Positions 1-64,000 of a stretch of DNA of 64,000 bases are shown here, piece by piece. The stretch is from positions 1,164,134 to 1,228,133 of the forward strand of contig CAJNDS010002524.1 in NCBI GenBank assembly GCA_905221605.1, read 5' to 3'. Position 1 is the stretch's first letter; each line of letters starts with the position of its first letter. A model generated the notes under the pieces. That model saw only the letters and a program-made list of their open reading frames with translations, did not search any database and was not told the DNA's origin. Position numbers and translations under genes: made by a program. The stretch comes from Symbiodinium natans. Taxonomy: Eukaryota > Sar > Dinophyceae > Suessiales > Symbiodiniaceae.

Positions 1-1165
1 CGAACTTGGGCTCTTAAGAATCTTTGGCGTTCGCGAGGGTCAGCTATAGAGTTTAAGGTTTGGGTCTATGGTTTAGGGTTTGGGTGTTCGAAGGCCTAAA
101 CCCTGTAAAACCCTAAAAACCCACGGTCATTTGTTTCTCGCACCTTGCGAACCCAACATCTGGCAGTGATCAGTTGAGGATTGCGGAAGCACACTCCTCA
201 AACCCATGCCCTATTTTTTTACATCACACCTTGATGCAGAGAAGAGACTGATCACACGGATTCTTATTTACTGAATAATCAAGCTTCGGAAGAAATGCCG
301 GTGCATGGCTTAAGGACGTCCATCGTGCATCATCTGCTCTCGTCTTGCGCAGAATCGCTCTACCCTTGCCATTGGGGCCATCATTTTTATTAACAACAAA
401 AGCAAACCCTGCAATGTATCATCATAATAGAATGCAAGTCCAATTCAGGAGGGAAGGGGCGTTGTGGCCATAGTTTTAGCTCATGCTCCAGTTTTGGCCC
501 TTGCGCCTTGCACAAGCTGCAGGGTCTGAACTAGCATTCAAGTAAGGTGGGAAGCATGCCTCAATGTCCCACACAGCCCCAAACGCGAAACCCTAAACCC
601 CTGGCGCCTGATGTTCGCTCTTCGAGGATGGTGCCGCAGAAGCCCTAAACCCTAAAAACCGCACTAAACCCTCAGCCCCACTTTTGGTTTCTGGTCGTAT
701 TAGGAATCTTGACATGTCTTCAACCTTCCCTTGCAGGTTGCCCTTGTGTATGTACAAGTAGGGTGATAAGTTACCCCCAGATAAGAATAACCCTAAAACC
801 CTAAACCCTAAACCCTAAACCCTAACCCTAATAGACCATACTTCCCCTACTTAGAACCCGACTCACCGCGGTCTCGGGCGGAGTTTCAAGCAAACTTTAC
901 AGAATTCTCTGAGACCGAGTGGACCTTACATGGTCAGCTCTCTAAAGTCGTGGTCCCTGTGGATACCCTCAATCAAAGGGCCGCCTTAGACTGCACCCGA
1001 AGAAATGGACTAAAGCTTCGAGAAAGCTACCATAGCATGACCCCCAGACGCTTGGTTGCTTATTTTGTCAAAAGGGCCCCAAAACCCTAAACCCAAACCC
1101 CCAAACCCTAAACCCCAAACCCAAAACCCAACCCAAACCCCAAACCCTAAACCCTACCCCCTAGA

Positions 1166-1290
1166 CGGGCGAGCCCAAGGTCACCGTATGTCTCCGGAAT
1201 TCTGGTCCATCGAGCGGCTGAAAATCAGCGAGGAGGAGCTTGCCGAGGTCATCAAGAGGCGCAACCACCTGAACCTGGCATCCTGGAGAG
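1166..1290 (+). CDS. Unassigned exon, charged helical segment
   Basis: An open stretch between two telomere-like arrays encodes a charged, helix-like segment (ERLKISEEELAEVIKRR then NHLNLASW) and ends at a GT (AGA|GTAGGG) where repeat DNA resumes. An AG (CCCCCTAG) precedes it. It lies upstream of the cyclase exons on the same strand and could be one of their 5' exons, but no cyclase motif is visible in it. The composition is clearly protein-like, unlike the repeat frames around it. I do not recognise the family. Confidence 0.4.
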
Positions 1291-1691
1291 TAGGGTTAGG
1301 TTTAGGGTTTAGGCTTTAGGGTTTAGGGTTTAGGGTTTGGGTGTAGGGTTTTTGGGTTTTGGGTTTGGTTTGGGGTTTAAGGATTTATTTGGGGTTTAGG
1401 ATTTAGGGTTTAGGGTCCTGATGCTGGCGCGCCCCTGTGGAAGGGCCGCCAAACAGTCCTGCTTCAGGACTGTCCTAAAGCCGATTATAACATCTCATCA
1501 TGGGAGGTACTTCGGAAGTGCTGACAAAACATTTCGGCCTGCATTCCAGCGTCCTCACCTTTCGTGGCAATCTTGAGCTGTAGGGGGATGATTTCCCCCT
1601 GATACTAACAGTCCTTATAGGAATTGAAATTGGGGGCGGGGGGTACTATATTTCTTATTAAGGACGTTGGTACAGGGGGAAACATTCCAGG

Positions 1692-1757
1692 CTCTACAAG
1701 CTGCTTGGCACTCTGCAGGGTAAGGGTCTCGGCCTCAATGGGCTTCGCGCGCGGAAG
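1692..1757 (+). CDS. Unassigned exon after a family H hairpin
   Basis: Immediately after the hairpin element at 1583-1685 the frame reads LYKLLGTLQGKGLGLNGLRARK and then meets a GT (AAG|GTCACA). It may be an upstream exon of the cyclase gene. The call rests on protein-like composition and a fitting donor only. Confidence 0.3.
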
Positions 1758-2116
1758 GTCACATCATCATGACATTCGACGTCGAGCAGAACGATGGCTC
1801 AATCGGATGCTTGCTTGCCATCTTCGAGAGTTTAGGATTTAAGGGTTTAGGGTTGTGGGCTGAGCCATCAAGGGTTTGGGATTTAAGGTCCTAAAGCCTC
1901 ACCCTTGCATGAAATTCTGGTTCGCTAAGGAGCGATTACTTTGTGCAACATTTCGCCCCGCCCCCCGCATTCATAAAGGAAAAACAGATCCTGAAACTCG
2001 AGCAGAAGCCCAGCCCCAATTTCAGCTAGCGGACGATGAGCATGGCGCGTGTGAAAGGGACAAGCCCCAACCCCAAAGCCGAACCTTGAGCTACCTGGTT
2101 CGGGGGGTTCTTGTGG

Positions 2117-2236
2117 TTAGGGTTTAGGGTTAGGGTTTAGGGTTTAGGGTTTAGGGTTTAGGGTTTAGGGTTTAGGGTTTAGGGTTTAGGTTTAGGGTTT
2201 AGGGTTTAGGGTTTTTAGGGTTTAGGGTTTTTAGGG
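2117..2236. repeat. Interstitial TTTAGGG array
   Basis: About 16 head-to-tail copies of TTTAGGG with a few shortened or lengthened units (TTTTTAGGG near the right end). This is the plant/dinoflagellate-type telomere heptamer at an internal position. Confidence 0.95.
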
Positions 2237-2579
2237 CCGCTATTCCTAGGCAGGCGGCTCGTGGGTTCTTTACGGTTTCCTTCAATGGGGTTTAGGGTTT
2301 AGGGCGCTTTTGCCCCGTGCGTGCGAAGCATGCATGAGGTCGTGCCTCCTTGGTAAACATGTGCAGTTTTTTTTTGGGTGGAACGCCCTCTTACTAAGAC
2401 CTGCAGGGCAGCGTTTCAAGTTCTAAGTACCCACTCAGGATAAGGGGGCCCTCAAAAGGGGACCCTTCTTAACCCTCTGGCTCCTTCAACAGGGTCTTCT
2501 GTCAACGCTTGCGGCGCGCCTCGGCAGCCGGGCCGGTAGGACAGGAAAGGAGGAAAGAGGGTTTCGCAAAAAAAGGGCA

Positions 2580-2662
2580 CGGGGGGGGGGGTGGGGGGGT
2601 GCGGGGGGGGGGGGGGGGGGGGGGGGTGGGGGGTGGCGGGGGGTGGGGGGGGGGGGGGGGGT
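2580..2662. repeat. Poly-G tract
   Basis: An almost unbroken run of G with scattered T and C, predicted to form G-quadruplexes on the plus strand. The open frames across it on either strand (glycine-rich or proline-rich) are artefacts of the tract. Confidence 0.9.
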
Positions 2663-2890
2663 TCGAGGCGAACTCAGAGGGTCTATATCCCCAAGGGTCC
2701 CCCGATTCCTATCCCCTGACCCATGAACCTCCAAGTAGCGAGAAACCGAGGCGAGATTCTGGACAATGGTCTCTTGGTTTACTGGAATGAAACTCGGAAG
2801 CAGAGTTTGTCTTGCAGGGTTCAGGGTTCAGGGTTCAGGGGGCCAGCAACTAGGATTCGACAGGGTACAGGGTCTAGGGTTGAAGTAGAC

Positions 2891-2949
2891 CCCTAACCCT
2901 AAACCCTAAACCCTAAACCCTAAACCCTAAACCCTAAACCCTAAACCCT
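2891..2949. repeat. Interstitial CCCTAAA array next to a cyclase acceptor
   Basis: Eight tandem CCCTAAA units end four bases before the AG that opens the first recognised cyclase exon (CCCTGCAG|GCTC), so the array forms the 3' end of the intron. Confidence 0.9.
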
Positions 2950-2953
2950 GCAG

Positions 2954-5900
2954 GCTCAGAGCCCAAGCTCGATCCCAGGCCTCCAGCGACATCTCAGACC
3001 ACGCCATGAAAGCTTGCGAATGCGCCCTCCAACAGAGGAAGGCGGCTCTTTTTAGGGTTCAGGGTTTAGGGTTACATGGGGTTTAGGGGTTTAGGGTTTA
3101 GGGTTTAGGGGTTTAGGGGTTTAGGGGTTTAGGGTTTAAGAAGTTGCTGTCTTGGCATTTTGTGTGAGCGAGTGCAGCATCACATAATTCCTTTCTTGTG
3201 CATCTCCCAGAAAATGGTGGCACCTCCTAATATACCCCACACAAAGCCCAATCATCTCCTTCTTAAGCAACCCCCCTCCCCCGAAAAAAAAAAAAACACA
3301 ACAAGAAAAAATCCTACACCTAAAGTCGAACAGCCCCCCCCCCCCCCAAAAAAAAAAAATGAAACACACACACACACACACACACACACAACAAAAGCAA
3401 AAAAGGCACCCGAGTTTTGGGAAACCCCCCATTTTGGGCGCAGCTTGTCGAACCCCCACAAAGAATCAAAACAAAACAACGAAAGACACAAAACACACCC
3501 GAATTTTGGGAACCCTAAACCCTAAACCCTAAACCCTAAACCCTAAACCCTAAACCCTAAACCCTAAACCCTAAACCCTAAACCCTAAACCCTAAACCCT
3601 AAACCCTAAACCCTAAACCCTAAACCCTAAACCCTCCATTTGGGGCGAAGCTAGAGCTGGAAAGGCCATGCCCACCCTGCGCGCCGAAATTGCAGATCGC
3701 CTGGGTCACACAGGCGGCCCGGAAGGTTGGTTTAGGGATTAGGGTTTAGGGTTTAGGGTTTTGAGTTCAGAGTTTAGGGTTTAGGGTTTCGAGTGGAGGG
3801 TTTTGAGTGCAGAGTTTAGGGTTTTGGGCTAGGTTCGAGGGTTTAGTATTTAGAGTTTAGGGCTGTTGGCGAAGGGGTTTTCAGCAGAGGGACTGGGAAG
3901 TTGGGCGTTGGGTGAAGGATTTCGGATGTTCGGTTCGGCGTTTGGGGTTGAGTAGAGCGAGGAGAGTTCTTCAACGAGAGCTGGCTGGAGTGAAGCAAAC
4001 AGGGACGCATGTAGGGCTTCGAGGACCCCTCCCACAAGAGGTCTCAGAAGCGCACACACCCCACCCACCTTCCCTACCCAGGTTGTTCAACCCATGAAGG
4101 GGTTGGAGTGGCCAACCCGCAGCCAAAGACCCGAAATTGTTGAAGGCTTAGGGTCAATGGTTTAGGGCTTGTCTGAGGGCAGTTCCATGGTTCCTCAATA
4201 TGGTCCCTTACCTTCTTTCATAGGTTCTGAAGCATGGGCCGGTGTTTAGAAGGTAAGTAAGGGGTTCCCCGTTTATGGGCCCATCTTCCGGGACCATGCA
4301 ATTACCCTAAGACCTTAGGGATTAAATAGGGCATTGCGAAGATTGGTCCCTTTAGGGTCTTACTGATGTTTCATGGCACCTTCCATGACTAGTATAGTAA
4401 ACCCTAAACCCTAAACCCTAAACCCTGTATAGCTTAGTTAGAAGCGTTAAGGCAGGAGGCTTCAGTGCATCATCGGCGCCGCCCTCAAGACTGTCCTGGC
4501 TTTTGACACCCTTACCCCTAAGCCCTAAACCCTATACCGGTAGTAGCTAGGCAGTCCAGGGTTTTGGGTTTAGGGTTTAGGGTTTAGGGTTTAGGGTTTA
4601 GGGTTTCGGGCAGCCGGGTTCCGGCGATGGACTACTTTGCAGTTCTCTGGCTAGCGGCTTGACATGAGAGCATTCTATTCATGGAAGTCGCACCAACCCT
4701 TTTGAAGTTTGCAACACAGGTTGCACCTCAGGGCAGAAGAAGCCCATACACCCCCCAACCCTGGTTCAAGGGGTTAGGGTTTAGGGTTTATGGATTAGGG
4801 CTTAGACCCTAAACCCTACACCCGAAACCCTACAAAACGACTTAGGGTTCGGGGCGAAAGCCAGGCCTGACTGAAGACGTCCTTCGGCTGACCGTCGGCA
4901 TCCACACCGGCGAGGTCCTATGCGGAAACATCGGGAGCCACTCCAAGATGAAGCGCCTGTAGCTGCAAAGATTCAAGGGATGAAGTTTAGGGTTTAGGGT
5001 TTAGGGTTTAGGGTTTAGGGTTTAGGGTTTAGGGTTTGGGGTTTGGGGTTTAGGGTTTAGGGTTTAGGGTTTAGGGTTTAGGGGTACTTGGAGGTGCATT
5101 AACCCTTTTAAATTTAGGGGTACTTGGAGGTACTTATAAGTAGTGTTGATAAGTACCCTACTCTAAAGCCCTAGAGCCCTCAACCGCTAGAACCCTAGTA
5201 CCTGAGAACCCGAAGCCGCGAAACCCTGAACCCAGTTGCTGGTCAGGGTTTTTTGGTGCTTACGGCTTTGGGCTTCGAGACCCTGAACTCCAGAAAGTCA
5301 TGAGGATGATCGAATGTTAGGATGTTAGGGTTTAGAGTTTAGGGTGACTTTTCCCGGCCGACGCCCCAAGCCCGGATGCAAAAGGGTTTAGGTTCTGGGT
5401 GTAGGGTTTTGGGTTGTATGATTTATACAAGGCTACGAGGCTAAGAACCCAAAACCTTAAACCCTATACCCTAGACCCTAAGTCTTACACCCTGTATGCA
5501 CCCTAGAACCTGAAACCCTAAAACCGTTGAGTTTTGCGCCGGTGCGCATGGGGTTTATGGGGGCAACCAAAGCTTCCAGAAGTTTTTGGATTCAGGGGTC
5601 TTTGCGGCTTCCTGGTTGTTCTAGCCAGAAACATAACATGTATGGTACTTGTCGTGACAAACAGAAAGCGCACAACGCCGGCATCGCATCAACAGGAGCG
5701 AGCAACGGCACAATGAACAGTTACTCCAGCAGATAGGACTAATCTAAAGGCATGAGAATGTTTCCGCGGCCAGCCTCGAAAGCGCCATCAACTGATACTC
5801 ATGCCAAGATGCGGAACCAGCTACATCACACAAAGGGTTGTTTGGGGTTTAGGGTTTATAGGGTATGGGCCCTTCGTTACGTATTTAATCAGGGCCAATC

Positions 5901-8900
5901 CTGTCAACAAGGGTAAGGGACCGAAGGACTGTATCTTGGGTAACTATGGGTTCAACCTGACCAGGGCACTGCACTTGTAACCCCAAACCCCAAACCCCAA
6001 ACCCCAAACCCCAAACCCCAAACCCTAAACCCTAAACCCTAAACCCTAAACCCTAAACCCTAAACCCTAAACCCTAAACCCTAAACCCTAAACCCGAAAC
6101 CCTACTTCGAGGCACCCCAAAATGAACCTTCTTAAGCTTAGTAGTAGAGTAGGTAACCTTTAACCTTTTTGGGTTAATATCTTTCCCTTATAATCCCCAA
6201 GGTTAACCTTTAAAACCCCTAGGTACTGGACAACTAAGTTTTAGGGTTCAGGGTTTAGGGTTTACATAGGGTTTAGGGTTGAGGGGTTGTGGGTTTGGGG
6301 TTTAGTTAACCTTTAAAACCCCTAGGTACTGGACAACTAAGTAAGTGCAGGTTCGGATGCATCGGGGACTCCATGAACCTCACCAGCCGCATCCAGGGCC
6401 TCTGCCGAAAGTACGCCTGCGAGGTGGGTTTTAGGGGGGTTTAGGGGGGTTTAGGGGGGTTTAGGGGGGTTTGGGGTTTAGGGTTTAGGGTTTAGGGTTT
6501 AGGGGGGTTTAGGGGGGGTTTAGGGGGGTTTAGGGGTTTAGGGGGTTTAGGGGTTTAGGGGGTTTAGGGGGTTTAGGATTTGGGGTTTATGGTTTGGAGG
6601 TTGAGGGGTTTAGGGGTTTGGAGGTTGAGGGGTTTAGGGGTTTGGGGGTTGAGGGCTTAGAGTTTACGTGCAGCGTCCAGTTGCAAAAGAGGGCTTCGGG
6701 TTTTGGGGGTGGCTCCTGTAGGCGCCCCGGACCTTGTCCAGGCGCGACATGCCGTTTAGGGTTTAGGGTTTAGGGTTTAGGGTTTAGGGTTTAGGGTTTA
6801 GGGTTTAGGGTCAAGCCTGATGCCAGGAGTGTTTAGGGCTTGCGAAAGCTAGCTCAAACGCCCTAGACCCTAAACCCTAAACCCTGGGCTCCCTCCCCCA
6901 CAGCTCCCATGTTTTTTTTGTAAAATTGCCCTGGACCTCTCTAGAAAGCTCTTCTGGCCCATAGAAACTTGACTCTAGCAGACCCCCACATCCAGCCCAG
7001 CGTGGCTTTTCAGGTTTGAGAATTTAAGGGTTGAAAATTTAAGGTTTCAAGGCTTATCGGGTTAGTTGAGCACGTCCGTTCCTAAAGCACCCGCACCCCA
7101 ATACAGTGTAAGCCCAAAAATCATTCCCGAAACCTCAAACAGTGCAAGTTGCCCGCAGATCCTTATACCCCGCAAACCCGCAAGCTAAAACAAAGCACGC
7201 CCGAAATATCATGGGTTTCCCTACTAGCCCCCTCTGTACTACCCCCCTAGGTTCCCCCCTTAAATACGCTCACTTATCTTTAAAAAACCTTAATTATGGG
7301 GGGAATCAGGGGGGGTAGTATAGAGGGGGGTAGTAGGGGAACCCATGAAAATATTGTACCTCAAAAACCGGCACCCAAAACGGCGCAAGCGCGGACATCT
7401 TGTAAAATCCGTGCACCCTCAACTCCCCAAGCCGTTCTTCACAGTTTTCTGTCCTGGCCGAAATGCGCGATAAAACGGGAAGCACGTACGGTTTTTTGCA
7501 CGGGTGAGTTATTCCAGTTAGGGTTTCGGGTTTTCCGGGGCTGAGGGTTTTCCAAGGTGTATGAGGCTTGGGGCGTTGCCCTCTGCAGTGTGCATAAGGC
7601 TTGGGGTTTTGCCCTCTACCCAAACCGCCCGATGAACCCTAAACCCGAAACTTGACCCGAAGGTCATGTGCTCCGAAGCCACCCACGAGCAGCTGAACGG
7701 AAGAATGGTCTGCAGGAAGATTGAAGATGAGAAGGCCTGTTGCAAAGCCCTAAACCCTCAAAGGTTTAGGAATTTAGGGTGTAAGGGCCAAGCCTAAAGA
7801 CGGCTTAAAGATTTGAGGTTATGTTTTTTTTTGAGGGGGGGAGAGGGGGGGGGGAGGGAGCAGGGAGGGGGCAGGGAGGGGGCAGGGCGGGGGCAGGCGG
7901 GGGCAGGGCGGGGGCAGGGGGCTGGACGAGACCTGGGCGGGGGCTTCAGGGTTTAGGGATTCACTGCAACACCGAGAGCTTGTTAATCGGTTCTCGGAAT
8001 CCCATGCTCCCTCCCTGGCAAGCACTGTAGATTGCTTCAAGCGGTCCGCAGCAGTCACTTGCGAGCCAAACCCGCACGATCCAATCCGACCTACATTGAT
8101 GTGGTTTGGAGTTCGGAGTGGTTTTGATTCTGCTTTGTGCCTTCTTTGCTGTGGTTGCAGAAGTTGTACTTGCTGTTCTTGGATATTCTGACATTCCCCA
8201 AATAGGGGTACCCTATACCGCGTGTGCCACAAACGACTTAGATCCTTTTTCTCCCTCCCCCCCCCCCCCCCAAAGAACGGGAAACTCTCATTCTGGGAAA
8301 CCCCCTGATCATGGCGGAAGAGTGGATGGGCGACGGTGGAACTCTATTCCACAAGGCCCAGGGGGCGCAGGAGGCGTAACTGCAGCAAGCCAACAATAGC
8401 CCACACCCACCTCCGCCCACGGAAGCAGAAAAGAACACACAGCAGAAAACATAAATCCAAAACCCCAAATGGCCCCCAAACCCAATAAGCCTAAACACCA
8501 AACCTCGACAAGCCAACAACCCTAAACCCTAAACCCTAATCCCACAGGTCAAGGAGTCAACAACCCAACAACCCTAAGCCCAAAGCCCTCTAAGTCCCAA
8601 ACTCCAAACCCCACGCCCTAAACCCTAAACCCTAAACCCTAAACCCTGAACCCGAAAGCCTCTAAAACCCATAGACCCCCAAGCTTTCGAGACGTTTCGG
8701 GTGTTTAGGGGTTACAGGATGTCTGGGGTTTGGGGCCCTAAACCCTAAACCCTAAACCCTAAACCCTAAACCCTAAACCCTAAACCCTAAACCCTAAACC
8801 CACAGGTCAAGGGGCGTCAGGAGCCGACTGGCGTTTGGGAAGTCATGGGCTCCTGGGACCAAGGCATCATAGGGGTTGGGGTTTAGGGTTTAGGGTTTAG

Positions 8901-8903
8901 GGT

Positions 8904-8963
<60 letters not shown>

Positions 8964-11900
8964 GGTTGGGGTTTAGGGTTCAGGGTTTAGGATTTATGGG
9001 GTTTGGGGTTCAGTTAGGGTTTAAGGATTTAGGGCTTGGGGTTTAGGATTTAGGGTTGAGGGTTTGGGGCTGAGAATGTCTGGGAGAGAGAGGGACGGGT
9101 TTATGGAGTTTGGGGTGTATACTTTTAGGGCTTAGGTTTGGGTTTAGGGTTTAGGGTTAAAGGTTTAGGGTTTAGGGTTTTTTTGAGGGCTGGCAGGGGT
9201 TGAACACTTACGGGAAACACACGTCGTTCGGGCTCAGGCGACAAGGCAGCCTTTAGAGGCGGGGGAGGGAGGGGGGGGAGGGGGGCGAGGGGAGGAACCC
9301 TAGATTCCCTAGATAAACCCTAAGAATGGGTTTAGGAACCCTAAACCCGAAACCCTGAACCCTAAATTCTAAACCCTGAACCCTAAACCCTAAAGCCTAA
9401 ACCCTAAACCCTAAACCCTTACAGTTGAAGTGTGAATCTCAGGATTGTCAGCATCTTTGGATTGCAGGAGTTGCTTAGATTCAGGCTTTTGGTATCACAG
9501 AGTGAATTCTAGTAGCATGATACCGTGCTATTTCGGGTTTAGGGTTTAGGGTTTAGGGTGATATTGCATCACTAGTGTCACTAGTGCCCAATCTCACCGG
9601 GGCAGATCAGTTCTTGCCCACGAGCCCACGAGCCCACGAGCCCACGAGCCGACGAGACCTAAACCCTAAACCGTAAATCGGCGCGGGTGTCGATAATAAG
9701 CAATTTCTAGAAGCTAGATCCCCCATCCCTGGTCGAGTTATTTGTAACCTCTATTTGCTATTTGCTCAAGAACCCCCCCCCACCCCAAAAAAAAAATAAA
9801 AATAAATAAATAATCAGGGTAATACTGAAAGGAATTATCATCTTTTTTGTTTTTGTTCTTTTTTGGGGGGGATCTTAAGCCATGAGTAGTTTATATACAT
9901 ATATACACCTACAAAATCTGGCTATGCTGCCTGGTTCATGTCTTTACAGGCAACTCTGCCGTACCCAAAAAGGCTCATAATCTGGATCGACCGCGTATAG
10001 AAACAGTCCCATTTGCCCCCGCAAGCCCGAAACCCTAAACCCTAAACCCTAAACCCTAAAGACCGTCATCGTGCCAAGGACTTGAAACCTTGCCACCTCT
10101 CCGATCGGAGATCCTACAGGCCTCCACCACTTTGCCAGAGTAACTCCTGCAGTGCAGGATTTAGGTTTTTGTTTTGTTGTTTTGGGTTTCTTTGGGTTTT
10201 GGGTGTTTGGGGTGTTTAGGGTATTTTTGGGTGGTTTGTAGGGTTTAGGGTGTTTGGTTGTGGGTTTTTTACAACTAGAATGGGTGTTGTAGTTCGTCAT
10301 GTGATTTTCGAAGGTTTTCTTGGGAATGATGGTGAGAATGTCCACTTCTGATTAGTTAGCCCCCCTCCCCACCAAACAAAAACACGGACTAGGAGGGCCG
10401 CGTCGTTCTTGAATCACCTGTAGGGAAATTACCGAAGCTGTTTGGGGCGTTGGGCGGGGGTGGGGGGGGGGGGGGGGGGGGGGTTGGTCAAGGTTGTTTT
10501 AAACCCTAAACCCTAAACCCTAAACCCTAAACCCTAAACCCTAAACCCTAAACCCTAAACCCTAAACCCTAAACCCTAAACCCGCAACGGAATCTCCTGC
10601 ACCTCTTCTCATGCAAGTAAGGCCTTCGAGAATTCAACTCTTGAGTCTTCAAGGTTTCAGATTGGGATGTTTAGGGTTTAGGGTTTAGGGTTTAGAGTTT
10701 AGGGTTTAGGGTTTAGGGTTTAGGGTTTAGGGTTTAGGTTTAGGGTCCCCCTTATACTAACAGCTCCTCAACAGGGATCATAGTACCCCGTATTGTAATC
10801 CCGACTAAGGAGCTGTCAGTATAAGTGGGAACATCCCAAGTTTCAGAAGCTTTTGGCTGCAGCCTTGATGGTTATTCGGCTTTAGGTTTATTTGGGCTCC
10901 TGTTTGGGGCCTTAATTTTGGACTCCTCCTCCAGTCGCTTAAGATCTACTCTTTTTTTTTTTTTTTTTTTTGGGGGGGGGGGGGGAATCTAAGCAGCTAG
11001 ATTCTCCCAAAATTCCCCTGATCACGTAGAGTGCCGTGAAAACGCAAATTCCAACTTGGCTTGGAATTCCTGCACCTTTTGGGCTAAACACCCCTGTCAG
11101 GGTGTTTAGAACAATCCTCCCGCCACAGGGTCCTATAACCATCGAGTACAGCCTCGACTGGAAAATGGACATCGCAACCTTCACGGAGGGCCAAAGTCTC
11201 GACGACTACATCATCTACGACTGCTTCGATCAGGTCGTCCCAAGTCACCAGATGCTTGGTTGGCGCGGTTAGAGGGCCTTCCACACCCTAAGCTCCAAAC
11301 AATAAGCTGGGCCGTTAAATCTACTTGGGGGGTTCGTACATATACATACACACAGGGTTGCAAGTCAACCTTGCTTTGACACTTTGATAAGCCCTACTGT
11401 AGAAGTACCCATGAACCCTCAAGCACACCCGATCGCCCTGTTGAGAAAGTCACCCTAAACCCTAAACTTTGGCCCTAAACCCTAAACCCTAAACCCTAAG
11501 CCCTAAACCCTAAGCCCTAAACCCTAAACCCTAAACCCTAAAAGAAAGCCCAGGACTGCAGTACATGCGGATCGCTTTCCCTTGCGGCTGTGCCTGCAGG
11601 AGCCGATGTGGCGGTCCTGTCTATAACCCTAAGGCTCTAAGGCTGTTTTGGGGGCTCTTTGGGCCACTTGTGGCCCTCTTGTAGAAGGTTTTGGGCTATC
11701 TTGAGCCCTATCTTGAGCTTCAGGGTAAGGCTCAGGCACCCGAATTCAGAGAGCATAGGGCCATAGGGCCATAGGGTTTAGGGTTTCCCTTCGATTTTCT
11801 TGCGTCCTAAACCCTAAAGCCTAAACCCTAAACCCTAAACCCTAAACTGCAGGAGATGCCCTGCGTGCAGAGCCTGAAGGAGAGCAGCAGCCAGGGCATC

Positions 11901-14900
11901 TCGGGCAAGGCCATCCGATGGTCCGCCGACTCCGACTTCAGCACGGGCTGCACCGGGCAGCCGTCAGAGGCTTGGTAGATTTAGGGTTTAGGGTTTATAG
12001 GGTTTGGGGTTTAGGGTTTAGGGTTTTGGGTTTAGGGTTTAGGGCTTAGGGGTGTTTTTTTTGGGGCCACCAAGGAGGAGAACACGAAGGCCGAGTGCAA
12101 GACCCAGAAGAACGGGGGGCTCCGTCTTCCCCTCTTCCAGAGCCGGAAGGCCCGATCCAGTCGTGAGGATCTCCACCGGCTTCTTAGTAGAGTGAGTACA
12201 CTTTACACCTTTTTAAGGGGATACTCGAGAACCCCCTATCTTTATACTTTTTAAGGGCAATCTCGAATCCCCTGCAAAACTGAAAGTGTGCACTTTTTTT
12301 GGGGGGATTTTTTATGAACTCCGCAACCAAGGCTGAGCCCTCCCTGCCTCCTGACGGCTCGGGCGCGGAGCCCCCGGATGTCCCCCGACTGCCAGCCCTC
12401 CCCGCGCAGCCCCCACCCGCAGGTCATCGGCATCTCGCCCCGCTACCCTCCCACCACACCGGGGGATCGCACCACACCGGGGGATCGCACCACCGTGGGT
12501 GATCGCACCACCCGGACGATGGGAGGCGGGGCGACCAGCACCGCAGCTTCAGCGACGCACGCCTTCTCGATCCCCTCTCCGTCGCCAGGGTCAGCTTCGG
12601 GAGGCAGGCTCAGGGTTGTTGCCCATTAGGGTTTAGGGTTTTTAGGGTTTTTGGGTTTTAGGGCTTTTAGGGTTTTTGGGTTTTTGGGTTTTTGGGTTTT
12701 TGGGTTTTAGGGTTTTAGGGTTTTAGGGGTTTTAGGGTTTTAGAATTTTAGGGTTTCGGGTTTTTTAGGGTTTTTTAGGGTTTTTAGGGTTTTTTAGGGT
12801 TTTTAGGGTTTTTTAGGGTGTTTTGTTTAGGGTTTTTTAGGGTGTTTTTTTGAGGGTTTGTTAGGGTGTTTTAGGGTTTTGGGTTTGGGGCACGGTATTC
12901 TCAGAACGTGCCAGGGGCGGTCATGTATTTAAGGCCCACCATGAGCTAGAATGCTCGTATGGAGGAGACGGGCCCTACCGTTGTACTCTCGGACCCGGAG
13001 TAGGCCCTCATTTCCTTTTTTTAGGGTTAGAACTGAAAGCGCACTTTCCTTGGGGGTCTTATGAACTCAGCAACTAAGGTCATGGTAGCCGCATCCTTTT
13101 GGTTTCTTTCCTGCATGTTGTGCACACGTCAGCTGCCCAACTCATGAGTGCAGTGCTTTCATGGCCCTGTCACTCCAAGCCCCGCTTTACTACGACTTGC
13201 TTATGAACCCCTCAAAAAACACACAAAAGTATATTCCTTTTAGGAGCAATATAGGGATTACTATTTTGGAGTTTTTTCGGGTTCTTAAGCAAGTAGCGGT
13301 TCAGGGTTTTAGGGCTACTAAATCCCGAACTCCCTGAACCCAAAACCCTCTCAGCCCACTCGGCCAGGTGGAATGTTAAGGTTCCATACCTCTCGGGGCT
13401 CTCGAGGCCCGACGTGCGCATTCTTGTTGGGGTTTCGGGGTAGGATAGGGTCTAGGGCTTGGGGTTTAGGGTTTAGGGTTTAGAGTTTAGGGTTTGGGGG
13501 TAGGATGGTATTTGAACCTCTTGTAGACAGGGTTTAGGGTTTTTTTGGGGTACTGTACCCCAATAACACTAGAACAGGACCTCAAAAAATAGGCCCCCCC
13601 CCCCCCTCCGTTTAGGGGTACTTTGGTTGGAGGGATTAGTTGGCCAACCTCGCCTCAATTTGGGGGGGGGGGGGGGGGGAGTATTCAAGGTTTAGGGTTT
13701 AGGGTTTGGGTTTAGGCAGTGCAGAGGCTTGTATGGAAGCTCCCAAGTGCTGGACACTGCTCGAGGGCTGCTTGTGATATGGGCCCTATGCCCCGAAACC
13801 CTGGGGTCCGAAGGGCCAAAAAGCCCACCACCCTAAACCCTAAACCCTAAACCCTAAACCCTAAACCCTGGAGAGTCGCCATGGGGACTTTAAGGCAGGC
13901 GCTCCCTCTGCAATCCCTAAACCCTAAACAAAATGATTGTCCTTTTTTGGATCCCTATTGCAATACCGCACCAAATATTTAGGGTACCCCATAGTCATAA
14001 GGGATCAGAATTTCGACGGCCACCCATATTCATCAGAATCTGAAAGTGCTAAAAAGGTTCCAGACTGCACCTTAGATCCCGAAGCCCCCAACACCAAATC
14101 CCTAGCCCTAAGCGCCTGAACCCTTTGTTCCCCAAGCCTGAACATCCCGAAAGCCTAAACATCCCTAAGCCCCTAGACCCTGAACCGCCAAGCCCTATAC
14201 CCTATACCCCTGCAACCCCTCCACCGAAAAAATCCCCGAAATCCCCAAACCCCCCAAACCCCCCCCAAACCCCCCCAAACCCCCCAAACCCCCCAAACCC
14301 CCAAACCCCCAAACCCCCAACCCCCCAAACCCCCAAACCCCCAAACCCCCAAACCCCCAAACCCCCAAACCCCCAAACCCCCAAACCCCCAAACCCCCAA
14401 ACCCCCAAACCCCCAAACCCCCAAACCCCCAAACCCCCAAACCCCCAGACCCCCAAACCCCCAAACCCCCAAAACCCCCAACCCCCAAAACCCCCAAGAA
14501 CCCCAAAAACCCCCCCAAACCCCCCAACCCCCCAACCCCCCAACCCCCCAAACCCCCCAAACCCCCCCAACCCCCAAACCCCCAAACCCCCAACCCCCCA
14601 ACCCCCCAAACACCGCCCAAACCCCCCAAACCCCCCAAACCCCCCAACCCCCCCAAACCCCCCAAACCCCCAACCCCCAAAACCCCCCAAACCCCCAAAC
14701 CCCCCAAACCCCCAAACCCCCCACACCCCCCAAACCCCCCAAACCCCCAAACCCCCCAAATCCCCAAACCCCCCAAACCCCCCAAACCCCCCAAAAACCC
14801 CCCAACCCCCCCAAACCCCCCAAACCCCCCACACCCCCAAATCCCCCAATCCCCAAACCCCCCAAACCCCAAACCCCCCAAACCCCCCAAACCCCCCCCA

Positions 14901-17318
14901 AACCCCCCAAACCCCCCAAACCCCCTAAACCCTAAACCCCCAAACCCAAAACCCTCAACACAAAACCCTGCAACCAGCCCCTGGGGCCCGGGGCTTAGGA
15001 GACCTTAACCCTAAACCCTAAACCCTAAACCCTAAACCCTAAACCCTAAACCTTAAGGAACGTGACAGAACGGTACAGCACAGGGCTTGGAGAGCCCTGG
15101 AGCCTGTGGGGTGTGTAGGGGTTAGAGGGTTTTTTGAGGGTTTTTTGGGGTGTTTTGGGGTTTGTAGGTTTTAGGGGTTTAGGGTTTAGGGTTTGGGGTT
15201 TAGGGTTTAGGGTTTAGGGGCGTTGTAGTGTTTCTACGGTTCTGGCGTACGAAAGACGAAAGTGTCTGGTCCAGATGCTCACCCCTTGTTGGCAGAGGCT
15301 GGCGGAGCCCCTCGCTGTCCCCGCTCTGCACGCCCGCGACGCAAGAGCAGCGCAAGCTCAAGGAAATGCAGCCTGGCATCCCTAGTCCTAAACCCTAAAC
15401 CCTAAACCCGAAACCCTAAACCCTAAACCCTATACATACAGCTTCGAGATATTTCGGGTAACGGTACAAGGAGCAGAAAGCAGCGGTTGCGGTGTCGACT
15501 TCGGAAAGCTTCCTGTGGAAGGGCCCGAAGCACAAGTAGCATAATGTAGGGGTCGGAATAATTCCTAATTGTATTCCCTTATGTTCCCCTTGAATCATTC
15601 CCCAAAACCCTATTCTAATGATTAAGGCCCCCCTCTATGACGTTAGTCCAGATCCCAGTACAAGCCAATACTCCTCAAGTCAAGGTAGGGGTTGATTCGA
15701 AGATCGAACATGTTTTTTTGATTTTTAGCATCCCCTTAATCCTTACATAATCCTTATAAAGCCAGAAAAAGATATATTTTTGATACACCCCCAAACCTAC
15801 CCCAGAAGGGGGGTTTGGAGACGTTCGGGCGGAAGTGTGGCGCTAGGTGGCCCCAGCTACACTGAAATATGCCCGTCTTGTCGGTGTGCGGCTCCCTGAA
15901 TAAGAAAAGGTGGGAGGGAGGGGGGGGGTCTTTATCGTAGGGCCCGAAGCGCCAAGCCCTAAACCCTACAGGGCCAAGCAATCCTTGCCGGGAATCCTGT
16001 AAGTCCTGATTCCTTCCGAATTTGCCGGATGGTTCTAAGCCGGCAAAGCTTCGAAAGTGCGGGTAAGTCTGTGGACACAAGTCCTCTGTCCGACGCGCTT
16101 GGTCGTAGATCCAGAAGGGTTTAGGGTTTAGATTTTAGGGTTTAGGATTTGGGGTTTGGGGTTTAGGGTGTAGGGTTTAGGGTCTAGGGTTTAGGTTTGG
16201 GGGGGTTTAGGGTTTAGGGTTTAGGGGGATCCTTCAAGATTCACGTCAGGCCCTTCTGTACTTATAAGCAGGGGCGATACGTTCCCTAAAAAAGGCCCTA
16301 CGTAGAACCCTACTTATAAGTGCCCATGAACCTGCAGGTAAAGTATGCCCATAAACAGACCTTGCTTGCCGTGTGCGGAAACAGACCCCGCTGCTGGGCC
16401 TTGGGAAAACGATGGCTCTTTCTTCGAAGATCGGCAATCGCACTTGGGTTTAGGGTTTAGCGTTGGCGCTTAGCGTCTAGGGTTTAGGCCAAAAAACGGA
16501 CCCTTATTCACAAAGGAGCCGGGGTTCTTGCAAACGGGGACACGCTCTCGGGCTTTGTCTTGCTCGCTTGGGGGGGGGGGGGGGGCCTGCCGGCCTAAGG
16601 TATCACAAGGCTCTGGAGAGATACAAGATGCTCGGCCAAGGTTTGGACAAGAAGTGACCCTAAACCCTAAACCCTAAACCCTAAACCCTAAACCCTAAAC
16701 CCTGAACATCCAGACTCGAGACCTGCAATGCGCACTTGCCCACTGCAGCCTGTGGACCCCCTGGTTCCTAGTAGGGAATGAGGGACCTAGGGTTTAGGGT
16801 TTAGGGTTTAGGGTTTAGGGTTTAGGGTTTAGGGTTTAGGGTTTAGGATGGTAAGCCTTTCTGGGACTTTTTGTATCTTTCCTTAGTGGATTCAAGAGAA
16901 ACATATTCAGGACTCGTCTTCAGAGGGGTCCCTCATTTCCCTGGGTTCAGAGCCAGCCAGTTAGGGTTTAGGGTTTCGGGTTTAGGGTTTAGGCTTTAGG
17001 GTTTAGGGTTTAGGGTTTAGGGTTTGGGGTTTGGGGTTTGGGATGCCTCCCAACTTGAAGGTTCATGGGTACTGAGAACCCCACTTATGAGTCTTCTGAT
17101 AACCTACGTAAAGGACTTCGGGGACTTAGGGGGGCTTGTACGTGCAGTTCTACTGGGGTCATATAAGTACCCTGAGCCTCCCAAAGCCGAGGTCAAGAAA
17201 TTTCGATGAATGTCAGGAGCTGTGCGAGGAGTTATTGGAAATGCACCCCAGCGACCAGCCCACCCAGCTCCTGCTGGCTAACTGCAAGAAGTCGTCGAGC
17301 CGCCTGAATGCAATCTAG
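2954..17318 (+). CDS. Class III nucleotidyl cyclase gene (split, partial at 5' end)
   Basis: Multi-exon gene whose product would convert ATP or GTP to a cyclic nucleotide. Exons read by phase: 2954-3041 (DHAMKACECALQQRK, the helix before the catalytic strand), 3665-3725, 4865-4952 (GIHTGEVLCGNIGS), 6351-6423 (IGDSMNLTSR), 7663-7746 (SEATHEQLNGR), 8806-8863 (VKGRQEPTGVWEV), 16600-16653 and 17198-17318 (stop). Junction phases agree at 3725/4865, 4952/6351, 6423/7663, 7746/8806 and 16653/17198. The Asn and Arg of the catalytic NxxxR motif are present. The N-terminal metal-binding Asp region was not found, so 5' exons are missing from my model. Coding-like exons at 11129-11268 and 11853-12629 lie between the catalytic domain and the C-terminus and may belong here as an insert. 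Whether it makes cAMP or cGMP is not decidable: the position that is Asp in mammalian adenylyl cyclase and Cys in guanylyl cyclase is Gly. Confidence 0.8.
3363..3390. repeat. (CA)n microsatellite
   Basis: A CA dinucleotide run flanked by poly-A and poly-C tracts. The whole 3280-3410 interval is simple sequence inside a cyclase intron. Confidence 0.85.
3511..3635. repeat. Interstitial CCCTAAA array, about 17 units
   Basis: A nearly perfect run of CCCTAAA, the purest long array in the first 10 kb, lying 30 bp upstream of cyclase exon 3665-3725. The low divergence suggests recent insertion or continuing homogenisation. Confidence 0.95.
4865..4952 (+). CDS. Cyclase exon with the GIHTGEVLCGNIGS motif
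   Basis: Reads LTEDVLRLTVGIHTG followed by EVLCGNIGSHSKMK, the central strand-loop of the class III cyclase catalytic domain. The acceptor CCAG|GC gives the phase required by the previous exon (one base left over at 3725). The exon stops at a GC donor (AA|GCGCCT) two bases into a Lys codon, and the first base after the next acceptor (6351) completes that codon. Confidence 0.85.
4984..5083. repeat. Interstitial TTTAGGG array
   Basis: About 14 units, with two adjacent TTTGGGG variants in the middle, inside the cyclase intron 4953-6350. Confidence 0.95.
5980..6103. repeat. Two-block telomere-like array (CCCCAAA then CCCTAAA)
   Basis: Six consecutive CCCCAAA units give way to about a dozen CCCTAAA units. 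The change is a sharp block boundary rather than random scatter, which points to local amplification of a variant unit. Confidence 0.9.
6137..6341. repeat. Family K inverted-repeat element, interrupted by telomere-like DNA
   Basis: The element starts CTTAGTAGTAGAGTAGG and ends TACTGGACAACTAAG, flanked by a TAAG duplication (6133-6136 and 6342-6345). Its 3' portion, 38 bp, is present twice (6202-6239 and 6305-6342), with telomere-like sequence between the copies. The right end lies 10 bp from cyclase exon 6351-6423, so the duplicated TAAG sits in the intron's terminal GTAAGTGCAG. A second, almost identical copy is at 50340-50441. Confidence 0.85.
6351..6423 (+). CDS. Cyclase exon with the NxxxR catalytic motif
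   Basis: Reads FGCIGDSMNLTSRIQG then LCRKYACE. MNLTSR aligns with the VNLASR motif of class III cyclases, supplying the transition-state Asn and Arg. It opens after GTGCAG and closes at GT (GAG|GTGGGT) in phase 0. The residue three before the conserved Gly of IGD is Gly here, so nucleotide preference cannot be inferred. Confidence 0.85.
6424..6660. repeat. Expanded G-run telomere-like repeats (TTTAGGGGGG)
   Basis: Units of TTTAGGGGGG and TTTAGGGG follow directly on the 5' splice site of the cyclase intron 6424-7662 and grade into plain TTTAGGG. The first base of the repeat tract is effectively part of the donor region. Confidence 0.85.
6754..6810. repeat. Interstitial TTTAGGG array
   Basis: Eight clean TTTAGGG units inside the same cyclase intron. 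The rest of 6811-7200 is low-complexity telomere-like variants and short unique DNA without a recognisable gene. Confidence 0.9.
7209..7348. repeat. Family P fold-back element (about 140 bp)
   Basis: The left arm reads TCATGGGTTTCCCTACTA, CCCCCTCTGTACTACCCCCC and TAGGTTCCCCCC; the right arm is its reverse complement ending GTAGTAGGGGAACCCATGA. Only about 45 bases separate the arms, so the single strand could form a long hairpin. It lies in a cyclase intron. A partial second copy is at 38330-38400. Confidence 0.85.
7663..7746 (+). CDS. Cyclase exon SEATHEQLNGR
   Basis: Reads VMCSEATHEQLNGRMVCRK then IEDEKACCK, matching the post-catalytic segment of class III cyclases (the 'VSEATYE...F.CR' region). 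The acceptor GAAG|GTC and a GC donor after AAA keep phase 0 on both sides, so it joins directly to exon 8806-8863. Confidence 0.85.
8613..8801. repeat. CCCTAAA arrays flanked by a duplicated acceptor sequence
   Basis: Two CCCTAAA arrays (8613-8648 and 8735-8800) lie between two copies of the 14-mer CCCACAGGTCAAGG (8541-8554 and 8799-8812). The right copy is the real splice acceptor and start of the cyclase exon; the left copy is a decoy with the same AG. Confidence 0.8.
8806..8863 (+). CDS. Cyclase exon VKGRQEPTGVWEV
   Basis: Reads VKGRQEPTGVWEVMGSWDQ, the end of the class III catalytic domain (VKG+..P..VYEV). Opens after CCCACAG in phase 0; a GC donor (CAAG|GCATC) leaves one base over. The next exon in phase could not be fixed. 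Confidence 0.8.
8894..8968. repeat. TTGAGGG variant block
   Basis: Ten or so consecutive TTGAGGG units embedded in TTTAGGG sequence: a homogenised single-base variant of the telomere heptamer. Confidence 0.9.
9003..9600. other. Intergenic or intronic interval, no gene seen
   Basis: Scattered TTTAGGG/CCCTAAA units, a poly-G patch (9260-9290) and short unique stretches. I see no supported coding exon here. Confidence 0.5.
9616..9655. repeat. Short tandem repeat GAGCCCAC
   Basis: Four to five head-to-tail copies of the 9-mer CCCACGAGC with one base change (GCCGACGAG) in the last. No gene is recognisable in 9660-10040, which holds A-rich and T-rich simple sequence. Confidence 0.7.
10500..10583. 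repeat. Interstitial CCCTAAA array
   Basis: Twelve clean units, preceded by a poly-G run at 10457-10482. The neighbouring interval 10090-10450 is T-rich telomere-like DNA with no supported gene. Confidence 0.95.
10669..10744. repeat. Interstitial TTTAGGG array
   Basis: About ten units, ending directly at the left arm of the family H hairpin at 10746. Confidence 0.9.
10746..10838. repeat. Family H hairpin element
   Basis: CCCCCTTATACTAACAGCTCC is answered by GGAGCTGTCAGTATAAGTGGG about 40 bp later, followed by AACATCCC. It is one of nine or more copies of a roughly 100-bp near-palindrome in this window. Confidence 0.8.
11129..11268 (+). CDS. Unassigned exon (acidic, 46 residues)
   Basis: Begins after CGCCACAG and reads GPITIEYSLDWKMDIATF, then TEGQSLDDYIIYDCFDQVV and PSHQMLGW. 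It is strongly protein-like and free of repeat sequence. It lies between the cyclase catalytic exons and the cyclase C-terminus on the same strand and could be part of that gene. I recognise no domain. The exact donor near 11266-11270 is uncertain. Confidence 0.5.
11455..11541. repeat. Interstitial CCCTAAA array with CCCTAAG variants
   Basis: About eleven units, two of them CCCTAAG. The interval 11542-11850 holds further telomere-like variants. Confidence 0.85.
11853..12629 (+). CDS. Three-exon coding segment, disordered Ser/Pro-rich
   Basis: Exons 11853-11969, 12075-12178 and 12332-12629 join in frame. The first ends at a GC donor (GAG|GCTTGG), the second at a GC donor (CCG|GC) supplied by the edge of a family I element, and the third opens after ACCAAG. 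The product reads EMPCVQSLKESSSQGIS, EEENTKAECKTQKNGG, SRKARSSREDLHR, then a Pro/Ser/Thr region with a TTPGDR repeat (three copies near 12460-12510), and runs to a stop. It has the look of a disordered regulatory region. It may be an insert in the cyclase gene or a separate gene. Confidence 0.55.
12180..12331. repeat. Family I inverted-repeat element acting as an intron
   Basis: The left end reads CTTAGTAGAGTGAGTACAC and the right end GTGTGCAC...TGAACTCCGCAACCAAG. The flanks are GCTT and GCTG, a decayed 4-bp duplication. Removing the element as a GC-AG intron joins the reading frames of the flanking exons. Other copies: 24462-24560, 27092-27188, and a fragment at 13026-13078. Confidence 0.75.
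12632..12890. repeat. T-expanded telomere-like repeats
   Basis: Units of TTTTTAGGG, TTTTTGGG and TTTTAGGG replace the heptamer; the T-run rather than the G-run varies in length. Confidence 0.85.
13079..13145 (+). CDS. Possible membrane-segment exon
   Basis: Follows the right end of a family I fragment (CAACTAAG|GTC) and reads VMVAASFWFLSCMLCTRQL, a hydrophobic segment, then a stop. Short and unassigned. Confidence 0.25.
13660..13925. other. Poly-G and CCCTAAA interval, no gene seen
   Basis: A poly-G run (13664-13679), short TTTAGGG tracts and a CCCTAAA array (13829-13869). No supported exon. Confidence 0.5.
14218..14937. repeat. C5A3/C6A3 variant telomere-like block (720 bp)
   Basis: Almost entirely CCCCCAAA and CCCCCCAAA units with very few interruptions, replacing CCCTAAA. 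A 267-aa proline-rich frame and glycine/tryptophan-rich frames on the other strand are artefacts. The minus strand (TTTGGGGG) is strongly G-quadruplex-prone. No coding feature overlaps it. Confidence 0.95.
15007..15053. repeat. Interstitial CCCTAAA array
   Basis: Six to seven units. The following 15055-15230 holds TTTTTTGGGG-type variants and no gene. Confidence 0.85.
15295..15391 (+). CDS. Possible exon
   Basis: One frame reads SPSLSPLCTPATQEQRKLK followed by EMQPGIPSP before CCCTAAA repeats. A second frame is also open, so the call is weak. It lies between the cyclase catalytic exons and C-terminus. Confidence 0.25.
15440..15537 (+). CDS. Possible exon
   Basis: Reads EIFRVTVQGAESSGCGVDF then GKLPVEGPEAQVA and a stop at the left edge of a family J element. 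Composition is protein-like; function unknown. Confidence 0.35.
15545..15637. repeat. Family J element
   Basis: Starts TAGGGGTCGGAATAATTCC and ends CCTATTCTAATGATTAAGGCCCCC. Other copies at 18572-18735, 19690-19871, 27189-27285 (5' end missing), 42474-42546 (5' end missing) and 50309-50505. Several contain a telomere-like array or another element in the middle. Confidence 0.75.
15740..16240. other. Interval without a supported gene
   Basis: Mixed unique DNA with a poly-G patch (15913-15928) and TTTAGGG repeats (16118-16226). A minus-strand frame of about 108 codons crosses 15754-16080 but shows no motif. Confidence 0.4.
16600..16653 (+). CDS. Cyclase C-terminal exon ALERYKMLGQGLDKK
   Basis: Reads YHKALERYKMLGQGLDK and stops at a GT donor (AA|GTGACC) two bases into a Lys codon. 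The single base after the acceptor at 17198 completes it. Helical TPR-like continuations of this kind follow the catalytic domain in many class III cyclases. Confidence 0.6.
16661..16705. repeat. Interstitial CCCTAAA array at a 5' splice site
   Basis: The GT donor of the last cyclase intron is followed at once by GACCCTAAACCCTAAA, so the intron's 5' end is made of telomere-type repeat. Confidence 0.9.
16791..16848. repeat. Interstitial TTTAGGG array
   Basis: Eight units in the opposite orientation to the array 90 bp upstream, in the same intron. Confidence 0.9.
17054..17197. repeat. Family A fold-back element (long form) at the 3' end of an intron
   Basis: Left arm CTTGAAGGTTCATGGGTAC; right end CCTGAGCCTCCCAAAGCC...GTCAAG. 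The internal GACTTCGGGGACTTAGGGG marks the longer subfamily seen at 20052, 23266, 32470 and 38136. Its right end supplies the AG used by the last cyclase exon. Confidence 0.75.
17198..17318 (+). CDS. Cyclase terminal exon NFDECQELCEELLEMHPSDQP
   Basis: Reads NFDECQELCEELLEMH then PSDQPTQLLLANCKKSSS and RLNAI before TAG at 17316-17318. The pattern 'F..A.ELFE.LL...P.D.P...LL..C' is the usual C-terminal extension of class III cyclases, which supports assigning this end to the same gene. Confidence 0.65.
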
Positions 17319-17463
17319 GGCATCTAAGCCTGCTAGTAAGCTACTCGTAGTAGCCCTAAACCCTAAACCCCAGATCCTAATCTCCAAACCCAAACCCTAA
17401 ACCCCAAACCCCTTTCCCCGATGGCGCCAGAACTTTGCAAGAAAAAGCCTCAAACCTTTGTCG

Positions 17464-17550
17464 TAGCGTGGTAACCTTTTACATCTTTAAGGGTACCTTA
17501 AACTGAAGAAGGAATACAAATTTAAATGTTTACTACTATTCCAACCTCAG
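17464..17550. repeat. Family G element
   Basis: GTAACCTTTTACATCTTTAAGGGTACCTT and the AGGAATACAAATTTAAATG part match the element that forms the intron at 36668-36759 of the PAS-like gene. Confidence 0.55.
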
Positions 17551-17683
17551 GGGGTTTAGGGTTTAGGGTTTAGGGTCTAGGGCCTAGGGTTTACGGTTTA
17601 GGGTTTAGGGTACTGGCTAGTCCCGGGCCTATTTGCAAAAAGGCTTCGGGGTTCAGGGGTGAGATACGTAGGGGCGGTAGGCC

Positions 17684-17785
17684 CTTGGGACATGTTATAT
17701 TTTCCCTTATTGGGTTTAAGAGGATCAGATTCAGGAATATTTTTCAGGGTGGGGGGGGTTTTATGGCCATCCTAGTAGGGCACGG
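17684..17785. repeat. Family L element
   Basis: Reads TTGGGACATGTTATATTTTC...GGGTTTAAGAGGATCAGATTC...TTTTTCAGGG...GGCCATCCTAG. Related copies: 16864-16945, 22497-22575, 33232-33320, 57517-57612. Confidence 0.65.
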
Positions 17786-17789
17786 AACC

Positions 17790-18270
17790 CCACTTCAACC
17801 CTGGGGCAGAAGAGTTCAAGGGCACCAGTCAGCCTTCCAAGCCATGAGTCGCGCGCTCTTCAGTTGTGTTTTAGGTCCATCTAGAAGGCCACGATTCAAG
17901 AGATTCAAACTTGGGTCGGAAAGGATGCACCTCTAAGGGGTTCCCTTAATCTACACCTATTTTTGCCCCTTCTCTTCCCTTAAGGATCTCTAAATGGGGG
18001 CGCAGGGTAACATCCCATGAAGTTGAACCAAAAAGTGTTGTTTCAGGTCCCCTTTTACAGAACTCATTTAGTCTCCCCAAGAGGGGAGCCTGGTATCATG
18101 CTTAGGTTGCTGGGGTACCTGGCTGATGTTTTTGCAGTGGTTCTCGGGGCTTAGGGTTTTCGGGTTCCGCGTGGAAGCACTCATACTTGCAGCAGTGCAG
18201 CCGGCTCAGGCGACAAGACGATGAACCGGAAGTGAACCGATCCTATCCGATGATGTCTCTATATAATCCT
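17790..18270. other. Interval without a supported gene
   Basis: Unique DNA with no frame I can defend; only scattered short telomere-like units. Confidence 0.4.
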
Positions 18271-18279
18271 GACATTGAT

Positions 18280-18346
18280 ATTTATATATATATATATATA
18301 CCAATACATATATATATATGCATATATATATATATATATGCATATA
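18280..18346. repeat. (TA)n microsatellite
   Basis: Three TATATA runs separated by a few bases. Cruciform-prone. Confidence 0.85.
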
Positions 18347-18571
18347 CCTTATATAGTCCCTAGCTTCGTCCCTTGAAGGGTTGAGGTTTGTTTCTGGATT
18401 TTGGCCTTTACGGAAGGTCATGCATGCAAGCGCGGCCCGGTCAGAGCAGCGAAATGGCTGCAATGTCAGGGGTGCTCGCCCTCGGTGCCACTTTAAGGCT
18501 TTAGGGTTTATAGGGTTTAGAGTAACTCTAGGCTGCGATAGCTCACGGATCCCCATATGAGTCTAATACAA

Positions 18572-18735
18572 TACAGGGGTCGGAATAGTTATAACAATAT
18601 TCCCTTATGGTCCCTTTATATCTCTATCACAATAACCCCTAAACCCTAAACCCTAAACCCTAAACCCTAAACCCTAAACCCTAAACCCTAAACCCTAAAC
18701 CCCCCCCATAAACCCTATTCTAATTGTTTAGGCCC
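18572..18735. repeat. Family J element with a CCCTAAA array inside
   Basis: The left part CAGGGGTCGGAATAG...ATTCCCTTATGGTCCC and the right part CCCTATTCTAATTGTTTAGGCCCC are separated by an array of about ten CCCTAAA units (18631-18704). Confidence 0.75.
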
Positions 18736-18896
18736 CTATAGTGGAAGCACTCCTCTCGCGGTGGAGTCCCGGGCCGCGCTTACCCGCGGACTGTGAAGAA
18801 AGACCCCCGCGCTGAGCGCAGGGGCAAGATTTAACAGCACCGCCTCTGTGCAGGGCTCCCATGGCGACAAGTTCCGTCGCCATTCCGCTAAGCTCT

Positions 18897-18956
18897 AAAC
18901 CCTAAACCCTAAACCCTAAACCCTAAACCCTAAACCCTAAACCCTAAACCCTAAAC
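18897..18956. repeat. Interstitial CCCTAAA array
   Basis: Eight units. Ends just before the coding-like stretch at 18975. Confidence 0.9.
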
Positions 18957-18974
18957 CGTCCTTGGTAAACTTTA

Positions 18975-19172
18975 TGTGTTTGCCCCGAGTAAGCTTAAGA
19001 GCATGCAATTTAGGAAACTTGTTCGGAGGGCTTCAGGTACCAACCAAATCATAATACAAGTCCTTCACGAGGAGTTCAGTAGGCAGGACCCTGGGAGACT
19101 TTTGATGTGTCTTCTCGCGGGCTTGAGAGGATCTCACTTCACAAGTATGTTCCGCAGAATTGAAGGGGCCCC
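18975..19172 (+). CDS. Coding-like stretch of about 65 codons
   Basis: Reads MFAPSKLKSMQFRKLVRRAS, GTNQIIIQVLHEEFSRQDPG and RLLMCLLAGLRGSHFTSMF before dissolving into telomere-like repeats at 19173. Long for this window and balanced in composition. No family recognised. Confidence 0.4.
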
Positions 19173-19400
19173 AAACCCTCAACCCTCAACCCTAAATCCT
19201 AAACCCGAAACCCTAAACCCTAAACCCCAAACCCTAAACCCTAAACCTAAACCCTAGTCGAGGAGAGCTTGCACAGAGCCGGTTCTTGCCACTACCGTCT
19301 CCAGCCAACCGTGCGGCCTGATTGGGCAAGTAATATTTTCAGGATTTGGGGTTTTAGGGTTTAGGGTTTAGGGATCCCCAAACTGTGTCAAGGGCAGTAG

Positions 19401-19541
19401 CGGCCGCGGGGCGCAGCGCCCACCTTGTTGGCTTCGAATGCCTTCCTCACCATTCGACAGAGACGTGGCCGGAGAAAGGACCTCCGTGTGCACATAAAAG
19501 AACAGAATGCACAAGACATACTGCATGAATCCTGGGCATAA
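19401..19541 (+). CDS. Possible terminal exon
   Basis: After GCAGTAG the frame reads RPRGAAPTLLASNAFLTIRQ, RRGRRKDLRVHIKEQNAQ and DILHESWA, then TAA. A minus-strand frame of 65 codons overlaps it; the plus-strand reading looks more natural. Confidence 0.35.
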   Translation, partial: RPRGAAPTLLASNAFLTIRQRRGRRKDLRVHIKEQNAQDILHESWA

Positions 19542-19689
19542 CCGCCCTTATGCGCGGGGCTGCCGGAATCCCATCCTAGCAACAAGAAAGCTTGCGGCTC
19601 TTGGTTCCGTGATGAGAGAGTTTAATTAAGCAGAGATGGAGGCCTGAAAACACTCCCCCTCCCTCGCATTGCTCCAGACGAGGGCGGTT

Positions 19690-19871
19690 CCTATAGGGGT
19701 CGGAAGAATTACTGGTGTCTATAGGGGTCGGAAGAGTTACCAATTGAATCACACTCGAACAACCCCGAAAACCCTCTCCCTAAACCCTAAACCCTAAACC
19801 CTAAACCCTAAACCCTAAACCCTAAACCCTAAACCCTAAACCCTAATTATAATTATTCAGGCCCCTATGCC
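19690..19871. repeat. Family J element, 5' end doubled, CCCTAAA array inside
   Basis: The start CTATAGGGGTCGGAAGA occurs twice in tandem (19692 and 19720), followed by a CCCTAAA array (19785-19848) and the element's end ATTCAGGCCCCTATG. Confidence 0.7.
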
Positions 19872-19955
19872 ATCGGCCCGGGTCAACTCGAGCCTCTACA
19901 AAATAATGCAAGAGTCAGTAAACCCTGAACCTTTAGAGGCCTCTCCTGCTTGGAG

Positions 19956-20024
19956 GGTTTAGGGTTTAGGGTTTAGGGTTTAGGGTTTAGGGTTTAGGGT
20001 TTAGGGTTTAGGGTTTAGGGCTGG
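19956..20024. repeat. Interstitial TTTAGGG array
   Basis: Nine to ten clean units, 28 bp upstream of a family A element. Confidence 0.9.
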
Positions 20025-20051
20025 TTGCAAAGGGTTTAGGGTTTAGGGCTA

Positions 20052-20184
20052 CTTGGAGGTTTCAGGGCACGTAGAACCCTAATTTTTCCTGTACTTATAC
20101 GTAAGCCCCCCAAGTCCCCTAAGTCCTCTAAGTAGGTTATACGTAGACTTACATTGGGGTTCTAAGTGCCCATGAACCTCCTAG
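20052..20184. repeat. Family A fold-back element (long form)
   Basis: Left arm CTTGGAGGTTTCAGGGCAC, right arm GTGCCCATGAACCTCCTAG, with the central CCCCCAAGTCCCCTAAGTCC of the long subfamily. Confidence 0.85.
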
Positions 20185-20242
20185 CAGAGGCCCCCCGAAC
20201 CCTTAAAGCCTGAGACCCTCACCCCCTGTGCGCGCGCGCGGG

Positions 20243-20388
20243 CGCGGCAGTTGTGAGAGCCGAAGCCCACAAGAACCTGACACGGCTTAATCAGCACGAT
20301 GGGATTTCGCAGTCCTGCACCTGGTACCCCCAAATCCTGCACAAGATCATGACGGAGCGAATGGACTTAGCAGCCCAGTACGTACTTT
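20243..20388 (+). CDS. Unassigned exon
   Basis: Follows GCGCGGCAG and reads VVRAEAHKNLTRLNQHDG, ISQSCTWYPQILHKIMTER and MDLAAQYVL before a stop. Good protein-like composition; no known domain. Confidence 0.4.
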
Positions 20389-20472
20389 GAGGGCCCCCGC
20401 AAGAATGAAAGTTCATGAGTGGATGAATGCGTGGCAGCAGCGAAGAACAGTTGCAGGATTTGGTGCTGCACA

Positions 20473-20667
20473 CTTGGAGATTCATGGGCACATATAAACA
20501 GGGTTATATAAGCACCCCTAAATAGGCTTAGAACCATAGTTACCTTACTTGTATCCCGACTGATAAAGCACAAGGAAAGCGTCACCCTAAAGCCTAAACC
20601 CTAAACCCCAAACCCTAATCCCTAAACCCTAAACCCTACTTCCAAGTACCCCAAATGAACCTCCAAG
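20473..20667. repeat. Family A fold-back element interrupted by CCCTAAA units
   Basis: Left arm CTTGGAGATTCATGGGCAC, right arm TACCCCAAATGAACCTCCAAG. A degenerate CCCTAAA patch (20583-20637) sits in the right half. The reading frame MKVHEWMNAWQQRRTVAGF (20416-20472) runs into the left end, suggesting an exon boundary there. Confidence 0.75.
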
Positions 20668-20810
20668 CAAGGTTTGTTTGTGAGATCTCCCCCAGAACTC
20701 GAGAACTGTTGTGTGGAATGGGTGTGCGCAGACAACCGTGGAGCAGCCGGCTGCCGAGGTTTACGGTTTAGGGGAGTTTAGGGTTCAGGGGTGTAGGGGT
20801 TAGGTTGGGA

Positions 20811-20908
20811 TCTTCCCCCAAAAAACTCGCAGTCCTTAAAAAGGGATTATAATGGGGGGGCTCTAGAATCCATAAGAAGGGCTGTTTGTTTAAGCATCCC
20901 AAGGTTCA
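20811..20908. repeat. Family H hairpin element
   Basis: GGGATCTTCCCCC...CAGTCCTTAAAAAGGGATTATAATGGGGGG matches the left arm and loop of the family; the right arm ends AAGCATCCC. Confidence 0.7.
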
Positions 20909-21296
20909 GGCTAAGGCCTGCAAGTTTGGGGTAGTTCACTTTTTGCCTATATCATAGGGAATACCAGGGATTGTTGGGTCAACTCTTTGGCTCCTCATAT
21001 GACGCTGACTAGCCAAACTGGTCGCTGAAGGGTTTGGCACGGGGTTGGAGGGTGTTCTTTGTGAGGACCTTGGAGACTTGGAGATGCTTCAGAATGCTTC
21101 CAAGTAAGAACCACAACTATGCGGCATTGTTGATCCTACCCCAAACCCTAAACCCTAAACCCTTTCCCCTAAACCCTAAACCCTAAACCCTTACGTGCTA
21201 TCCAGAATGGCTGCAACTGCGGGGCTCGCGCGGCGATTCCGCTAGCTTGACAGAAAGGCGAGAGCTCGAAGAAGGATGCTTCTGGACCCATGTTCA

Positions 21297-21367
21297 AGGT
21301 TTAGGGTTTAGGGTTTAGGGTTTAGGGTTTAGGGTTTAGGGTTTAGGGTTTAGGGTTTAGGGTTTAG
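21297..21367. repeat. Interstitial TTTAGGG array
   Basis: About ten clean units. Confidence 0.9.
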
Positions 21368-21414
21368 GGGTTGTGCTGGTACCCTGACTGAACCCTAAAC
21401 CCTGCTTGAAGGTT

Positions 21415-21507
21415 CATGGGATACTTCTAAGTAGGGTTATGAGTACCCTACATCGGAGTATCACCATAGCTACCCCACTCACAACCCTACTTAACAGTAC
21501 CCAAATG
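21415..21507. repeat. Family A fold-back element (short form)
   Basis: Left arm CTTGAAGGTTCATGGGATAC with AAGTAGGGTTATGAGTACCC; centre ACCATAGCTACCCC; right arm truncated at GTACCCAAATGAG. Confidence 0.75.
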
Positions 21508-21813
21508 AGTAAATCGAAGTGGAAAGCCCCGGGACTCCCCTGGGTTGCACACTGAGTACGAGCGACCGACATTCAGGGTTTAGGGTCTACCTGGCACTGT
21601 CCTTTGTAGCAAGCCCTGCTTGCAAACTCTGTGGTTGAGGAGAAGAACAAGAATGCGAAGAGCGATATTTTTCATAATTGCAACAAGAAGAATGAGCCCC
21701 CTAAAATACATCGCCACAAGTCGCCACAAGCCTAAGCAAAGTAAGAGAACAGTAGCAATGACGATAACAAGATCAAGCGACAAGAAAACAACCCCTGTGT
21801 TGGGCCCGGATTA

Positions 21814-21999
21814 CAGCTCACGCGCTCTACGACGTTCTCCACCCGCAAATCCCCAGCACCCTCCCTTAACCCCGAACCCCGTGGTGGTCACTGTGGCGGT
21901 CCCGTGTTCTGCCGCCTTGGGCAGGACCAAATTTCCGCACGAAGATTGGACCCTGAAGAAGCCTTTGGCCCCAGTGAGCTGTTCTCGCTGGGATCGTGA
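21814..21999 (+). CDS. Possible exon, about 60 codons
   Basis: After GATTACAG one frame reads LTRSTTFSTRKSPAPSLNPE, then GGPVFCRLGQDQISARRLD and PEEAFGPSELFSLGS before a stop. Another overlapping plus frame of 167 codons runs 21620-22123; neither is certain. Confidence 0.3.
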   Translation, partial: QLTRSTTFSTRKSPAPSLNPEPRGGHCGGPVFCRLGQDQISARRLDPEEAFGPSELFSLGS

Positions 22000-22230
22000 T
22001 CGGGGGGTTTCGGGAGCAGACCTAGAACAACCCATAACAAGTTTTGTTGCATTGCTAGTGTGGCTGCTAAGTAGTGTCATTATCATTGCTATTATTCGTG
22101 TTATTGCGTTGTTGTTGTCTTAATGTTACTCTTCTTTGTCTATAGCTATGACGGCTGGTGCACGAGCATTTCGTTATGTTATGCCTAGGCTTCTGTTACT
22201 TAATTGTGGCGCTGGTTCAAGTCGAGAGTC

Positions 22231-22364
22231 GAGACCTTCCACCCTAAACCCTAAACCCTAAACCCTAAACCCTAAACCCTAAACCCTAAACCCAGGAGGG
22301 AAAAAAAACCCTAAACCCTCAACCCTAAACCCTAAACCCTAAACCCTTTAAGACCTTCCACCCT
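22231..22364. repeat. CCCTAAA arrays between duplicated flanks
   Basis: The 14-mer AGACCTTCCACCCT occurs at 22232-22245 and 22351-22364 on either side of two CCCTAAA arrays (22239-22293 and 22308-22346). Confidence 0.85.
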
Positions 22365-22598
22365 TTAAGACCTATGGAAGAACCCAAACACCCCCCAAGA
22401 CAGATGTACGCCCTTGAGCCCTCAAGCCCTTGTCTCCAAGCCCTGAACCCGAAAAAGCCCTGAACCCTAAGCCCCTAAGCCCCCAACTAGGTCAGTTTTT
22501 TGGGCATTTTGTTGTTTTCCTTATTTGGGTTTTTCAAGGAACCCTACATATAAACATTTTTCAGAGCGCTTAACGGCCAACCCAGCCAAGCACTGAAG

Positions 22599-22676
22599 TT
22601 TAGGGTTTAGGGTTTAGGGTTTAGGGTTTAGGGTTTAGGTTTTAGGGTTTAGGGTTTAGGGTTTAGGGTTTAGGGT
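22599..22676. repeat. Interstitial TTTAGGG array
   Basis: Eleven units. The interval 22680-23265 that follows is telomere-like variants and short unique DNA without a gene. Confidence 0.9.
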
Positions 22677-23265
22677 TCCGATCTTGCCCCCAGGTTCTTG
22701 TCCCGGTACAACTCCTCAGAGCCAGGATCCTGGTCACTTGTTTTCAGGTTTTGACTCAGGCAGGGTTTAGGGGTTAGGGTTTGGTTTAGGGTTTGGGGTT
22801 TGGGGTTTAGGGTTTAGGGTTTAGGGTTTAGGGCTATAACCTTATGTTTAGGGTTAAGGGGTTTAGGGAATTAGGGGTTTAAGGGAAGCCCCTTTTCTCG
22901 TAGATCACTGGATTTACCTCGCAGTGCCCTTCTGCCCAACGGAGCTTCCCTGGTTGATTTGGGGGTTTACGAAATTAGGGGACCCCCGAAATAGACCCCC
23001 CAATAGTAGGATTCCCTCATAATGAGGGCCCCAATAAAGTACACCCTAGACCCTAAACGGTTTAGGGTTTAGGGTTTAGGGTTCAAACAGAGCCAGTTGC
23101 CAGTTGCAAAAGGGTTCAAACGGAGAAGGATGTAAACCCCAAGCCCTAAACCCGAATCCTAAACCCGAAACCCTAAACCCCTAATCCCCACGCACACCTC
23201 TGAGATGCCAAGCTTGAACCTGTGCCCCAACATCCTTGCTCACCTTCCCTGATGCTTGCAGACTT

Positions 23266-23434
23266 CTTGGAGGTTCATGGGTGCGTAGAACCCCAATAAT
23301 AATTTCGGAAGTCTACAGATAACCTACTTAGGGGACTTAGGGGGGCTAAACCCTAAACCCTGAACCCTAAACCCTCAACCCACCTGAAACCGAACACTCA
23401 TCATTGGGGTCACAAGTACCTCGAACCTCCCAGT
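23266..23434. repeat. Family A fold-back element (long form) with a telomere-like insert
   Basis: Left arm CTTGGAGGTTCATGGGTGC; the central GACTTAGGGGGGCT is broken by CCCTAAA/CCCTGAA units (23348-23380); the right part continues TCATTGGGGTCACAAGTACC. Confidence 0.8.
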
Positions 23435-23704
23435 TAGGTCGAAGCTGGCTTGGCTGTTGAGGAACCCTAAACCGCCTACCCTAAACCCTAAAATCTAAAC
23501 CCTAAACCCTAAAGCCTTTTTTCGAAGGGTTCAAAGGCCAACCCAGGGCGTGGTTTGGGATCGGGAGATTTCGAGGCTTAAGGGCTTACTCTAGCAGCGC
23601 CCCTTCGAAATTCCGTGAAAACCCCAAACTTGAGGATTTAGGGTTTAGGGAGCTAAATGGGCAACCTAAGCACCTAGGGTTTGGATTTAGGGCTGAACTG
23701 CCCG

Positions 23705-23815
23705 AGCCCACACGTGTGGGAGCAGTGTACGCAAGGCTCTACTCTACTGCCACCACTCCCGCGGGACTTGCGGATGAGGCGAGCGGACATTTGGGTGGAA
23801 TCGACACCCTATAAA
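23705..23815 (+). CDS. Possible exon
   Basis: Reads LPEPTRVGAVYARLYSTATT then PAGLADEASGHLGGIDTL before a stop at the start of CCCTAAA repeats. Confidence 0.35.
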
Positions 23816-23929
23816 CCCTAAACCCTAACCCCTAAACCCTAAACCCTAAACCCTAACCCCTAAACCCTAAACCCTAAACCCTAAAACCTAAACCCTACCC
23901 CACCACGAGCTGGGAAACTGTTGAGTCTA

Positions 23930-24046
23930 CTTGGTGGCTCATGGGCGCATATAAGTAGGGTTGGAAGTACCCGAAATGCGGTTATAACCATAGTCACCCT
24001 ACCTGAGTATAACCCTCCTTAGAAGTACCTGTAATGAACCTTCAAG
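23930..24046. repeat. Family A fold-back element (short form)
   Basis: Left arm CTTGGTGGCTCATGGGCGC, right arm GTACCTGTAATGAACCTTCAAG, centre ACCATAGTCACCC. A degenerate right end (AATGAAGCTTCAAG) follows at 24097-24110. Confidence 0.8.
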
Positions 24047-24251
24047 TAGGGTTTTGGCTTTCCCTTCTTTTTGTAACCCGACTTACAAATATCCCAAATG
24101 AAGCTTCAAGTCGGGCTTTGGGGGTTTCCTTGTTCTAGATCCACTTCAACTTCACTCCAGTTGAAGCCTTCGCGCTGCCCTGTGCCCGGGTTTTGCATTG
24201 AGGGTTTAGGATTTAAGTGTTCAGGATTTAGGGTTTAGGGCCAGGGTGTTT

Positions 24252-24395
24252 TTTTCCTATTCACGGGAGTTGTCAAAGCACGCGTTGCAGAGGCCACCTC
24301 TTTGGCAGTTTCAGGGATTCCGCGTGAGGAGTCAGGGGCGATGATAAGACCCAGCAATCGGCTTGGCAGAAAGCAGAAGGTGCCCCCGGATTGAT
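24252..24395 (+). CDS. Unassigned exon, 47 codons
   Basis: Reads LFTGVVKARVAEATSLAVSG, IPREESGAMIRPSNRLGRK and QKVPPD before a stop. The best-looking isolated frame between 23 and 26 kb. Function unknown. Confidence 0.45.
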
Positions 24396-24461
24396 ATACC
24401 ACAAAATACCCTCATCCTTCAAACGGGAACCCCAACAGGGTAGCCTAATTTTCGGACAGCC

Positions 24462-24560
24462 CCTTACTTAGCTGAGTGAGTACACTTTACACTTTTTTGG
24501 ATAGTATTAGAACTGAAAGGGTGCACTTTTTGGGGGCCGATGAACTCAGCAACTAAGGCC
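24462..24560. repeat. Family I inverted-repeat element
   Basis: Left end TTACTTAGCTGAGTGAGTAC, right end GATGAACTCAGCAACTAAG, with GCCCC on both sides as a probable target duplication. Confidence 0.8.
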
Positions 24561-24660
24561 CCGTTTGCTGAGCCTAACTCTCCAGGGTCAGCCAGGGGTT
24601 CATGACGAGCTTCATTTCAGGGAACCTTCAGACGACCAACCCCGAAAAAAGAATTTGCGT

Positions 24661-24770
24661 GAAGGTTCATGGGTACCTAGAAGTAGGGTTCTAAGTACCC
24701 TGAATAGGCTTATCATCCATAGTTACCCCTACTTATAACCAGACTTATTACGTACCCATGAACCTCCAAG
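24661..24770. repeat. Family A fold-back element (short form)
   Basis: GAAGGTTCATGGGTACC against GTACCCATGAACCTCCAAG, a near-perfect inverted repeat, with the central CATAGTTACCCC. Confidence 0.9.
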
Positions 24771-25113
24771 TAGGCCAACGGCCCACGCTGCAGCCCCCAC
24801 ACGGCCACCCAAAGCCCAGAATTCGAAACCCAATCCTGCTGTAAGCCTGTCGATGTCAGCATACATGTGGCGGGATGGTGTTAAGTAACTTAGTTCTAGC
24901 AGATGAAGTTACCATAGCTTACTGTATATCTGCAGTTACGATGGCCGGGCTCACGCCGTCTACCGGATAAGGCCCTAGCCTAAAAGCTAAGCCTAAACCT
25001 CAAGCCTAAACCCTAGACCCAACCCTAAACCCAAAAAGGTACCCTTTCCGAGAATGGCGCTTCTTAACTAGCTTCCCAAAAACAACCAGTTTGCCTTAAT
25101 TGAGGACTACGTA

Positions 25114-25223
25114 CCTGAAGGTTCATTAGGGTACTTGCAAGTAGGGCTATAAGTACCGTGAACAAGGTTATGACAATAGCTATGTTGCTCCTAAACCGAC
25201 TTATAAGTACCCAAATGAACCTC
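25114..25223. repeat. Family A fold-back element (short form)
   Basis: CTGAAGGTTCATTAGGGTAC against GTACCCAAATGAACCTCC. Confidence 0.85.
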
Positions 25224-25282
25224 CTAAACCCTGAACTCGCAGATTTCTGCGTCGCCTAAAGCACATTGCAGTGCCCAGAAAA

Positions 25283-25461
25283 TTGGAGGTTCATTTGGGG
25301 TACTCAAAGGTAGGTTTTAGGGTTTAAAACTCTTAGTAGCGCAAGGGGAAAGGGAAGGTATCCATGGCTATACCCTTCTTTAGGATGCTGAGAATCCTAC
25401 TCGTAAGTACCCTAATGAACCACCCTAAACCCTAAACCCTAAACCCTAATGAACCTTCAAG
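25283..25461. repeat. Family A element split by CCCTAAA with duplicated CCTAATGAACC
   Basis: The right arm is present twice, as CCTAATGAACC at 25411-25421 and 25445-25455, with CCCTAAA units between. Only the second copy continues to TTCAAG, the element's end. Confidence 0.8.
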
Positions 25462-25464
25462 CAG

Positions 25465-25548
25465 ACATTCATCGCTGCGGCATGGACCAGGTTTTCCTCC
25501 TCCCGGTGATGAATTGCGGCGGCTACCTGCGCAAGCTGGTCGGGGACC
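25465..25548 (+). CDS. Possible exon
   Basis: Directly after the family A right end; one frame reads DIHRCGMDQVFLLPVMNCG then GYLRKLVGDL. Short but protein-like. Confidence 0.35.
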
Positions 25549-25933
25549 TTAAACCTTAAACCCTAATAGTCCCCCGTTAAGAAGCTTGTGACTTTTAGGG
25601 TTTAGGGTTTAGGGCTTTGGTTCACGTGGTCAGTTCTCTAATAAAATCGTACGGGGGGGCCGCCTGATAGCAGCAACCCCAACAGGGACCATAACGTAGA
25701 GCAGTGACTTACGTGGTCTTAAACGGCACGACAACTCATGCCGGCTGTACCTAAAGTATTTTGAAAATGTGTGTTTCCGATTTAGGGGTACCTTATTGGG
25801 ATCCTTTTCTTTGAGGTCTACTTTAAGGGTCACCTATTTTCGTAAACTCCCAAATGCTTTTTGAATTAATTATTAGTGTCCCCTAGTCCTTATATAATCC
25901 TTATGAAGCCGTCACAGTTGATCGACATAGCTG

Positions 25934-26037
25934 GGATGTTCCCCGTTATACGAACCAGTCCTTAACAGGCATTATAATGGGGGGGGGGGGGGGGCACTGT
26001 AATCCCTTTTGAGGATTGTTAGTATAAGGGTGAACAT
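25934..26037. repeat. Family H hairpin element with a poly-G loop
   Basis: GGATGTTCCCC...CAGTCCTTAACAGG, then a run of 16 G at the centre, then AGGATTGTTAGTATAAGGGTGAACATC. Confidence 0.8.
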
Positions 26038-26256
26038 CTTTGGGTACCAAACCTACCCTAGCTACATCTAAGGGAGGTCGCAGGGATCCCTTACAAAGAA
26101 AGGATCCCTTGCCTTCATTTAGGGATGGCCTTGGGTCTTTTTTGGGGGTATAAGGGTTCCAAAGTAAAAGTGGGGGGGGGGGGGTTGCCCACAGACTTTT
26201 GGGGTAAAGTAGACGGCTTTGCGGTCTACTTCCCTCTCCACAAAATACGAAGGTTC

Positions 26257-26352
26257 ACCTCGGACTTTCTTTACCTACAGCTTCATTGGTTATAATTACC
26301 TACGAATTAAGGGGTACTTGCTACTAAGCTGTAGGTAATCGAGTCCCAGGCA
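26257..26352. repeat. Family M inverted-repeat element
   Basis: Left end ACCTCGGACTTTCTTTACCTACAGC, right end GCTGTAGGTAATCGAGTCCCAGG. Other copies: 37971-38060 and 59888-60065. Confidence 0.8.
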
Positions 26353-26561
26353 GGGTTTCGGGCCTTCGTGGTTGGGAATTTTCGCTGGGCCCCGGCACCT
26401 TAGTTTCAGAAGTTTAGTCCCTAAGCCTCAGAAATCACGAAAGGGAATGGGCTGTAGGTACGTAGCCAGCAGTTCCTGTGGGCAACTCCTGTATTCAGAA
26501 CATACGGGGCATAATTATCCCAGTACTGGGTTAGAAGTGCTTGGACTGTGCCTCTTAGAGA

Positions 26562-26565
26562 GGGT

Positions 26566-26611
<46 letters not shown>

Positions 26612-26613
26612 CT
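26562..26613. repeat. Poly-G tract (about 50 G)
   Basis: The longest near-pure G run in the first half of the window. The poly-glycine frame across it is an artefact. Confidence 0.95.
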
Positions 26614-26792
26614 GAAACTGGGGGGGTTGGAATTTCTCAGTTCAGTTAGGGCTCGGACTTTCTCTGCTGCGCGTTGCTGTGCAGCTTTCACACCAGTCTC
26701 TCTCTCTCCCTCTCTCCCTAGACCCTAAACCCCAAACCCTAAACCCCAAGCCCTAAACCCTAAACCCCAAACCTGGAAGTTCATGTTTGAAG

Positions 26793-26865
26793 CCTGCTGG
26801 AGGCCGCGACGGTGATGTGGATTAGCAGCGGCAGCACGAAATCGGTCATCCATCAGGATGGTCAG
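26793..26865 (+). CDS. JmjC/cupin-type dioxygenase exon (MWISSGSTKSVIHQD)
   Basis: Reads LLEAATVMWISSGSTKSVIH then QDGQ. The pattern W-S-S-G-S-T-K-S-V-x-H-x-D is that of JmjC/cupin-8 Fe(II)/2-oxoglutarate enzymes, the His and Asp being the expected metal ligands. The exon ends at a GA donor (CAG|GACAAG), and splicing to 27321 gives GQDNIHCMFAGQK, which restores the family's 'DN..C...G.K' segment. Other exons of the gene were not found with confidence. Confidence 0.7.
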
Positions 26866-27002
26866 GACAAGTTAGGGTTTAGGGTTTAGGGTTTAGGGTT
26901 TAGGGTTTAGGGAGCTGCAGTTCTACGGAAGGGCAAAGCGAGGGCTTAAGGTTTACAAATTTAGGGTTTAGGGTTTACAGTTTACGGTTTACGGTTTACG
27001 GT

Positions 27003-27038
27003 TTAGGGTTTAGGGTTTAGGGTTTAGGGTTTAGGGTG
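27003..27038. repeat. Interstitial TTTAGGG array and GA microsatellite
   Basis: Five TTTAGGG units followed by (GA)n at 27039-27055, inside the JmjC-type intron. Confidence 0.8.
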
Positions 27039-27091
27039 GAGAGAGAGAGAGAGAGAAAGGCCAGCACTAGAGATGTTAAAATCCATCGCAG

Positions 27092-27188
27092 GAGCTGAGT
27101 GGGCACACTTTGCACTTTGCGGGGTACTGTAATCTCCTATAGAACTGAAGGTGTACACTTTTTTGGGGCCTACGAGCTCAGCAACTAA
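27092..27188. repeat. Family I element
   Basis: GCTGAGTGGGCACACTTTGCAC at the left and CTCAGCAACTAAG at the right; abuts a 5'-truncated family J copy (27189-27285). Both lie inside the JmjC-type intron 26866-27320. Confidence 0.75.
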
Positions 27189-27320
27189 GAGTTACTAATG
27201 GTATTCCCTCATGGTCCTTTTACAACTATACCATCATAACCCCCCAAAACAGCCCTATTCTGATTGTATAGGCCCCTATATCAGAAGCATGCCTCCAGCG
27301 CTCGGCACTTAGCTGCACAG

Positions 27321-27353
27321 GACAACATCCACTGCATGTTTGCTGGCCAGAAG
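27321..27353 (+). CDS. JmjC/cupin-type exon DNIHCMFAGQK
   Basis: An 11-codon exon that opens after GCACAG and closes at a GC donor (AAG|GCCGGC). GACA is found at both ends of the intron before it (26866 and 27321), like the duplications at element-derived introns elsewhere here. A later stretch (27487-27537, VCTIEVCDVKSWIWGKN) could be a further exon. Confidence 0.65.
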
Positions 27354-27802
27354 GCCGGCAGATGCCAAGCAGCAGTCTGCGCTTGCAATGCAAGGCTTCC
27401 AGGTCACCCTAAACCCTAAACCCCAAACCCTAAGCCCCAAGCCCTAAGCCCTAAGCCCTAAACCCTAAACGTAAACCCTAGGTCTGCACCATCGAGGTAT
27501 GTGACGTCAAGTCATGGATTTGGGGCAAAAACTTCTGACAGCTTCCGGTGCTTTGAGATTGTTGTGCAGTTTAGGGCCGAGGTGCTTTATGCACCCCTAA
27601 ACCGTACCCAACCTGCCAGCAAATGCTGGCTTCAGGGTTGCTTCTACCAGAACCAGTAAGGTAACCTATCCGCTGAATGGGCCGGAGCCCTCTAGGACGT
27701 GAGCCGACAGTTGTTGGACATGAATCCGTGCGAAGACCTACGCCACGCATAAATTCTTTGAGCTCACAAGACACCCCAAACCCAGGCAAATGTACCCTGA
27801 GC

Positions 27803-28010
27803 CCAGACCCCTGGGAGGATCCAAAAAGTAGATCCCCACAAGGTTCCTTAGAATGGGTACTATTTGAGGGGTCCTACTTGGAGGTTCTGGGTACTTTTCC
27901 CCCCAAGTAAGACTGTACTTATAAGCCCCCGAAGTCCCCGAAGTTAAGAACTGGTGGTATTTTGGGGGCTCTACTTTTTGCATCCTCCCAGGGGTCTGGG
28001 AGACTGTACC
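27803..28010. repeat. Family N inverted-repeat element with a nested family A half
   Basis: CCCAGACCCCTGGGAGGATCC...AAAAGTAG is answered by CTACTTTTTGCATCC and TCCCAGGGGTCTGGG. The interior holds CTTGGAGGTTCTGGGTAC and GCCCCCGAAGTCCCC, half of a long-form family A element (27880-27947). The other copy, 32769-32885, lacks it. Confidence 0.85.
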
Positions 28011-28110
28011 ACCTTTCCAGCGCCGGGCAGGATTGGATTCTGTGGGAGTCGTCCGCCCCCATCAGAAAGAGGCTTCTTGGGCGTTCTGGGGTCAACCTTC
28101 GTGTTGCAGG
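28011..28110 (+). CDS. Possible exon after the family N element
   Basis: One frame reads LYHLSSAGQDWILWESSAP then IRKRLLGRSGVNLRVA. It could belong to the JmjC-type gene but shows no diagnostic motif. Confidence 0.3.
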
Positions 28111-28312
28111 GTTTGGGGTTAAGGGTTTAGGGTTTGAGGGTTTTAGGGTTTAGGGCTTAGGGCTGCAAGAGACCTGGATGCAAAAAAAGGGCCTAGGGTG
28201 AAAAAATGGTGCTCAGGGCAGCGCTGGGCGGCAAGTTGGCTCGTCGATTTGACCGTGTGAAGTAGATCCTCCATCCTAGGCCTGGGGCCCCGACCATGTA
28301 ACGCAGACAGCA

Positions 28313-28530
28313 GAGAAGCCCGAAAGCCTACCATAGACCCTAAACCCTAAACCCTAAACCCTAAACCCTAAACCCTAAACCCTAAACCCTAAACCCTAAA
28401 CCCTAAACCCTAAACCCTAAACCCTAAACCACCAACCTTTCCGGCTGAGTCTTTAAGGTCAGGGAAGCCCGAAACCCTACCATAGACCCTAAACCCTGAA
28501 ACCAACCTTTCCGGCCGAGTCTTTAAGGCG
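28313..28530. repeat. Tandem duplication carrying CCCTAAA arrays of different length
   Basis: GAAGCCCGAAA.CCTACCATAGACCCTAAA...ACCAACCTTTCCGGC.GAGTCTTTAAGG occurs twice (28313-28462 and about 28464-28530). The array inside is about 14 units in the first copy and about one in the second. Confidence 0.85.
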
Positions 28531-28613
28531 AGGATTGCCAGAAGTTGTTTACAGGCGCCATGTCGTTTTTGGGCAGGCCCCTGGGGTCAAACGTGCGCGA
28601 ACCCTAACCACAT

Positions 28614-28721
28614 TTGGAGGTTCATTCCGGGTACTTATCAGTAGGGCTCGAAGTAGTGTGATGTTGGTGACGACGGCACGTAGTACCCTACTTCTACTGA
28701 GTACCCCAATGAACCTTCAAG
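28614..28721. repeat. Family A fold-back element (short form)
   Basis: TTGGAGGTTCATTCCGGGTAC against GTACCCCAATGAACCTTCAAG. An orphan right end (CCCCAAATGAATCTTCAAG) lies at 28814-28833. Confidence 0.8.
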
Positions 28722-28943
28722 TAGCCTTAAACCCTAAACCTTAAATCCGAAACCCTAAGCCCTAAGCCTAAGCCCTAAACCCTAAACCCTGAACCCTAAA
28801 CCCTACCTATACGTGCCCCAAATGAATCTTCAAGCACTGGTCAACAACCTCTTGGCCCTTCTCCCTTCCCGCAACTGCCACAGACAGCCAGGTCAAGTTC
28901 ACGCGAGCATTTCTACAAGAAAAACAAAATAATAGCATGTGTT

Positions 28944-29090
28944 ATATATATATATATATATACATGTATGTATGTGTATGTACACATATATGTATATGTA
29001 TATGTACATGCTGTGCAAATGTCAATGTCTATGTCTATGTCTATGTCTATGTCTATGTCTATGTCTATGTGTATACATGTGTGTGTTTAT
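28944..29090. repeat. TA-rich and TATGTC microsatellites
   Basis: (TA)n at 28945-28962, TATGTA/TATG runs, then about nine TATGTC hexamers (29019-29072). All local frames are artefacts. Confidence 0.85.
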
Positions 29091-29251
29091 GTGTTTATTT
29101 GCTGATCTATTTTTGTTGTTCATTGTAGTATATATCATACGTCGTACATGGTATATTGCATACTTTCTTTATGTATCATATACATGATCTTGTGCTTTTA
29201 TTGTATTTCCCCAAACAGGAACCGTTTGGGGTCCTCTCCTCAAAAAAAAAA

Positions 29252-30615
29252 AGGTGTCACGCGCTTGGCCAGATGGGTGTCACGCGCTTCGGGCCTGTGG
29301 TCTCCCATGGTCTCCGATCATGAACACAATTGGGCCATTGGGGCCGGGCGGGTGTCATGCGCTCGCGCCTGCGGTCTGCCATGGTCTCCGACCGGGTGGG
29401 TGTCACGCGCTTCGGGCCTGTGATCTCCCATGGTCTCCGATCATGAGCACAATTGGGGCCAATTGGGGCCGGGTGGGTGTCACGCGCTTCGGGCCTGTGG
29501 TCTCCCATCCGATCATGAGCCAGGCGGGTGTCACGCGCTCGGGCCTGTGGTCGCGGGCGGGTGTCACTGAGAGGGTTTCACGCGCTTGGATTCGTGGTCT
29601 CCCGTGGTCTCCGACCATGAGCGCAATGGGGCCAGACGGGTGTCGCGCGGTTCGGGTCCGTGGTGGCGCGAGCGCAATCTCGGCGGGTGTCACGCGGTCC
29701 GGGTTCATGGTCTCCCGTGGTCCGATCATGGGGCTGGCGGGCGTCACGAGGCCCGGCTCCGTGATCTTCAATGACTCCGATCATGAGCGACAGGGGTTGG
29801 GAGGGTGTCGCGCTTGGGTCCGTGGATTTCCGTGGTCTCCGATCATGAGCGCAGTGGGGCTGGGCGGGTGTCACGCTGTTCGGGTCCGTGGTTTCCCGTG
29901 GACTCCGATCATGTGAGCAACAAGCTTGGGAGGGTGTCACGCGCTGGGTTCGCGGTTTCCCGGCTTCTCCCATCGTGAGCCCAATGGGGCTGATCCGGCT
30001 CCGTGGTCTCCCATGATCTCTGATCATGAGCGACAGGGGTTGAGAGGGTGTCACGCGCTTGGATTCGTGGTCTCGCATGGTCTCCTATCATGAGCGCAAT
30101 GGGGCCGGACGAGCGTCGCACGGTTGTGAGTGGCAGGGGTTGGAGGGTGTCACGCGCTTGATGGTCTCCCATGGATCATCGAAGGGTGTCACGCGCTTGG
30201 GTCCGTGGTCTCCCATGGTCTCTGAGCAGGCTGGGCGGGCGTCACGCGGTCCGGTCGCGGTCTGTCACGGTGTCCGATCATGAGCGACAGGGGTTGAGAG
30301 GGTGTCACGCGCTGGGTTCGTGGTCTCCCAACATCTCCGATCATGAGCGCAATGGGGCCGCCGTGGTGAGCTACAGGCATTGGGAGGGTGTTCGCACATG
30401 TGGGCCCGCGGTCTCCCACGGTCTCCGATCATGAGCGCAACGGGGCAGGCGGGTGTCACGCGGTCCGGGTCCGTGGTCTCCCGTGATCTCCGATCTTGAG
30501 CGACAGGGGTTGAGAGGGTGTCACGCGCTTGGATTCGTGGTCTCCCATGGTCTCCGACCATGAGCGCAATGGGGCCGGGCGGGTGTCACGCGGTTCGGGC
30601 CCGTGGTGAGCGACC
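29252..30615. repeat. Degenerate GC-rich satellite, about 20 or more units
   Basis: A unit beginning GTGTCACGCG and continuing GGTCTCCCATGGTCTCCGATCATGAGC...AATGGGGCCGGGCGG recurs from start to end with units of roughly 25-110 bp. Overlapping frames on both strands (up to 220 codons) arise from the repeat. No CCCTAAA is present in it, a striking gap in the otherwise ubiquitous telomere-like sequence. Confidence 0.9.
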
Positions 30616-30623
30616 TCGCCCGC

Positions 30624-31895
30624 GCTTTAATGCGTTCAGCTGTTTTCGCCTTCGAAAAAGTGCACAAAGAGAGCACGGCGTTGCAAATGTGGAAAGCAAG
30701 ACCAAATGCGTTTTTTAGGCCTGGCAAAATGCATTCGGGCAGCGCTTGGACATCCATGTCTACTGGTATTTTGCGACCAACATTTCCCCGACATGCATCT
30801 GAGGGCATTCCACATGCATTTTTCGTCGCCCGAAAACGTATTTGACACTGGTTTCCTATCATGTTGCAATCTTGGGTTCTGCCGCTGAAATTTCATGTCT
30901 TTCTGCGCATAAGAACATCTATAAATAGGATTTGAACGCGTTTAGAACCATAATCACCGTTTCGCAAAATTCCCGAAAAGGGGGCCTAAAATCAGAAGCA
31001 ACATGCCCAGATGCATTTTTGCGAGGCAGGCAGAATGCATTCGCGCAGCTTGCTCCTTCCAAAACCACAATAACAAACTCGCTTGGTAGCTGACTTTTGT
31101 GTCAAAGACAGAGGCCCCGTACGGAAGAAACCAAAGTCCGAATGCATTTTTTGCCTGTGCCCAAATGCATTCAGCTGTTTTCGCTTTGAAAAAGTGCAGA
31201 AAGAGCACGCGGCGTTGCACATGTGGAAAGCAAGACCAAATGCGTTGTTCAGGCCTGGCAAAATGCATTCGGCAGCATCTGGTCTTCCATTCTATTCGGT
31301 TTGCTCCATTACAGCATGAAAAACAAACGAAAACAACAAAAAAATAGATTGGTGTTTTACGACCAACATCTACCCGACATGCATTTCTAGGGCATTCCAA
31401 ATGCATTTTTCGTCGCCCGAAGAATGCATTTGGCACTGGTTTCCTATCATGCTTAGTCTTGGTTTCTGCTGGCTCAATGACGTATTCGATTCTTCTGATG
31501 TGTTTTCTGTGCATAAAAGCTGTAGGAATTGAAAAACGTGTTTAGAACAATGCTCGACATTTTGCAGGAGTACCGAAACAGACCCAGAATCAGGAAGAAC
31601 ATGCTCAGGTGCATTTTTCAAAGTGGGCAGAATGCATTCGCGCAGCTTGCTCCTTCCACAACCACAATAACATTGAGTTAACCGCTGATCTTTCGTCGTA
31701 AAGACAAGCTGCGTACAAAAGAGGCGAATGCACAACTGCATTTGTCGCGCGTGCCTAAATGCACTCAGCTGTTTTCGCCTTTGAAAAAGTACAGAAAGAG
31801 AGAGCATGGCGTTGCATGTAGAAAGCAAGACCAAACGCATTTTTCAGGCTTAGCAAAATGCATGTAGGCAGCGCTTGGACATCCATGTCAATCCA
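30624..31895. repeat. Second satellite, unit about 525-605 bp, 2.25 copies, rich in ATGCAT
   Basis: Unit 1 30624-31148, unit 2 31149-31752, partial unit 3 31753-31895. Each starts near ATGC(G/A)(T/C)TCAGCTGTTTTCGC and contains CGTCGCCCGAA, ACTGGTTTCCTATCATG and CGCGCAGCTTGCTCCTTCC. ATGCAT and one-base variants recur many times per unit. Frames on both strands are shadows. Confidence 0.85.
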
Positions 31896-32184
31896 TCGTT
31901 TGGATTGGGAAAGGGTTGTTCCGACCCCTGGCAGCTCCAAAGAGAAGCCTGAAACCCACGCTTCCATACTGAGCCCAATTTTTCTGATTGTAAACTCGGC
32001 CTGCCGAATTCTACGCGTCGCGTTATTGCTTCATGCCGCTTTCCCTTGATCTGCAATCTTATTGTTTGGGGTCTTCGCCGGCATAATATATATACATACC
32101 GGTTTAGCATGTAGGGTTCCAGCATGTTCCACGCCAGGGCGGGAACGGCCGGTATGGCCCGGAAAGGGTGTGTATTCCTGGAAG

Positions 32185-32300
32185 ATGGGAGGGTTTAGGG
32201 CTTAGGGTTTAGGGCTTAGGGTTTAGGGCTTAGGACTTAGGACTTAGGACTTAGGGTTTAGGGTTTAAGGTTTAGGGCTCAGGGTGTAGGGTGTAGGGTC
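32185..32300. repeat. TTTAGGG/CTTAGGG mixed array
   Basis: Alternating GGGTTTA and GGGCTTA units with three GGACTTA units in a row. Confidence 0.8.
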
Positions 32301-32307
32301 CCTCATC

Positions 32308-32390
32308 TCACCAGGAAGATGGGCTGGGTGCACGCGGAGGAGGAGGCGAAGAAGGAGACATCCCCATCTCATGCAACCATCCCCAGAACC
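32308..32390 (+). CDS. Possible exon
   Basis: Reads RKMGWVHAEEEAKKETSPSH then ATIPRT; charged and protein-like. Function unknown. Confidence 0.25.
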
Positions 32391-32469
32391 TAAACCCTAA
32401 ACCCTAAACGCTATCAGGGACCCATCCCCAGAGCCCCCTAAATCTAAGGAGTATAAGCAGGGGCCCATC

Positions 32470-32610
32470 CTTGGAGGCTCCGGGGTACTTTAGAACCCCA
32501 ATTATAAACCCTAGACCCTAAAATAACTGTACTTATAAGGCCCCTAAGTCCTTCAAGCAAGTTATAAGTAGAGTTATAGTTGGGGTTACAAGTGCCCATG
32601 CACCTCCAAG
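32470..32610. repeat. Family A fold-back element (long form)
   Basis: CTTGGAGGCTCCGGGGTAC against GTGCCCATGCACCTCCAAG, with the internal GGCCCCTAAGTCCTTC and a short telomere-like insert (CCCTAGACCCTAAA). Confidence 0.85.
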
Positions 32611-32768
32611 TAGAAGGGACCCTTCATCTTCTTCCCCTTAGAACCCCTTTACATACGTTATGAGCCTTCTATAGTCCCTATACACCGTGAGATTCCCCAA
32701 AGAACCCCTAATTAAGCCCTAAGGTCCCTTGTAAGGGTCCCTCCTTTAGTCCCTTGATAAATCCTATC

Positions 32769-32885
32769 CAGACTCCTGGGAGGGTCCAAAAAGTAATTCC
32801 CCTTAAGGGTTCCGTGACCCAATAGTAGTGTGGGTACTATTTGGGCGCTCTACTTTATGGATCCTCCCAGGGGTCTGGGAGAATC
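32769..32885. repeat. Family N inverted-repeat element, unnested copy
   Basis: GACTCCTGGGAGGGTCCAAAAAG against CTACTTTATGGATCC and TCCCAGGGGTCTGGGAG. Confidence 0.8.
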
Positions 32886-32965
32886 CCTGTGCGCGGGAGT
32901 GTAGGAGATTTTGTAGCCATCCACCGTGGCCAAGTGCTTCTAAACCCTAAATTCTAAATCCTAAA

Positions 32966-33043
32966 CTCGCACCCATGCCAATCCAGCACATGGCACCCGC
33001 TGAGCACACAAGGATCGACCATGCTGCATGCATGCCGAGGGCC
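32966..33043 (+). CDS. Possible exon
   Basis: Reads LAPMPIQHMAPAEHTRIDH then AACMPRA immediately before a CCCTAAA array. Confidence 0.25.
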
Positions 33044-33142
33044 TAAACCCTAAACCCTAAACCCTAAACCCTAAACCCTAAACCCTGAACCCTGAACCCT
33101 GAACCCTGAACCCTGAACCCTGAACCCTGAACCCTGAACCCT
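33044..33142. repeat. CCCTAAA then CCCTGAA blocks
   Basis: Six CCCTAAA units followed by eight consecutive CCCTGAA (TTCAGGG) units: a homogenised variant block. Confidence 0.9.
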
Positions 33143-33231
33143 AAGCCGCTGTTTCTTAGCTTTGCGGAGGGAGTAGGCAGACGAGGCCACACGCCCACAA
33201 GTATATGCGTCAACAAGTATACAACTAGGAC

Positions 33232-33320
33232 CTTGGGACATTTCATTATTTACCCTATTGGGTTTAAGAGGATCTTATTCAGAAATCTTTTTCAGAGCGT
33301 TTTTGGTGCCATCCTCGACA
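33232..33320. repeat. Family L element
   Basis: TTGGGACATTTCATTATTTACCC, GGGTTTAAGAGGATCTTATTC, then TTTTTCAGAGCG; the right end abuts the coding stretch at 33306-33432. Confidence 0.7.
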
Positions 33321-33432
33321 ATAGTCTAGAGTGTATCAGCGTCAGCTGCGACCAGCCCTGCTGCGGCACGCTAGAAAAGAACTGCTCCGCCGCCGTGGCC
33401 AGAGGGCTTCCTGAGTTGGTTCCCGAGCTTTA
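33306..33432 (+). CDS. Cysteine-rich exon
   Basis: Reads GAILDNSLECISVSCDQPC, CGTLEKNCSAAVARGLPEL and VPEL before TAA. Five cysteines in 25 residues. It precedes the PAS-like gene on the same strand; it may be the end of another gene or an upstream exon. Confidence 0.4.
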
Positions 33433-33585
33433 AGCCCGAAACCCCAAGAAGCCCTAAACTTCCTGAACCCAAAAAGGCCTGAAAGCCTTGTGAGTTCGAG
33501 ATCTCTTTGCAAGCGGCAGCACCCTTTCGGATCACTGAGGGAGGCTCGGCTCTTTCGGCCGCGGGCCCCCTGAGAAGTGAGCAGC

Positions 33586-36500
33586 ATGGATGAAACAAAC
33601 GTGGAGCTGCAAGAGCCCCAGGCCTCTTCCTTCGCATTTAGTTGAACTTTAACTGCTTTTTGGGCTTTAGGGTTTAGGGTTTAGGGTTTAGGGTCCCCCC
33701 TTGGCTCTTGGAGAAGTAAGGCCTTCGTGGCCGCTGCAATCATCCTCGAGGTGTGTTTAGCCGGCCGCCTTGTGTACCAGGCGGCTTTGGGGTTTAGGGG
33801 ATTAGGGGTTAGGGGTTTAGGGTTTAGGGTTTAGGGTTAGGGGTTTAGGGTTTAGGGTTTGGGGTTTGGGGTTTGGGGTTTTGGGGGTTAGGGGCTAGGG
33901 GTTTAGGTGGTTCCACACAGGGCACCAAGAGAGCCTTCGAGGAGGGACGAAAACCCCAAACCCTAAACCCTCAACCCTAAACCCTAAACCCTAAACCCTA
34001 AACCCTAAACCCCAAACCCTAAACCCTAAACCCAAAGTCGGCACCCTAAAGGTTTGCAAGCACGGCAAGCCAATGAGAAGCATGTGGCGGCGAATCGCAT
34101 CCTACGCAATGCGAATGGCCAGATCGCTTGTTCCTTGGTAGCGAAGTGGTACCCTTTACCACTCTTTGGTTCTGGGTTCCCTTATCAAGTAACCAACCCC
34201 AAAACCCCAAACCCTAAACCCTAAACCCCAAACCCCAAACCCCAAACCTAAACCCTAAACCCTCTACCGTGCCACCTAAGGTTCCATTTTCTGATGACTC
34301 CGACAGCGCCTGGGATGGGTAAATGCCTGGTTCTTGCTATTGCTTCGCAGGGTACTCAAAGCTCAGGGTTTAGGGTTTAGGGTTTAGGGTGTAGGGTTTA
34401 GGATATAAGTTTGGTGCAGGGCCGAAGCTCCATGATTCAACGATAAGGGCATGTCTGAAGATAGCTGACATCTTCATAGGCCCAGGGTTTAGGGTTTTGG
34501 GTTTTGGGTTTAGGGTTCAGGGTTCAGGGTTTAGGGTTTGTTCCTTAGTATAGGGACCCCTATAATGACGAAGATCCCCCCCCCCCCCCCCCGCCACAAG
34601 ACAAGCAGCAGCTATTGGAGTTGTTGCACGGCAAGTGGCCGCCGGGCGGTTGAGAGTTTAGGGTTTAGGGTTAGGCTTTGGAGTTTAGGGTTTAGGGTTT
34701 TTGGGTTTAGGGTTTAGGGTTTAGGGTTGGTCTGATTACAAAATTCAGGAAAAGTCTGCATCCACGAGGAGGTGAGGGCACTTCGCTGGTACATCAGTCG
34801 AAAGATAGTTGCCTTGAACCTGACTATGTTGCTGGTCATTGTGGGCCTGATCCAGATGCGAGTTGTCTTTCAGCTGCCCCTGGGTTGCTGTCAAGAAGTT
34901 GAGATCAAGTGATACCTATTACTTACGTAGCCAAGAGTTGAACTTTAAACTTTTTGGGCTTCCTTAATTAGTAGGAAGAATACAGTTTAACCTTTTTCCC
35001 TTGGTTATTTCAGAAGTAAGATTATTAGGTCACAGACTGAATATATAGATCTGGCAAACTTCATGCCAGCTCTTCGCTCCCGCAACGCAGGCCAGCGACC
35101 GTCCAGGGATCATTCTGTTGGACCCTTCTTGGAACATTTGGCTGCATGTGTGCGGCGTTCATTTTCCCGCGAATTACCCGGACAGACCTGTCGTATCTGG
35201 TCTACTCATGCCTGCTGATGCTCTACATCCTACCCATGAACCTTACTTAGCCAAGAGTTGAACTTTGAACTTTTTGGGCTTCCTTGTTTAGTAGGAAGAA
35301 TAAAGTATTAACCTTTGTTTCCCTTGGTTATTGGAGAAGTAAGGAACTCCAGTACCGCTGGCACCACCCGCGTGGCTCCACTGCTCTTCACACTTTTCCG
35401 GCTGCCTGCTACCGCCATGGTGACTTACTTCGCCTTTAGTTGAACTTTAGGGTTTAGGGTTTAGGGTTTAGGGTTTAGGGTTTAGGGTTTAGGGTTTAGG
35501 GTTTAGGGTTTAGGGTTTAGGGTTTTAAACTTTCTGGGTTTCCTTATTTAGTAGGAACATTGAAGCTTAACCTTTTCTTCCCCTTGGTTATTGGAGGAGT
35601 AAGGTGAACCGTATCTACTTTGTCCTTCTCGGCAACTTGCCGTTCTTGGCAATCATGACGTGGCGAGTCTCCTCAGAGGATTTTGACAACAGCTACGGGG
35701 GCCGAACTGCTGCGGTGGGCATGGAGTGCTTACATATCCTGGTGCTTGTGGGCTTGGCCGTTGCGCTTCAAGACTACCTCTGCGGCAGAGTGGAGAAGGA
35801 GCAGGAGAGGAGCAACACCGTCACCCAACTCAATGCCGCCTCCTCGCTGCTCCAGCTTCTTAGGGGTACTTGGAAGTATTTTGTTTAATTTTTGGGCATG
35901 ATAATTCCTAAGAAGCCCTAAACCCTAAACCCTAAACCCTCAAGGCTGACGTGCGACGCCGTGGTGGAGTTGGACGGAGACCTCCGCCTTACGAAGCACT
36001 CCCAGGAGCTCTCAGCCACTTAGGGGAGCTGGGTAGAGAACCCTTTTAGAATACCCTTTTTGGGGTTTAGGGTTTAGGGTTTAGGGTTGTGACATGAATC
36101 CTATTGCAAGTACATGAGGGTTAACCTGTATAAGCTGTTTGGTTATCTATGAGCCCTATGACAAACGAAGCACGGTGAACCTTTTTTGGGCCTACTAGGG
36201 CATTTTCAGCCCCTAAGGCCATGCTACTCCGAGACGCTGGCCGGAGCGCGTCGCTCGAAGGCGTGCGCTTCACGGATCTGGTGCCTGCCTCCGAGGCGGC
36301 CGGCGCACTCAAGCAGCTCCTTACTTCGCCTTTAGTTGAATTAGGGTTTAGGGTTTAAGGTTTAGGGTTTAGGGTTTAGGGTTTAGGGTCAAAAGGGTTT
36401 AGGGTTTAGGGTGCAGGGCTTAGGGTCAAAAGGATTTAGGGTTTATGTAGGGTTTAGGGTTTCCTTATTTAGTAGGACTATTAAAGCTTAACCCTTTTTT

Positions 36501-38580
36501 CCCTCGTGGTTATTGGAGAAGTAAGGCTCACCCACTTCCGCAGCACCGCGGGAAGCGGGAGCTCGCAGCTTGATGGCATGTGCGCACATGCCTTCCACAC
36601 CCGCTTGATCGACAGCTGCGCCACGAGGCTCCAAACGGAGGTCCTTCAAGTGATGTACAGCAACTTTGTCATAGTTGGGTAACATGTTACATTTTTTAAG
36701 GGTACTTAAACCCAATAAGGAATAAAGGTTTAGATTGTTAATGTTATCCCAACAATGAGCTAGGCAAGAGGGATGGCGCAACGTGCCATCTGGTGGGCCT
36801 GCGTGACTTTACCGATACCAAGCCCTACACCAGTGTGGACAGCGTCCCGCACCTCGGTGACGATGTGACTCGCTAGCCCAGTGGTACCCTTTACCCTTTT
36901 TTTTGGCTCTGGGTTCCCTTATAAAGCAACCAACCAAAAAACAAGGGGTGCCCTTAGTATAATCTGGTTGCTGGGCTACCAAGGCCATTACACCCTGCAA
37001 TCCCTTAAAAGGCCCTTTTATAGGGTTCATCATGGGGATAATCTGGTTACTGGGCTACCAAGGTGATGTCTCCTGTTCACAGTGTAGTACCTGGGTCTTG
37101 GAGTACTATACTTTAATACTTTTCTTGGTTCTGGGTTCCCATTCTAGCTACTTATATACCTAAAAAGTATATACTTTTTTTTCAGGGTCTACTCCAAAGC
37201 TAAGGTAAGCCTCAGTTCCTTCATCGCTCCGACTCCTGCCGACTATGCTGGCAGCGAGGCCTGCCAGATGCCTCTGCAGCGTGGGACGCTGTTCCTTCGG
37301 CTTGGTAGCGCAGTGGTACCCTTTTCCTTTTTTGATTTTTGGTTCAAGGTTCTAACCAAGCGAAAAAAAGTGCCATTGTGATAATCTGGTTACTGGGCTG
37401 CTAAGTCGGGATACTTGGGAATCTTTTGTCCTTTTTTGGGGGCACTAGAGTCCCCGAAGACACTAGAAAATATGATTTTTTTGCTAGGGTTCCTCAAGTT
37501 CAGTGTAGATGTGGGTCTCAGCATACCCCTGAACAGCCTACTGTAGGTAGGCCCTAGGCCCTCCTAAGAAACAGCTACAACTGTATCTTTTGCTAAACCC
37601 TAAACCCTAAAGTCCTCTAAATAATCCCTAAATACACCCTAAAACCCTCAACCCTGAAAACCCTGAATTTTTGTTCAGAATAGGTTTTTGGAGATTGACG
37701 TGGATGGGTTGCTGGTTCACGCGGCGTCCTCAAGCCTCGTTGATTTGGTTGGAGCGCCGGCTTGTCAGGCTTGGAGATGTTCTTGGATGCTTCCCCCTAA
37801 TACTAACAAAGGGTTTAGGGTCTAATTAGGGTTCAGGGGTTAGGGAGTCCTCAATAGGGATTATAGGATCCCCCTATGATGATCCCTATTAAGGACTGGT
37901 AGTATAAGGTGAACATTCCAATTTGAGCTTTCTGAACTCACATGATGTGTTGCATGCGAGCCATGCCTTACCTGGGACCCTCTTTACCTACAGTTTCATG
38001 GGCTATACCTACAAACTAAAGGTAGTTACTACTAACCTGTCGGCAAACAGAGTCCCAGGTAAGCCCTAAGATCTCGAACGACACGATGCCCGCAACAAAC
38101 CAAGCGAACACAGCTTCAGACCCTGACCTGAACTACTTGGAGGCTCAGGGTACTTATAACCCCCCATTCTAGCTGTACCGAAAAGCCCCCATAAGTCCCC
38201 TAAGTCCTCTAGGAAGGTCCTTAGTAGACTTATCATCGGAGTTAGAAGTACCCGTGAACCTACAAGAATGCTCGCTGCCCATAATGAAGGCTATTTAGGG
38301 ATAATTAAGCTGAATCAAGGCTATTTCAGGGGGGGAACCTAGGGGGGGGGGGGTAGTTTTGAGGGGGGTAGTAGGCAAACCCATGAGCCAATAAACCTGA
38401 ACTACGCCGGGCGTCCCAACCCTAAACCCTAAACCCGAAACCCTAAACCTCCAAGTACGCCAGGTGTTCCCTGCCTCTCATACGATTCAGCTCTTGGAGC
38501 GGATTCACAGTGATGGGCGGATGCGCCTGGAAAGGGGCGAGCGCCCACCCGCAAAAGCTGCTGGACACTGCAAGAAACAA
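33586..38580 (+). CDS. Multi-exon membrane protein with PAS-like domains, introns made of mobile elements
   Basis: Exons: 33586-33621 (ATG, MDETNVELQEPQ), 33721-33780, 33921-c.33940, 34052-34129, 34281-c.34318, c.34601-34648, 34749-34908, 35091-35237, 35344-35419, 35604-35854, 35945-36014, 36218-36315, 36526-36667, 36760-36864, 37063-37094, 37210-c.37300, 37499-37542, 37684-37759 and 38464-c.38580. Phase is kept at most junctions. The N-terminal half has several hydrophobic helices (KIVALNLTMLLVIVGLIQM; LSYLVYSCLLMLYILP; ECLHILVLVGLAVALQ). Then a soluble part reads CDAVVELDGDLRL, LEGVRFTDLVPASEA, AFHTRLIDSC and CHLVGLRDFTD, followed by a second unit FLEIDVDGLLVHAASSSLVD and VFPASHTIQLLERIH. 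These resemble PAS-like sensory domains of a family I recall from dinoflagellate proteomes; the fold is an inference. Donors are GT, GC and GA; acceptors AG. The joins near 33940-34050, 34318-34600 and 37300-37414, and the C-terminal end, are unsure. Confidence 0.75.
33626..33720. repeat. Family B introner (GCCT duplication)
   Basis: CTTCCTTCGC...TTTAGTTGAACTTTAA to CTCTTGGAGAAGTAAG, with TTTAGGG units in the middle. GCCT lies at 33622-33625 and 33721-33724; using the left GC as donor and the terminal AG as acceptor joins EPQ to AFVAAAIILEV in frame. Confidence 0.85.
34134..34280. repeat. Family C introner (GTTC duplication)
   Basis: CTTGGTAGCGAAGTGGTACCC...GCCACCTAAG, with telomere-like repeats inside and GTTC at 34130-34133 and 34281-34284. 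As a GT-AG intron it joins ARSL to VPFSDDSDSAWD. Confidence 0.8.
34922..35020. repeat. Family B element inserted inside an older intron (ATTA duplication)
   Basis: CTTACGTAGCCAAGAGTTGAAC...CAGAAGTAAG with ATTA on both sides. Unlike its relatives it is not at the exon edge: the intron runs from GT at 34909 to AG at 35090. Confidence 0.85.
35242..35343. repeat. Family B introner (GAAC duplication, GA-AG intron)
   Basis: CTTACTTAGCCAAGAGTTG to TTGGAGAAGTAAG. GAAC at 35238-35241 and 35344-35347. The intron 35238-35343 starts GA and ends AG; removal joins LPM to NSSTAGTTRVAPLL in frame. Confidence 0.9.
35424..35603. repeat. Family B introner (GTGA duplication) carrying TTTAGGG
   Basis: CTTACTTCGCCTTTAGTTGAAC to TTGGAGGAGTAAG, with about eleven TTTAGGG units at 35448-35524. 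GTGA at 35420-35423 and 35604-35607 makes a GT-AG intron of 184 nt joining ATAM to VNRIYFVLLGNLP. Confidence 0.9.
35855..35944. repeat. Introner CTTCTTAGG...CCTAAGAAG ending in CCCTAAA (GC-AG intron)
   Basis: An inverted repeat CTTCTTAGG/CCTAAGAAG followed by three CCCTAAA units and CTCAAG. GCT at 35855 and 35945. Splicing joins ASSLLQ to LTCDAVVELD. The 3' end of this intron, including the run-up to its AG, is telomere-type sequence. Confidence 0.8.
36019..36217. repeat. Family F introner (GCCA duplication, GC-AG intron)
   Basis: CTTAGGGGAGCTGGG...CAGCCCCTAAG with GCCA at 36015-36018 and 36218-36221. Removal joins QELSA to MLLRDAGRS. A related fragment is at 39545-39640. Confidence 0.9.
36320..36525. 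repeat. Family B introner (GCTC duplication, GC-AG intron)
   Basis: CTTACTTCGCCTTTAGTTGAA to TTGGAGAAGTAAG, with a large telomere-like interior that itself shows a duplicated TAGGGTCAAAAGG. GCTC at 36316-36319 and 36526-36529. Joins GALKQL to THFRSTAGSG. Confidence 0.9.
36668..36759. repeat. Family G introner
   Basis: GTTGGGTAACATGTTACA against TTAATGTTATCCCAAC. The GT at 36668 and AG at 36758-36759 (or the AG nine bases later) keep the frame YSNF...RDGATCHLVG. The target duplication is not clear here. Confidence 0.65.
36869..37062. repeat. Family C introner with doubled right end (GTGA duplication)
   Basis: CTCGCTAGCCCAGTGGTACCC to GGTTACTGGGCTACCAAG with GTGA at 36865-36868 and 37063-37066. 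The right-end motif ATAATCTGGTT.CTGGGCTACCAAGG occurs twice, at about 36960 and 37039, so splicing could in principle end at either AG. Confidence 0.85.
37095..37209. repeat. Family D introner
   Basis: GTCTTGGAGTACTATACTTT against AAAGTATATACTTTTTTTTCAGGG...CTACTCCAAAGCTAAG. The reading frame is kept only if the acceptor is the AG of GTAAG five bases beyond the inverted repeat (37209); this joins VVPG to LSSFIAPTPADYAG. Confidence 0.65.
37301..37405. repeat. Family C element (TCGG duplication)
   Basis: CTTGGTAGCGCAGTGGTACCC to GGTTACTGGGCTGCTAAG with TCGG at both sides. As an exact element excision it would be a TC-AG intron, so its splicing is uncertain. Confidence 0.7.
37414..37498. repeat. 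Family E introner
   Basis: CTTGGGAATCTTTTGTCC against GGGTTCCTCAAG. Using the GA at 37410 as donor and AG at 37498 keeps phase between LFLR and FSVDVGLSIPLNSLL. It lies directly after a family C element. Confidence 0.6.
37774..37920. repeat. Family H hairpin element in the PAS-like gene
   Basis: Left arm TTCCCCCTAATACTAACAAAGGG, then telomere-like DNA, then TCCTCAATAGGGATTATAGG and ATTAAGGACTGGTAGTATAAGG. One of four element types inside the single intron 37760-38463. Confidence 0.75.
37971..38060. repeat. Family M element in the PAS-like gene
   Basis: CTTACCTGGGACCCTCTTTACC against GAGTCCCAGGTAAG, a near-perfect inverted repeat, in the intron 37760-38463. Confidence 0.85.
38136..38266. repeat. 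Family A fold-back element (long form) in the PAS-like gene
   Basis: CTTGGAGGCTCAGGGTAC against GTACCCGTGAACCTACAAG with the central CCCCCATAAGTCCCC. Confidence 0.85.
38330..38400. repeat. Family P fold-back element, right arm
   Basis: GGGGGGAACCTAGGGGGGGG...GGGGGGTAGTAGGCAAACCCATGAG matches the right arm of the element at 7209-7348. A CCCTAAA patch with a diverged duplication of the acceptor region (ACTACGCCGGGCGT at 38401; AGTACGCCAGGTGT at 38454) follows. Confidence 0.7.
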
Positions 38581-39243
38581 CCCTAAGCCCCAAACCCTAA
38601 ACCATAAACCCTAAACCCTAAGCCCTAAACCCTAAACCCTAAACCCTTTGCTGGCCTTATCTTGCAACAGTTTTTGTGGCAGGGTGCGAGGTTCGGTCCG
38701 AAATGTTTAGGGCTTGCTAGGGCGGAATCTCCACCCCATGCCCGAAGACCCTAGGGTTTAGGGTTTAGGGCTTAGGGCTTAGGGTTTAGGGTCCTGAAAC
38801 CCCTAGAAACCCAACAACGCTAAACTCCGAGACCTTAAAACCCCTAGGACCTCAAACCCCTGAACCTCTAAAACCCAAAACCCCAAAGCCCTAGGCTAGA
38901 GGGTTTATGGTTTAGGGTTTAGCATATTTCCATGTTCCCTGCTTCGGTTGAAGAGAATCTTTTTTCGCATCTTTACAGTAAACTCCTGAAAGTTGGAACA
39001 TGGCTTACGGGTGCTTAGAGCTGGGATTCCCTGTAGTATACCTTTTGGGGTATAGGGATAAGGATGTTCCAACTTTTTTGAAATTTACTTTCTGGTCTTC
39101 AGGGCCAACCTTGAAGGTTGCACGTAACAGTACCCCCAAAAAATGAGTTGCTGCTTTCTGGGGTATTTGATTTTTCAAGTTACAACAAGAAGAATAAGCA
39201 GACTTGTCGTTTATTCTCATTCTCTATCCCTGAAGTTTAAGTT

Positions 39244-39352
39244 TGGGATTGCCCCCCTTGTAATACTAACAGTTCTTAATAGGGATTGCAATAGGGGAGG
39301 TACTATAATCCCTATTAAGGACTGTTAGTATAAGGGGGAACATCCCAAGTTA
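39244..39352. repeat. Family H hairpin element, best preserved copy
   Basis: TAATACTAACAGTTCTTAATAGGGATT is answered by AATCCCTATTAAGGACTGTTAGTATAAGGGGGAACATCCC: two arms of about 40 bp with few mismatches. A truncated copy follows at 39650-39715. Confidence 0.9.
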
Positions 39353-39751
39353 AGTTCCTTAAGAGCAAGCCACAAAAACAGTGTGTGCCAGGTTGACGCG
39401 TGGGCGAGAGTTGGTGGGAGCCGGGGGTTCAACCTTAAGCGCTCCCTCCCTTCTTAGGGGCTGAGGGTGTTGGGGTTTGGGTTTGGGGTTTGGGGTTTAG
39501 GGTTTGGGGTTTAGGGTTTAGGGTTTAGGGTTTGGTCTGAGTACCTTGAACCTTTTGGTTATTTATCATCTATTGCAAATACAAGGTTAACTCTTTTTGG
39601 GGCCAGGTTATTCAGCCCCTGAGCCTTCAAGCAGCCATAGAGAAGTAACTTCGGAGGGATTACAGCACTCCCTATGATAATCCCTATGAAGGACTGTTAG
39701 TATAAGCGGGAACATAAACCCTAAACCCTAAACCCTAAACCCTAAACCCAA

Positions 39752-39857
39752 GGTCTTCTCCTACGAAGACTTGCCCGCACATCTTCGCCCTTTCGCAGCG
39801 GCAGAATTCATCTGCGGCACCATGCAAGTGGTCCAGGCCCCATGCCATCGAGATGTT
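39752..39857 (+). CDS. Unassigned exon, 35 codons
   Basis: Reads KVFSYEDLPAHLRPFAAAE then FICGTMQVVQAPCHRDV. Clean coding character between two telomere-like patches; may be a C-terminal exon of the PAS-like gene or a new gene. Confidence 0.45.
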
Positions 39858-39889
39858 CGTTTTGGGTTTAGGGTTCAGTGGAGAAGTGA

Positions 39890-40220
39890 ATCATAAGTGG
39901 TGGCTTCCAAAGCACGAAACGTCTGCAGACTTGGCTACGGGATCTCTGCATTCAGCATTAGCCTGCCCGACATCATCCTAAAACCCAAAACCCTAAACCC
40001 TAAACCGTGGGGGGTGGAGGGGGTGTGGTCTCGACTCCCCAGAATCCCCCCGCAGGCGCAGACTGGGCTGAACGTGCTAATGGCCTTCCAGGCGGCCAGG
40101 GAACCTTCGCAAAAAGAAGGTTAGGGTGCAGGGTTTTGGGTTTGAGGTTTGGGGTTTAGGGTTTGGGGTTTGGGTTTCAGGACTTCAGAGCCACCCTTGC
40201 TGGAACCTTTATGCTGGTAA
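39890..40220 (+). CDS. Three short exon candidates
   Basis: 39890-39977 reads VVASKARNVCRLGYGISAF and SISLPDIIL; 40056-40122 reads TGLNVLMAFQAAREPSQKE after CGCAG; 40179-40220 reads DFRATLAGTFML after TTTCAG and ends at GT. Spacing and orientation fit one gene; phases were not all verified. Confidence 0.4.
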
Positions 40221-40626
40221 AATGCTGTTAAAGCCCAAAACCGTAAACCCTAAACCTCGTTCAAACCCCAAAACCAGAAAGTTCGCCTTCTCCCTTAGTG
40301 AACCCTCGGGTCCCTAGACTCGGCACCTGAGAATAGGGTCTAGGGTCTAGGTATAGGATTAAGGGTTTAGGGTTTAGGGTTCAGTCTAGGGTTTAGGGTT
40401 CAGGGTTTAGGGTTCAGGGTTTAGTGTTGACGGTTGTAGCCCTTGGCTGCTGGGCAACCTTGAGACCGCCCCAAACCCTAAGCCAGCAGCCAGACTCAGG
40501 GCATGTAGGTTTTGGGGTCTACAGTCCGGCTTGAGCCCGCCGCAACCCTGAACCCTGAACCCTGAACCCTGAACCCTGAACCCTAAGCCCTAAGCCCTAA
40601 ACCCTAAACCCAAACCCCCTTCCGTG

Positions 40627-40746
40627 ATGACGCCGCCATGGGGCCCATGCTGGGCTGTGGGAAGGTGGCGCATGCGTCCCGCGCTGCGTCACTACCCCAT
40701 TCCCGCCGGAGCTCCCGGTCGCCGCCCGGCTTCCAGAAACCCTGAA
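40627..40746 (+). CDS. Possible terminal exon
   Basis: Reads DDAAMGPMLGCGKVAHASRA, ASLPHSRRSSRSPPGFQKP and a stop. Ser/Arg/Pro-rich tail. Preceded by five CCCTGAA and several CCCTAAG/CCCTAAA units. Confidence 0.35.
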
Positions 40747-40749
40747 CCA

Positions 40750-41440
40750 GATGGGTTTAGGGTTTAGGGTTTAGGGTTGAGGGTTTAGGGTTGAGGGTTT
40801 AGGGTTTAGGGTTTAGGGAAGCCCTACGTGGAACTTCATTTGGTACGTAGAACCATAGTTACCCTACTTTTACGCACCCATGAACCTCCCAGTAGGGCTT
40901 CCCGAAGCCAAGAACTGCTAAGCCCTAAGCCACAAACCTTAAACCCTGAACCCTAAACCCTAAACCGCCCAATGATTACGACCATGGGATGGAATTCAAG
41001 GGTGGACTAGTAATGGTGCGTTGCCTCAGTTACAGCAAGGACTCGGGCTTAGGGTTTAGGGTGTAGGGGCTAGAGAAGCTCGCAGTTGGGCTTGGACTCT
41101 GCTAACGGGTATGCTCACCTTGCTAGCATACAGAGGCCCAAGTTTTCCGTCATCGCTGACCTTGCTAGCAGCAGTCATGTCCATTCCCAAGTTGGGTTTT
41201 GTAGGGAGCTAAGGTCGTAGGCTTTAGGGTGCAGATGGGGTTTTCAAAGTTTAGAGTTGAGGGTGGTCCCAAGGGTTTAGGATTTAGGGTTTAGGGTGTA
41301 GGGTGTAGGGTTTAGGGAGGTTGACCTCTGATTGACAGCTTGAGTTTTGTTGTCTGAGATCTGCGTCGGAGACCTGTGGCGCGAGCTGACTAAACCCTAA
41401 TTTGAAAGGCACCGGGAGCCAACTCCAAGCAGCTTGTCGG
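40750..41440. other. Interval without a supported gene
   Basis: Short TTTAGGG/TTGAGGG arrays, a damaged short-form family A element (40828-40891: CGTGGAACTTCATTTGGTAC against GCACCCATGAACCTCCCAG), and unique DNA in which no frame stands out. Confidence 0.5.
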
Positions 41441-41449
41441 CATTACGAG

Positions 41450-41556
41450 GGTTTAGGGTTTAGGGTTAGGGTTTAGGGTTTAGGGTTTAGGGTTTAGGGT
41501 TTAGGGTTTAGGGTTTAGGGTTTAGGGTTTAGGGTTTAGGGTTTAGGGTTTAGGGT
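41450..41556. repeat. Interstitial TTTAGGG array, about 15 units
   Basis: One of the longest clean plus-orientation arrays. Followed by degenerate CCCTAAA in the opposite orientation and an orphan family H end (CTGTTAGTATAAGG at 41596). Confidence 0.95.
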
Positions 41557-42473
41557 TTCTAACCAATCCTAAACACTAAACCCTAAACCCTAAACTCTGT
41601 TAGTATAAGGCGGATCATCTCAACTCCTAGAACCCTTAAACTCTTAAGCCCGCGCCTTGCCTTGCGCGTCCAAGATCGTCGAGCTTGCCTGTTTAGGTCC
41701 TAGGCCTCAAAGAAGTTTAGGGTTTAGGGTTTAGGGCTTAGGGTTTAGGGTTTAGGGTTTAGGATTTTCAGGAGGGCAGGGTTTAAGGCTTACAGTTTAC
41801 GGTTTAGGGTTTAGGGCTTAGCTTAGACTTAGCTTTCGGGGTTTAGGTTGTGCTTCCAAAAGACGTGCAGTCAGCCTCGGAGTGGCCTCAATCACCATTC
41901 GGTTTGGCTTTTAGGGTAACCATTCAAACCCAGGTTTGAAGGGCGTGAAGGCTCTATAGAGTGTGCATAGGATCGAAAAAAGTAGAGGGCGTACATGGTG
42001 TATGGGCTTTAGGGTTTATGAGGCTCATAGGTCTAAAGGCTTACGGGGCTTCTTAAGTTTATGGGACTGTTTGGGGCTGGGTCAGGGTTGCGGGCTTGTA
42101 AAAGCTTTAGGCCAAAAGACCCTGACCCAGGAAGCAGCATTCGCGGCGGCAATCGCTTGGACCATGCTATGAAACGACAGTATTCCCTGTAAACGTGGTG
42201 CACTGTTGTGAAAAGGGCCTGAGCGTAGTATCAACACTATCCCCATACACTAGCTATATAAGTGCACTAACAACTACCCAAGATACTGTTCCGATTGAGT
42301 GGGCGCCTACCAACCCCAACCAAGACCCTAAACCCTAAACCCTAAACCCATATATAAGGTTGCGAGGTAACCATGCCGGGGATCGATCACTTCATCTACA
42401 GGGCTTCAGGGTTCAAGGCCCCCGTACACACTAAATTTTAGGGTTGAGGGTTGAGGGTTTAGGGTTTAGGGTT

Positions 42474-42546
42474 TATTCCCTTGTGTTCCCTTTACAGTTA
42501 TATTATAACAACCCCAAAACCCTATTCTAACTATTATGGCCCCCCC
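42474..42546. repeat. Family J element, 5'-truncated
   Basis: ATTCCCTTGTGTTCCCTTTAC...CCCTATTCTAACTATTATGGCCCC; the left end is replaced by TTTAGGG repeats. Confidence 0.65.
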
Positions 42547-42549
42547 TAC

Positions 42550-42900
42550 ACCCTGTGCCCTTGAAGCCTTGTGAACCGTAATACCTAAACGACGGTAGAT
42601 TTTGGCAGCTTAAGGTTTAGAGGCTGGGTCCAAAAGAAAAGCAGCTTAGGGTTTAGAGTGAGTTTTGAGTGTAGTATATATGTACATACCTATATAGATA
42701 TACAGAATATATGCATGTTTTATTTATCTATTCATTTTTTATTTTTGTATCCATGTAGTGTACACTGATATTCGAGTTTGATGCAAGACGTTTCTTTCTT
42801 AGACACCCACCTCAAGAACCCAAACACCTACAATTTTTGTAGGCGACCTGAGAAGCCTACAAGCCGGTTTGAAACAAGAAGCTACACAAGAGGTTTCGGT
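42550..42900. other. T-rich and TA-rich interval, no gene seen
   Basis: TATATGTACATACC-type simple sequence and T-rich DNA; no supported exon. Confidence 0.5.
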
Positions 42901-42956
42901 TCTCACGGTCGACCCTAGACCCTAAGTAAACCCCAAACCCTAAACCCCAACACCCC

Positions 42957-43034
42957 TAAACCCTAAACCCTAAACCCTAAACCCTAAACCCTAAACCCTA
43001 AACCCTAAACCCTAAACCTAAACCCTAAACCCTG
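42957..43034. repeat. Interstitial CCCTAAA array
   Basis: About eleven units with one 6-mer slip. Confidence 0.9.
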
Positions 43035-43039
43035 AGGGG

Positions 43040-43150
43040 GTTTCCATGAAGTACCGGCGTCAGGGAGTTCAACTATGTGTTGCTCTCGCGCGGAGCGCGG
43101 AGTTCCCACCCTCCGACCGGTGCCTCGCAGCAGGGCTCTTTCATGGCTTA
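43040..43150 (+). CDS. Possible exon
   Basis: Reads MKYRRQGVQLCVALARSAEF then PPSDRCLAAGLFHGL between two repeat tracts. Short and unassigned. Confidence 0.3.
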
Positions 43151-43876
43151 GAGTTTAGGGTTTAGGGCTTAGGGTTTAGGGTTTAGGGTTTAGGGCCTAG
43201 GGTTTAGGGTTTTCGTGCTGTGATCGGGCTTCAGCTCCCCGAGTAAAAAAACAAAAAAAAGGGTTTAGGGTTTAGGTTTTAGGGTTTAGGGTTTAGGATT
43301 CATGGCCCTAAACCCGAAACCCTTCCTGCCCACAATCCCTGTTGACGCCTTGTTCGCCCCGCTGTTCTCGAGGGAGGGGCTTAGAAGTGGGGTATAAGTA
43401 CAGTTGTAAACCCTAAACCATAAACCTCCAAGCATGCGTCGGCCAAGGTAATCCGTCCTGAAGCCTCGAATAGGAAGGTATAATTTTGACAAGTCTCCCT
43501 CAAAACCCTAGAAGCCCTGTCACGCGGCAACAAAACAGTTCTCAGTTACTAGGGCCGCCTGGATCCGTTCCTCTCCAGCTCCTCGCTTGAAGGCTCAGTG
43601 GTAGCCTTACACCCCAAAGCCTCAACCCTAAACCGCAGCCACAAGTACCTAATGTAAAAAGGTTGTAACCCCCAGCACTGACTACCCACGAGCCTCCTAG
43701 CAGTTTTGGCAATCTTCAACAATTCTCGAGTGTTTAAGTTTGAAGCTGAAGTTCTGCAGCATTGGGCCCAAGGATCAGGGCTTCTGGGGTTTAGAGCTTT
43801 ATGGGGTTTAGGGTTTCAGCCTTGATGTTTATTGGGTTTAGAGTTTAGGGTGAGTTTTAGGGTTTTGCGCACGGGC

Positions 43877-43940
43877 CCAATCTGCAGGATTCCAAGGCAT
43901 TCGCACTGGCCGCGCTCATCGCTCTGCCAACTGCTTTCCC
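43877..43940 (+). CDS. Possible hydrophobic exon
   Basis: After ATCTGCAG reads DSKAFALAALIALPTAFPG, a likely membrane segment, then a stop. Confidence 0.3.
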
Positions 43941-44120
43941 GGGGTAAAGCCGAACTTTTTGCATCCTGACAAGCTGAGCGAACTCAGGAAGCTTGCACAT
44001 CCTACAGAACCCGAATCCCACCTTGTTTAGTGGAGCCGAGATTACAAAACCCTTGGAAGCTTCAAAGGCAACGTACGAAAAAGGCCCTAGACCCCAGACC
44101 CTGGTACCCTAAATTCTCAA

Positions 44121-44319
44121 CCCTACAGAGAAAGCAGGTGTTCGGGTTTTTGTAGACCTAAACCCTAAACCCTAAACCCTAAACCCTAAACCCTAAACCC
44201 TAAACCCTAAACCCTAAACCCTAAACCCTAAACCCTAAACCCTAAACCCTAAACCCTAAACCCTAAACCCTAAACCTTACAGAGAAAGGAGAGAAAGGAG
44301 GTGTTCGGGTTTTTTTAGG
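44121..44319. repeat. CCCTAAA array (about 17 units) between direct copies of its flank
   Basis: CCCTACAGAGAAAGCAGGTG plus TTCGGGTTTTTGTAG (44121-44155) recurs as CCTTACAGAGAAAGGAGAG..GTGTTCGGGTTTTTTTAG (about 44276-44319) on the other side of a clean array at 44158-44275. Confidence 0.9.
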
Positions 44320-44404
44320 TCGCAGTTCCTTCAAGACGTTCCCGGGGCACACGGGAGCCACATCGAGTGAACCGCGCTCTGAAGCCTCTGCTCAGGTCTT
44401 CAGT

Positions 44405-44470
44405 TTAGGGTTTAGGGTTTAGGGTTTAGGGTTTAGGGTTTAGGGTTTAGGGTTAAACCCTAAACCCTGA
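44405..44470. repeat. Head-to-head telomere-type junction TTTAGGG/CCCTAAA
   Basis: Seven TTTAGGG units pass directly into two CCCTAAA units (AGGGTTAAACCCTAAACCC at about 44450), a convergent arrangement. Confidence 0.85.
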
Positions 44471-44617
44471 TTAAGCCCTTTACCATTCTCCAGCCAGCCC
44501 AGATGGGAAAAATCGGGTTTAGGGCTTGGGGTTTAGGGTTTTGGGGTTGGGCAGGTACCGTTGTAGGTAGCTTCAACTTTGCCTAGCCCCCACTTACACC
44601 AAGACTTTCAAGGGATG

Positions 44618-44745
44618 ACGACTCGTACCCTTAAGGTTGTACCCCTAAAGATTCCCCTTAATGTGCTCCTGGTATGGCCCTTTTTCCACCTTAAGGATCT
44701 TTAAACAGGGTCCCCAAAACCAAGGGGGTACAACCCCTAGACACT
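44618..44745. repeat. Family Q element
   Basis: CTCGTACCCTTAAGGTTGTACCCCTAAAG...GTATGGCCCTT...CCTTAAGGATC...GGGTACAACCCCTAGA. Its partner is 60716-60830. Confidence 0.75.
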
Positions 44746-44787
44746 TGCACCAAGAACTTCCAACATGATTGCACGCAGCAGCTCATC

Positions 44788-44845
44788 CTTGCAGATCACA
44801 GACGCTGACAAAGAAGGCTTCATTGACGTGTGCATTCGTGTGCGC
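44788..44845 (+). CDS. Possible EF-hand-like exon
   Basis: After CCTTGCAG reads ITDADKEGFIDV, which matches positions 1-9 of an EF-hand loop (D-x-D-x-x-G-x-I-D); a GT follows the last Asp, so the Glu at position 12 would have to come from the next exon. Weak without that exon. Confidence 0.3.
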
Positions 44846-45110
44846 GCGCGAGTTCCCAGCAACGAAACGAGGAATGCACACGCCTGCCGTCAGCAATGAT
44901 TTTCCACCTGAAACAACCTTAAGCCCCACCTCAAGAGCTCAAAACCCACATCTCTAAGAATCATAAGGGGCTGCATATTGAGAACCTACCAAAAAAGTAG
45001 GTGCTAAGGTAAGACCTATTGCGCACCCCTTGGAGCCCTATAGTCGCATCCTCGCCAGACAATTGGCTGTGTTGTCCTCCGTTTGTGCCAGAGAATTTTC
45101 TCCGCAGCAC

Positions 45111-45160
45111 GACTTCGTGCGCAAGCCGCAAGAAATGTCAGAGGGTGTTCAGGAACCTAA
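45111..45160 (+). CDS. Possible exon
   Basis: After TCCGCAG reads HDFVRKPQEMSEGVQEP. Short, unassigned. Confidence 0.25.
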
Positions 45161-45417
45161 ACACGTGAACCCGAAACCCTTAACCATACACCCAAGAACA
45201 GGGTAACACAGAAAGCGAGTGTCCTCTTAGTGTTCGCGACTGTGTTCATGTGGGGGAGGTCCTTCGCTGCCTCACGTGGGCGTGGGGGGAGGGGGGGGCC
45301 AGATGATTTTGTTGGAGGCAGCGGCAGGGATATATAGCAAAATGTAACATGTTGTTTTTTAATCTAACATGCCACTAAATACTTTTTTCAATACAAGTTA
45401 TATAGTTACATATATCG

Positions 45418-45452
<35 letters not shown>

Positions 45453-45462
45453 CGTGTGTGTC
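45418..45462. repeat. (TA)n(TG)n microsatellite
   Basis: TA run followed by TG run; the minus frame reading HTHTHT/YIYIYI is an artefact. Confidence 0.85.
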
Positions 45463-45799
45463 GAAAAGACGTAAACAACATTCGGGTGTACGGTTTTTTT
45501 AGGGGTTAGGGTACATACAACGCGGCGTCCTGATGATGGTAGGTGCATGTTGTATTCTAAAGTTTCCGGTGCATGTTGTATTCTAAAGTTTCCTAGCGGC
45601 AACCCAGGTTAAGCACGGTCATTATGGCGTTCTTAAGGGAGCTGGGTTCATGGGGGGTAGGTATATATCGGGGGGCCTTAGGGAAGCTTAGGGAGCCTTA
45701 GAGAGGAGTAGGGAGGACTTGGGAGCCTTGGGTTACATACCCCCTAAACCCTGAACCCTAAACCCTAAACCGCCCCTCCCCTATAAGGTCAGAAAGCCA

Positions 45800-45872
45800 C
45801 ACGAACATCTTGGGATGCAAATGTCCGGAGGATCCCACCTTCGAGGATGCGTCGAAGCCCCAGGAATTAGGG
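45800..45872 (+). CDS. Possible exon
   Basis: Reads SHTNILGCKCPEDPTFEDAS then KPQ before telomere-like DNA. Protein-like; unassigned. Confidence 0.3.
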
Positions 45873-45879
45873 TTTTAAG

Positions 45880-46110
45880 GGGTTGGGGTTTAGGGTTTAG
45901 GGGTTGGGGCTTAGGATTTAGGGTTTAGGGCTTAGGGTTTAGGGTTTAGGGTTTAGGGCTTAAGGCTTAGGGCTTAGGGCTTAGGGCTTAGGGCTTAGGG
46001 CTTAGGGTTTGGGGTTTGGGGTTTAGGGTTTAGGGGTTGGGGTTTAGGGTTTAGGGTTTAGGGTTTAGGGGTTGGGGTTTAGGGTTTAGGGTGTAGGGTT
46101 TAGGGTCCAG
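45880..46110. repeat. Mixed TTTAGGG and CTTAGGG array
   Basis: Includes seven consecutive GGGCTTA units (about 45957-46008) and several GGGGTTGGGG spacers: another homogenised variant block. Confidence 0.85.
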
Positions 46111-46189
46111 GCACGACAACACATGGCATGCAATTCTTAGACCCTAAATTCTACATATATATATATATATGCTCACCCCCCCCTACGAC

Positions 46190-47420
46190 AGACCCCGGAA
46201 GCGAAACAAAGGTATTTATAATAATAATGTTGTACGTTCATGCATTTGTTGAGTTCTTTCACGCTTCGCTTTCCTAATTAAAAAAAGAGAATAACGAAAC
46301 GAAAAAGATAAAAGAAACATAGAAAACAATAAACAATCGAATTATATTTGTGGGCCAGAGCCCCTATAAATACAATGAATAAGAATACGAAATAAACTTG
46401 GACATTATAATAAAGCATAAGAAATACATAATAAAGCATGAAAATAAGGAAAGTATTGCAAGGAAAACCATGGACGCCAGGTGCTTACAGGATTTAATAT
46501 TAAAATTATAGCAGTTACAATCATATTTTCCATCGCTGCTTCGTTCTCACCTTTTGATTGTATTCTCGCTTCACTACGTTCATTGAAATACAATATAAAA
46601 TGTGATCACTTCCTTACCTTCCGGAAAAATATTAATACAAATAGAATTATAAGGAATGGAAGTCATGATGTCAAGATACTGATGAAAGAGCGCTCAATCT
46701 CCAGTGTTATTTTCTCCCTTATAAAACCGCACGCATATTACAAGTAAGGTGTGAACGCAGCAAACCAGAAAATAAGGAAGATAGTAATGTAATGTCAAGA
46801 TACGACCATAAGATGGAAAGTTGTCTACAGGAAATTGACCACCTATCCAAATAACAGAAAAAAATGAAAGAAGCCAAAAGCACAGATAAAAAACCATTAA
46901 ATCTACTGGACGTCTTCATTATAAAATAGAATGACATTGAAAGACTTCTCAGAAGATAGAAGTAAATAAGATAATGAATCCTGCTTTGTTATTTGGTACA
47001 GCTTTTAATATAGCATATTGGCATAAGAAATACCATTCAGGTACTATATGTAAAGGAGTAAGTAATCCACATGCTTGTAATGCATTATCTGGATGCGAGA
47101 AAGAAGAGAAGCCGAAATGAATTTGTAGAAGATATAGATAGAGAATTGATATCTTTCCATAGAAATCTTTAGTAATAATGAAAGGAAAATGATATTTTAT
47201 TATAGGTGGAATTCCTTAAAGGATTATTAGAAGAAAGAAAATGTAGAGGAAGAATAGCACAAAGAAATGGAAATAGAAAATGAAAGACAAAGAACCTCCT
47301 TAATGTTGGATTGTAAATATACTGTCCTCCACAAAGCCATTCTATTAAAGATGGAAATTGAGATAATAAATTTGTAATTTCTGTAAGTGCATCAGCAAGG
47401 TGGAATGTATGTGTGGGCAG
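46190..47420. other. AT-rich mitochondrial insert (NUMT)
   Basis: About 1.2 kb with base composition quite unlike its surroundings, free of CCCTAAA and of all the element families, and containing a minus-strand cytochrome b copy (46690-47398). The remaining part (46190-46690) has no recognised gene and may be mitochondrial spacer. Boundaries are estimated from the base-composition change; a TA microsatellite sits at the left edge. Confidence 0.75.
46690..47398 (-). pseudogene. cob: Cytochrome b, mitochondrial type, 5'-truncated and frameshifted
   Basis: Reading the minus strand: [20 protein letters not shown] and [19 protein letters not shown] (from 47398 down), then a frame change, then HPDNALQACGLLTPLHIVPE and WYFLCQYAILKAVPN (about 47095-46975), and after further breaks VIWIGGQFPVDNFPSYGR (about 46850-46800). 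HPDN, the PEWYFL motif and the WIGGQ.P end are diagnostic of cytochrome b of the bc1 complex. The first third of the protein is absent. Dinoflagellate mitochondria carry only cob, cox1 and cox3 as protein genes and their transcripts are edited, so some apparent breaks could be editing sites rather than decay. Confidence 0.85.
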
Positions 47421-47514
47421 AAGCGCATCCTCGCACGTCCGTCAGCAACTCCAATAGCTGTTGCTAGCATAGCTCTCTGTTTTGTAATATATTACATATC
47501 TGTCATGAGTGTGG

Positions 47515-48010
47515 AACCCCTGAAAAAATCTTATCAAAACTCCAGTTTCTAAAATTCCAAAAATCCAAAAAATCCACCCCCAAGGTTTGGAGTTTTGGAA
47601 ACTCGAGCGGGAGCCTTAAAATCCAAAAATCGAGCAAATTCCTCGAGTTTCCATTGTTCCAAAAATCCAAAAAAATCCACCCCAAGGTTTGGGTTTTTGG
47701 AAACTCGAGCGGGAGCCTCAAAATCCAAAAAAAAACAAGCAAATTCCTCGAGTTTCCAAAATTCCAAACCTTGGGGTGGGTTTTTCGGATTTTTGGAATT
47801 TTGGAAACTCGAGGAATTTGCTCGGTTTTTGGATTCTGAGGAAATTCCTCGAGTTTCCAAAGTTCCAAACCTTGAGGTAGGTTTTTGGATTTTGGGAATT
47901 TTGGGAACTCGATTTTTGGATTTTGAGGCTCCCGCTCGAGTTTCCAAAATTCCAAACCTTGGGGTGGATTTTTTTGGAGTTTTGGAAACTCGAGGAATTT
48001 TGGAGTGTTG
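47515..48010. repeat. Block of direct and inverted repeats built on CTCGAG
   Basis: The unit CCAAGGTTTGGAGTTTTGGAAACTCGAG, GGGAGCCT.AAAATCCAAAAATCGAG and CAAATTCCTCGAGTTTCC recurs at least four times in alternating orientation. Both strands give long frames of similar low-complexity content, which I take as artefacts. It would fold into nested hairpins. Confidence 0.8.
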
Positions 48011-48062
48011 GTCTTCCGCCCCCTTCCTGGACAGACTGGAAATGCGCTTCCAGGGTCTGTCG

Positions 48063-48180
48063 TGGGGGGGGGGGGGGGTGGTGACCATATATATATATAT
48101 ATATACACATACATATACGTGTGTGTGTGTGTGTGTGCGTGTGTATATATGTGTCTATGTATATAAACATATACGCATAG
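48063..48180. repeat. Poly-G, (TA)n and (GT)n microsatellites
   Basis: A G run, a TA run and a GT run in succession; short TA runs continue to about 48340. Confidence 0.85.
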
Positions 48181-48345
48181 ACCTGTATCTACATCTACAT
48201 ACGCATGTTTCTTTGTATGGGCATTCGTAGAATGTATGCTTATGGAGTGTGTGAGTGTATGTATGTAATCCAATGTTTGCAACGTCTGTAACGTGTGCCA
48301 TGTATGTGCATATGTATACAGATGTACATATATATATATGTATAC

Positions 48346-48466
48346 ATTAAACCATTTGCGAAGAACGCAACCGATAATCCGAAGCTTTACCCAGGTACGG
48401 CCAGTTTGCCGGTCGAATTGATGTGGACAACGCCACCTGCTAAGTTGTTCTTTGCAGACGTCTGGG
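48346..48466 (+). CDS. Possible exon
   Basis: Reads PFAKNATDNPKLYPGTASLP then VELMWTTPPAKLFFADVWG just before a family A element (48484-48556). Good composition; no family recognised. Confidence 0.4.
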
Positions 48467-48483
48467 GGTTAGGGGGGCCTGAG

Positions 48484-48556
48484 TTCATGGGTACTTACAA
48501 GTAGGGTAAACCGTACCCGGTTAGAACCCTAGTTACCCTACGTAGAGGTACCCATC
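48484..48556. repeat. Family A fold-back element, compact copy
   Basis: TTCATGGGTACTTACAAGTAGGG...CGTACCC...TAGTTACCCTACGTAGAGGTACCC; the outer arms are shortened. Confidence 0.65.
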
Positions 48557-48936
48557 CACCCCTAATAGGGAATACAATCTAGGGATTAGGGCTGAGGGTT
48601 CCTGCCTCAGGAGCTTTTTTTTGCAGGTTACCTAAGATTTCCTATGAGGGCTTTAGACTAAGAACCTACAGATAAGGCAGGTTTGGGGGGGGTTCTCAGG
48701 GTAAACCCCAGAACAACAAGCTCAGGTAGATTTGGAGAAGTTCCCCGGCTGGGATAGGCTGAGGTGGCGGCCCCAGCAGGTCCACGGCATCCGTTTAATG
48801 AATTCAGGTAGGCGACTTAACTGCCGAGTTGAGGGTCTCAACCCTAAACCCTAAATCGGTTTTCTGTTGGCTTTCGGGTTGAGGGTTTAGGGTTGGGGGG
48901 TCGGGTTTAGGGTTGAACCGGCTTACTACTGAGCAA

Positions 48937-49068
48937 TGAACGGAATCGTCACGGCCTCTGTGCTGATTCTGACGGCCAGTGAGTGCTTGCGTGCTTGCTT
49001 GCCATGCTTTGCAAGCGCAGAGCGGAGCTCGTGCGGCGTGGCCTCCAAGCCTTGTGGGGGGGTTTAGG
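48937..49068 (+). CDS. Possible small secreted protein or first exon
   Basis: ATG followed by NGIVTASVLILTASECLRAC and LPCFASAERSSCGVASKPCG before a stop in TTTAGGG repeat. A hydrophobic start and several cysteines resemble a signal peptide plus short Cys-rich chain. Unconfirmed. Confidence 0.3.
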
Positions 49069-49106
49069 GTTTAGGGTTTAGGGTTTAGGGTTTAGGGTTT
49101 AGGGTA
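49060..49106. repeat. Interstitial TTTAGGG array
   Basis: Six units, 45 bp upstream of the intronless frame at 49151. Confidence 0.9.
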
Positions 49107-49150
49107 TGGCTACGGCTCAAGTTTGGCTACGAGACCCAAAAGGGTAATGC

Positions 49151-49906
49151 TTGACAATTCGTAGAATTTCTTGCCTCACTTGTGCCATGGCAGACAGAAA
49201 ACTCGTTGCTTGCATTGGGTATACTCTGAGATTAGCACAGAGACAGAAGGAGATTGATGTTGCTGGCCACCTCTGGCATGGCTTGTACTCTTTGACAAAG
49301 ACAACCAATGTCACAGCCCGCATCACAAAACCAATCAGTCTCTACTCGGCATTGGGCTTCAGTGACATGATGAGTGAAAGCATCTCCACGGTGTTTGTTG
49401 ACGATGCTCCAAGCCAAGGGCGTGGTCCTTCCATTCAGACCCAGTCAAAGATGCAGACTTCGACTGTAGTTGATGTCGACAGCAGTGCTCTCAGAAGCGG
49501 TGCTCTCACTGACAAGGGCAATCCAGACAACGAGGGCTGCTTTGTGCAGGCGCATGGAGAGCTGGACTGTTGGGAAAGCGCCACGCAAACCGAGGTAGAG
49601 GTCATCGCCAGGCCGCAGTTTGAGCTCATCATGGACGACATGAAGAAGCATGTTGAGAACTTGAGCGCACAGGTGGCCCAACTCAGCCATTCCGTTGGCG
49701 AACCCATATCAACGCGGATTATGTCCAGATGCGAGTCATCAGCAGAGGCAAGCAGTGATGTGTCGTCGTCGGTTGTGATGCCATGGTTGCCGCACATGAC
49801 CCTTGAAGAGGTGCAGGCACGGGCTTATGCCAAAAAGGTTGAGGACAGGAGTCGTCGCAGGCAGCAACGCCTCCAGTCACTTGGAAAATGTGCAGACAAC
49901 ACCTGA
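49151..49906 (+). CDS. Intronless hypothetical protein, 251 aa
   Basis: The longest non-repeat frame other than the reverse transcriptase. It has balanced composition, no telomere-like units, an N-terminal basic/aromatic part, an acidic Ser-rich middle, a helix likely to form a coiled coil (MDDMKKHVENLSAQVAQLS, about residues 162-180) and a C-terminal basic helix (AYAKKVEDRSRRRQQRLQSL). I recognise no domain. Being uninterrupted in a window where genes are shredded into short exons, it may be a retrocopy or the first ORF of a retroelement. Its 3' region ends in GTGCTCAAAAAGGGTTTAGGG, similar to the retrotransposon tail at 54850-54880. Confidence 0.6.
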   Translation: MTIRRISCLTCAMADRKLVACIGYTLRLAQRQKEIDVAGHLWHGLYSLTKTTNVTARITKPISLYSALGFSDMMSESISTVFVDDAPSQGRGPSIQTQSKMQTSTVVDVDSSALRSGALTDKGNPDNEGCFVQAHGELDCWESATQTEVEVIARPQFELIMDDMKKHVENLSAQVAQLSHSVGEPISTRIMSRCESSAEASSDVSSSVVMPWLPHMTLEEVQARAYAKKVEDRSRRRQQRLQSLGKCADNT

Positions 49907-50028
49907 CCGGAACTGGTGTGCGTGTCGTTAGTCTTCTAGTTTGTGCTCGGAAGTGGATCTGTGATGCATAGCGTCAACACATGTCCCCTGAGCTGCCGGC
50001 ATGCCCCTCAGTCCGTGCTCAAAAAGGG

Positions 50029-50094
50029 TTTAGGGTTCAGGGTTCAGGGTTTAGGGTTTAGGGTTTAGGGTTTAGGGTTTAGGGTTTAGGGCAG
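50029..50094. repeat. TTTAGGG array between similar 3' ends
   Basis: CCTCAGTCCGTGCTCAAAAAGGG stands before the array and CCTCAAAGTCCGTTGCTCAAAAAGGG at about 50156-50181 after it. Confidence 0.8.
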
Positions 50095-50308
50095 TGAGTG
50101 CTCAGAGTCTGGGTTCGGAGAAAGGCGTTTAGGGGCAGCTGCATGTGCGCCGGCAGCCTCAAAGTCCGTTGCTCAAAAAGGGCCCTAAACCCTAAACCCT
50201 AAAGTGGCGCAAGCGGTTCGAGGTTCAGGATTTCAGACCCTTTGGGGTCTAGGCGTGCTTCCTACCCGAAAACACAGCGGGATTCCTAATAGGGTCCATG
50301 TACCGAAT

Positions 50309-50505
50309 ATAGGGGTCGGAGTACTTACTTATAGTATTCCTTAGTAGCAGAGTAGGTAACCTTTAACCTTTTTGGGTTAATATCTTCCCCTTATAATCCC
50401 CAAGGTTAACCTTTAAAACCCCTAGGTACTGGACAACTAAGATTCCCTTATGGTTCCTGTATGATTATACGATAAGAATTAAGGCCCCTATATTATATAG
50501 TATAT
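50309..50505. repeat. Family J element with a nested family K element
   Basis: Left part TATAGGGGTCGGAGTAC, right part ATTCCCTTATGGTTCC...ATTAAGGCCCCTATA; interrupted by the family K copy at 50340-50441. Confidence 0.8.
50340..50441. repeat. Family K element (ATTC duplication), near-identical to 6137
   Basis: CTTAGTAGCAGAGTAGGTAACC to TACTGGACAACTAAG, with ATTC at 50336-50339 and 50442-50445. I count two differences from the copy at 6137-6238 over 102 bases, the closest pair of elements in the window. Confidence 0.9.
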
Positions 50506-50883
50506 AACTTGGGACGTACGGGGGTGCTATCGTGGCTTTCAGGCCCGGGTATATACCATTTGGGTACATGGACCGTTAGGGTTTAGGGTTCACTTACTAG
50601 ACGACCTAAACCCTAAACCCTGAACCCTAAACCCTCAACCCTAAACCCTAAACCCCTTCATTCCTTACAAACCCCTACTGAGAACCAGATGAAAGTCCCT
50701 GCAAGACAGGGCGATAAGAAGACAGAAAAAACAAAAAAGGGTTTAGGGTTTTGTGAAACCCTAGAGCCCTTAAAACCTAAGCCGTAAACCCGAGAACCCT
50801 GAACCCTAAACCCTGAACCCTGAACCCTAAACCCTGAACCCCAAACCCCAAACCTAAGCTGTAAACCCTAAACGTGTGCCCTA

Positions 50884-50996
50884 AGGTGGTGGAACATGAC
50901 GATGAAGGCTGGCGACTGCGCCTTCGTTCCACGCCAATGGTGTGCGCCCCAGGAGGAGGTCAATTCCCGAGTGTCGACCTAAAGCGGTATTTAGGG
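50884..50996 (+). CDS. Unassigned exon, about 37 codons
   Basis: Reads KVVEHDDEGWRLRLRSTPMV then CAPGGGQFPSVDLKRYLG. Good coding character; unassigned. Confidence 0.4.
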
Positions 50997-51208
50997 ATCA
51001 GGGGGGTTTGTATTTTTGTTAAGCCCTAAACCCTAAACCCTAAACCCTAAACTCAGTTTAGGGTCCAGGGTTTCCTCTCGCGCACCCTCCGGGTTCTCGG
51101 GGTGGTTTGGGTGAAGATTCGTCAAGAAGAAGTGTGGCGCTTGTGTAGTTTTGGGCGCTTCGAGTCAGGAAGCTTGAAGCAGGTGGTTTAGGGTTTAGTG
51201 TTTAGGGT

Positions 51209-51553
51209 TTAGGGACGCAAGAATCCATCTGCATATTGTGCGGAAGGTTCCGTTGCGAGTTGGTGCATTGGAGGCACTGAGACGTGGCTAAAACCCCACA
51301 TTCTAGCGACGTGGCGGAGAAGGTTTCTTGGGGCCCAGGTGCGTTTCGTGCCCTGGAGATGAGTAGCCTGAGAGCAGCCTTCTAACAAAACAACACTGCG
51401 TTTTGCGAAGTAAGCGCGTGTTCGCCTGGATTTTGGCTGCCTGAGGAGTCCTGGGTTTTCTCTTTTGGCATGCTGCGATGGTAGAAGAACACGGGTTTTT
51501 AGGATGTAGTCGCGGCTTCGGGCGGCCGCCATTGTGGCTGCAAAGGTTCTCAC
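51209..51553 (-). CDS. Possible minus-strand frame, 114 codons
   Basis: An uninterrupted minus-strand frame starting MRTFAATMAAARSRDYIL and rich in basic residues. The interval lacks telomere-like units. No domain seen; the plus strand shows no better frame. Confidence 0.3.
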   Translation of the reverse strand: MRTFAATMAAARSRDYILKTRVLLPSQHAKRENPGLLRQPKSRRTRAYFAKRSVVLLEGCSQATHLQGTKRTWAPRNLLRHVARMWGFSHVSVPPMHQLATEPSAQYADGFLRP

Positions 51554-51612
51554 ATCCCTACACCCTAAAACCCCAAACCCTAAACCCTAAACCCTTGCGA
51601 AAACCCTAAACC

Positions 51613-51768
51613 CTGCTCCAGGGTGGATTCTTGAAAGCTTCGCTTGGTACGACCTACGGCTGCCAGAAGCCTGCGACATGGAAATGCGCAGACACCGCAA
51701 GGCGTGGATCGGGATCCCGCAGCTATACAGCTTCGCAGAAGATCCATGCTCTCAGAAAGTGTAGCCGT
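51613..51768 (+). CDS. Possible exon
   Basis: One frame reads WILESFAWYDLRLPEACDME, MRRHRKAWIGIPQLYSFAED and PCSQKV. A second plus frame (51631-51885) is also open, so the reading frame is uncertain. Confidence 0.35.
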
Positions 51769-51867
51769 GAGAACTGCCGCATGACCTTCCTGCGCATCCG
51801 GTGGCTGCACCAAGACGAAACGCACTTCAGGAGAAGACCCGAGAGGCTTCATCTGAGGGCTCATGTA

Positions 51868-52011
51868 CTTTGGGAGGTTCATTAGGGTACTTCTACGTAG
51901 GGTTAAAAGTACCTTTGAATAATAAGGTAATATAAGGTATAATTGTTGCCCTACTTATCACCCTACTTACAAGTAAAACCCTACTAATAGGTACCCGAAT
52001 GAACCTCCAAT
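51868..52011. repeat. Family A fold-back element (short form)
   Basis: CTTTGGGAGGTTCATTAGGGTAC against GTACCCGAATGAACCTCCAA. Confidence 0.85.
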
Positions 52012-52095
52012 TGGTGTGCTGGCAACGCCCCCGTGCAAGCAGATGCATAGGATCACAGCCCGGCCTTCACGGGTGCTCGGCGAGAGAAGGAATCA

Positions 52096-52134
52096 GGGTT
52101 TAGGGTTTAGGGTTTAGGGTTTAGGGTTTAGGGT
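52096..52134. repeat. TTTAGGG array at the 5' end of the retrotransposon
   Basis: Five to six units pass directly (GGGTTCTCTC) into retrotransposon coding sequence, with no spacer. Confidence 0.9.
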
Positions 52135-52136
52135 TC

Positions 52137-54880
52137 TCTCAGTATTCCTTTAGACTCCATTCGGGTTACTTGCAACACTTCTGCAATGCAAGAGCTTGGA
52201 ACAGATCATGGGCTTGTCAGTGCAAACTTCATGGTTATTGACCTCTGCAACACCCCCAAGCGACAACAGCAGTCCCGAAAAAGAAGTCGACAGTGTCATC
52301 GTTGGACTGTTCGAGTTGACCTCCCGGAGCTGGAGGAACAGCTCAGCAAATTCTGGTCGCCAGAAGCTGTGATGAACATTCATGAGCAGTTGTTTGTTCT
52401 CCAGCGCCTCGCCAACGGTGCATGCTCACATAGGAAGGGACTAAGGTTTATTGACCCCCCTCTGGTGAAAGACCTGTGCAAACAGAGACGAGAGGCCACA
52501 GATCCTGCTGAGCGTGCATGGTTGGTCAGGGCTGTGTCGTTAACTCGTGCTGCAGCCAAAAGGCAATGGTGGCAGAGCTTAGAAGACATGGCTGGGTAGG
52601 GCAATGGGGAGGCCATCAGGTATCTTCGCAGACGATTGCAGAAACCTACCACCACCTCTGCCTTGATCCGACAGTGTGGCGGCCAGGAGGCCGCTGCTAA
52701 AGCCATCCGAGAGCACACCCGTTCAGTTTTCGGTGCCCAGCTGTCGGACGAAGATATCGGGCTGCTGCGTCAGATGCAGAATGAACTGCGTAGTGCTGCA
52801 GCTTCTGCTCCCTTGTGTGCCTTCCAGCCAGACGAGGTTAGACAATATGTCCAAGACAAAGTGCACGTTCGAAAGACTGCTGGTATGCTGGGAGTCAGTG
52901 CGGAGCTCATTCGAGCTCTTTCGCTGACGGAGCTGGGCATGGACTTTCTCACTGGGCATTGCAACCTCATGCTACGTGACAAGATACTCCCCCAAAGCTA
53001 TTTGCGGGCATGTATGTGCCTGATTCCAAAGGACCCTGCCCACGCAATATAGACCGCTATGTTTGCTAGAGCCCATGGCCAAGCTTACCAGCGGCCTGGC
53101 CTACCAGCGCTTGATCCGTGTCTGGGAGCGGCCACAGTGTCAGCTAGGTGCCCTGACTGGGTGTCAGGTCATTGACTGCCTTTGGCTGTCACAAACTCTG
53201 CTTTACAAAGAGTATAAAACGGCTTCGCCAGGCCTTCGACAACCTCAGTCGTGTGGCTGTGCTAGACTTCCTCTTGAACCGGACCCCTCCAGGACTCCAG
53301 CATGAGGCGTGTCTCCTGTGGCAGTTATTACAGTGTCAACTCCACTTTTCTTGGGGAGATGAAGAATGGACTGTAGACGCCACCACTGGAGTCCAACAGG
53401 GGGCGCCTCTGAGCGCGGGCATTTTCAGCCTTATTGTAGGCTGGGCGCTGCAGAAACTCTTTGAGGTGTGGGAATGCAGCGGTGTACAATTTCAGCACAA
53501 ACTTCCGAGTGAACTGCCTTTGCTTGGTTGGGCGTATGTTGATGACATCATCCTAAATTTACAAACTTGGCCTGAGTTGGTTGCTTGTTTTGCTGCTTTG
53601 GAAAACACCCTTCAGGGCTTAGGGTTGTGCATCAACTTTGACAAGACTGTCATAGTGCTTCCTGACCGAATGTGGCCGGAAGCGAGAGCATTTGCGGCAA
53701 CTCACCCTGAACACCCTGTCTGCCGATGTAAGTGGAGAACTGATGGCGTATACCTCCGAAAACCCTTCAAGCCTTTCCAGTCAGCTTCCACTGTGTCGGG
53801 GTGGGCCCTGGCTGCTGCGGGAAAACTGGCGCACGCAGGGTGGGAAGAACTTGCCCCTGTGCTGCACCAGTGCCGATGGAATCATGGCTTGCTCCCCTTT
53901 GTTCTCCTTAACCGATACGTTTTCGCAAAGTTTTCGTGGTTTGGGATGATGATCGAGCCGCTGATACAGTGGGGGCAGGGCCTTGATAGCTTGCAATGCA
54001 CAATGATGTGCCTGTCCTTGCAGCTTTACATTCCCAGCAGCATGAAGGGAGAGCACGCAGTGTGCCTGCACCGCCTGCGCCGTCGCATGGTATACACTTG
54101 CCTTCAGCTGAACAATAAGTTCAGATGGCTCCTGCTTCTCATGCGAAGACGGTGGACGTATGCGGGACACCTGCTTCGAAAACCCCTGAACAGTCTGCCA
54201 TTGAGTATCATTGCTGCTTCCAATCCTGGCTCCATACGACAAGCAGTGCCAGCCCCGTGGCATAGCATATACACTTGGCTTGTTAAACAGTTGCAGGACT
54301 TGCGGTGGATTGAGCCCCATGATAAGCAGCCCAGCATTGAACAGCTGCAGGAACTTGCCAAGGACCGGGATGTTTGGTTTCAGGGCTGGGGTCGTCTTGA
54401 ACACCAATATTTCATGGAGTTGCAATATGAACATGTCTTTCTGTGGTCCAGCTTGAGAGTGGCCTTGCAAGCAGCCACGGCTTGGAAGCAGACAGTCGCA
54501 GTTGCTTGGGCATGTGAAAGCTGGTGGCTCATCTGGCTGAGCGAAATCGAGGGCCCTGCTAGGGTTGCATATGATGGGCACGATTTTTTGCATTGCGTGG
54601 GATACTTGCGGATGGAGTGCCCTGATGTTTGGGGCTTAGACTTCGTCGTGCCGCAAATCTTCCTGGACGTTCATCTGGGATGTGTGCTGTCATGGGTGCA
54701 GGCCATTTGGAATACTTATGGGTGCGTTGCTACCTTTTCGGTCATGAATGAAGTGGAAGGTCGTTTTGCGGTTGAGTTTGCGGGCTTGCAATAAGCCCTT
54801 CGCTACTGCTGAGCTCTGCAAGACGCGGTGCTTGGTGGTCCCAGCTGATGCTCAGAGCCTGGGTTCAGAAAAGGGTTTAG
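52137..54880 (+). mobile_element. Non-LTR (LINE-type) retrotransposon, 5'-truncated, degenerate
   Basis: The upstream end retains the last part of an endonuclease/exonuclease/phosphatase domain (LGTDHGLV, equivalent to the SDH motif). Then come a linker, the reverse transcriptase and a C-terminal region. The frame from 52141 to about 53045 has one stop (TAG 52597-52599); frame changes occur near 53045 (LIPKDP to YRPLCLLEPMAKL) and near 53215 (to LRQAFDNLSR). From there it is open to 54794. TTTAGGG repeats abut the 5' end, and the 3' tail ends CTGGGTTCAGAAAAGGG followed at once by TTTAGGG. It is a dead copy of an APE-type LINE. Confidence 0.9.
53172..54794 (+). pseudogene. Reverse transcriptase, 3' part, of the LINE-type element
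   Basis: A 540-codon open frame holding RT motif A (RQAFDNLSR, whose leading Asp is lost at the frameshift), motif B (TGVQQGAPLSAGIFSLIV) and the catalytic YVDD at 53534-53545, then the thumb and a C-terminal segment with WTYAGHLLR, typical of LINE post-RT regions. It would reverse-transcribe the element's RNA at a nicked target. The N-terminal fingers (GVSAELIRAL, LIPKDP, RPLCLLEP) are in the upstream frames. Confidence 0.9.
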
Positions 54881-55068
54881 GGTTCAGGGAGACCATCACT
54901 AGAACATGTCGAGGCTTTTCTGCTTGCGGTTCAGGGTGCAGTGGTTAGGGTTCAGGATTTCGGGTTTAAGGTTGAGGGTTTAAGATCTGGCTCGCCCCCG
55001 AGCCCAGTTGCAAAAGAGTTTCGGGTTTAGGGTTTAGGGTTTCGGGTTTAGGGTTTGAGGTTTAGGGT

Positions 55069-55145
55069 CCTGTGTGGAAAGACATAGACATGGACATGCC
55101 GCATGAGGAAAGGGACGTCGTGCAACGGAAGCTCTTTACCCGAAA
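55069..55145 (+). CDS. Possible exon
   Basis: Reads VWKDIDMDMPHEERDVVQRK then LFTRK. Charged and protein-like; unassigned. Confidence 0.4.
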
Positions 55146-55359
55146 ACCCCATAACCCTGAAACCCCAAACCCTGACCTCCTCCCGCCCACCAGCCAGACG
55201 CTTGGAGTCACCGGAATGTGCACCCGGGCAGAGGTCTGTGTTAGGGGTTTAGGGTTTAGGGTTAGGGTTTAGGGTCTAGGGTTGCAAACCCCCCAGGGGT
55301 CTAGGGCTTAGGGCCTCCCTTCTTCCCGAAACCCTACGATCCCGCCACCAAAAAAATGG

Positions 55360-56090
55360 GTTTAGGGTTTAGGGGTTTAGGGTTTAGGGGTAGGGTTAAG
55401 GGTTTAGGGTTTAGGGTTGAGGGCTCAAGGCTCGGCCTTAGAGCTTCACGTGGAGGTCCTTACCTTGTGCGAGCGTCCTAAACCCTCAACCCTAAACCCT
55501 AAACCCTAAACCCTAAACCCTAAACCCTAAACTCCTCTGAGTCCCGAAGCCGGAATCCCGAAACCCCTTACCCCCCAAAATCCTCAAGCACCAAGAAAGG
55601 CCCTGAGGGTGCAGGGCTTAGGGTTCCACATCCTGATTCCCTAAACCCCAGACCCTGGACCCTAAACCCTAAACCCTAAACCCTAAACCCTCAGGTTCCA
55701 CTTCGTGGAGTCCCCAGCGATTCGCAGCATTAGTAGTGACCCAAGACGGTGTTGGGATTTAGGGCTTGGTGGGGCTTTTAGGGTTCAGGGTGTAGGGCCG
55801 TTTAGGGTTTAGGGCTTAGGGTTTAGGGTTTAGGGTTTAGGGTTTCGGGTTTTGGGTTTCGGGTTTCGGGTTTAGTGTTTAGGGTTTAGGGTGCGTATAG
55901 GGCTGATGGATGGAGAGCTGCATCTGAGGCTCCAGGCTTGCGTGATGAGAGATCTCCGTTTAGTGTCCTCATACTCATCATGTGGTGGGACTTCCATAAT
56001 CTCTTGCGTCCTTTATCTGCTGTAGGGTTTAGGGTTTAGGATTTAGGGTTTAGGGTTTAGGGTTTAGGGGTTTAGGGTTCAGAGCGAACG
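55360..56090. other. Telomere-like interval, no gene seen
   Basis: Arrays at 55486-55531 (CCCTAAA), 55664-55692 (CCCTAAA) and 56025-56078 (TTTAGGG) with TTTCGGG variants (55843-55872) and short unique DNA. Confidence 0.6.
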
Positions 56091-56516
56091 GTTGAGGGCT
56101 TAGGGCACTGCACACTTCATGACCACCATCACTCCATACAGGGCTTTCTGTAAGCAACATCGGCTTATGAGGTAGCAAGGGTGATCAGACTGGAGCAGGG
56201 ATCCTAAACCCTAAGCCCTAAGCCCTAAACCCTAAACCTTAAACCCTAAGTCTTCGTGAGGCAAAGCTTTGTAGTCCCCGGTCTCCTGTTGTTCCGAGGC
56301 AGTGTTGCAACCCCCCTTTGGGCTGTTGCAGCGTAACGCGTTTCTTAAAAAGGGTGCGCACAGTTCACAAGTTGAATGGCCGGGAGCCAAGGTGCAGCCA
56401 AGAAACACCAAAAGCCTTAACCCACAAGCACCTGCACCCAAAGCCCCCAAACCCTAACCTCTAAACCCTAAATCTCCAAACCTCTGAACCTCTAAACTCC
56501 CAGCCAACCAGCCGGC

Positions 56517-56608
56517 CTCCAGGCATTCACGTGTGGTTCTTCGGCGAGCGCTTCGACAAAAAGAGCTGCAAGGCGGGGAGAGGGCCATCCTGCTTCGGCC
56601 TAATACCT
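56517..56608 (+). CDS. Possible exon
   Basis: Reads PPGIHVWFFGERFDKKSCKA then GRGPSCFGLIP and a stop. Unassigned. Confidence 0.4.
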
Positions 56609-56679
56609 TAGGGTTTTGGGTGTTGGGTTTAGGGTTTAGGGTTTAGGGTTTAGGAACAAATCTCGAAACATATGAAATC

Positions 56680-57130
56680 CCTGCAACCCTCAAGTTCCTA
56701 AACCCCAAAAGCCTCAACCCTTTAAAGGCTGAACCCCCCCCCCCCCCTGAAGCCCAAAGCCCCTAGACCCCTACAACCCCTAAACCCTCAACGCCTAAAA
56801 GCCCTAAACCCTAAAACCCAAAGCCCCTAAAAACCTCAACCCCTGATAGCCCTCAAGCCCTGAAACCCAAACCCCTAACCCTCAACCCTCAAAGATTCTT
56901 AACGCTGAAAACCCTCAACCCCTAAAACCCTCAACCCCTAAACCCGAACCCCCTAAACCCTCAACCTCTCGCACGCGCTGTGCCGAAACCAACCCCTACA
57001 ATCCCTGAACCCCTACAACCCCTGAATCCTAAACCCCTACAACCCCAAAACCCCGAAACCCAAAACCCCTACAGTCCCAAACCTAGTCTCAGCCTAAACC
57101 TCTACAATCCTAAAACCCTAAACCCTAAAT
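56680..57130. repeat. Degenerate CCCTAAA-like DNA
   Basis: 450 bp of AACCCCTACAACCCCTGAACCC-type sequence, the most decayed telomere-like tract in the window. No gene. Confidence 0.75.
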
Positions 57131-57159
57131 CCTGAACCTTAAACCGCACCCTACACAAG

Positions 57160-57231
57160 TCGTGCGCAAAGCCTGAGGCCTTGGAAGACAAAGGGGTGGA
57201 CCCGACGCGGCCGCTCTACACGTCAGGCACT
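57160..57231 (+). CDS. Possible terminal exon
   Basis: Reads SCAKPEALEDKGVDPTRPLY then TSGT and a stop. Confidence 0.3.
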
Positions 57232-57265
57232 TAAGGTACCTAGGGAAGGTTCCGGAGCCTTAGGG

Positions 57266-57362
57266 TTGGGTTTAGGGTTTAGGGTTTAGGGTTTAGGGTT
57301 TAGGGTTTAGGGTTTAGGGTTTAGGGTTTAGGGTTTAGGGTTTAGGGTTTAGGGTTTAGGGT
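57266..57362. repeat. Interstitial TTTAGGG array, about 13 units
   Basis: Clean array that changes abruptly into the GGGTTTATA block. Confidence 0.95.
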
Positions 57363-57500
57363 CTGTAGGGTTTATAGGGTTTATAGGGTTTATAGGGTTT
57401 ATAGGGTTTATAGGGTTTATAGGGTTTATAGGGTTTATAGGGTTTATAGGGTTTATAGGGTTTATAGGGTTTATAGGGTTTATAGGGTTTATAGGGTTTA
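57363..57500. repeat. GGGTTTATA 9-mer block, about 15 copies
   Basis: A near-perfect tandem of the 9-mer GGGTTTATA between plain TTTAGGG units. Copies are almost identical, implying a recent expansion of a single variant. Confidence 0.95.
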
Positions 57501-57516
57501 GGGTTTAGGGAATGTT

Positions 57517-57612
57517 AGGTAGTGGGACATTTCTAATTTACCCTTGTTGTGTTTAAGAGGACAGGAATATTTTTCAGAGGGTGTTAAGGGCCATCCTAGT
57601 TAGGGAATCTTG
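57517..57612. repeat. Family L element
   Basis: GTGGGACATTTCTAATTTACCC, GTGTTTAAGAGGACAGGAATA, TTTTTCAGAGGG, GGGCCATCCTAG. Confidence 0.7.
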
Positions 57613-57730
57613 GGTTTCATACCCCCCTTGAACCCTTTTCCCTTGCGAACCCTAAGCCCTAAACCCTAAACCCTAAACCCTAAACCCTGCGAATTAGAAG
57701 CTGCTCAGCGATCCATCTGCAAGAAGTACT

Positions 57731-57816
57731 CGAAGCTTCATGGGTGTTTATAACTTGGTAGCCGGGTTACTGGCTACCAAGAGAAGTAGGTCTTATTGGT
57801 CGCCATGAACCTCCAA
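57731..57816. repeat. Family A element with a family C end inside
   Basis: Outer arms GAAGCTTCATGGGTG and CGCCATGAACCTCCAAG enclose CTTGGTAGCCGGGTTACTGG then CTACCAAG, two family C ends brought together. Looks like a composite or a nested deletion. Confidence 0.65.
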
Positions 57817-57852
57817 GTAGGCTTTTGTCCACATGGATATCATCCAGTAAAG

Positions 57853-57939
57853 ATTTTGAATCAAGATGACATTCCATCCCCCACTTCGAGAACATTTGAC
57901 ACAAGAAATGAGGCATGTTCTGCAAATCCGAAATGCTGC
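57853..57939 (+). CDS. Possible exon
   Basis: Reads KILNQDDIPSPTSRTFDTRN then EACSANPKCCAL before a stop; frame confirmed by eye only. Confidence 0.3.
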
Positions 57940-58574
57940 GCCCTCTAAATGCCCTTGGTCACAGGAAATAGATTCCTTGCTGACCCAACAAAAACTGCGG
58001 TAAACTGGGCTCCCTGACCTAAGGGCTTGCGCAAGGCCCTAAACACTTCTTGCAGTAGGCTTCTGAAGACTCTCGCCTAGTCGGTGGGCAGTACCTCGGG
58101 CCAGTATTTACAGTGTAGTCCGTTTCCTTGGGGCGGCGCCTGGTTTGCGGACCTTTTCCTTTTTTTGTGGGGGGCGGGTGTTAAGGTTTAAAGAGTGTAT
58201 AGTTTTTAAGGTCAAAAGGGTGCTTGCGGATAAGGATCGGAGATTGCACCTTCGGCTACGAGCCCGCCAAAAAAGGCTCAGGCGTGTCTGGGAGTGGGCG
58301 GGGGAGTTTTTAGGGGTTTCGGGTTGAGGGCTTTGGGGTTTATGGTTTAAGGCTTAGGGAGGTCTAGGCTTAGGGTTTACTCTAGGGTTTACGAATTGTG
58401 TTTCGAGCTTAGGGCGGTTTAGGTTCTGGGGTCTGGCTTTGTATACCCCAAACAACCATACTACTGATTTTTGGAACCCCCTAATGGGCGTTTCCCTATT
58501 CTTGTGATCTACTGGTTGAAGGGTTCAGGAGTAGGATTTAGGGTTTTAGGGTTTTAGGATGTATAGGTGAACCC

Positions 58575-58697
58575 CAACCCCAAAGCCCTTGTTCGCTGCA
58601 TCTTCCGCAAGCACCTCACGTTTAGCTCGGGAATCCTTGCCTGTCATGAGACCACCTTGGACTCCGACGGTCGTGCCCTTGGGTTTCGGGCTCCTTT
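58575..58697 (+). CDS. Unassigned exon, about 38 codons
   Basis: Reads KALVRCIFRKHLTFSSGIL then ACHETTLDSDGRALGFRAPF and a stop. Good coding character; unassigned. Confidence 0.4.
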
Positions 58698-58730
58698 TTG
58701 AAGATCCTCTGAGGGAATGTATGTTGGGAT

Positions 58731-58818
58731 GTTCCCCCTTGTGCTAACACGCCTCAATAGGGATTTATATTCGGGGTGCCGTAGTCCCGATTAAGGACTG
58801 TTAGCAGAAGAGGTACCA
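58731..58818. repeat. Family H hairpin element
   Basis: GGGATGTTCCCCCTTGTGCTAAC...TTAAGGACTGTTAGCAGAAG. Confidence 0.75.
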
Positions 58819-59073
58819 GTAAGGGCCGCCATATTAGGAGTAGATTCAGGGAACCTCTTTTGCGGGGCACATCCTCCGGGGTCCAAGCTTCACGCCCTCG
58901 AGCCGGGGCTGGCGTGTTCAGCTGACAGGGTCTCGGGATTAGGGTTGAGGGTTTAGGGATTAGGGATTAGGGTTTAGGGTTTAGGGCTCAGCTGACGGGG
59001 TTTAGGGCGTTATGGGGTTCAGGGATCGATCATTGTGTTGAGTGTTACGTTTTTTTGTGTTTGGGGTAGTTTA

Positions 59074-59142
59074 GGGTGGCCAGGGACGCGCTGCAAGATG
59101 CCGAAGAAGCCACCGTTGCTCGGCTCATTGCGAGGGCTTTAG
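59074..59142 (+). CDS. Possible exon, helical
   Basis: Reads VARDALQDAEEATVARLIAR then AL, an amphipathic alpha-helix, and then enters TTTAGGG-type DNA. Confidence 0.35.
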   Translation, partial: GWPGTRCKMPKKPPLLGSLRGL

Positions 59143-59310
59143 GGTGTAGGGTTTTAGGGTTTAGGGTTTAGGGTTTAGGGTTTAGGGTTTGGGGTTTGGG
59201 GTTTGGGGTTTAGGGTTTAGGGTTTAGGAAACTTAAAGGCTTGCAGTTCAGGGTTTAGGGCGCCCGTATCTTTTAACCCCATGGGGGCCTATCTCCAAAT
59301 GCTTGACAAG

Positions 59311-59416
59311 CAGTGGCCTTGAAACAGAATCCCATGGCCCTAACCCTACTCCCTAAACCCTAGAGCCTAAACCCTAAACGCTAACAGCAGCCTTGAAACA
59401 AAATCCCATGGCCCTA
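59311..59416. repeat. Telomere-like patch between duplicated flanks
   Basis: CAGTGGCCTTGAAACAGAAT CCCATGGCCCTA (59311-59342) recurs as CAGCAGCCTTGAAACAAAAT CCCATGGCCCTA (59385-59416), separated by a degenerate CCCTAAA patch. Confidence 0.85.
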
Positions 59417-59650
59417 CAGCATGGGATAGCATCCTACCGGCGTCCCAGTGCCTACCATTCATAAGCCGGCTCAAGATAGCCCTGAAGTAGCCTTGAGTTG
59501 AGCTGGTATTTCGGCCTTGTCCTGGATACCCATAAACTCGAGAACCGAAGCCCTAAACCTAAACCCTAACCTTAACCAAAACGCCGGCGGCGCGGTTCGT
59601 CCAGCTATGTCGCGGCGGAAAAAAGCCGCCTAAACCGTAAACCTCCCCGA

Positions 59651-59770
59651 CTGGGAGGTTCATTAGGGTACCTACAAGTAGTGCTTTAAGTGTGCCCTAA
59701 ATCATTAAGGTTCTAGCCATAGTCACCCTGCTTATAACCCTACTTACAAGTACCCAAATGAACCTCTAAG
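59651..59770. repeat. Family A fold-back element (short form)
   Basis: CTGGGAGGTTCATTAGGGTAC against GTACCCAAATGAACCTCTAAG, centre CCATAGTCACCC. Confidence 0.9.
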
Positions 59771-59887
59771 TAGACCCTTACATCCTAAACCCTAAACCCT
59801 AAACCCTAAACCCTAACCCCTAAGGAGTTTAGGCGCCGGTGGGCCGAGGCCGACTGATGGAGAGCTTTGAGCTGCAGCCTTAGTGTT

Positions 59888-60065
59888 TACCTGGGACTCT
59901 CTTTACCTCTGGGTTTAGGGTTTAGGGTTTAGGGTTTAGGGTTTAGGGTACAGGGCTTCGGATTTATACCTGGGACCCTTGTTGCCTACAGTAGTTTTCG
60001 GGGTTATGCCTTGCTAATTAAGGGGTAGTTACTACGAAACCATAGGTAAATAGAGTCCCAGGTAG
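59888..60065. repeat. Family M element, 5' end doubled around a TTTAGGG array
   Basis: TTACCTGGGACTCTCTTTACC (59888) then a TTTAGGG array (59913-59948), then ATACCTGGGACCCTTGTTGCC and the rest of the element to GAGTCCCAGGTA. Confidence 0.8.
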
Positions 60066-60503
60066 GGTTTTGGGTTGGGAGGCCTGCGGTTTTGGCCAGG
60101 GAAATGCTCTATGCGCCTAGGGTTTGCAAAGTCTCAGGCGAAACCCCTAAACCCTACACCCCTAAACCCTATAAACCCTAAAACTGCCAGGTTTCCCAGT
60201 CATGTCTCCTGAGCTTGGCCTCCGAGGGTCGTAGCACATGTGGGTTTAGGGTTTAGGGTTTTAGGGTTCAGGGTTTAGGGTTTAGGGTTTAGGGTTTAGG
60301 GTTTATGGTTTAGGGGCAAGTTGATCAGGGCCAGACCAGAAAAACAAACCTTTTAGCCCGAAAAGGCCTGTAGAAGCACAGTCGACTTTTGAAGGAGGCA
60401 GGGCTTGGAGGGTTACAGGTCCAAAAAAAGGTTCTCTAAGGATGACCAGTAGTACTGTTCACTTTTCTCGCTGATTCCCCACCGCCTCACTGGCTTCTGC
60501 TGT

Positions 60504-60705
60504 AGGTGGGGTCTGGATTTAAATGTAGAAGGGGAATCTTAGCACTTCTTTGCGACAAGGCTCCCTGCGCTGCTTTGAGGGCCTTGGGAGGGCGGCAGAG
60601 AGAGACGAACGATCGTCGCCTCCGGAAAATATGGCGGGCAGGCGTTTTAGGCCGTGGGGCTGATACTGCGACGCTGCACGTAGCTCCAGCCATAGGTAGT
60701 CACTT
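60504..60705 (+). CDS. Unassigned exon, about 67 codons
   Basis: After CTGTAG reads GSGFKCRRGILALLCDKAP, CAALRALGGRQRETNDRRLR, KIWRAGVLGRGADTATLHV and APAIGSHLG. One of the longest isolated coding-like stretches; it ends at a family Q element (60716-60830). No domain recognised. Confidence 0.45.
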
Positions 60706-60715
60706 GGGATGTCTT

Positions 60716-60830
60716 CTCAAGGGATTAAGACTCGCACCCTTAAGATTGTACCCCGAAAGGTTCTCCCTAAAGCGCTCCGAATATGGCCCTTGTACTACCT
60801 TAAGGAAGGATACAACCTGAACCCCTAGAT
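60716..60830. repeat. Family Q element
   Basis: TCAAGGGATTAAGACTCGCACCC, TTAAGATTGTACCCCGAAAG, ATATGGCCCTTGTAC, CCTTAAGGAAGGATACAACC: same order of blocks as 44618-44745. Confidence 0.75.
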
Positions 60831-60880
60831 CTTCTATTCTCCTCCTTTCACCGCGCTTGGCCCGATGTGGCTCGTGTCTC

Positions 60881-60972
60881 CATGGAGGTTCATTTGGGTA
60901 CCTGTAAGTAGGGCTAGAAGTAGGGTAGCTGTGGTAGGGTACCCCACTTATAAGAACCCATGAACCTTCAAG
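60881..60972. repeat. Family A fold-back element (short form)
   Basis: CATGGAGGTTCATTTGGGTACC against AGAACCCATGAACCTTCAAG. Confidence 0.85.
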
Positions 60973-60993
60973 TGCTGTTTACAAAGCTTTCTA

Positions 60994-61129
60994 CTTGGAG
61001 GCCCACGGTACTTCTCACGCAACTGTACCACTTATACCCCACTTATGAGCCCTTAAGTGCCCGAACATGGTTATAGGTACGGTTATAAGTACACGTATAG
61101 TTGGTTAGTAAGTACCATGAACCTCCAAG
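60994..61129. repeat. Family A fold-back element, adjacent second copy
   Basis: CTTGGAGGCCCACGGTAC against GTACCATGAACCTCCAAG, 21 bp from the previous copy. The interior repeats the TATAGGTACGGTTATAAGTAC core. Confidence 0.85.
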
Positions 61130-61574
61130 TAGGGTCTGGTGGTTTAGTGAGGCCCTGAAGCGCAGCAGGGGGATACCTTGGACCGCTAAGAATCCTAAAC
61201 CGAAGCCTCAGGTCTTCTCTGAGCGCAAAAACAACTTACCCTAAACCCTAAACCCTAAACCCTAAACCCTGAACCCTGAACCCGAATTCAACCCCAAACA
61301 ACTTCCTGCGGAGCTGATTTCCAGCGGGCCTGAAGCTGGCTTCTCATCTAAGGGTAGTTGCATGGGCTTTCCAGTGGTCCCTTACCTGCTTTAAAGGGTT
61401 CTGAAGTACGGGCCCAATATTTTATAGGGTTTGCAAGAGGGCCCCCTTTTTAAGGGCCCATACTGAGAGAGCATGTAACTACCCTTAATATCTCTTGCAC
61501 CCTAAACCCTAAACCCTAAACCCTAAGATTGCCCTAGAAACACTGGGCAGGGGGGAAGCTGGAGCTTGTTGGTC

Positions 61575-61855
61575 TTCTCAAGTTCATGGGGCAGGTACTT
61601 GTTAAAGTAGGGTTATGAGTGCCCGCCCTTAGGGTTTAGGGTTTAGGGTTTAGGGTTTAGGGTTTAGGGTTTAGGGTTTAGGGTTTAGAGTTACAAGTGT
61701 CCTAGGTAAGGTTAGAACCACAGTTGCCATGCTTCTAACCTTCCTTGGAAGTACCCACATGGGGGTTTACGAAAATAGGGGACCCCTAAACCCCAAACCC
61801 TAAACCCCAAACCCCAAACCCTAAACCCGCACATGAACCTCCTAGTAAAGCCTCG
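61575..61855. repeat. Family A element with two telomere-like inserts
   Basis: TCTCAAGTTCATGGGGCAGGTAC, a TTTAGGG array (61629-61687), the middle AACCACAGTTGCC, a second patch (61788-61827) and finally CACATGAACCTCCTAG. Confidence 0.75.
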
Positions 61856-61879
61856 ACCCCCCTCTCCCCTCTCGCAGGA

Positions 61880-61950
61880 ACACATGGCGCGCTTGGCTGT
61901 TGGAGCTCTGAAGGAGGCGCGGCAGAGACCTGAAAATCCTTTGGAGTTCA
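61880..61950 (+). CDS. Possible exon, helical
   Basis: After CTCTCGCAG reads EHMARLAVGALKEARQRPEN then PLEF. Unassigned. Confidence 0.35.
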
Positions 61951-62211
61951 GGGTTTGGGGTTTAGGGTTTAGGGTTTAGGGGTAAATTGGAAGGTGTCTG
62001 ATGTCCAGTTTGCAGAGTCAGCAATCGCCCGACCCCCAAACTTCCCTAAACCTCCGATGTGTACCTCAACCCTAAACCCCAAATCGGACCAAGGGGCCGA
62101 CATTGTGCTGTCCCTGAGTCGAGTAGGTGGCAAGTTTTAGGGTTTTGGGTTTAGGGTAGTAGCCTGAAACCTGCATATGATTCATCCCTAAACGCGTAAG
62201 GGCTTGAGCTT

Positions 62212-62330
62212 GGGATGTTCTCCCTCATACTCACCGTCCTTGAATAGGCATTATAAGGGGGGGGGGGGGGGGGGGGGGAGTATTAGAATCCCTATTGAGG
62301 ACTGTTGGTATAAGGGGGAACAGCCCAAGC
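62212..62330. repeat. Family H hairpin element with a poly-G loop
   Basis: TGGGATGTTCTCCCTCATACTCACCGTCCTTG...ATTATAAGG, then about 20 G, then TTGAGGACTGTTGGTATAAGGGGGAACAGCCC. Confidence 0.85.
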
Positions 62331-62433
62331 TTCGAGGTATAATCCGCAACCCTTAAATCAATGGACCCTGGCCATGTCTGCAAGTGCTTGGCAGGCGGCA
62401 AAAAACCAGGCCTTTACAGTAACCCGATTTCCT

Positions 62434-62503
62434 ACTTGGAGGTTCTGTACAAGCAGGTTTAGAAGTAGGTGCCCTACTGATAAGTATGCATGAACCTCCA
62501 AGT
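62434..62503. repeat. Family A fold-back element, compact copy
   Basis: CTTGGAGGTTCTGTAC against GTATGCATGAACCTCCAAG with little interior. Confidence 0.75.
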
Positions 62504-62528
62504 AAACCCAGGCAAAGCCCCGTGAACC

Positions 62529-62618
62529 CTAGAAGTGCCACCGGAGCGATACAAGGCGGGCAAGCGAGGCATCATCGTCGGAGGCCAGACCGACACATCC
62601 GAGTTTGAGGTTAACGGG
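62529..62618 (+). CDS. Possible exon
   Basis: After AACCCTAG reads VPPERYKAGKRGIIVGGQTD then TSEFEVNGLR. Good coding character; it continues into the (CTT)n tract only as an artefact. Confidence 0.4.
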
Positions 62619-62666
62619 CTTAGGGTTTATGAATCCTTGCATTCCTACGTCACTCTTGGGTCTAGG

Positions 62667-62777
62667 TTGTTCTTCGTCTTCGTCTTCGTCTTCGTCTTCT
62701 TCTTCTTCTTCTTCTTCTTCTTCTTCTTCTTCTTCTTCTTCTTCTTCTTCTTCTTCTTCTTCTTCTTCTTCTTCTTT
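62667..62777. repeat. (CGTCTT)n and (CTT)n microsatellite
   Basis: Four CGTCTT units then about 28 CTT units. Poly-Ser and poly-Phe frames across it are artefacts. Confidence 0.95.
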
Positions 62778-63137
62778 GTCGAATTCTGCTTTGCAGCTGG
62801 AGCCTCTCCCGCGGAGTGCCGGGTCTTTGCAAAGGGGTCGGTATAGGCTTTAGGGTGTAGGGTTCAGGATTCAGGGTTTAGGGTGTGGGGTTTAGGGTTT
62901 GGAGTTTCGGGTTTAGGGTGTTAGTCGTGTTCTCCATGGCATCTGTGTAGTTTCTATGCGGGTCTGAGGTTCAGATGTGTTTTATTGTTTTGTTTTTTTT
63001 GGGGGGAAACCCGAAACATGCTGAGAACCCTGAATCCGCAGTTTTTTTTTACATTGGGAGGTTTGTTATGATTTCTGTGGAGACGGGCCGCGGGATTCTC
63101 TTATGTCCTTAGCACCCAACTCTTCAACGCTCTTCGG

Positions 63138-63145
63138 GGAGGGGG

Positions 63146-63186
<41 letters not shown>
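63138..63186. repeat. Poly-G tract
   Basis: About 45 consecutive G. The flanks 62860-63136 and 63187-63340 show no supported gene apart from a weak frame (WAELSAEFRPLL) near 63296-63332. Confidence 0.95.
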
Positions 63187-63189
<3 letters not shown>

Positions 63190-63451
63190 GCAAAGTACAC
63201 CCGAAGTCCTTAACCCTAAACCCCCGTACCGAATCCCGGCGTGCGCTTGGGATCTCATTCCTTCTTGGCCCCGTTGCAACATCTCTCCACCAGGTTGGGC
63301 TGAGCTCTCCGCCGAGTTTCGGCCCCTGCTGAGGGTTTCGGGTTTAGGGATATCTGCGTGCTGATCGAGGTAGCGAGCCCGTGGTGTTGGTTCCCTGAAA
63401 GCACGAGGGGTCGACTTTAATAGGGGCTCTTGAAGGGCTCTGAGCCTTTAG

Positions 63452-63508
63452 GGTTTGGGGTTTGGGGTTTGGGGTTTGGGGTTTGGGGTTTAGGGTTTAG
63501 GGTTTAGT
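63452..63508. repeat. TTTGGGG then TTTAGGG block
   Basis: Six GGGGTTT units followed by three GGGTTTA units, again with a sharp boundary. Confidence 0.85.
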
Positions 63509-63675
63509 GAACCAAGTCACTTGGGGGGTATTTGGAATGAGAGGGGCTTTTCGATTGTCCATGCGGCTGGGCGGATACCAAGGGCCTACGAATGCAGACA
63601 CAGAAGAAAGTATGTAAAGAGACAGTGATATATCTATCCGTCTGTACATCGTTATGTAGTATCCGTATGTATGTG

Positions 63676-63830
63676 TATATATATATATAAACACATGTAT
63701 ATATATATATATATAACGGAGTTATTTTGTTTATTTGTTTGTTTGCGTACAATTGCTCGTTGTTTGCATTCATTTGAATTACTATATATATATATACATA
63801 CATACATACATACATATATATATATATGCA
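63676..63830. repeat. TA, CATA and TATA microsatellites
   Basis: Three TA runs (63677-63690, 63700-63716, 63784-63796) and a CATA run (63797-63816); frames on both strands here are artefacts. 63840-64000 shows no supported gene. Confidence 0.85.
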
Positions 63831-64000
63831 CATACGTCTTGGGCAGGGCACGCGGCTGAGCCGGGATTGAGAGGTTGGGCGGGGGGAAGGGGGGCATTTT
63901 CGGCTTGTGGCCGCGGGGCGCTTGTCTGAATCGGTTGCAGCTTCCACCGAAATACGCAGTTTCAAAATGAATGAAAACAACGAGCAAATGTACGCAAACA

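Follow-up and report, generated by a model that had tools for sequence, protein, structure and literature searches.

Predicted introns made from small inverted-repeat transposons in a gene of Symbiodinium natans

The gene and its predicted introns

The locus described here lies in a 64,000-nucleotide stretch of the Symbiodinium natans genome (assembly GCA_905221605.1, contig CAJNDS010002524.1, positions 1,164,134 to 1,228,133), hereafter the window. On its forward strand, to which the introns and family copies placed below also belong, homology to the orthologous Symbiodinium proteins P0002 and P0003 defines a protein-coding gene that can be followed over 33586..40091. An earlier, sequence-only reading had closed the gene at 38580, which is too early, as homologous exons continue to about 40091 in the P0002 alignment. 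Searches with the protein encoded by the joined exons gave 83 homologues (E <= 0.001) and no Pfam match; the closest are P0001-P0004 (64-71% identity), among which P0002 and P0003 are labelled Symbiodinium. The family is a dinoflagellate one, with some relatives named PAS domain-containing. The gene's own product is absent among the 83 homologues, in which the S. natans label occurs on two proteins of 36-38% identity; the published S. natans gene set may lack the gene, or may contain it at a length that the search did not cover. Elsewhere in the window, a tRNA search found none, and a low-GC stretch (46001-48468; GC 0.36 in the bin 46001-48000) is adjacent to long, simple-repeat-like frames (47.5-48.5 kb).

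Introns were placed with a spliced aligner that scored protein similarity, favoured G(T,C,A)..AG ends and was blind to target-site duplications (TSDs). The resulting set comprises 15 homology-supported introns between 33622 and 40055, namely 14 of the 15 introns from the alignment to P0003 and one, 39837-40055, from P0002 only. Left out were a merged intron (36865-37192 with P0003, 36865-37204 with P0002) and the last intron from P0002 (40092-40664, GCGG/GTGG), beyond which the match is poor; the alignment to P0005, with several disagreements, was excluded. When the splice-dinucleotide preference was removed, all 15 P0003 intron lengths were unchanged and two additional introns appeared in a poorly matching tail; with P0002, several introns shifted, near the amino end and in an unconserved stretch. 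Across 16 predicted introns (the 15 plus 36865-37062), the donors are GC in 11, GT in four and GA in one, and the acceptor is AG in 16/16.

Eight of these introns carry identical 4-bp duplications on both sides. Six are supported by structure and homology alike: 33622..33720 (GCCT; family B, its middle replaced by a TTTAGGG array), 34130..34280 (GTTC; family C), 35238..35343 (GAAC; family B without a telomeric array), 35420..35603 (GTGA; family B with a 77-base TTTAGGG array), 36015..36217 (GCCA; family F) and 36316..36525 (GCTC; family B with a telomeric array). The intron at 36660..36763 (GCAA; element G) was placed by homology and recovered in a scan for elements, and that at 36865..37062 (GTGA; family C, right end duplicated) has its start from homology and its end from structure only. 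Four further homology-placed introns match at three of four positions: 34876..35090 (GCCC/GCCA; element E, with terminal inverted repeats (TIRs) CTGGGTTGC/GCAACGCAG), 35855..35944 (GCTT/GCTG; element CTTAGGGG..CCCTCAAG), 37291..37683 (GTTC/GTTT) and 39837..40055 (GCCC/GCGC; P0002 only). The remaining four, also placed by homology, are 33781..34051 (GCGG/GTTT, one matching position, with telomeric arrays inside), 34306..34748 (GCGC/GAAA, without a TSD), 37769..38463 (GCTT/GTGT, without a clear TSD) and 38557..39752 (GCTG/GTCT, without a TSD). The first of these is probably an old element (CTTTGGG..CCCAAAG) whose acceptor has moved downstream, a shift judged by eye. A possible intron at 37087..37204 (GTAC/GTAA; element D), with its end taken from the P0002 alignment, is of low confidence; both it and 36865-37062 fall in a stretch that is unconserved in the orthologues.

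Several introns contain further elements. Nested copies with identical TSDs that do not begin with G occur at 34918..35020 (family B, ATTA) in the 34876..35090 intron, at 37297..37405 (family C, TCGG) in the 37291..37683 intron, and at 39449..39623 (family F, CCTT) in the 38557..39752 intron. Outside the gene, family H is represented at 6133..6341 (TAAG), where the two copies of the right end flank a telomeric stretch, and at 50336..50441 (ATTC). The 6133-6341 and 36865-37062 copies both carry the right end twice, with a telomere-type stretch between the ends in one of them; these doubled ends perhaps reflect partial duplication during gap repair.

The sequence-only reading had described seven introns, each as an element with inverted termini plus one copy of a 4-bp duplication. 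All seven have the given 4-mer on both sides at the positions reported and an element of the form CT...AG between; in each, the left duplication supplies the first intron bases (GC, GT or GA) and the element end supplies the AG. Six of the seven coordinate pairs were reproduced identically by the TSD-blind alignment to P0003. Thus, intron boundaries coincide with element plus TSD in 7/7 by structure and in 6/7 with both ends supported by homology, to which 36660-36763 can be added. The list was nevertheless incomplete, as it omits the perfect 36660-36763 (GCAA/GCAA) and several decayed introns. Its assignment of elements D, E and G to further introns stands for E (three of four TSD positions) and G (perfect TSD), both homology-supported, and is of low confidence for D. 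Removal of the element and one TSD copy restores the coding frame, as had been claimed, judged by homology alignment in this gene and in a second, threonine dehydrogenase-like (TDH-like) gene described below: the orthologue alignment is gap-free at the junctions 35237/35344, 35419/35604, 36014/36218 and 36315/36526, and shows extra residues at two wrongly guessed intron ends.

Target duplications and element families

Among the 15 homology-defined introns, seven TSDs are perfect, four match at three of four positions, and four match at two positions or fewer (introns of 271, 443, 695 and 1196 bp). The total of 45 matching positions was reached in 0/20,000 permutations (mean 29.6, maximum 42), and the seven perfect TSDs compare with a mean of 0.74 and a maximum of 6 in 20,000 permutations; TIR similarity at the intron ends was equalled in 6/20,000. 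In a scan of the window for CT..AG ends, TIRs of at least 11/16 and an exact TSD, 13 places were found, compared with 1-5 in ten shifted controls. Four of the 13 (10753, 37613, 41119 and 56312) lie outside the described families, with TSDs that do not begin with G. Extended to 264 kb (the window and 20 regions of 10 kb), the scan found 33 CT..AG places, whereas six shifted controls gave 5-9. An excess over the single control, in part far larger than for CT, was also seen with other end dinucleotides (AA, 678 vs 15; TT, 539 vs 14; TG, 34 vs 8) and is assumed to represent simple repeats. Both scans omit telomeric or low-complexity ends; the 34918-35020 copy is below the scan threshold and was read separately. 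The 20 regions come from 18 contigs matched by a query containing a telomeric array, at arbitrary round positions except for the two ends and middle of the window's own contig (C2212), and three of them contain N. Element D entered the TSD-permutation and end-comparison tests with its start at 37085/37089, later placed at 37087. On the permutations and the shifted-control window scan, a chance origin of the repeats was rejected.

Short repeats at intron ends could also stem from sliding of introns or from resemblance to the splice consensus (AG|G context), with no transposition involved. A first G is indeed expected from splice context, and position 1 matches in 15/15 introns. However, matches also occur at positions 2-4 (11, 10 and 9 of the 15 introns), and no permutation reached the total. 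Moreover, copies outside exons carry exact TSDs that do not begin with G, distant copies of family B have perfect TSDs in 25 of 38 cases, and a related empty site was found for one copy, so that sliding or consensus is an exceedingly improbable explanation of the 4-bp repeats.

The distant copies were obtained by searching the 759-Mb genome with the family B element at 35242-35343. Of 1417 candidates, 40 were scored, all of them near full length and 88-100% identical to the query, two of these being in the window. In the 38 copies outside it, whose boundaries were set by end similarity and not by TSD, 25 TSDs are perfect and 32 match at three positions or more; among the 13 without a perfect TSD, six match at two positions or fewer. 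The 25 perfect duplications represent 21 different, A/T-rich 4-mers. Family B is thus mobile in the S. natans genome, with 4-bp target duplications at many different sequences. When genomic copies were picked, five of 16 were skipped for carrying more than two telomere-type heptamers. For family C, 40 of 2908 candidates were scored, and these measure about 103-113 bp apart from the query itself; the doubled right end belongs to the window copy of 194 bp. Family C copies on C2289, C1882, C1771 and C1338 are spaced about 2.3-2.4 kb apart, as if within tandemly repeated units.

Families B, C and F had been regarded as unrelated, which the element ends contradict. Their right ends agree at 9.3/16 positions, compared with 4.1 in shuffles (0/2000 as high), although for the left ends of these three alone the agreement is not significant (127/2000 shuffles). 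With family H included, right ends agree at 9.5/16 (shuffles 4.0; 0/2000) and left ends at 7.5/16 (shuffles 4.5; 0/2000), with a shared end motif of the type CTTAGTAGCCCAGTAACC. In this comparison, families C and F were represented by nested copies (37301 and 39453) in place of intron copies. From this agreement, B, C, F and H probably form one superfamily served by one transposase. The right ends of G (0-5/16) and E (2-6/16) do not agree in this way with those of other families, and at least two further element types are therefore indicated. A Pfam search of 10 window ORFs gave one match above the cut-off, a reverse transcriptase, and no transposase match. The reverse transcriptase ORF (53157-54791; RVT_1, E 1e-7) probably belongs to a LINE.

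Miniature inverted-repeat transposable elements (MITEs) and related TIR DNA transposons are about 100-200 bp long and have TIRs, a TSD of fixed length, many copies and an empty site. The S. natans elements share this size, the TIRs, the TSD, the copy number and the empty site; TIRs with a constant 4-bp TSD length were found in the window, in the 264 kb and in the 38 family B copies. They differ in that one end is a predicted 3' splice site.

Intron gain and the filtering of insertion sites

Dispersed copies of family B include a predicted intron of another gene, in the one case checked. The copy at C480:756311-756411 (TSD GAAC) interrupts a reading frame that continues in frame once the element and one TSD are removed. 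The joined frame reads as part of a protein of the NAD-dependent epimerase family (Pfam E 0.00023), with L-threonine 3-dehydrogenases as the best structure-chain matches (best E 2.1e-8, for an artificial protein; natural ones from 2.3e-7). The two PDB alignments displayed, both to artificial enzymes, run across the junction without a gap. Four joined flank pairs were also searched for empty sites, and a related one was found for the family B copy at C1907:21399-21499 (TSD CAAA). Its joined flanks match repeats at C2322 and C1112 at 82% identity, with BLAST matches that span the junction by about 26-28 bases on the left and 80 on the right. Both repeats carry a single CAAA; 2-3 bases to its left, the length differs by one base, which reduces an ungapped comparison to 31 and 34 of 52 bases. 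For the C1557 join (L044), the matched repeats stop so near the junction that they were not counted, and no empty site was found for the other two of the four joins.

These results support the earlier proposal that the gene gained many of its introns by repeated insertion: frames are restored, 25/38 distant TSDs are perfect, the C480 insertion lies in frame in a conserved enzyme gene, and one related empty site exists. Very probably, the introns arose when small non-autonomous TIR DNA transposons, introners of MITE type, inserted into the gene, with splicing predicted from sequence. At that level, at least seven of the gene's more than 12 introns are transposon-made. An element would insert, generate a 4-bp duplication of its target and bring its own 3' AG, with the 5' donor taken from the duplicated target. 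One transposase common to B, C, F and H is envisaged to serve their related ends in trans. Afterwards, TSDs would decay, later elements would nest inside, and telomere-type repeats would expand within. The four introns with TSD matches at two positions or fewer (271, 443, 695 and 1196 bp) could be of other origin.

The same four introns, 4/15 without a clear TSD, fit a different history, in which old spliceosomal introns were later entered or replaced by transposons. Such a history would also accommodate the three nested elements (34918-35020, 37297-37405 and 39449-39623), each of which lies in a larger intron and has a non-G TSD of its own. In addition, the paralogous locus L034 has an intron (residue 400, phase 0) two residues from the window's 36865 intron (residue 402, phase 0), although in a poorly aligned stretch, and the two may be shared. 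On the other hand, in seven homology-supported introns the exon edge itself makes up the TSD, and the intron is exactly the element plus one TSD copy. Across eight paralogous loci aligned, no intron shares both position and phase with an intron of the window gene. Old introns invaded by elements are thus a very unlikely origin.

Some paralogues bear on the direction of change. Three S. natans paralogues have an open frame across most of the protein and lack the introns of the window gene: C136 (residues 3-535), C2222 (12-460) and C2156 (20-478). The C136 protein is identical over 548/548 residues to P0035, labelled Symbiodinium natans; a 60-base 'intron' called in C136 by the aligner falls where conservation is poor and the frame is open. 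In a tree, none of the three belongs to the clade that contains the window gene and P0001-P0008, so they may represent old or retroposed copies. Although consistent with intron gain, they do not prove it, and it is the TSDs and the empty site that carry the argument for insertion.

A further possibility is that the segments are recent, unspliced insertions in a decaying gene, in keeping with the absence of its product among the 83 homologues and the low identity of the two S. natans-labelled proteins there (36-38%). Against this, excision over 15 introns gives an open frame with 64-71% identity to orthologues, and all 16 well-placed introns begin with G and end with AG. The TSDs that interrupt exons are also G-first in 8/8 cases, compared with 9/25 in the genomic family B copies. 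Decay of this kind is therefore highly improbable.

The bias toward G was compared in more detail between insertion contexts. All eight exon-interrupting copies with perfect TSDs (seven homology-supported and 36865-37062) are G-first. The first TSD base in the 25 perfect genomic family B copies is T in nine, G in nine, A in five and C in two; in the 20 regions, 8/20 scan hits are G-first. None of the five window family copies that do not bound exons is (ATTA, TCGG, CCTT, TAAG and ATTC). Fisher tests give p = 0.0018 for 8/8 vs 9/25, 0.0034 for 7/7 vs 9/25 and 0.00078 for 8/8 vs 0/5. The first of these is conservative because at least one of the nine G-first genomic copies is itself exonic (C480). 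G is also above one quarter in the genomic copies (9/25; 8/20), and a possible trend links G-first genomic copies to long joined frames. Insertion is therefore not restricted to G-first targets, and splicing probably acts as the filter. For the MITE-type introners proposed here, the comparison suggests filtering by splicing rather than targeting: because insertion is not so restricted, only those insertions with a G-first TSD would persist in exons.

Telomere-type repeats and comparison with known introners

The window holds 532 TTTAGGG and 403 CCCTAAA heptamers, together 10.2% of its bases, compared with about 4.4 of each expected from base composition. In the gene, such heptamers account for 637/4893 intron bases and 0/1613 coding bases. 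In the 20 further regions, they make up a mean of 8.5% (range 0.07-20.4%), on both strands and at places distant from contig ends as well. That the motif is subtelomeric was rejected, since both ends and a middle stretch of C2212 carry 9-11%. Family B varies in this respect: arrays are absent from the elements at 35242 and 34922, follow an identical 21-base left end in the two at 35424 and 36320, and take the place of the middle in the element at 33626. One tentative scenario, itself rather doubtful, is that introns are born from introners and then grow by (TTTAGGG)n arrays arising inside the elements, through telomerase at internal breaks or repeat slippage. This might have left about 8-10% of the sampled DNA as interstitial telomere motif, in introns and intergenic sequence and kept from exons. 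No report of such a motif load was found in the literature searched, which lay largely outside subscription journals; PMC8045281 contains no mention of telomer, TTTAGGG or introner, and PMC11114475 none of telomer or TTTAGGG.

Introners are established in dinoflagellates, as the sequence-only reading had stated. In Symbiodinium microadriaticum, introners are reported to have a 4-bp TSD, TIRs and their own 3' splice site, with the 5' site drawn from the TSD (Gozashti et al., 2022; PMC9860276). The S. natans elements are from the same genus and share the published mechanism. The S. natans gene is set apart by several families in one gene, some nested and several with telomere-type arrays. For P. 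glacialis, a summary in PMC11453091 gives 12,253 recent introner introns and 15 large families (Roy et al., 2023); S. natans resembles it in having many distinct introner families per genome. Pattern-based introner counts for P. cordatum and compared dinoflagellates, with S. natans in the tables, appear in PMC10666404. Like the introners in that source and those of Amoebophrya (Farhat et al., 2021; PMC7789003), the S. natans elements have inverted repeats near the intron ends and direct repeats, of 3-5 nt in those accounts, over exon-intron boundaries. Unlike Amoebophrya, whose introns are given there as mostly non-canonical, the placed S. natans introns all start with GC, GT or GA and end with AG.

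The kind of element and its mechanism are therefore known, and the element families and the history of this gene are a new, well-resolved instance. What has been added is a homology-defined intron set, the G-first comparison, the correction of family relationships and the observation on the telomere motif. The comparison of 8/8 with 9/25 turns the choice between transposase aim and a splicing filter into a test that can be made by genome-wide counting. In addition, a single gene displays the stages of intron gain together, with fresh copies bearing perfect TSDs beside decayed, nested and telomere-repeat-swollen ones.
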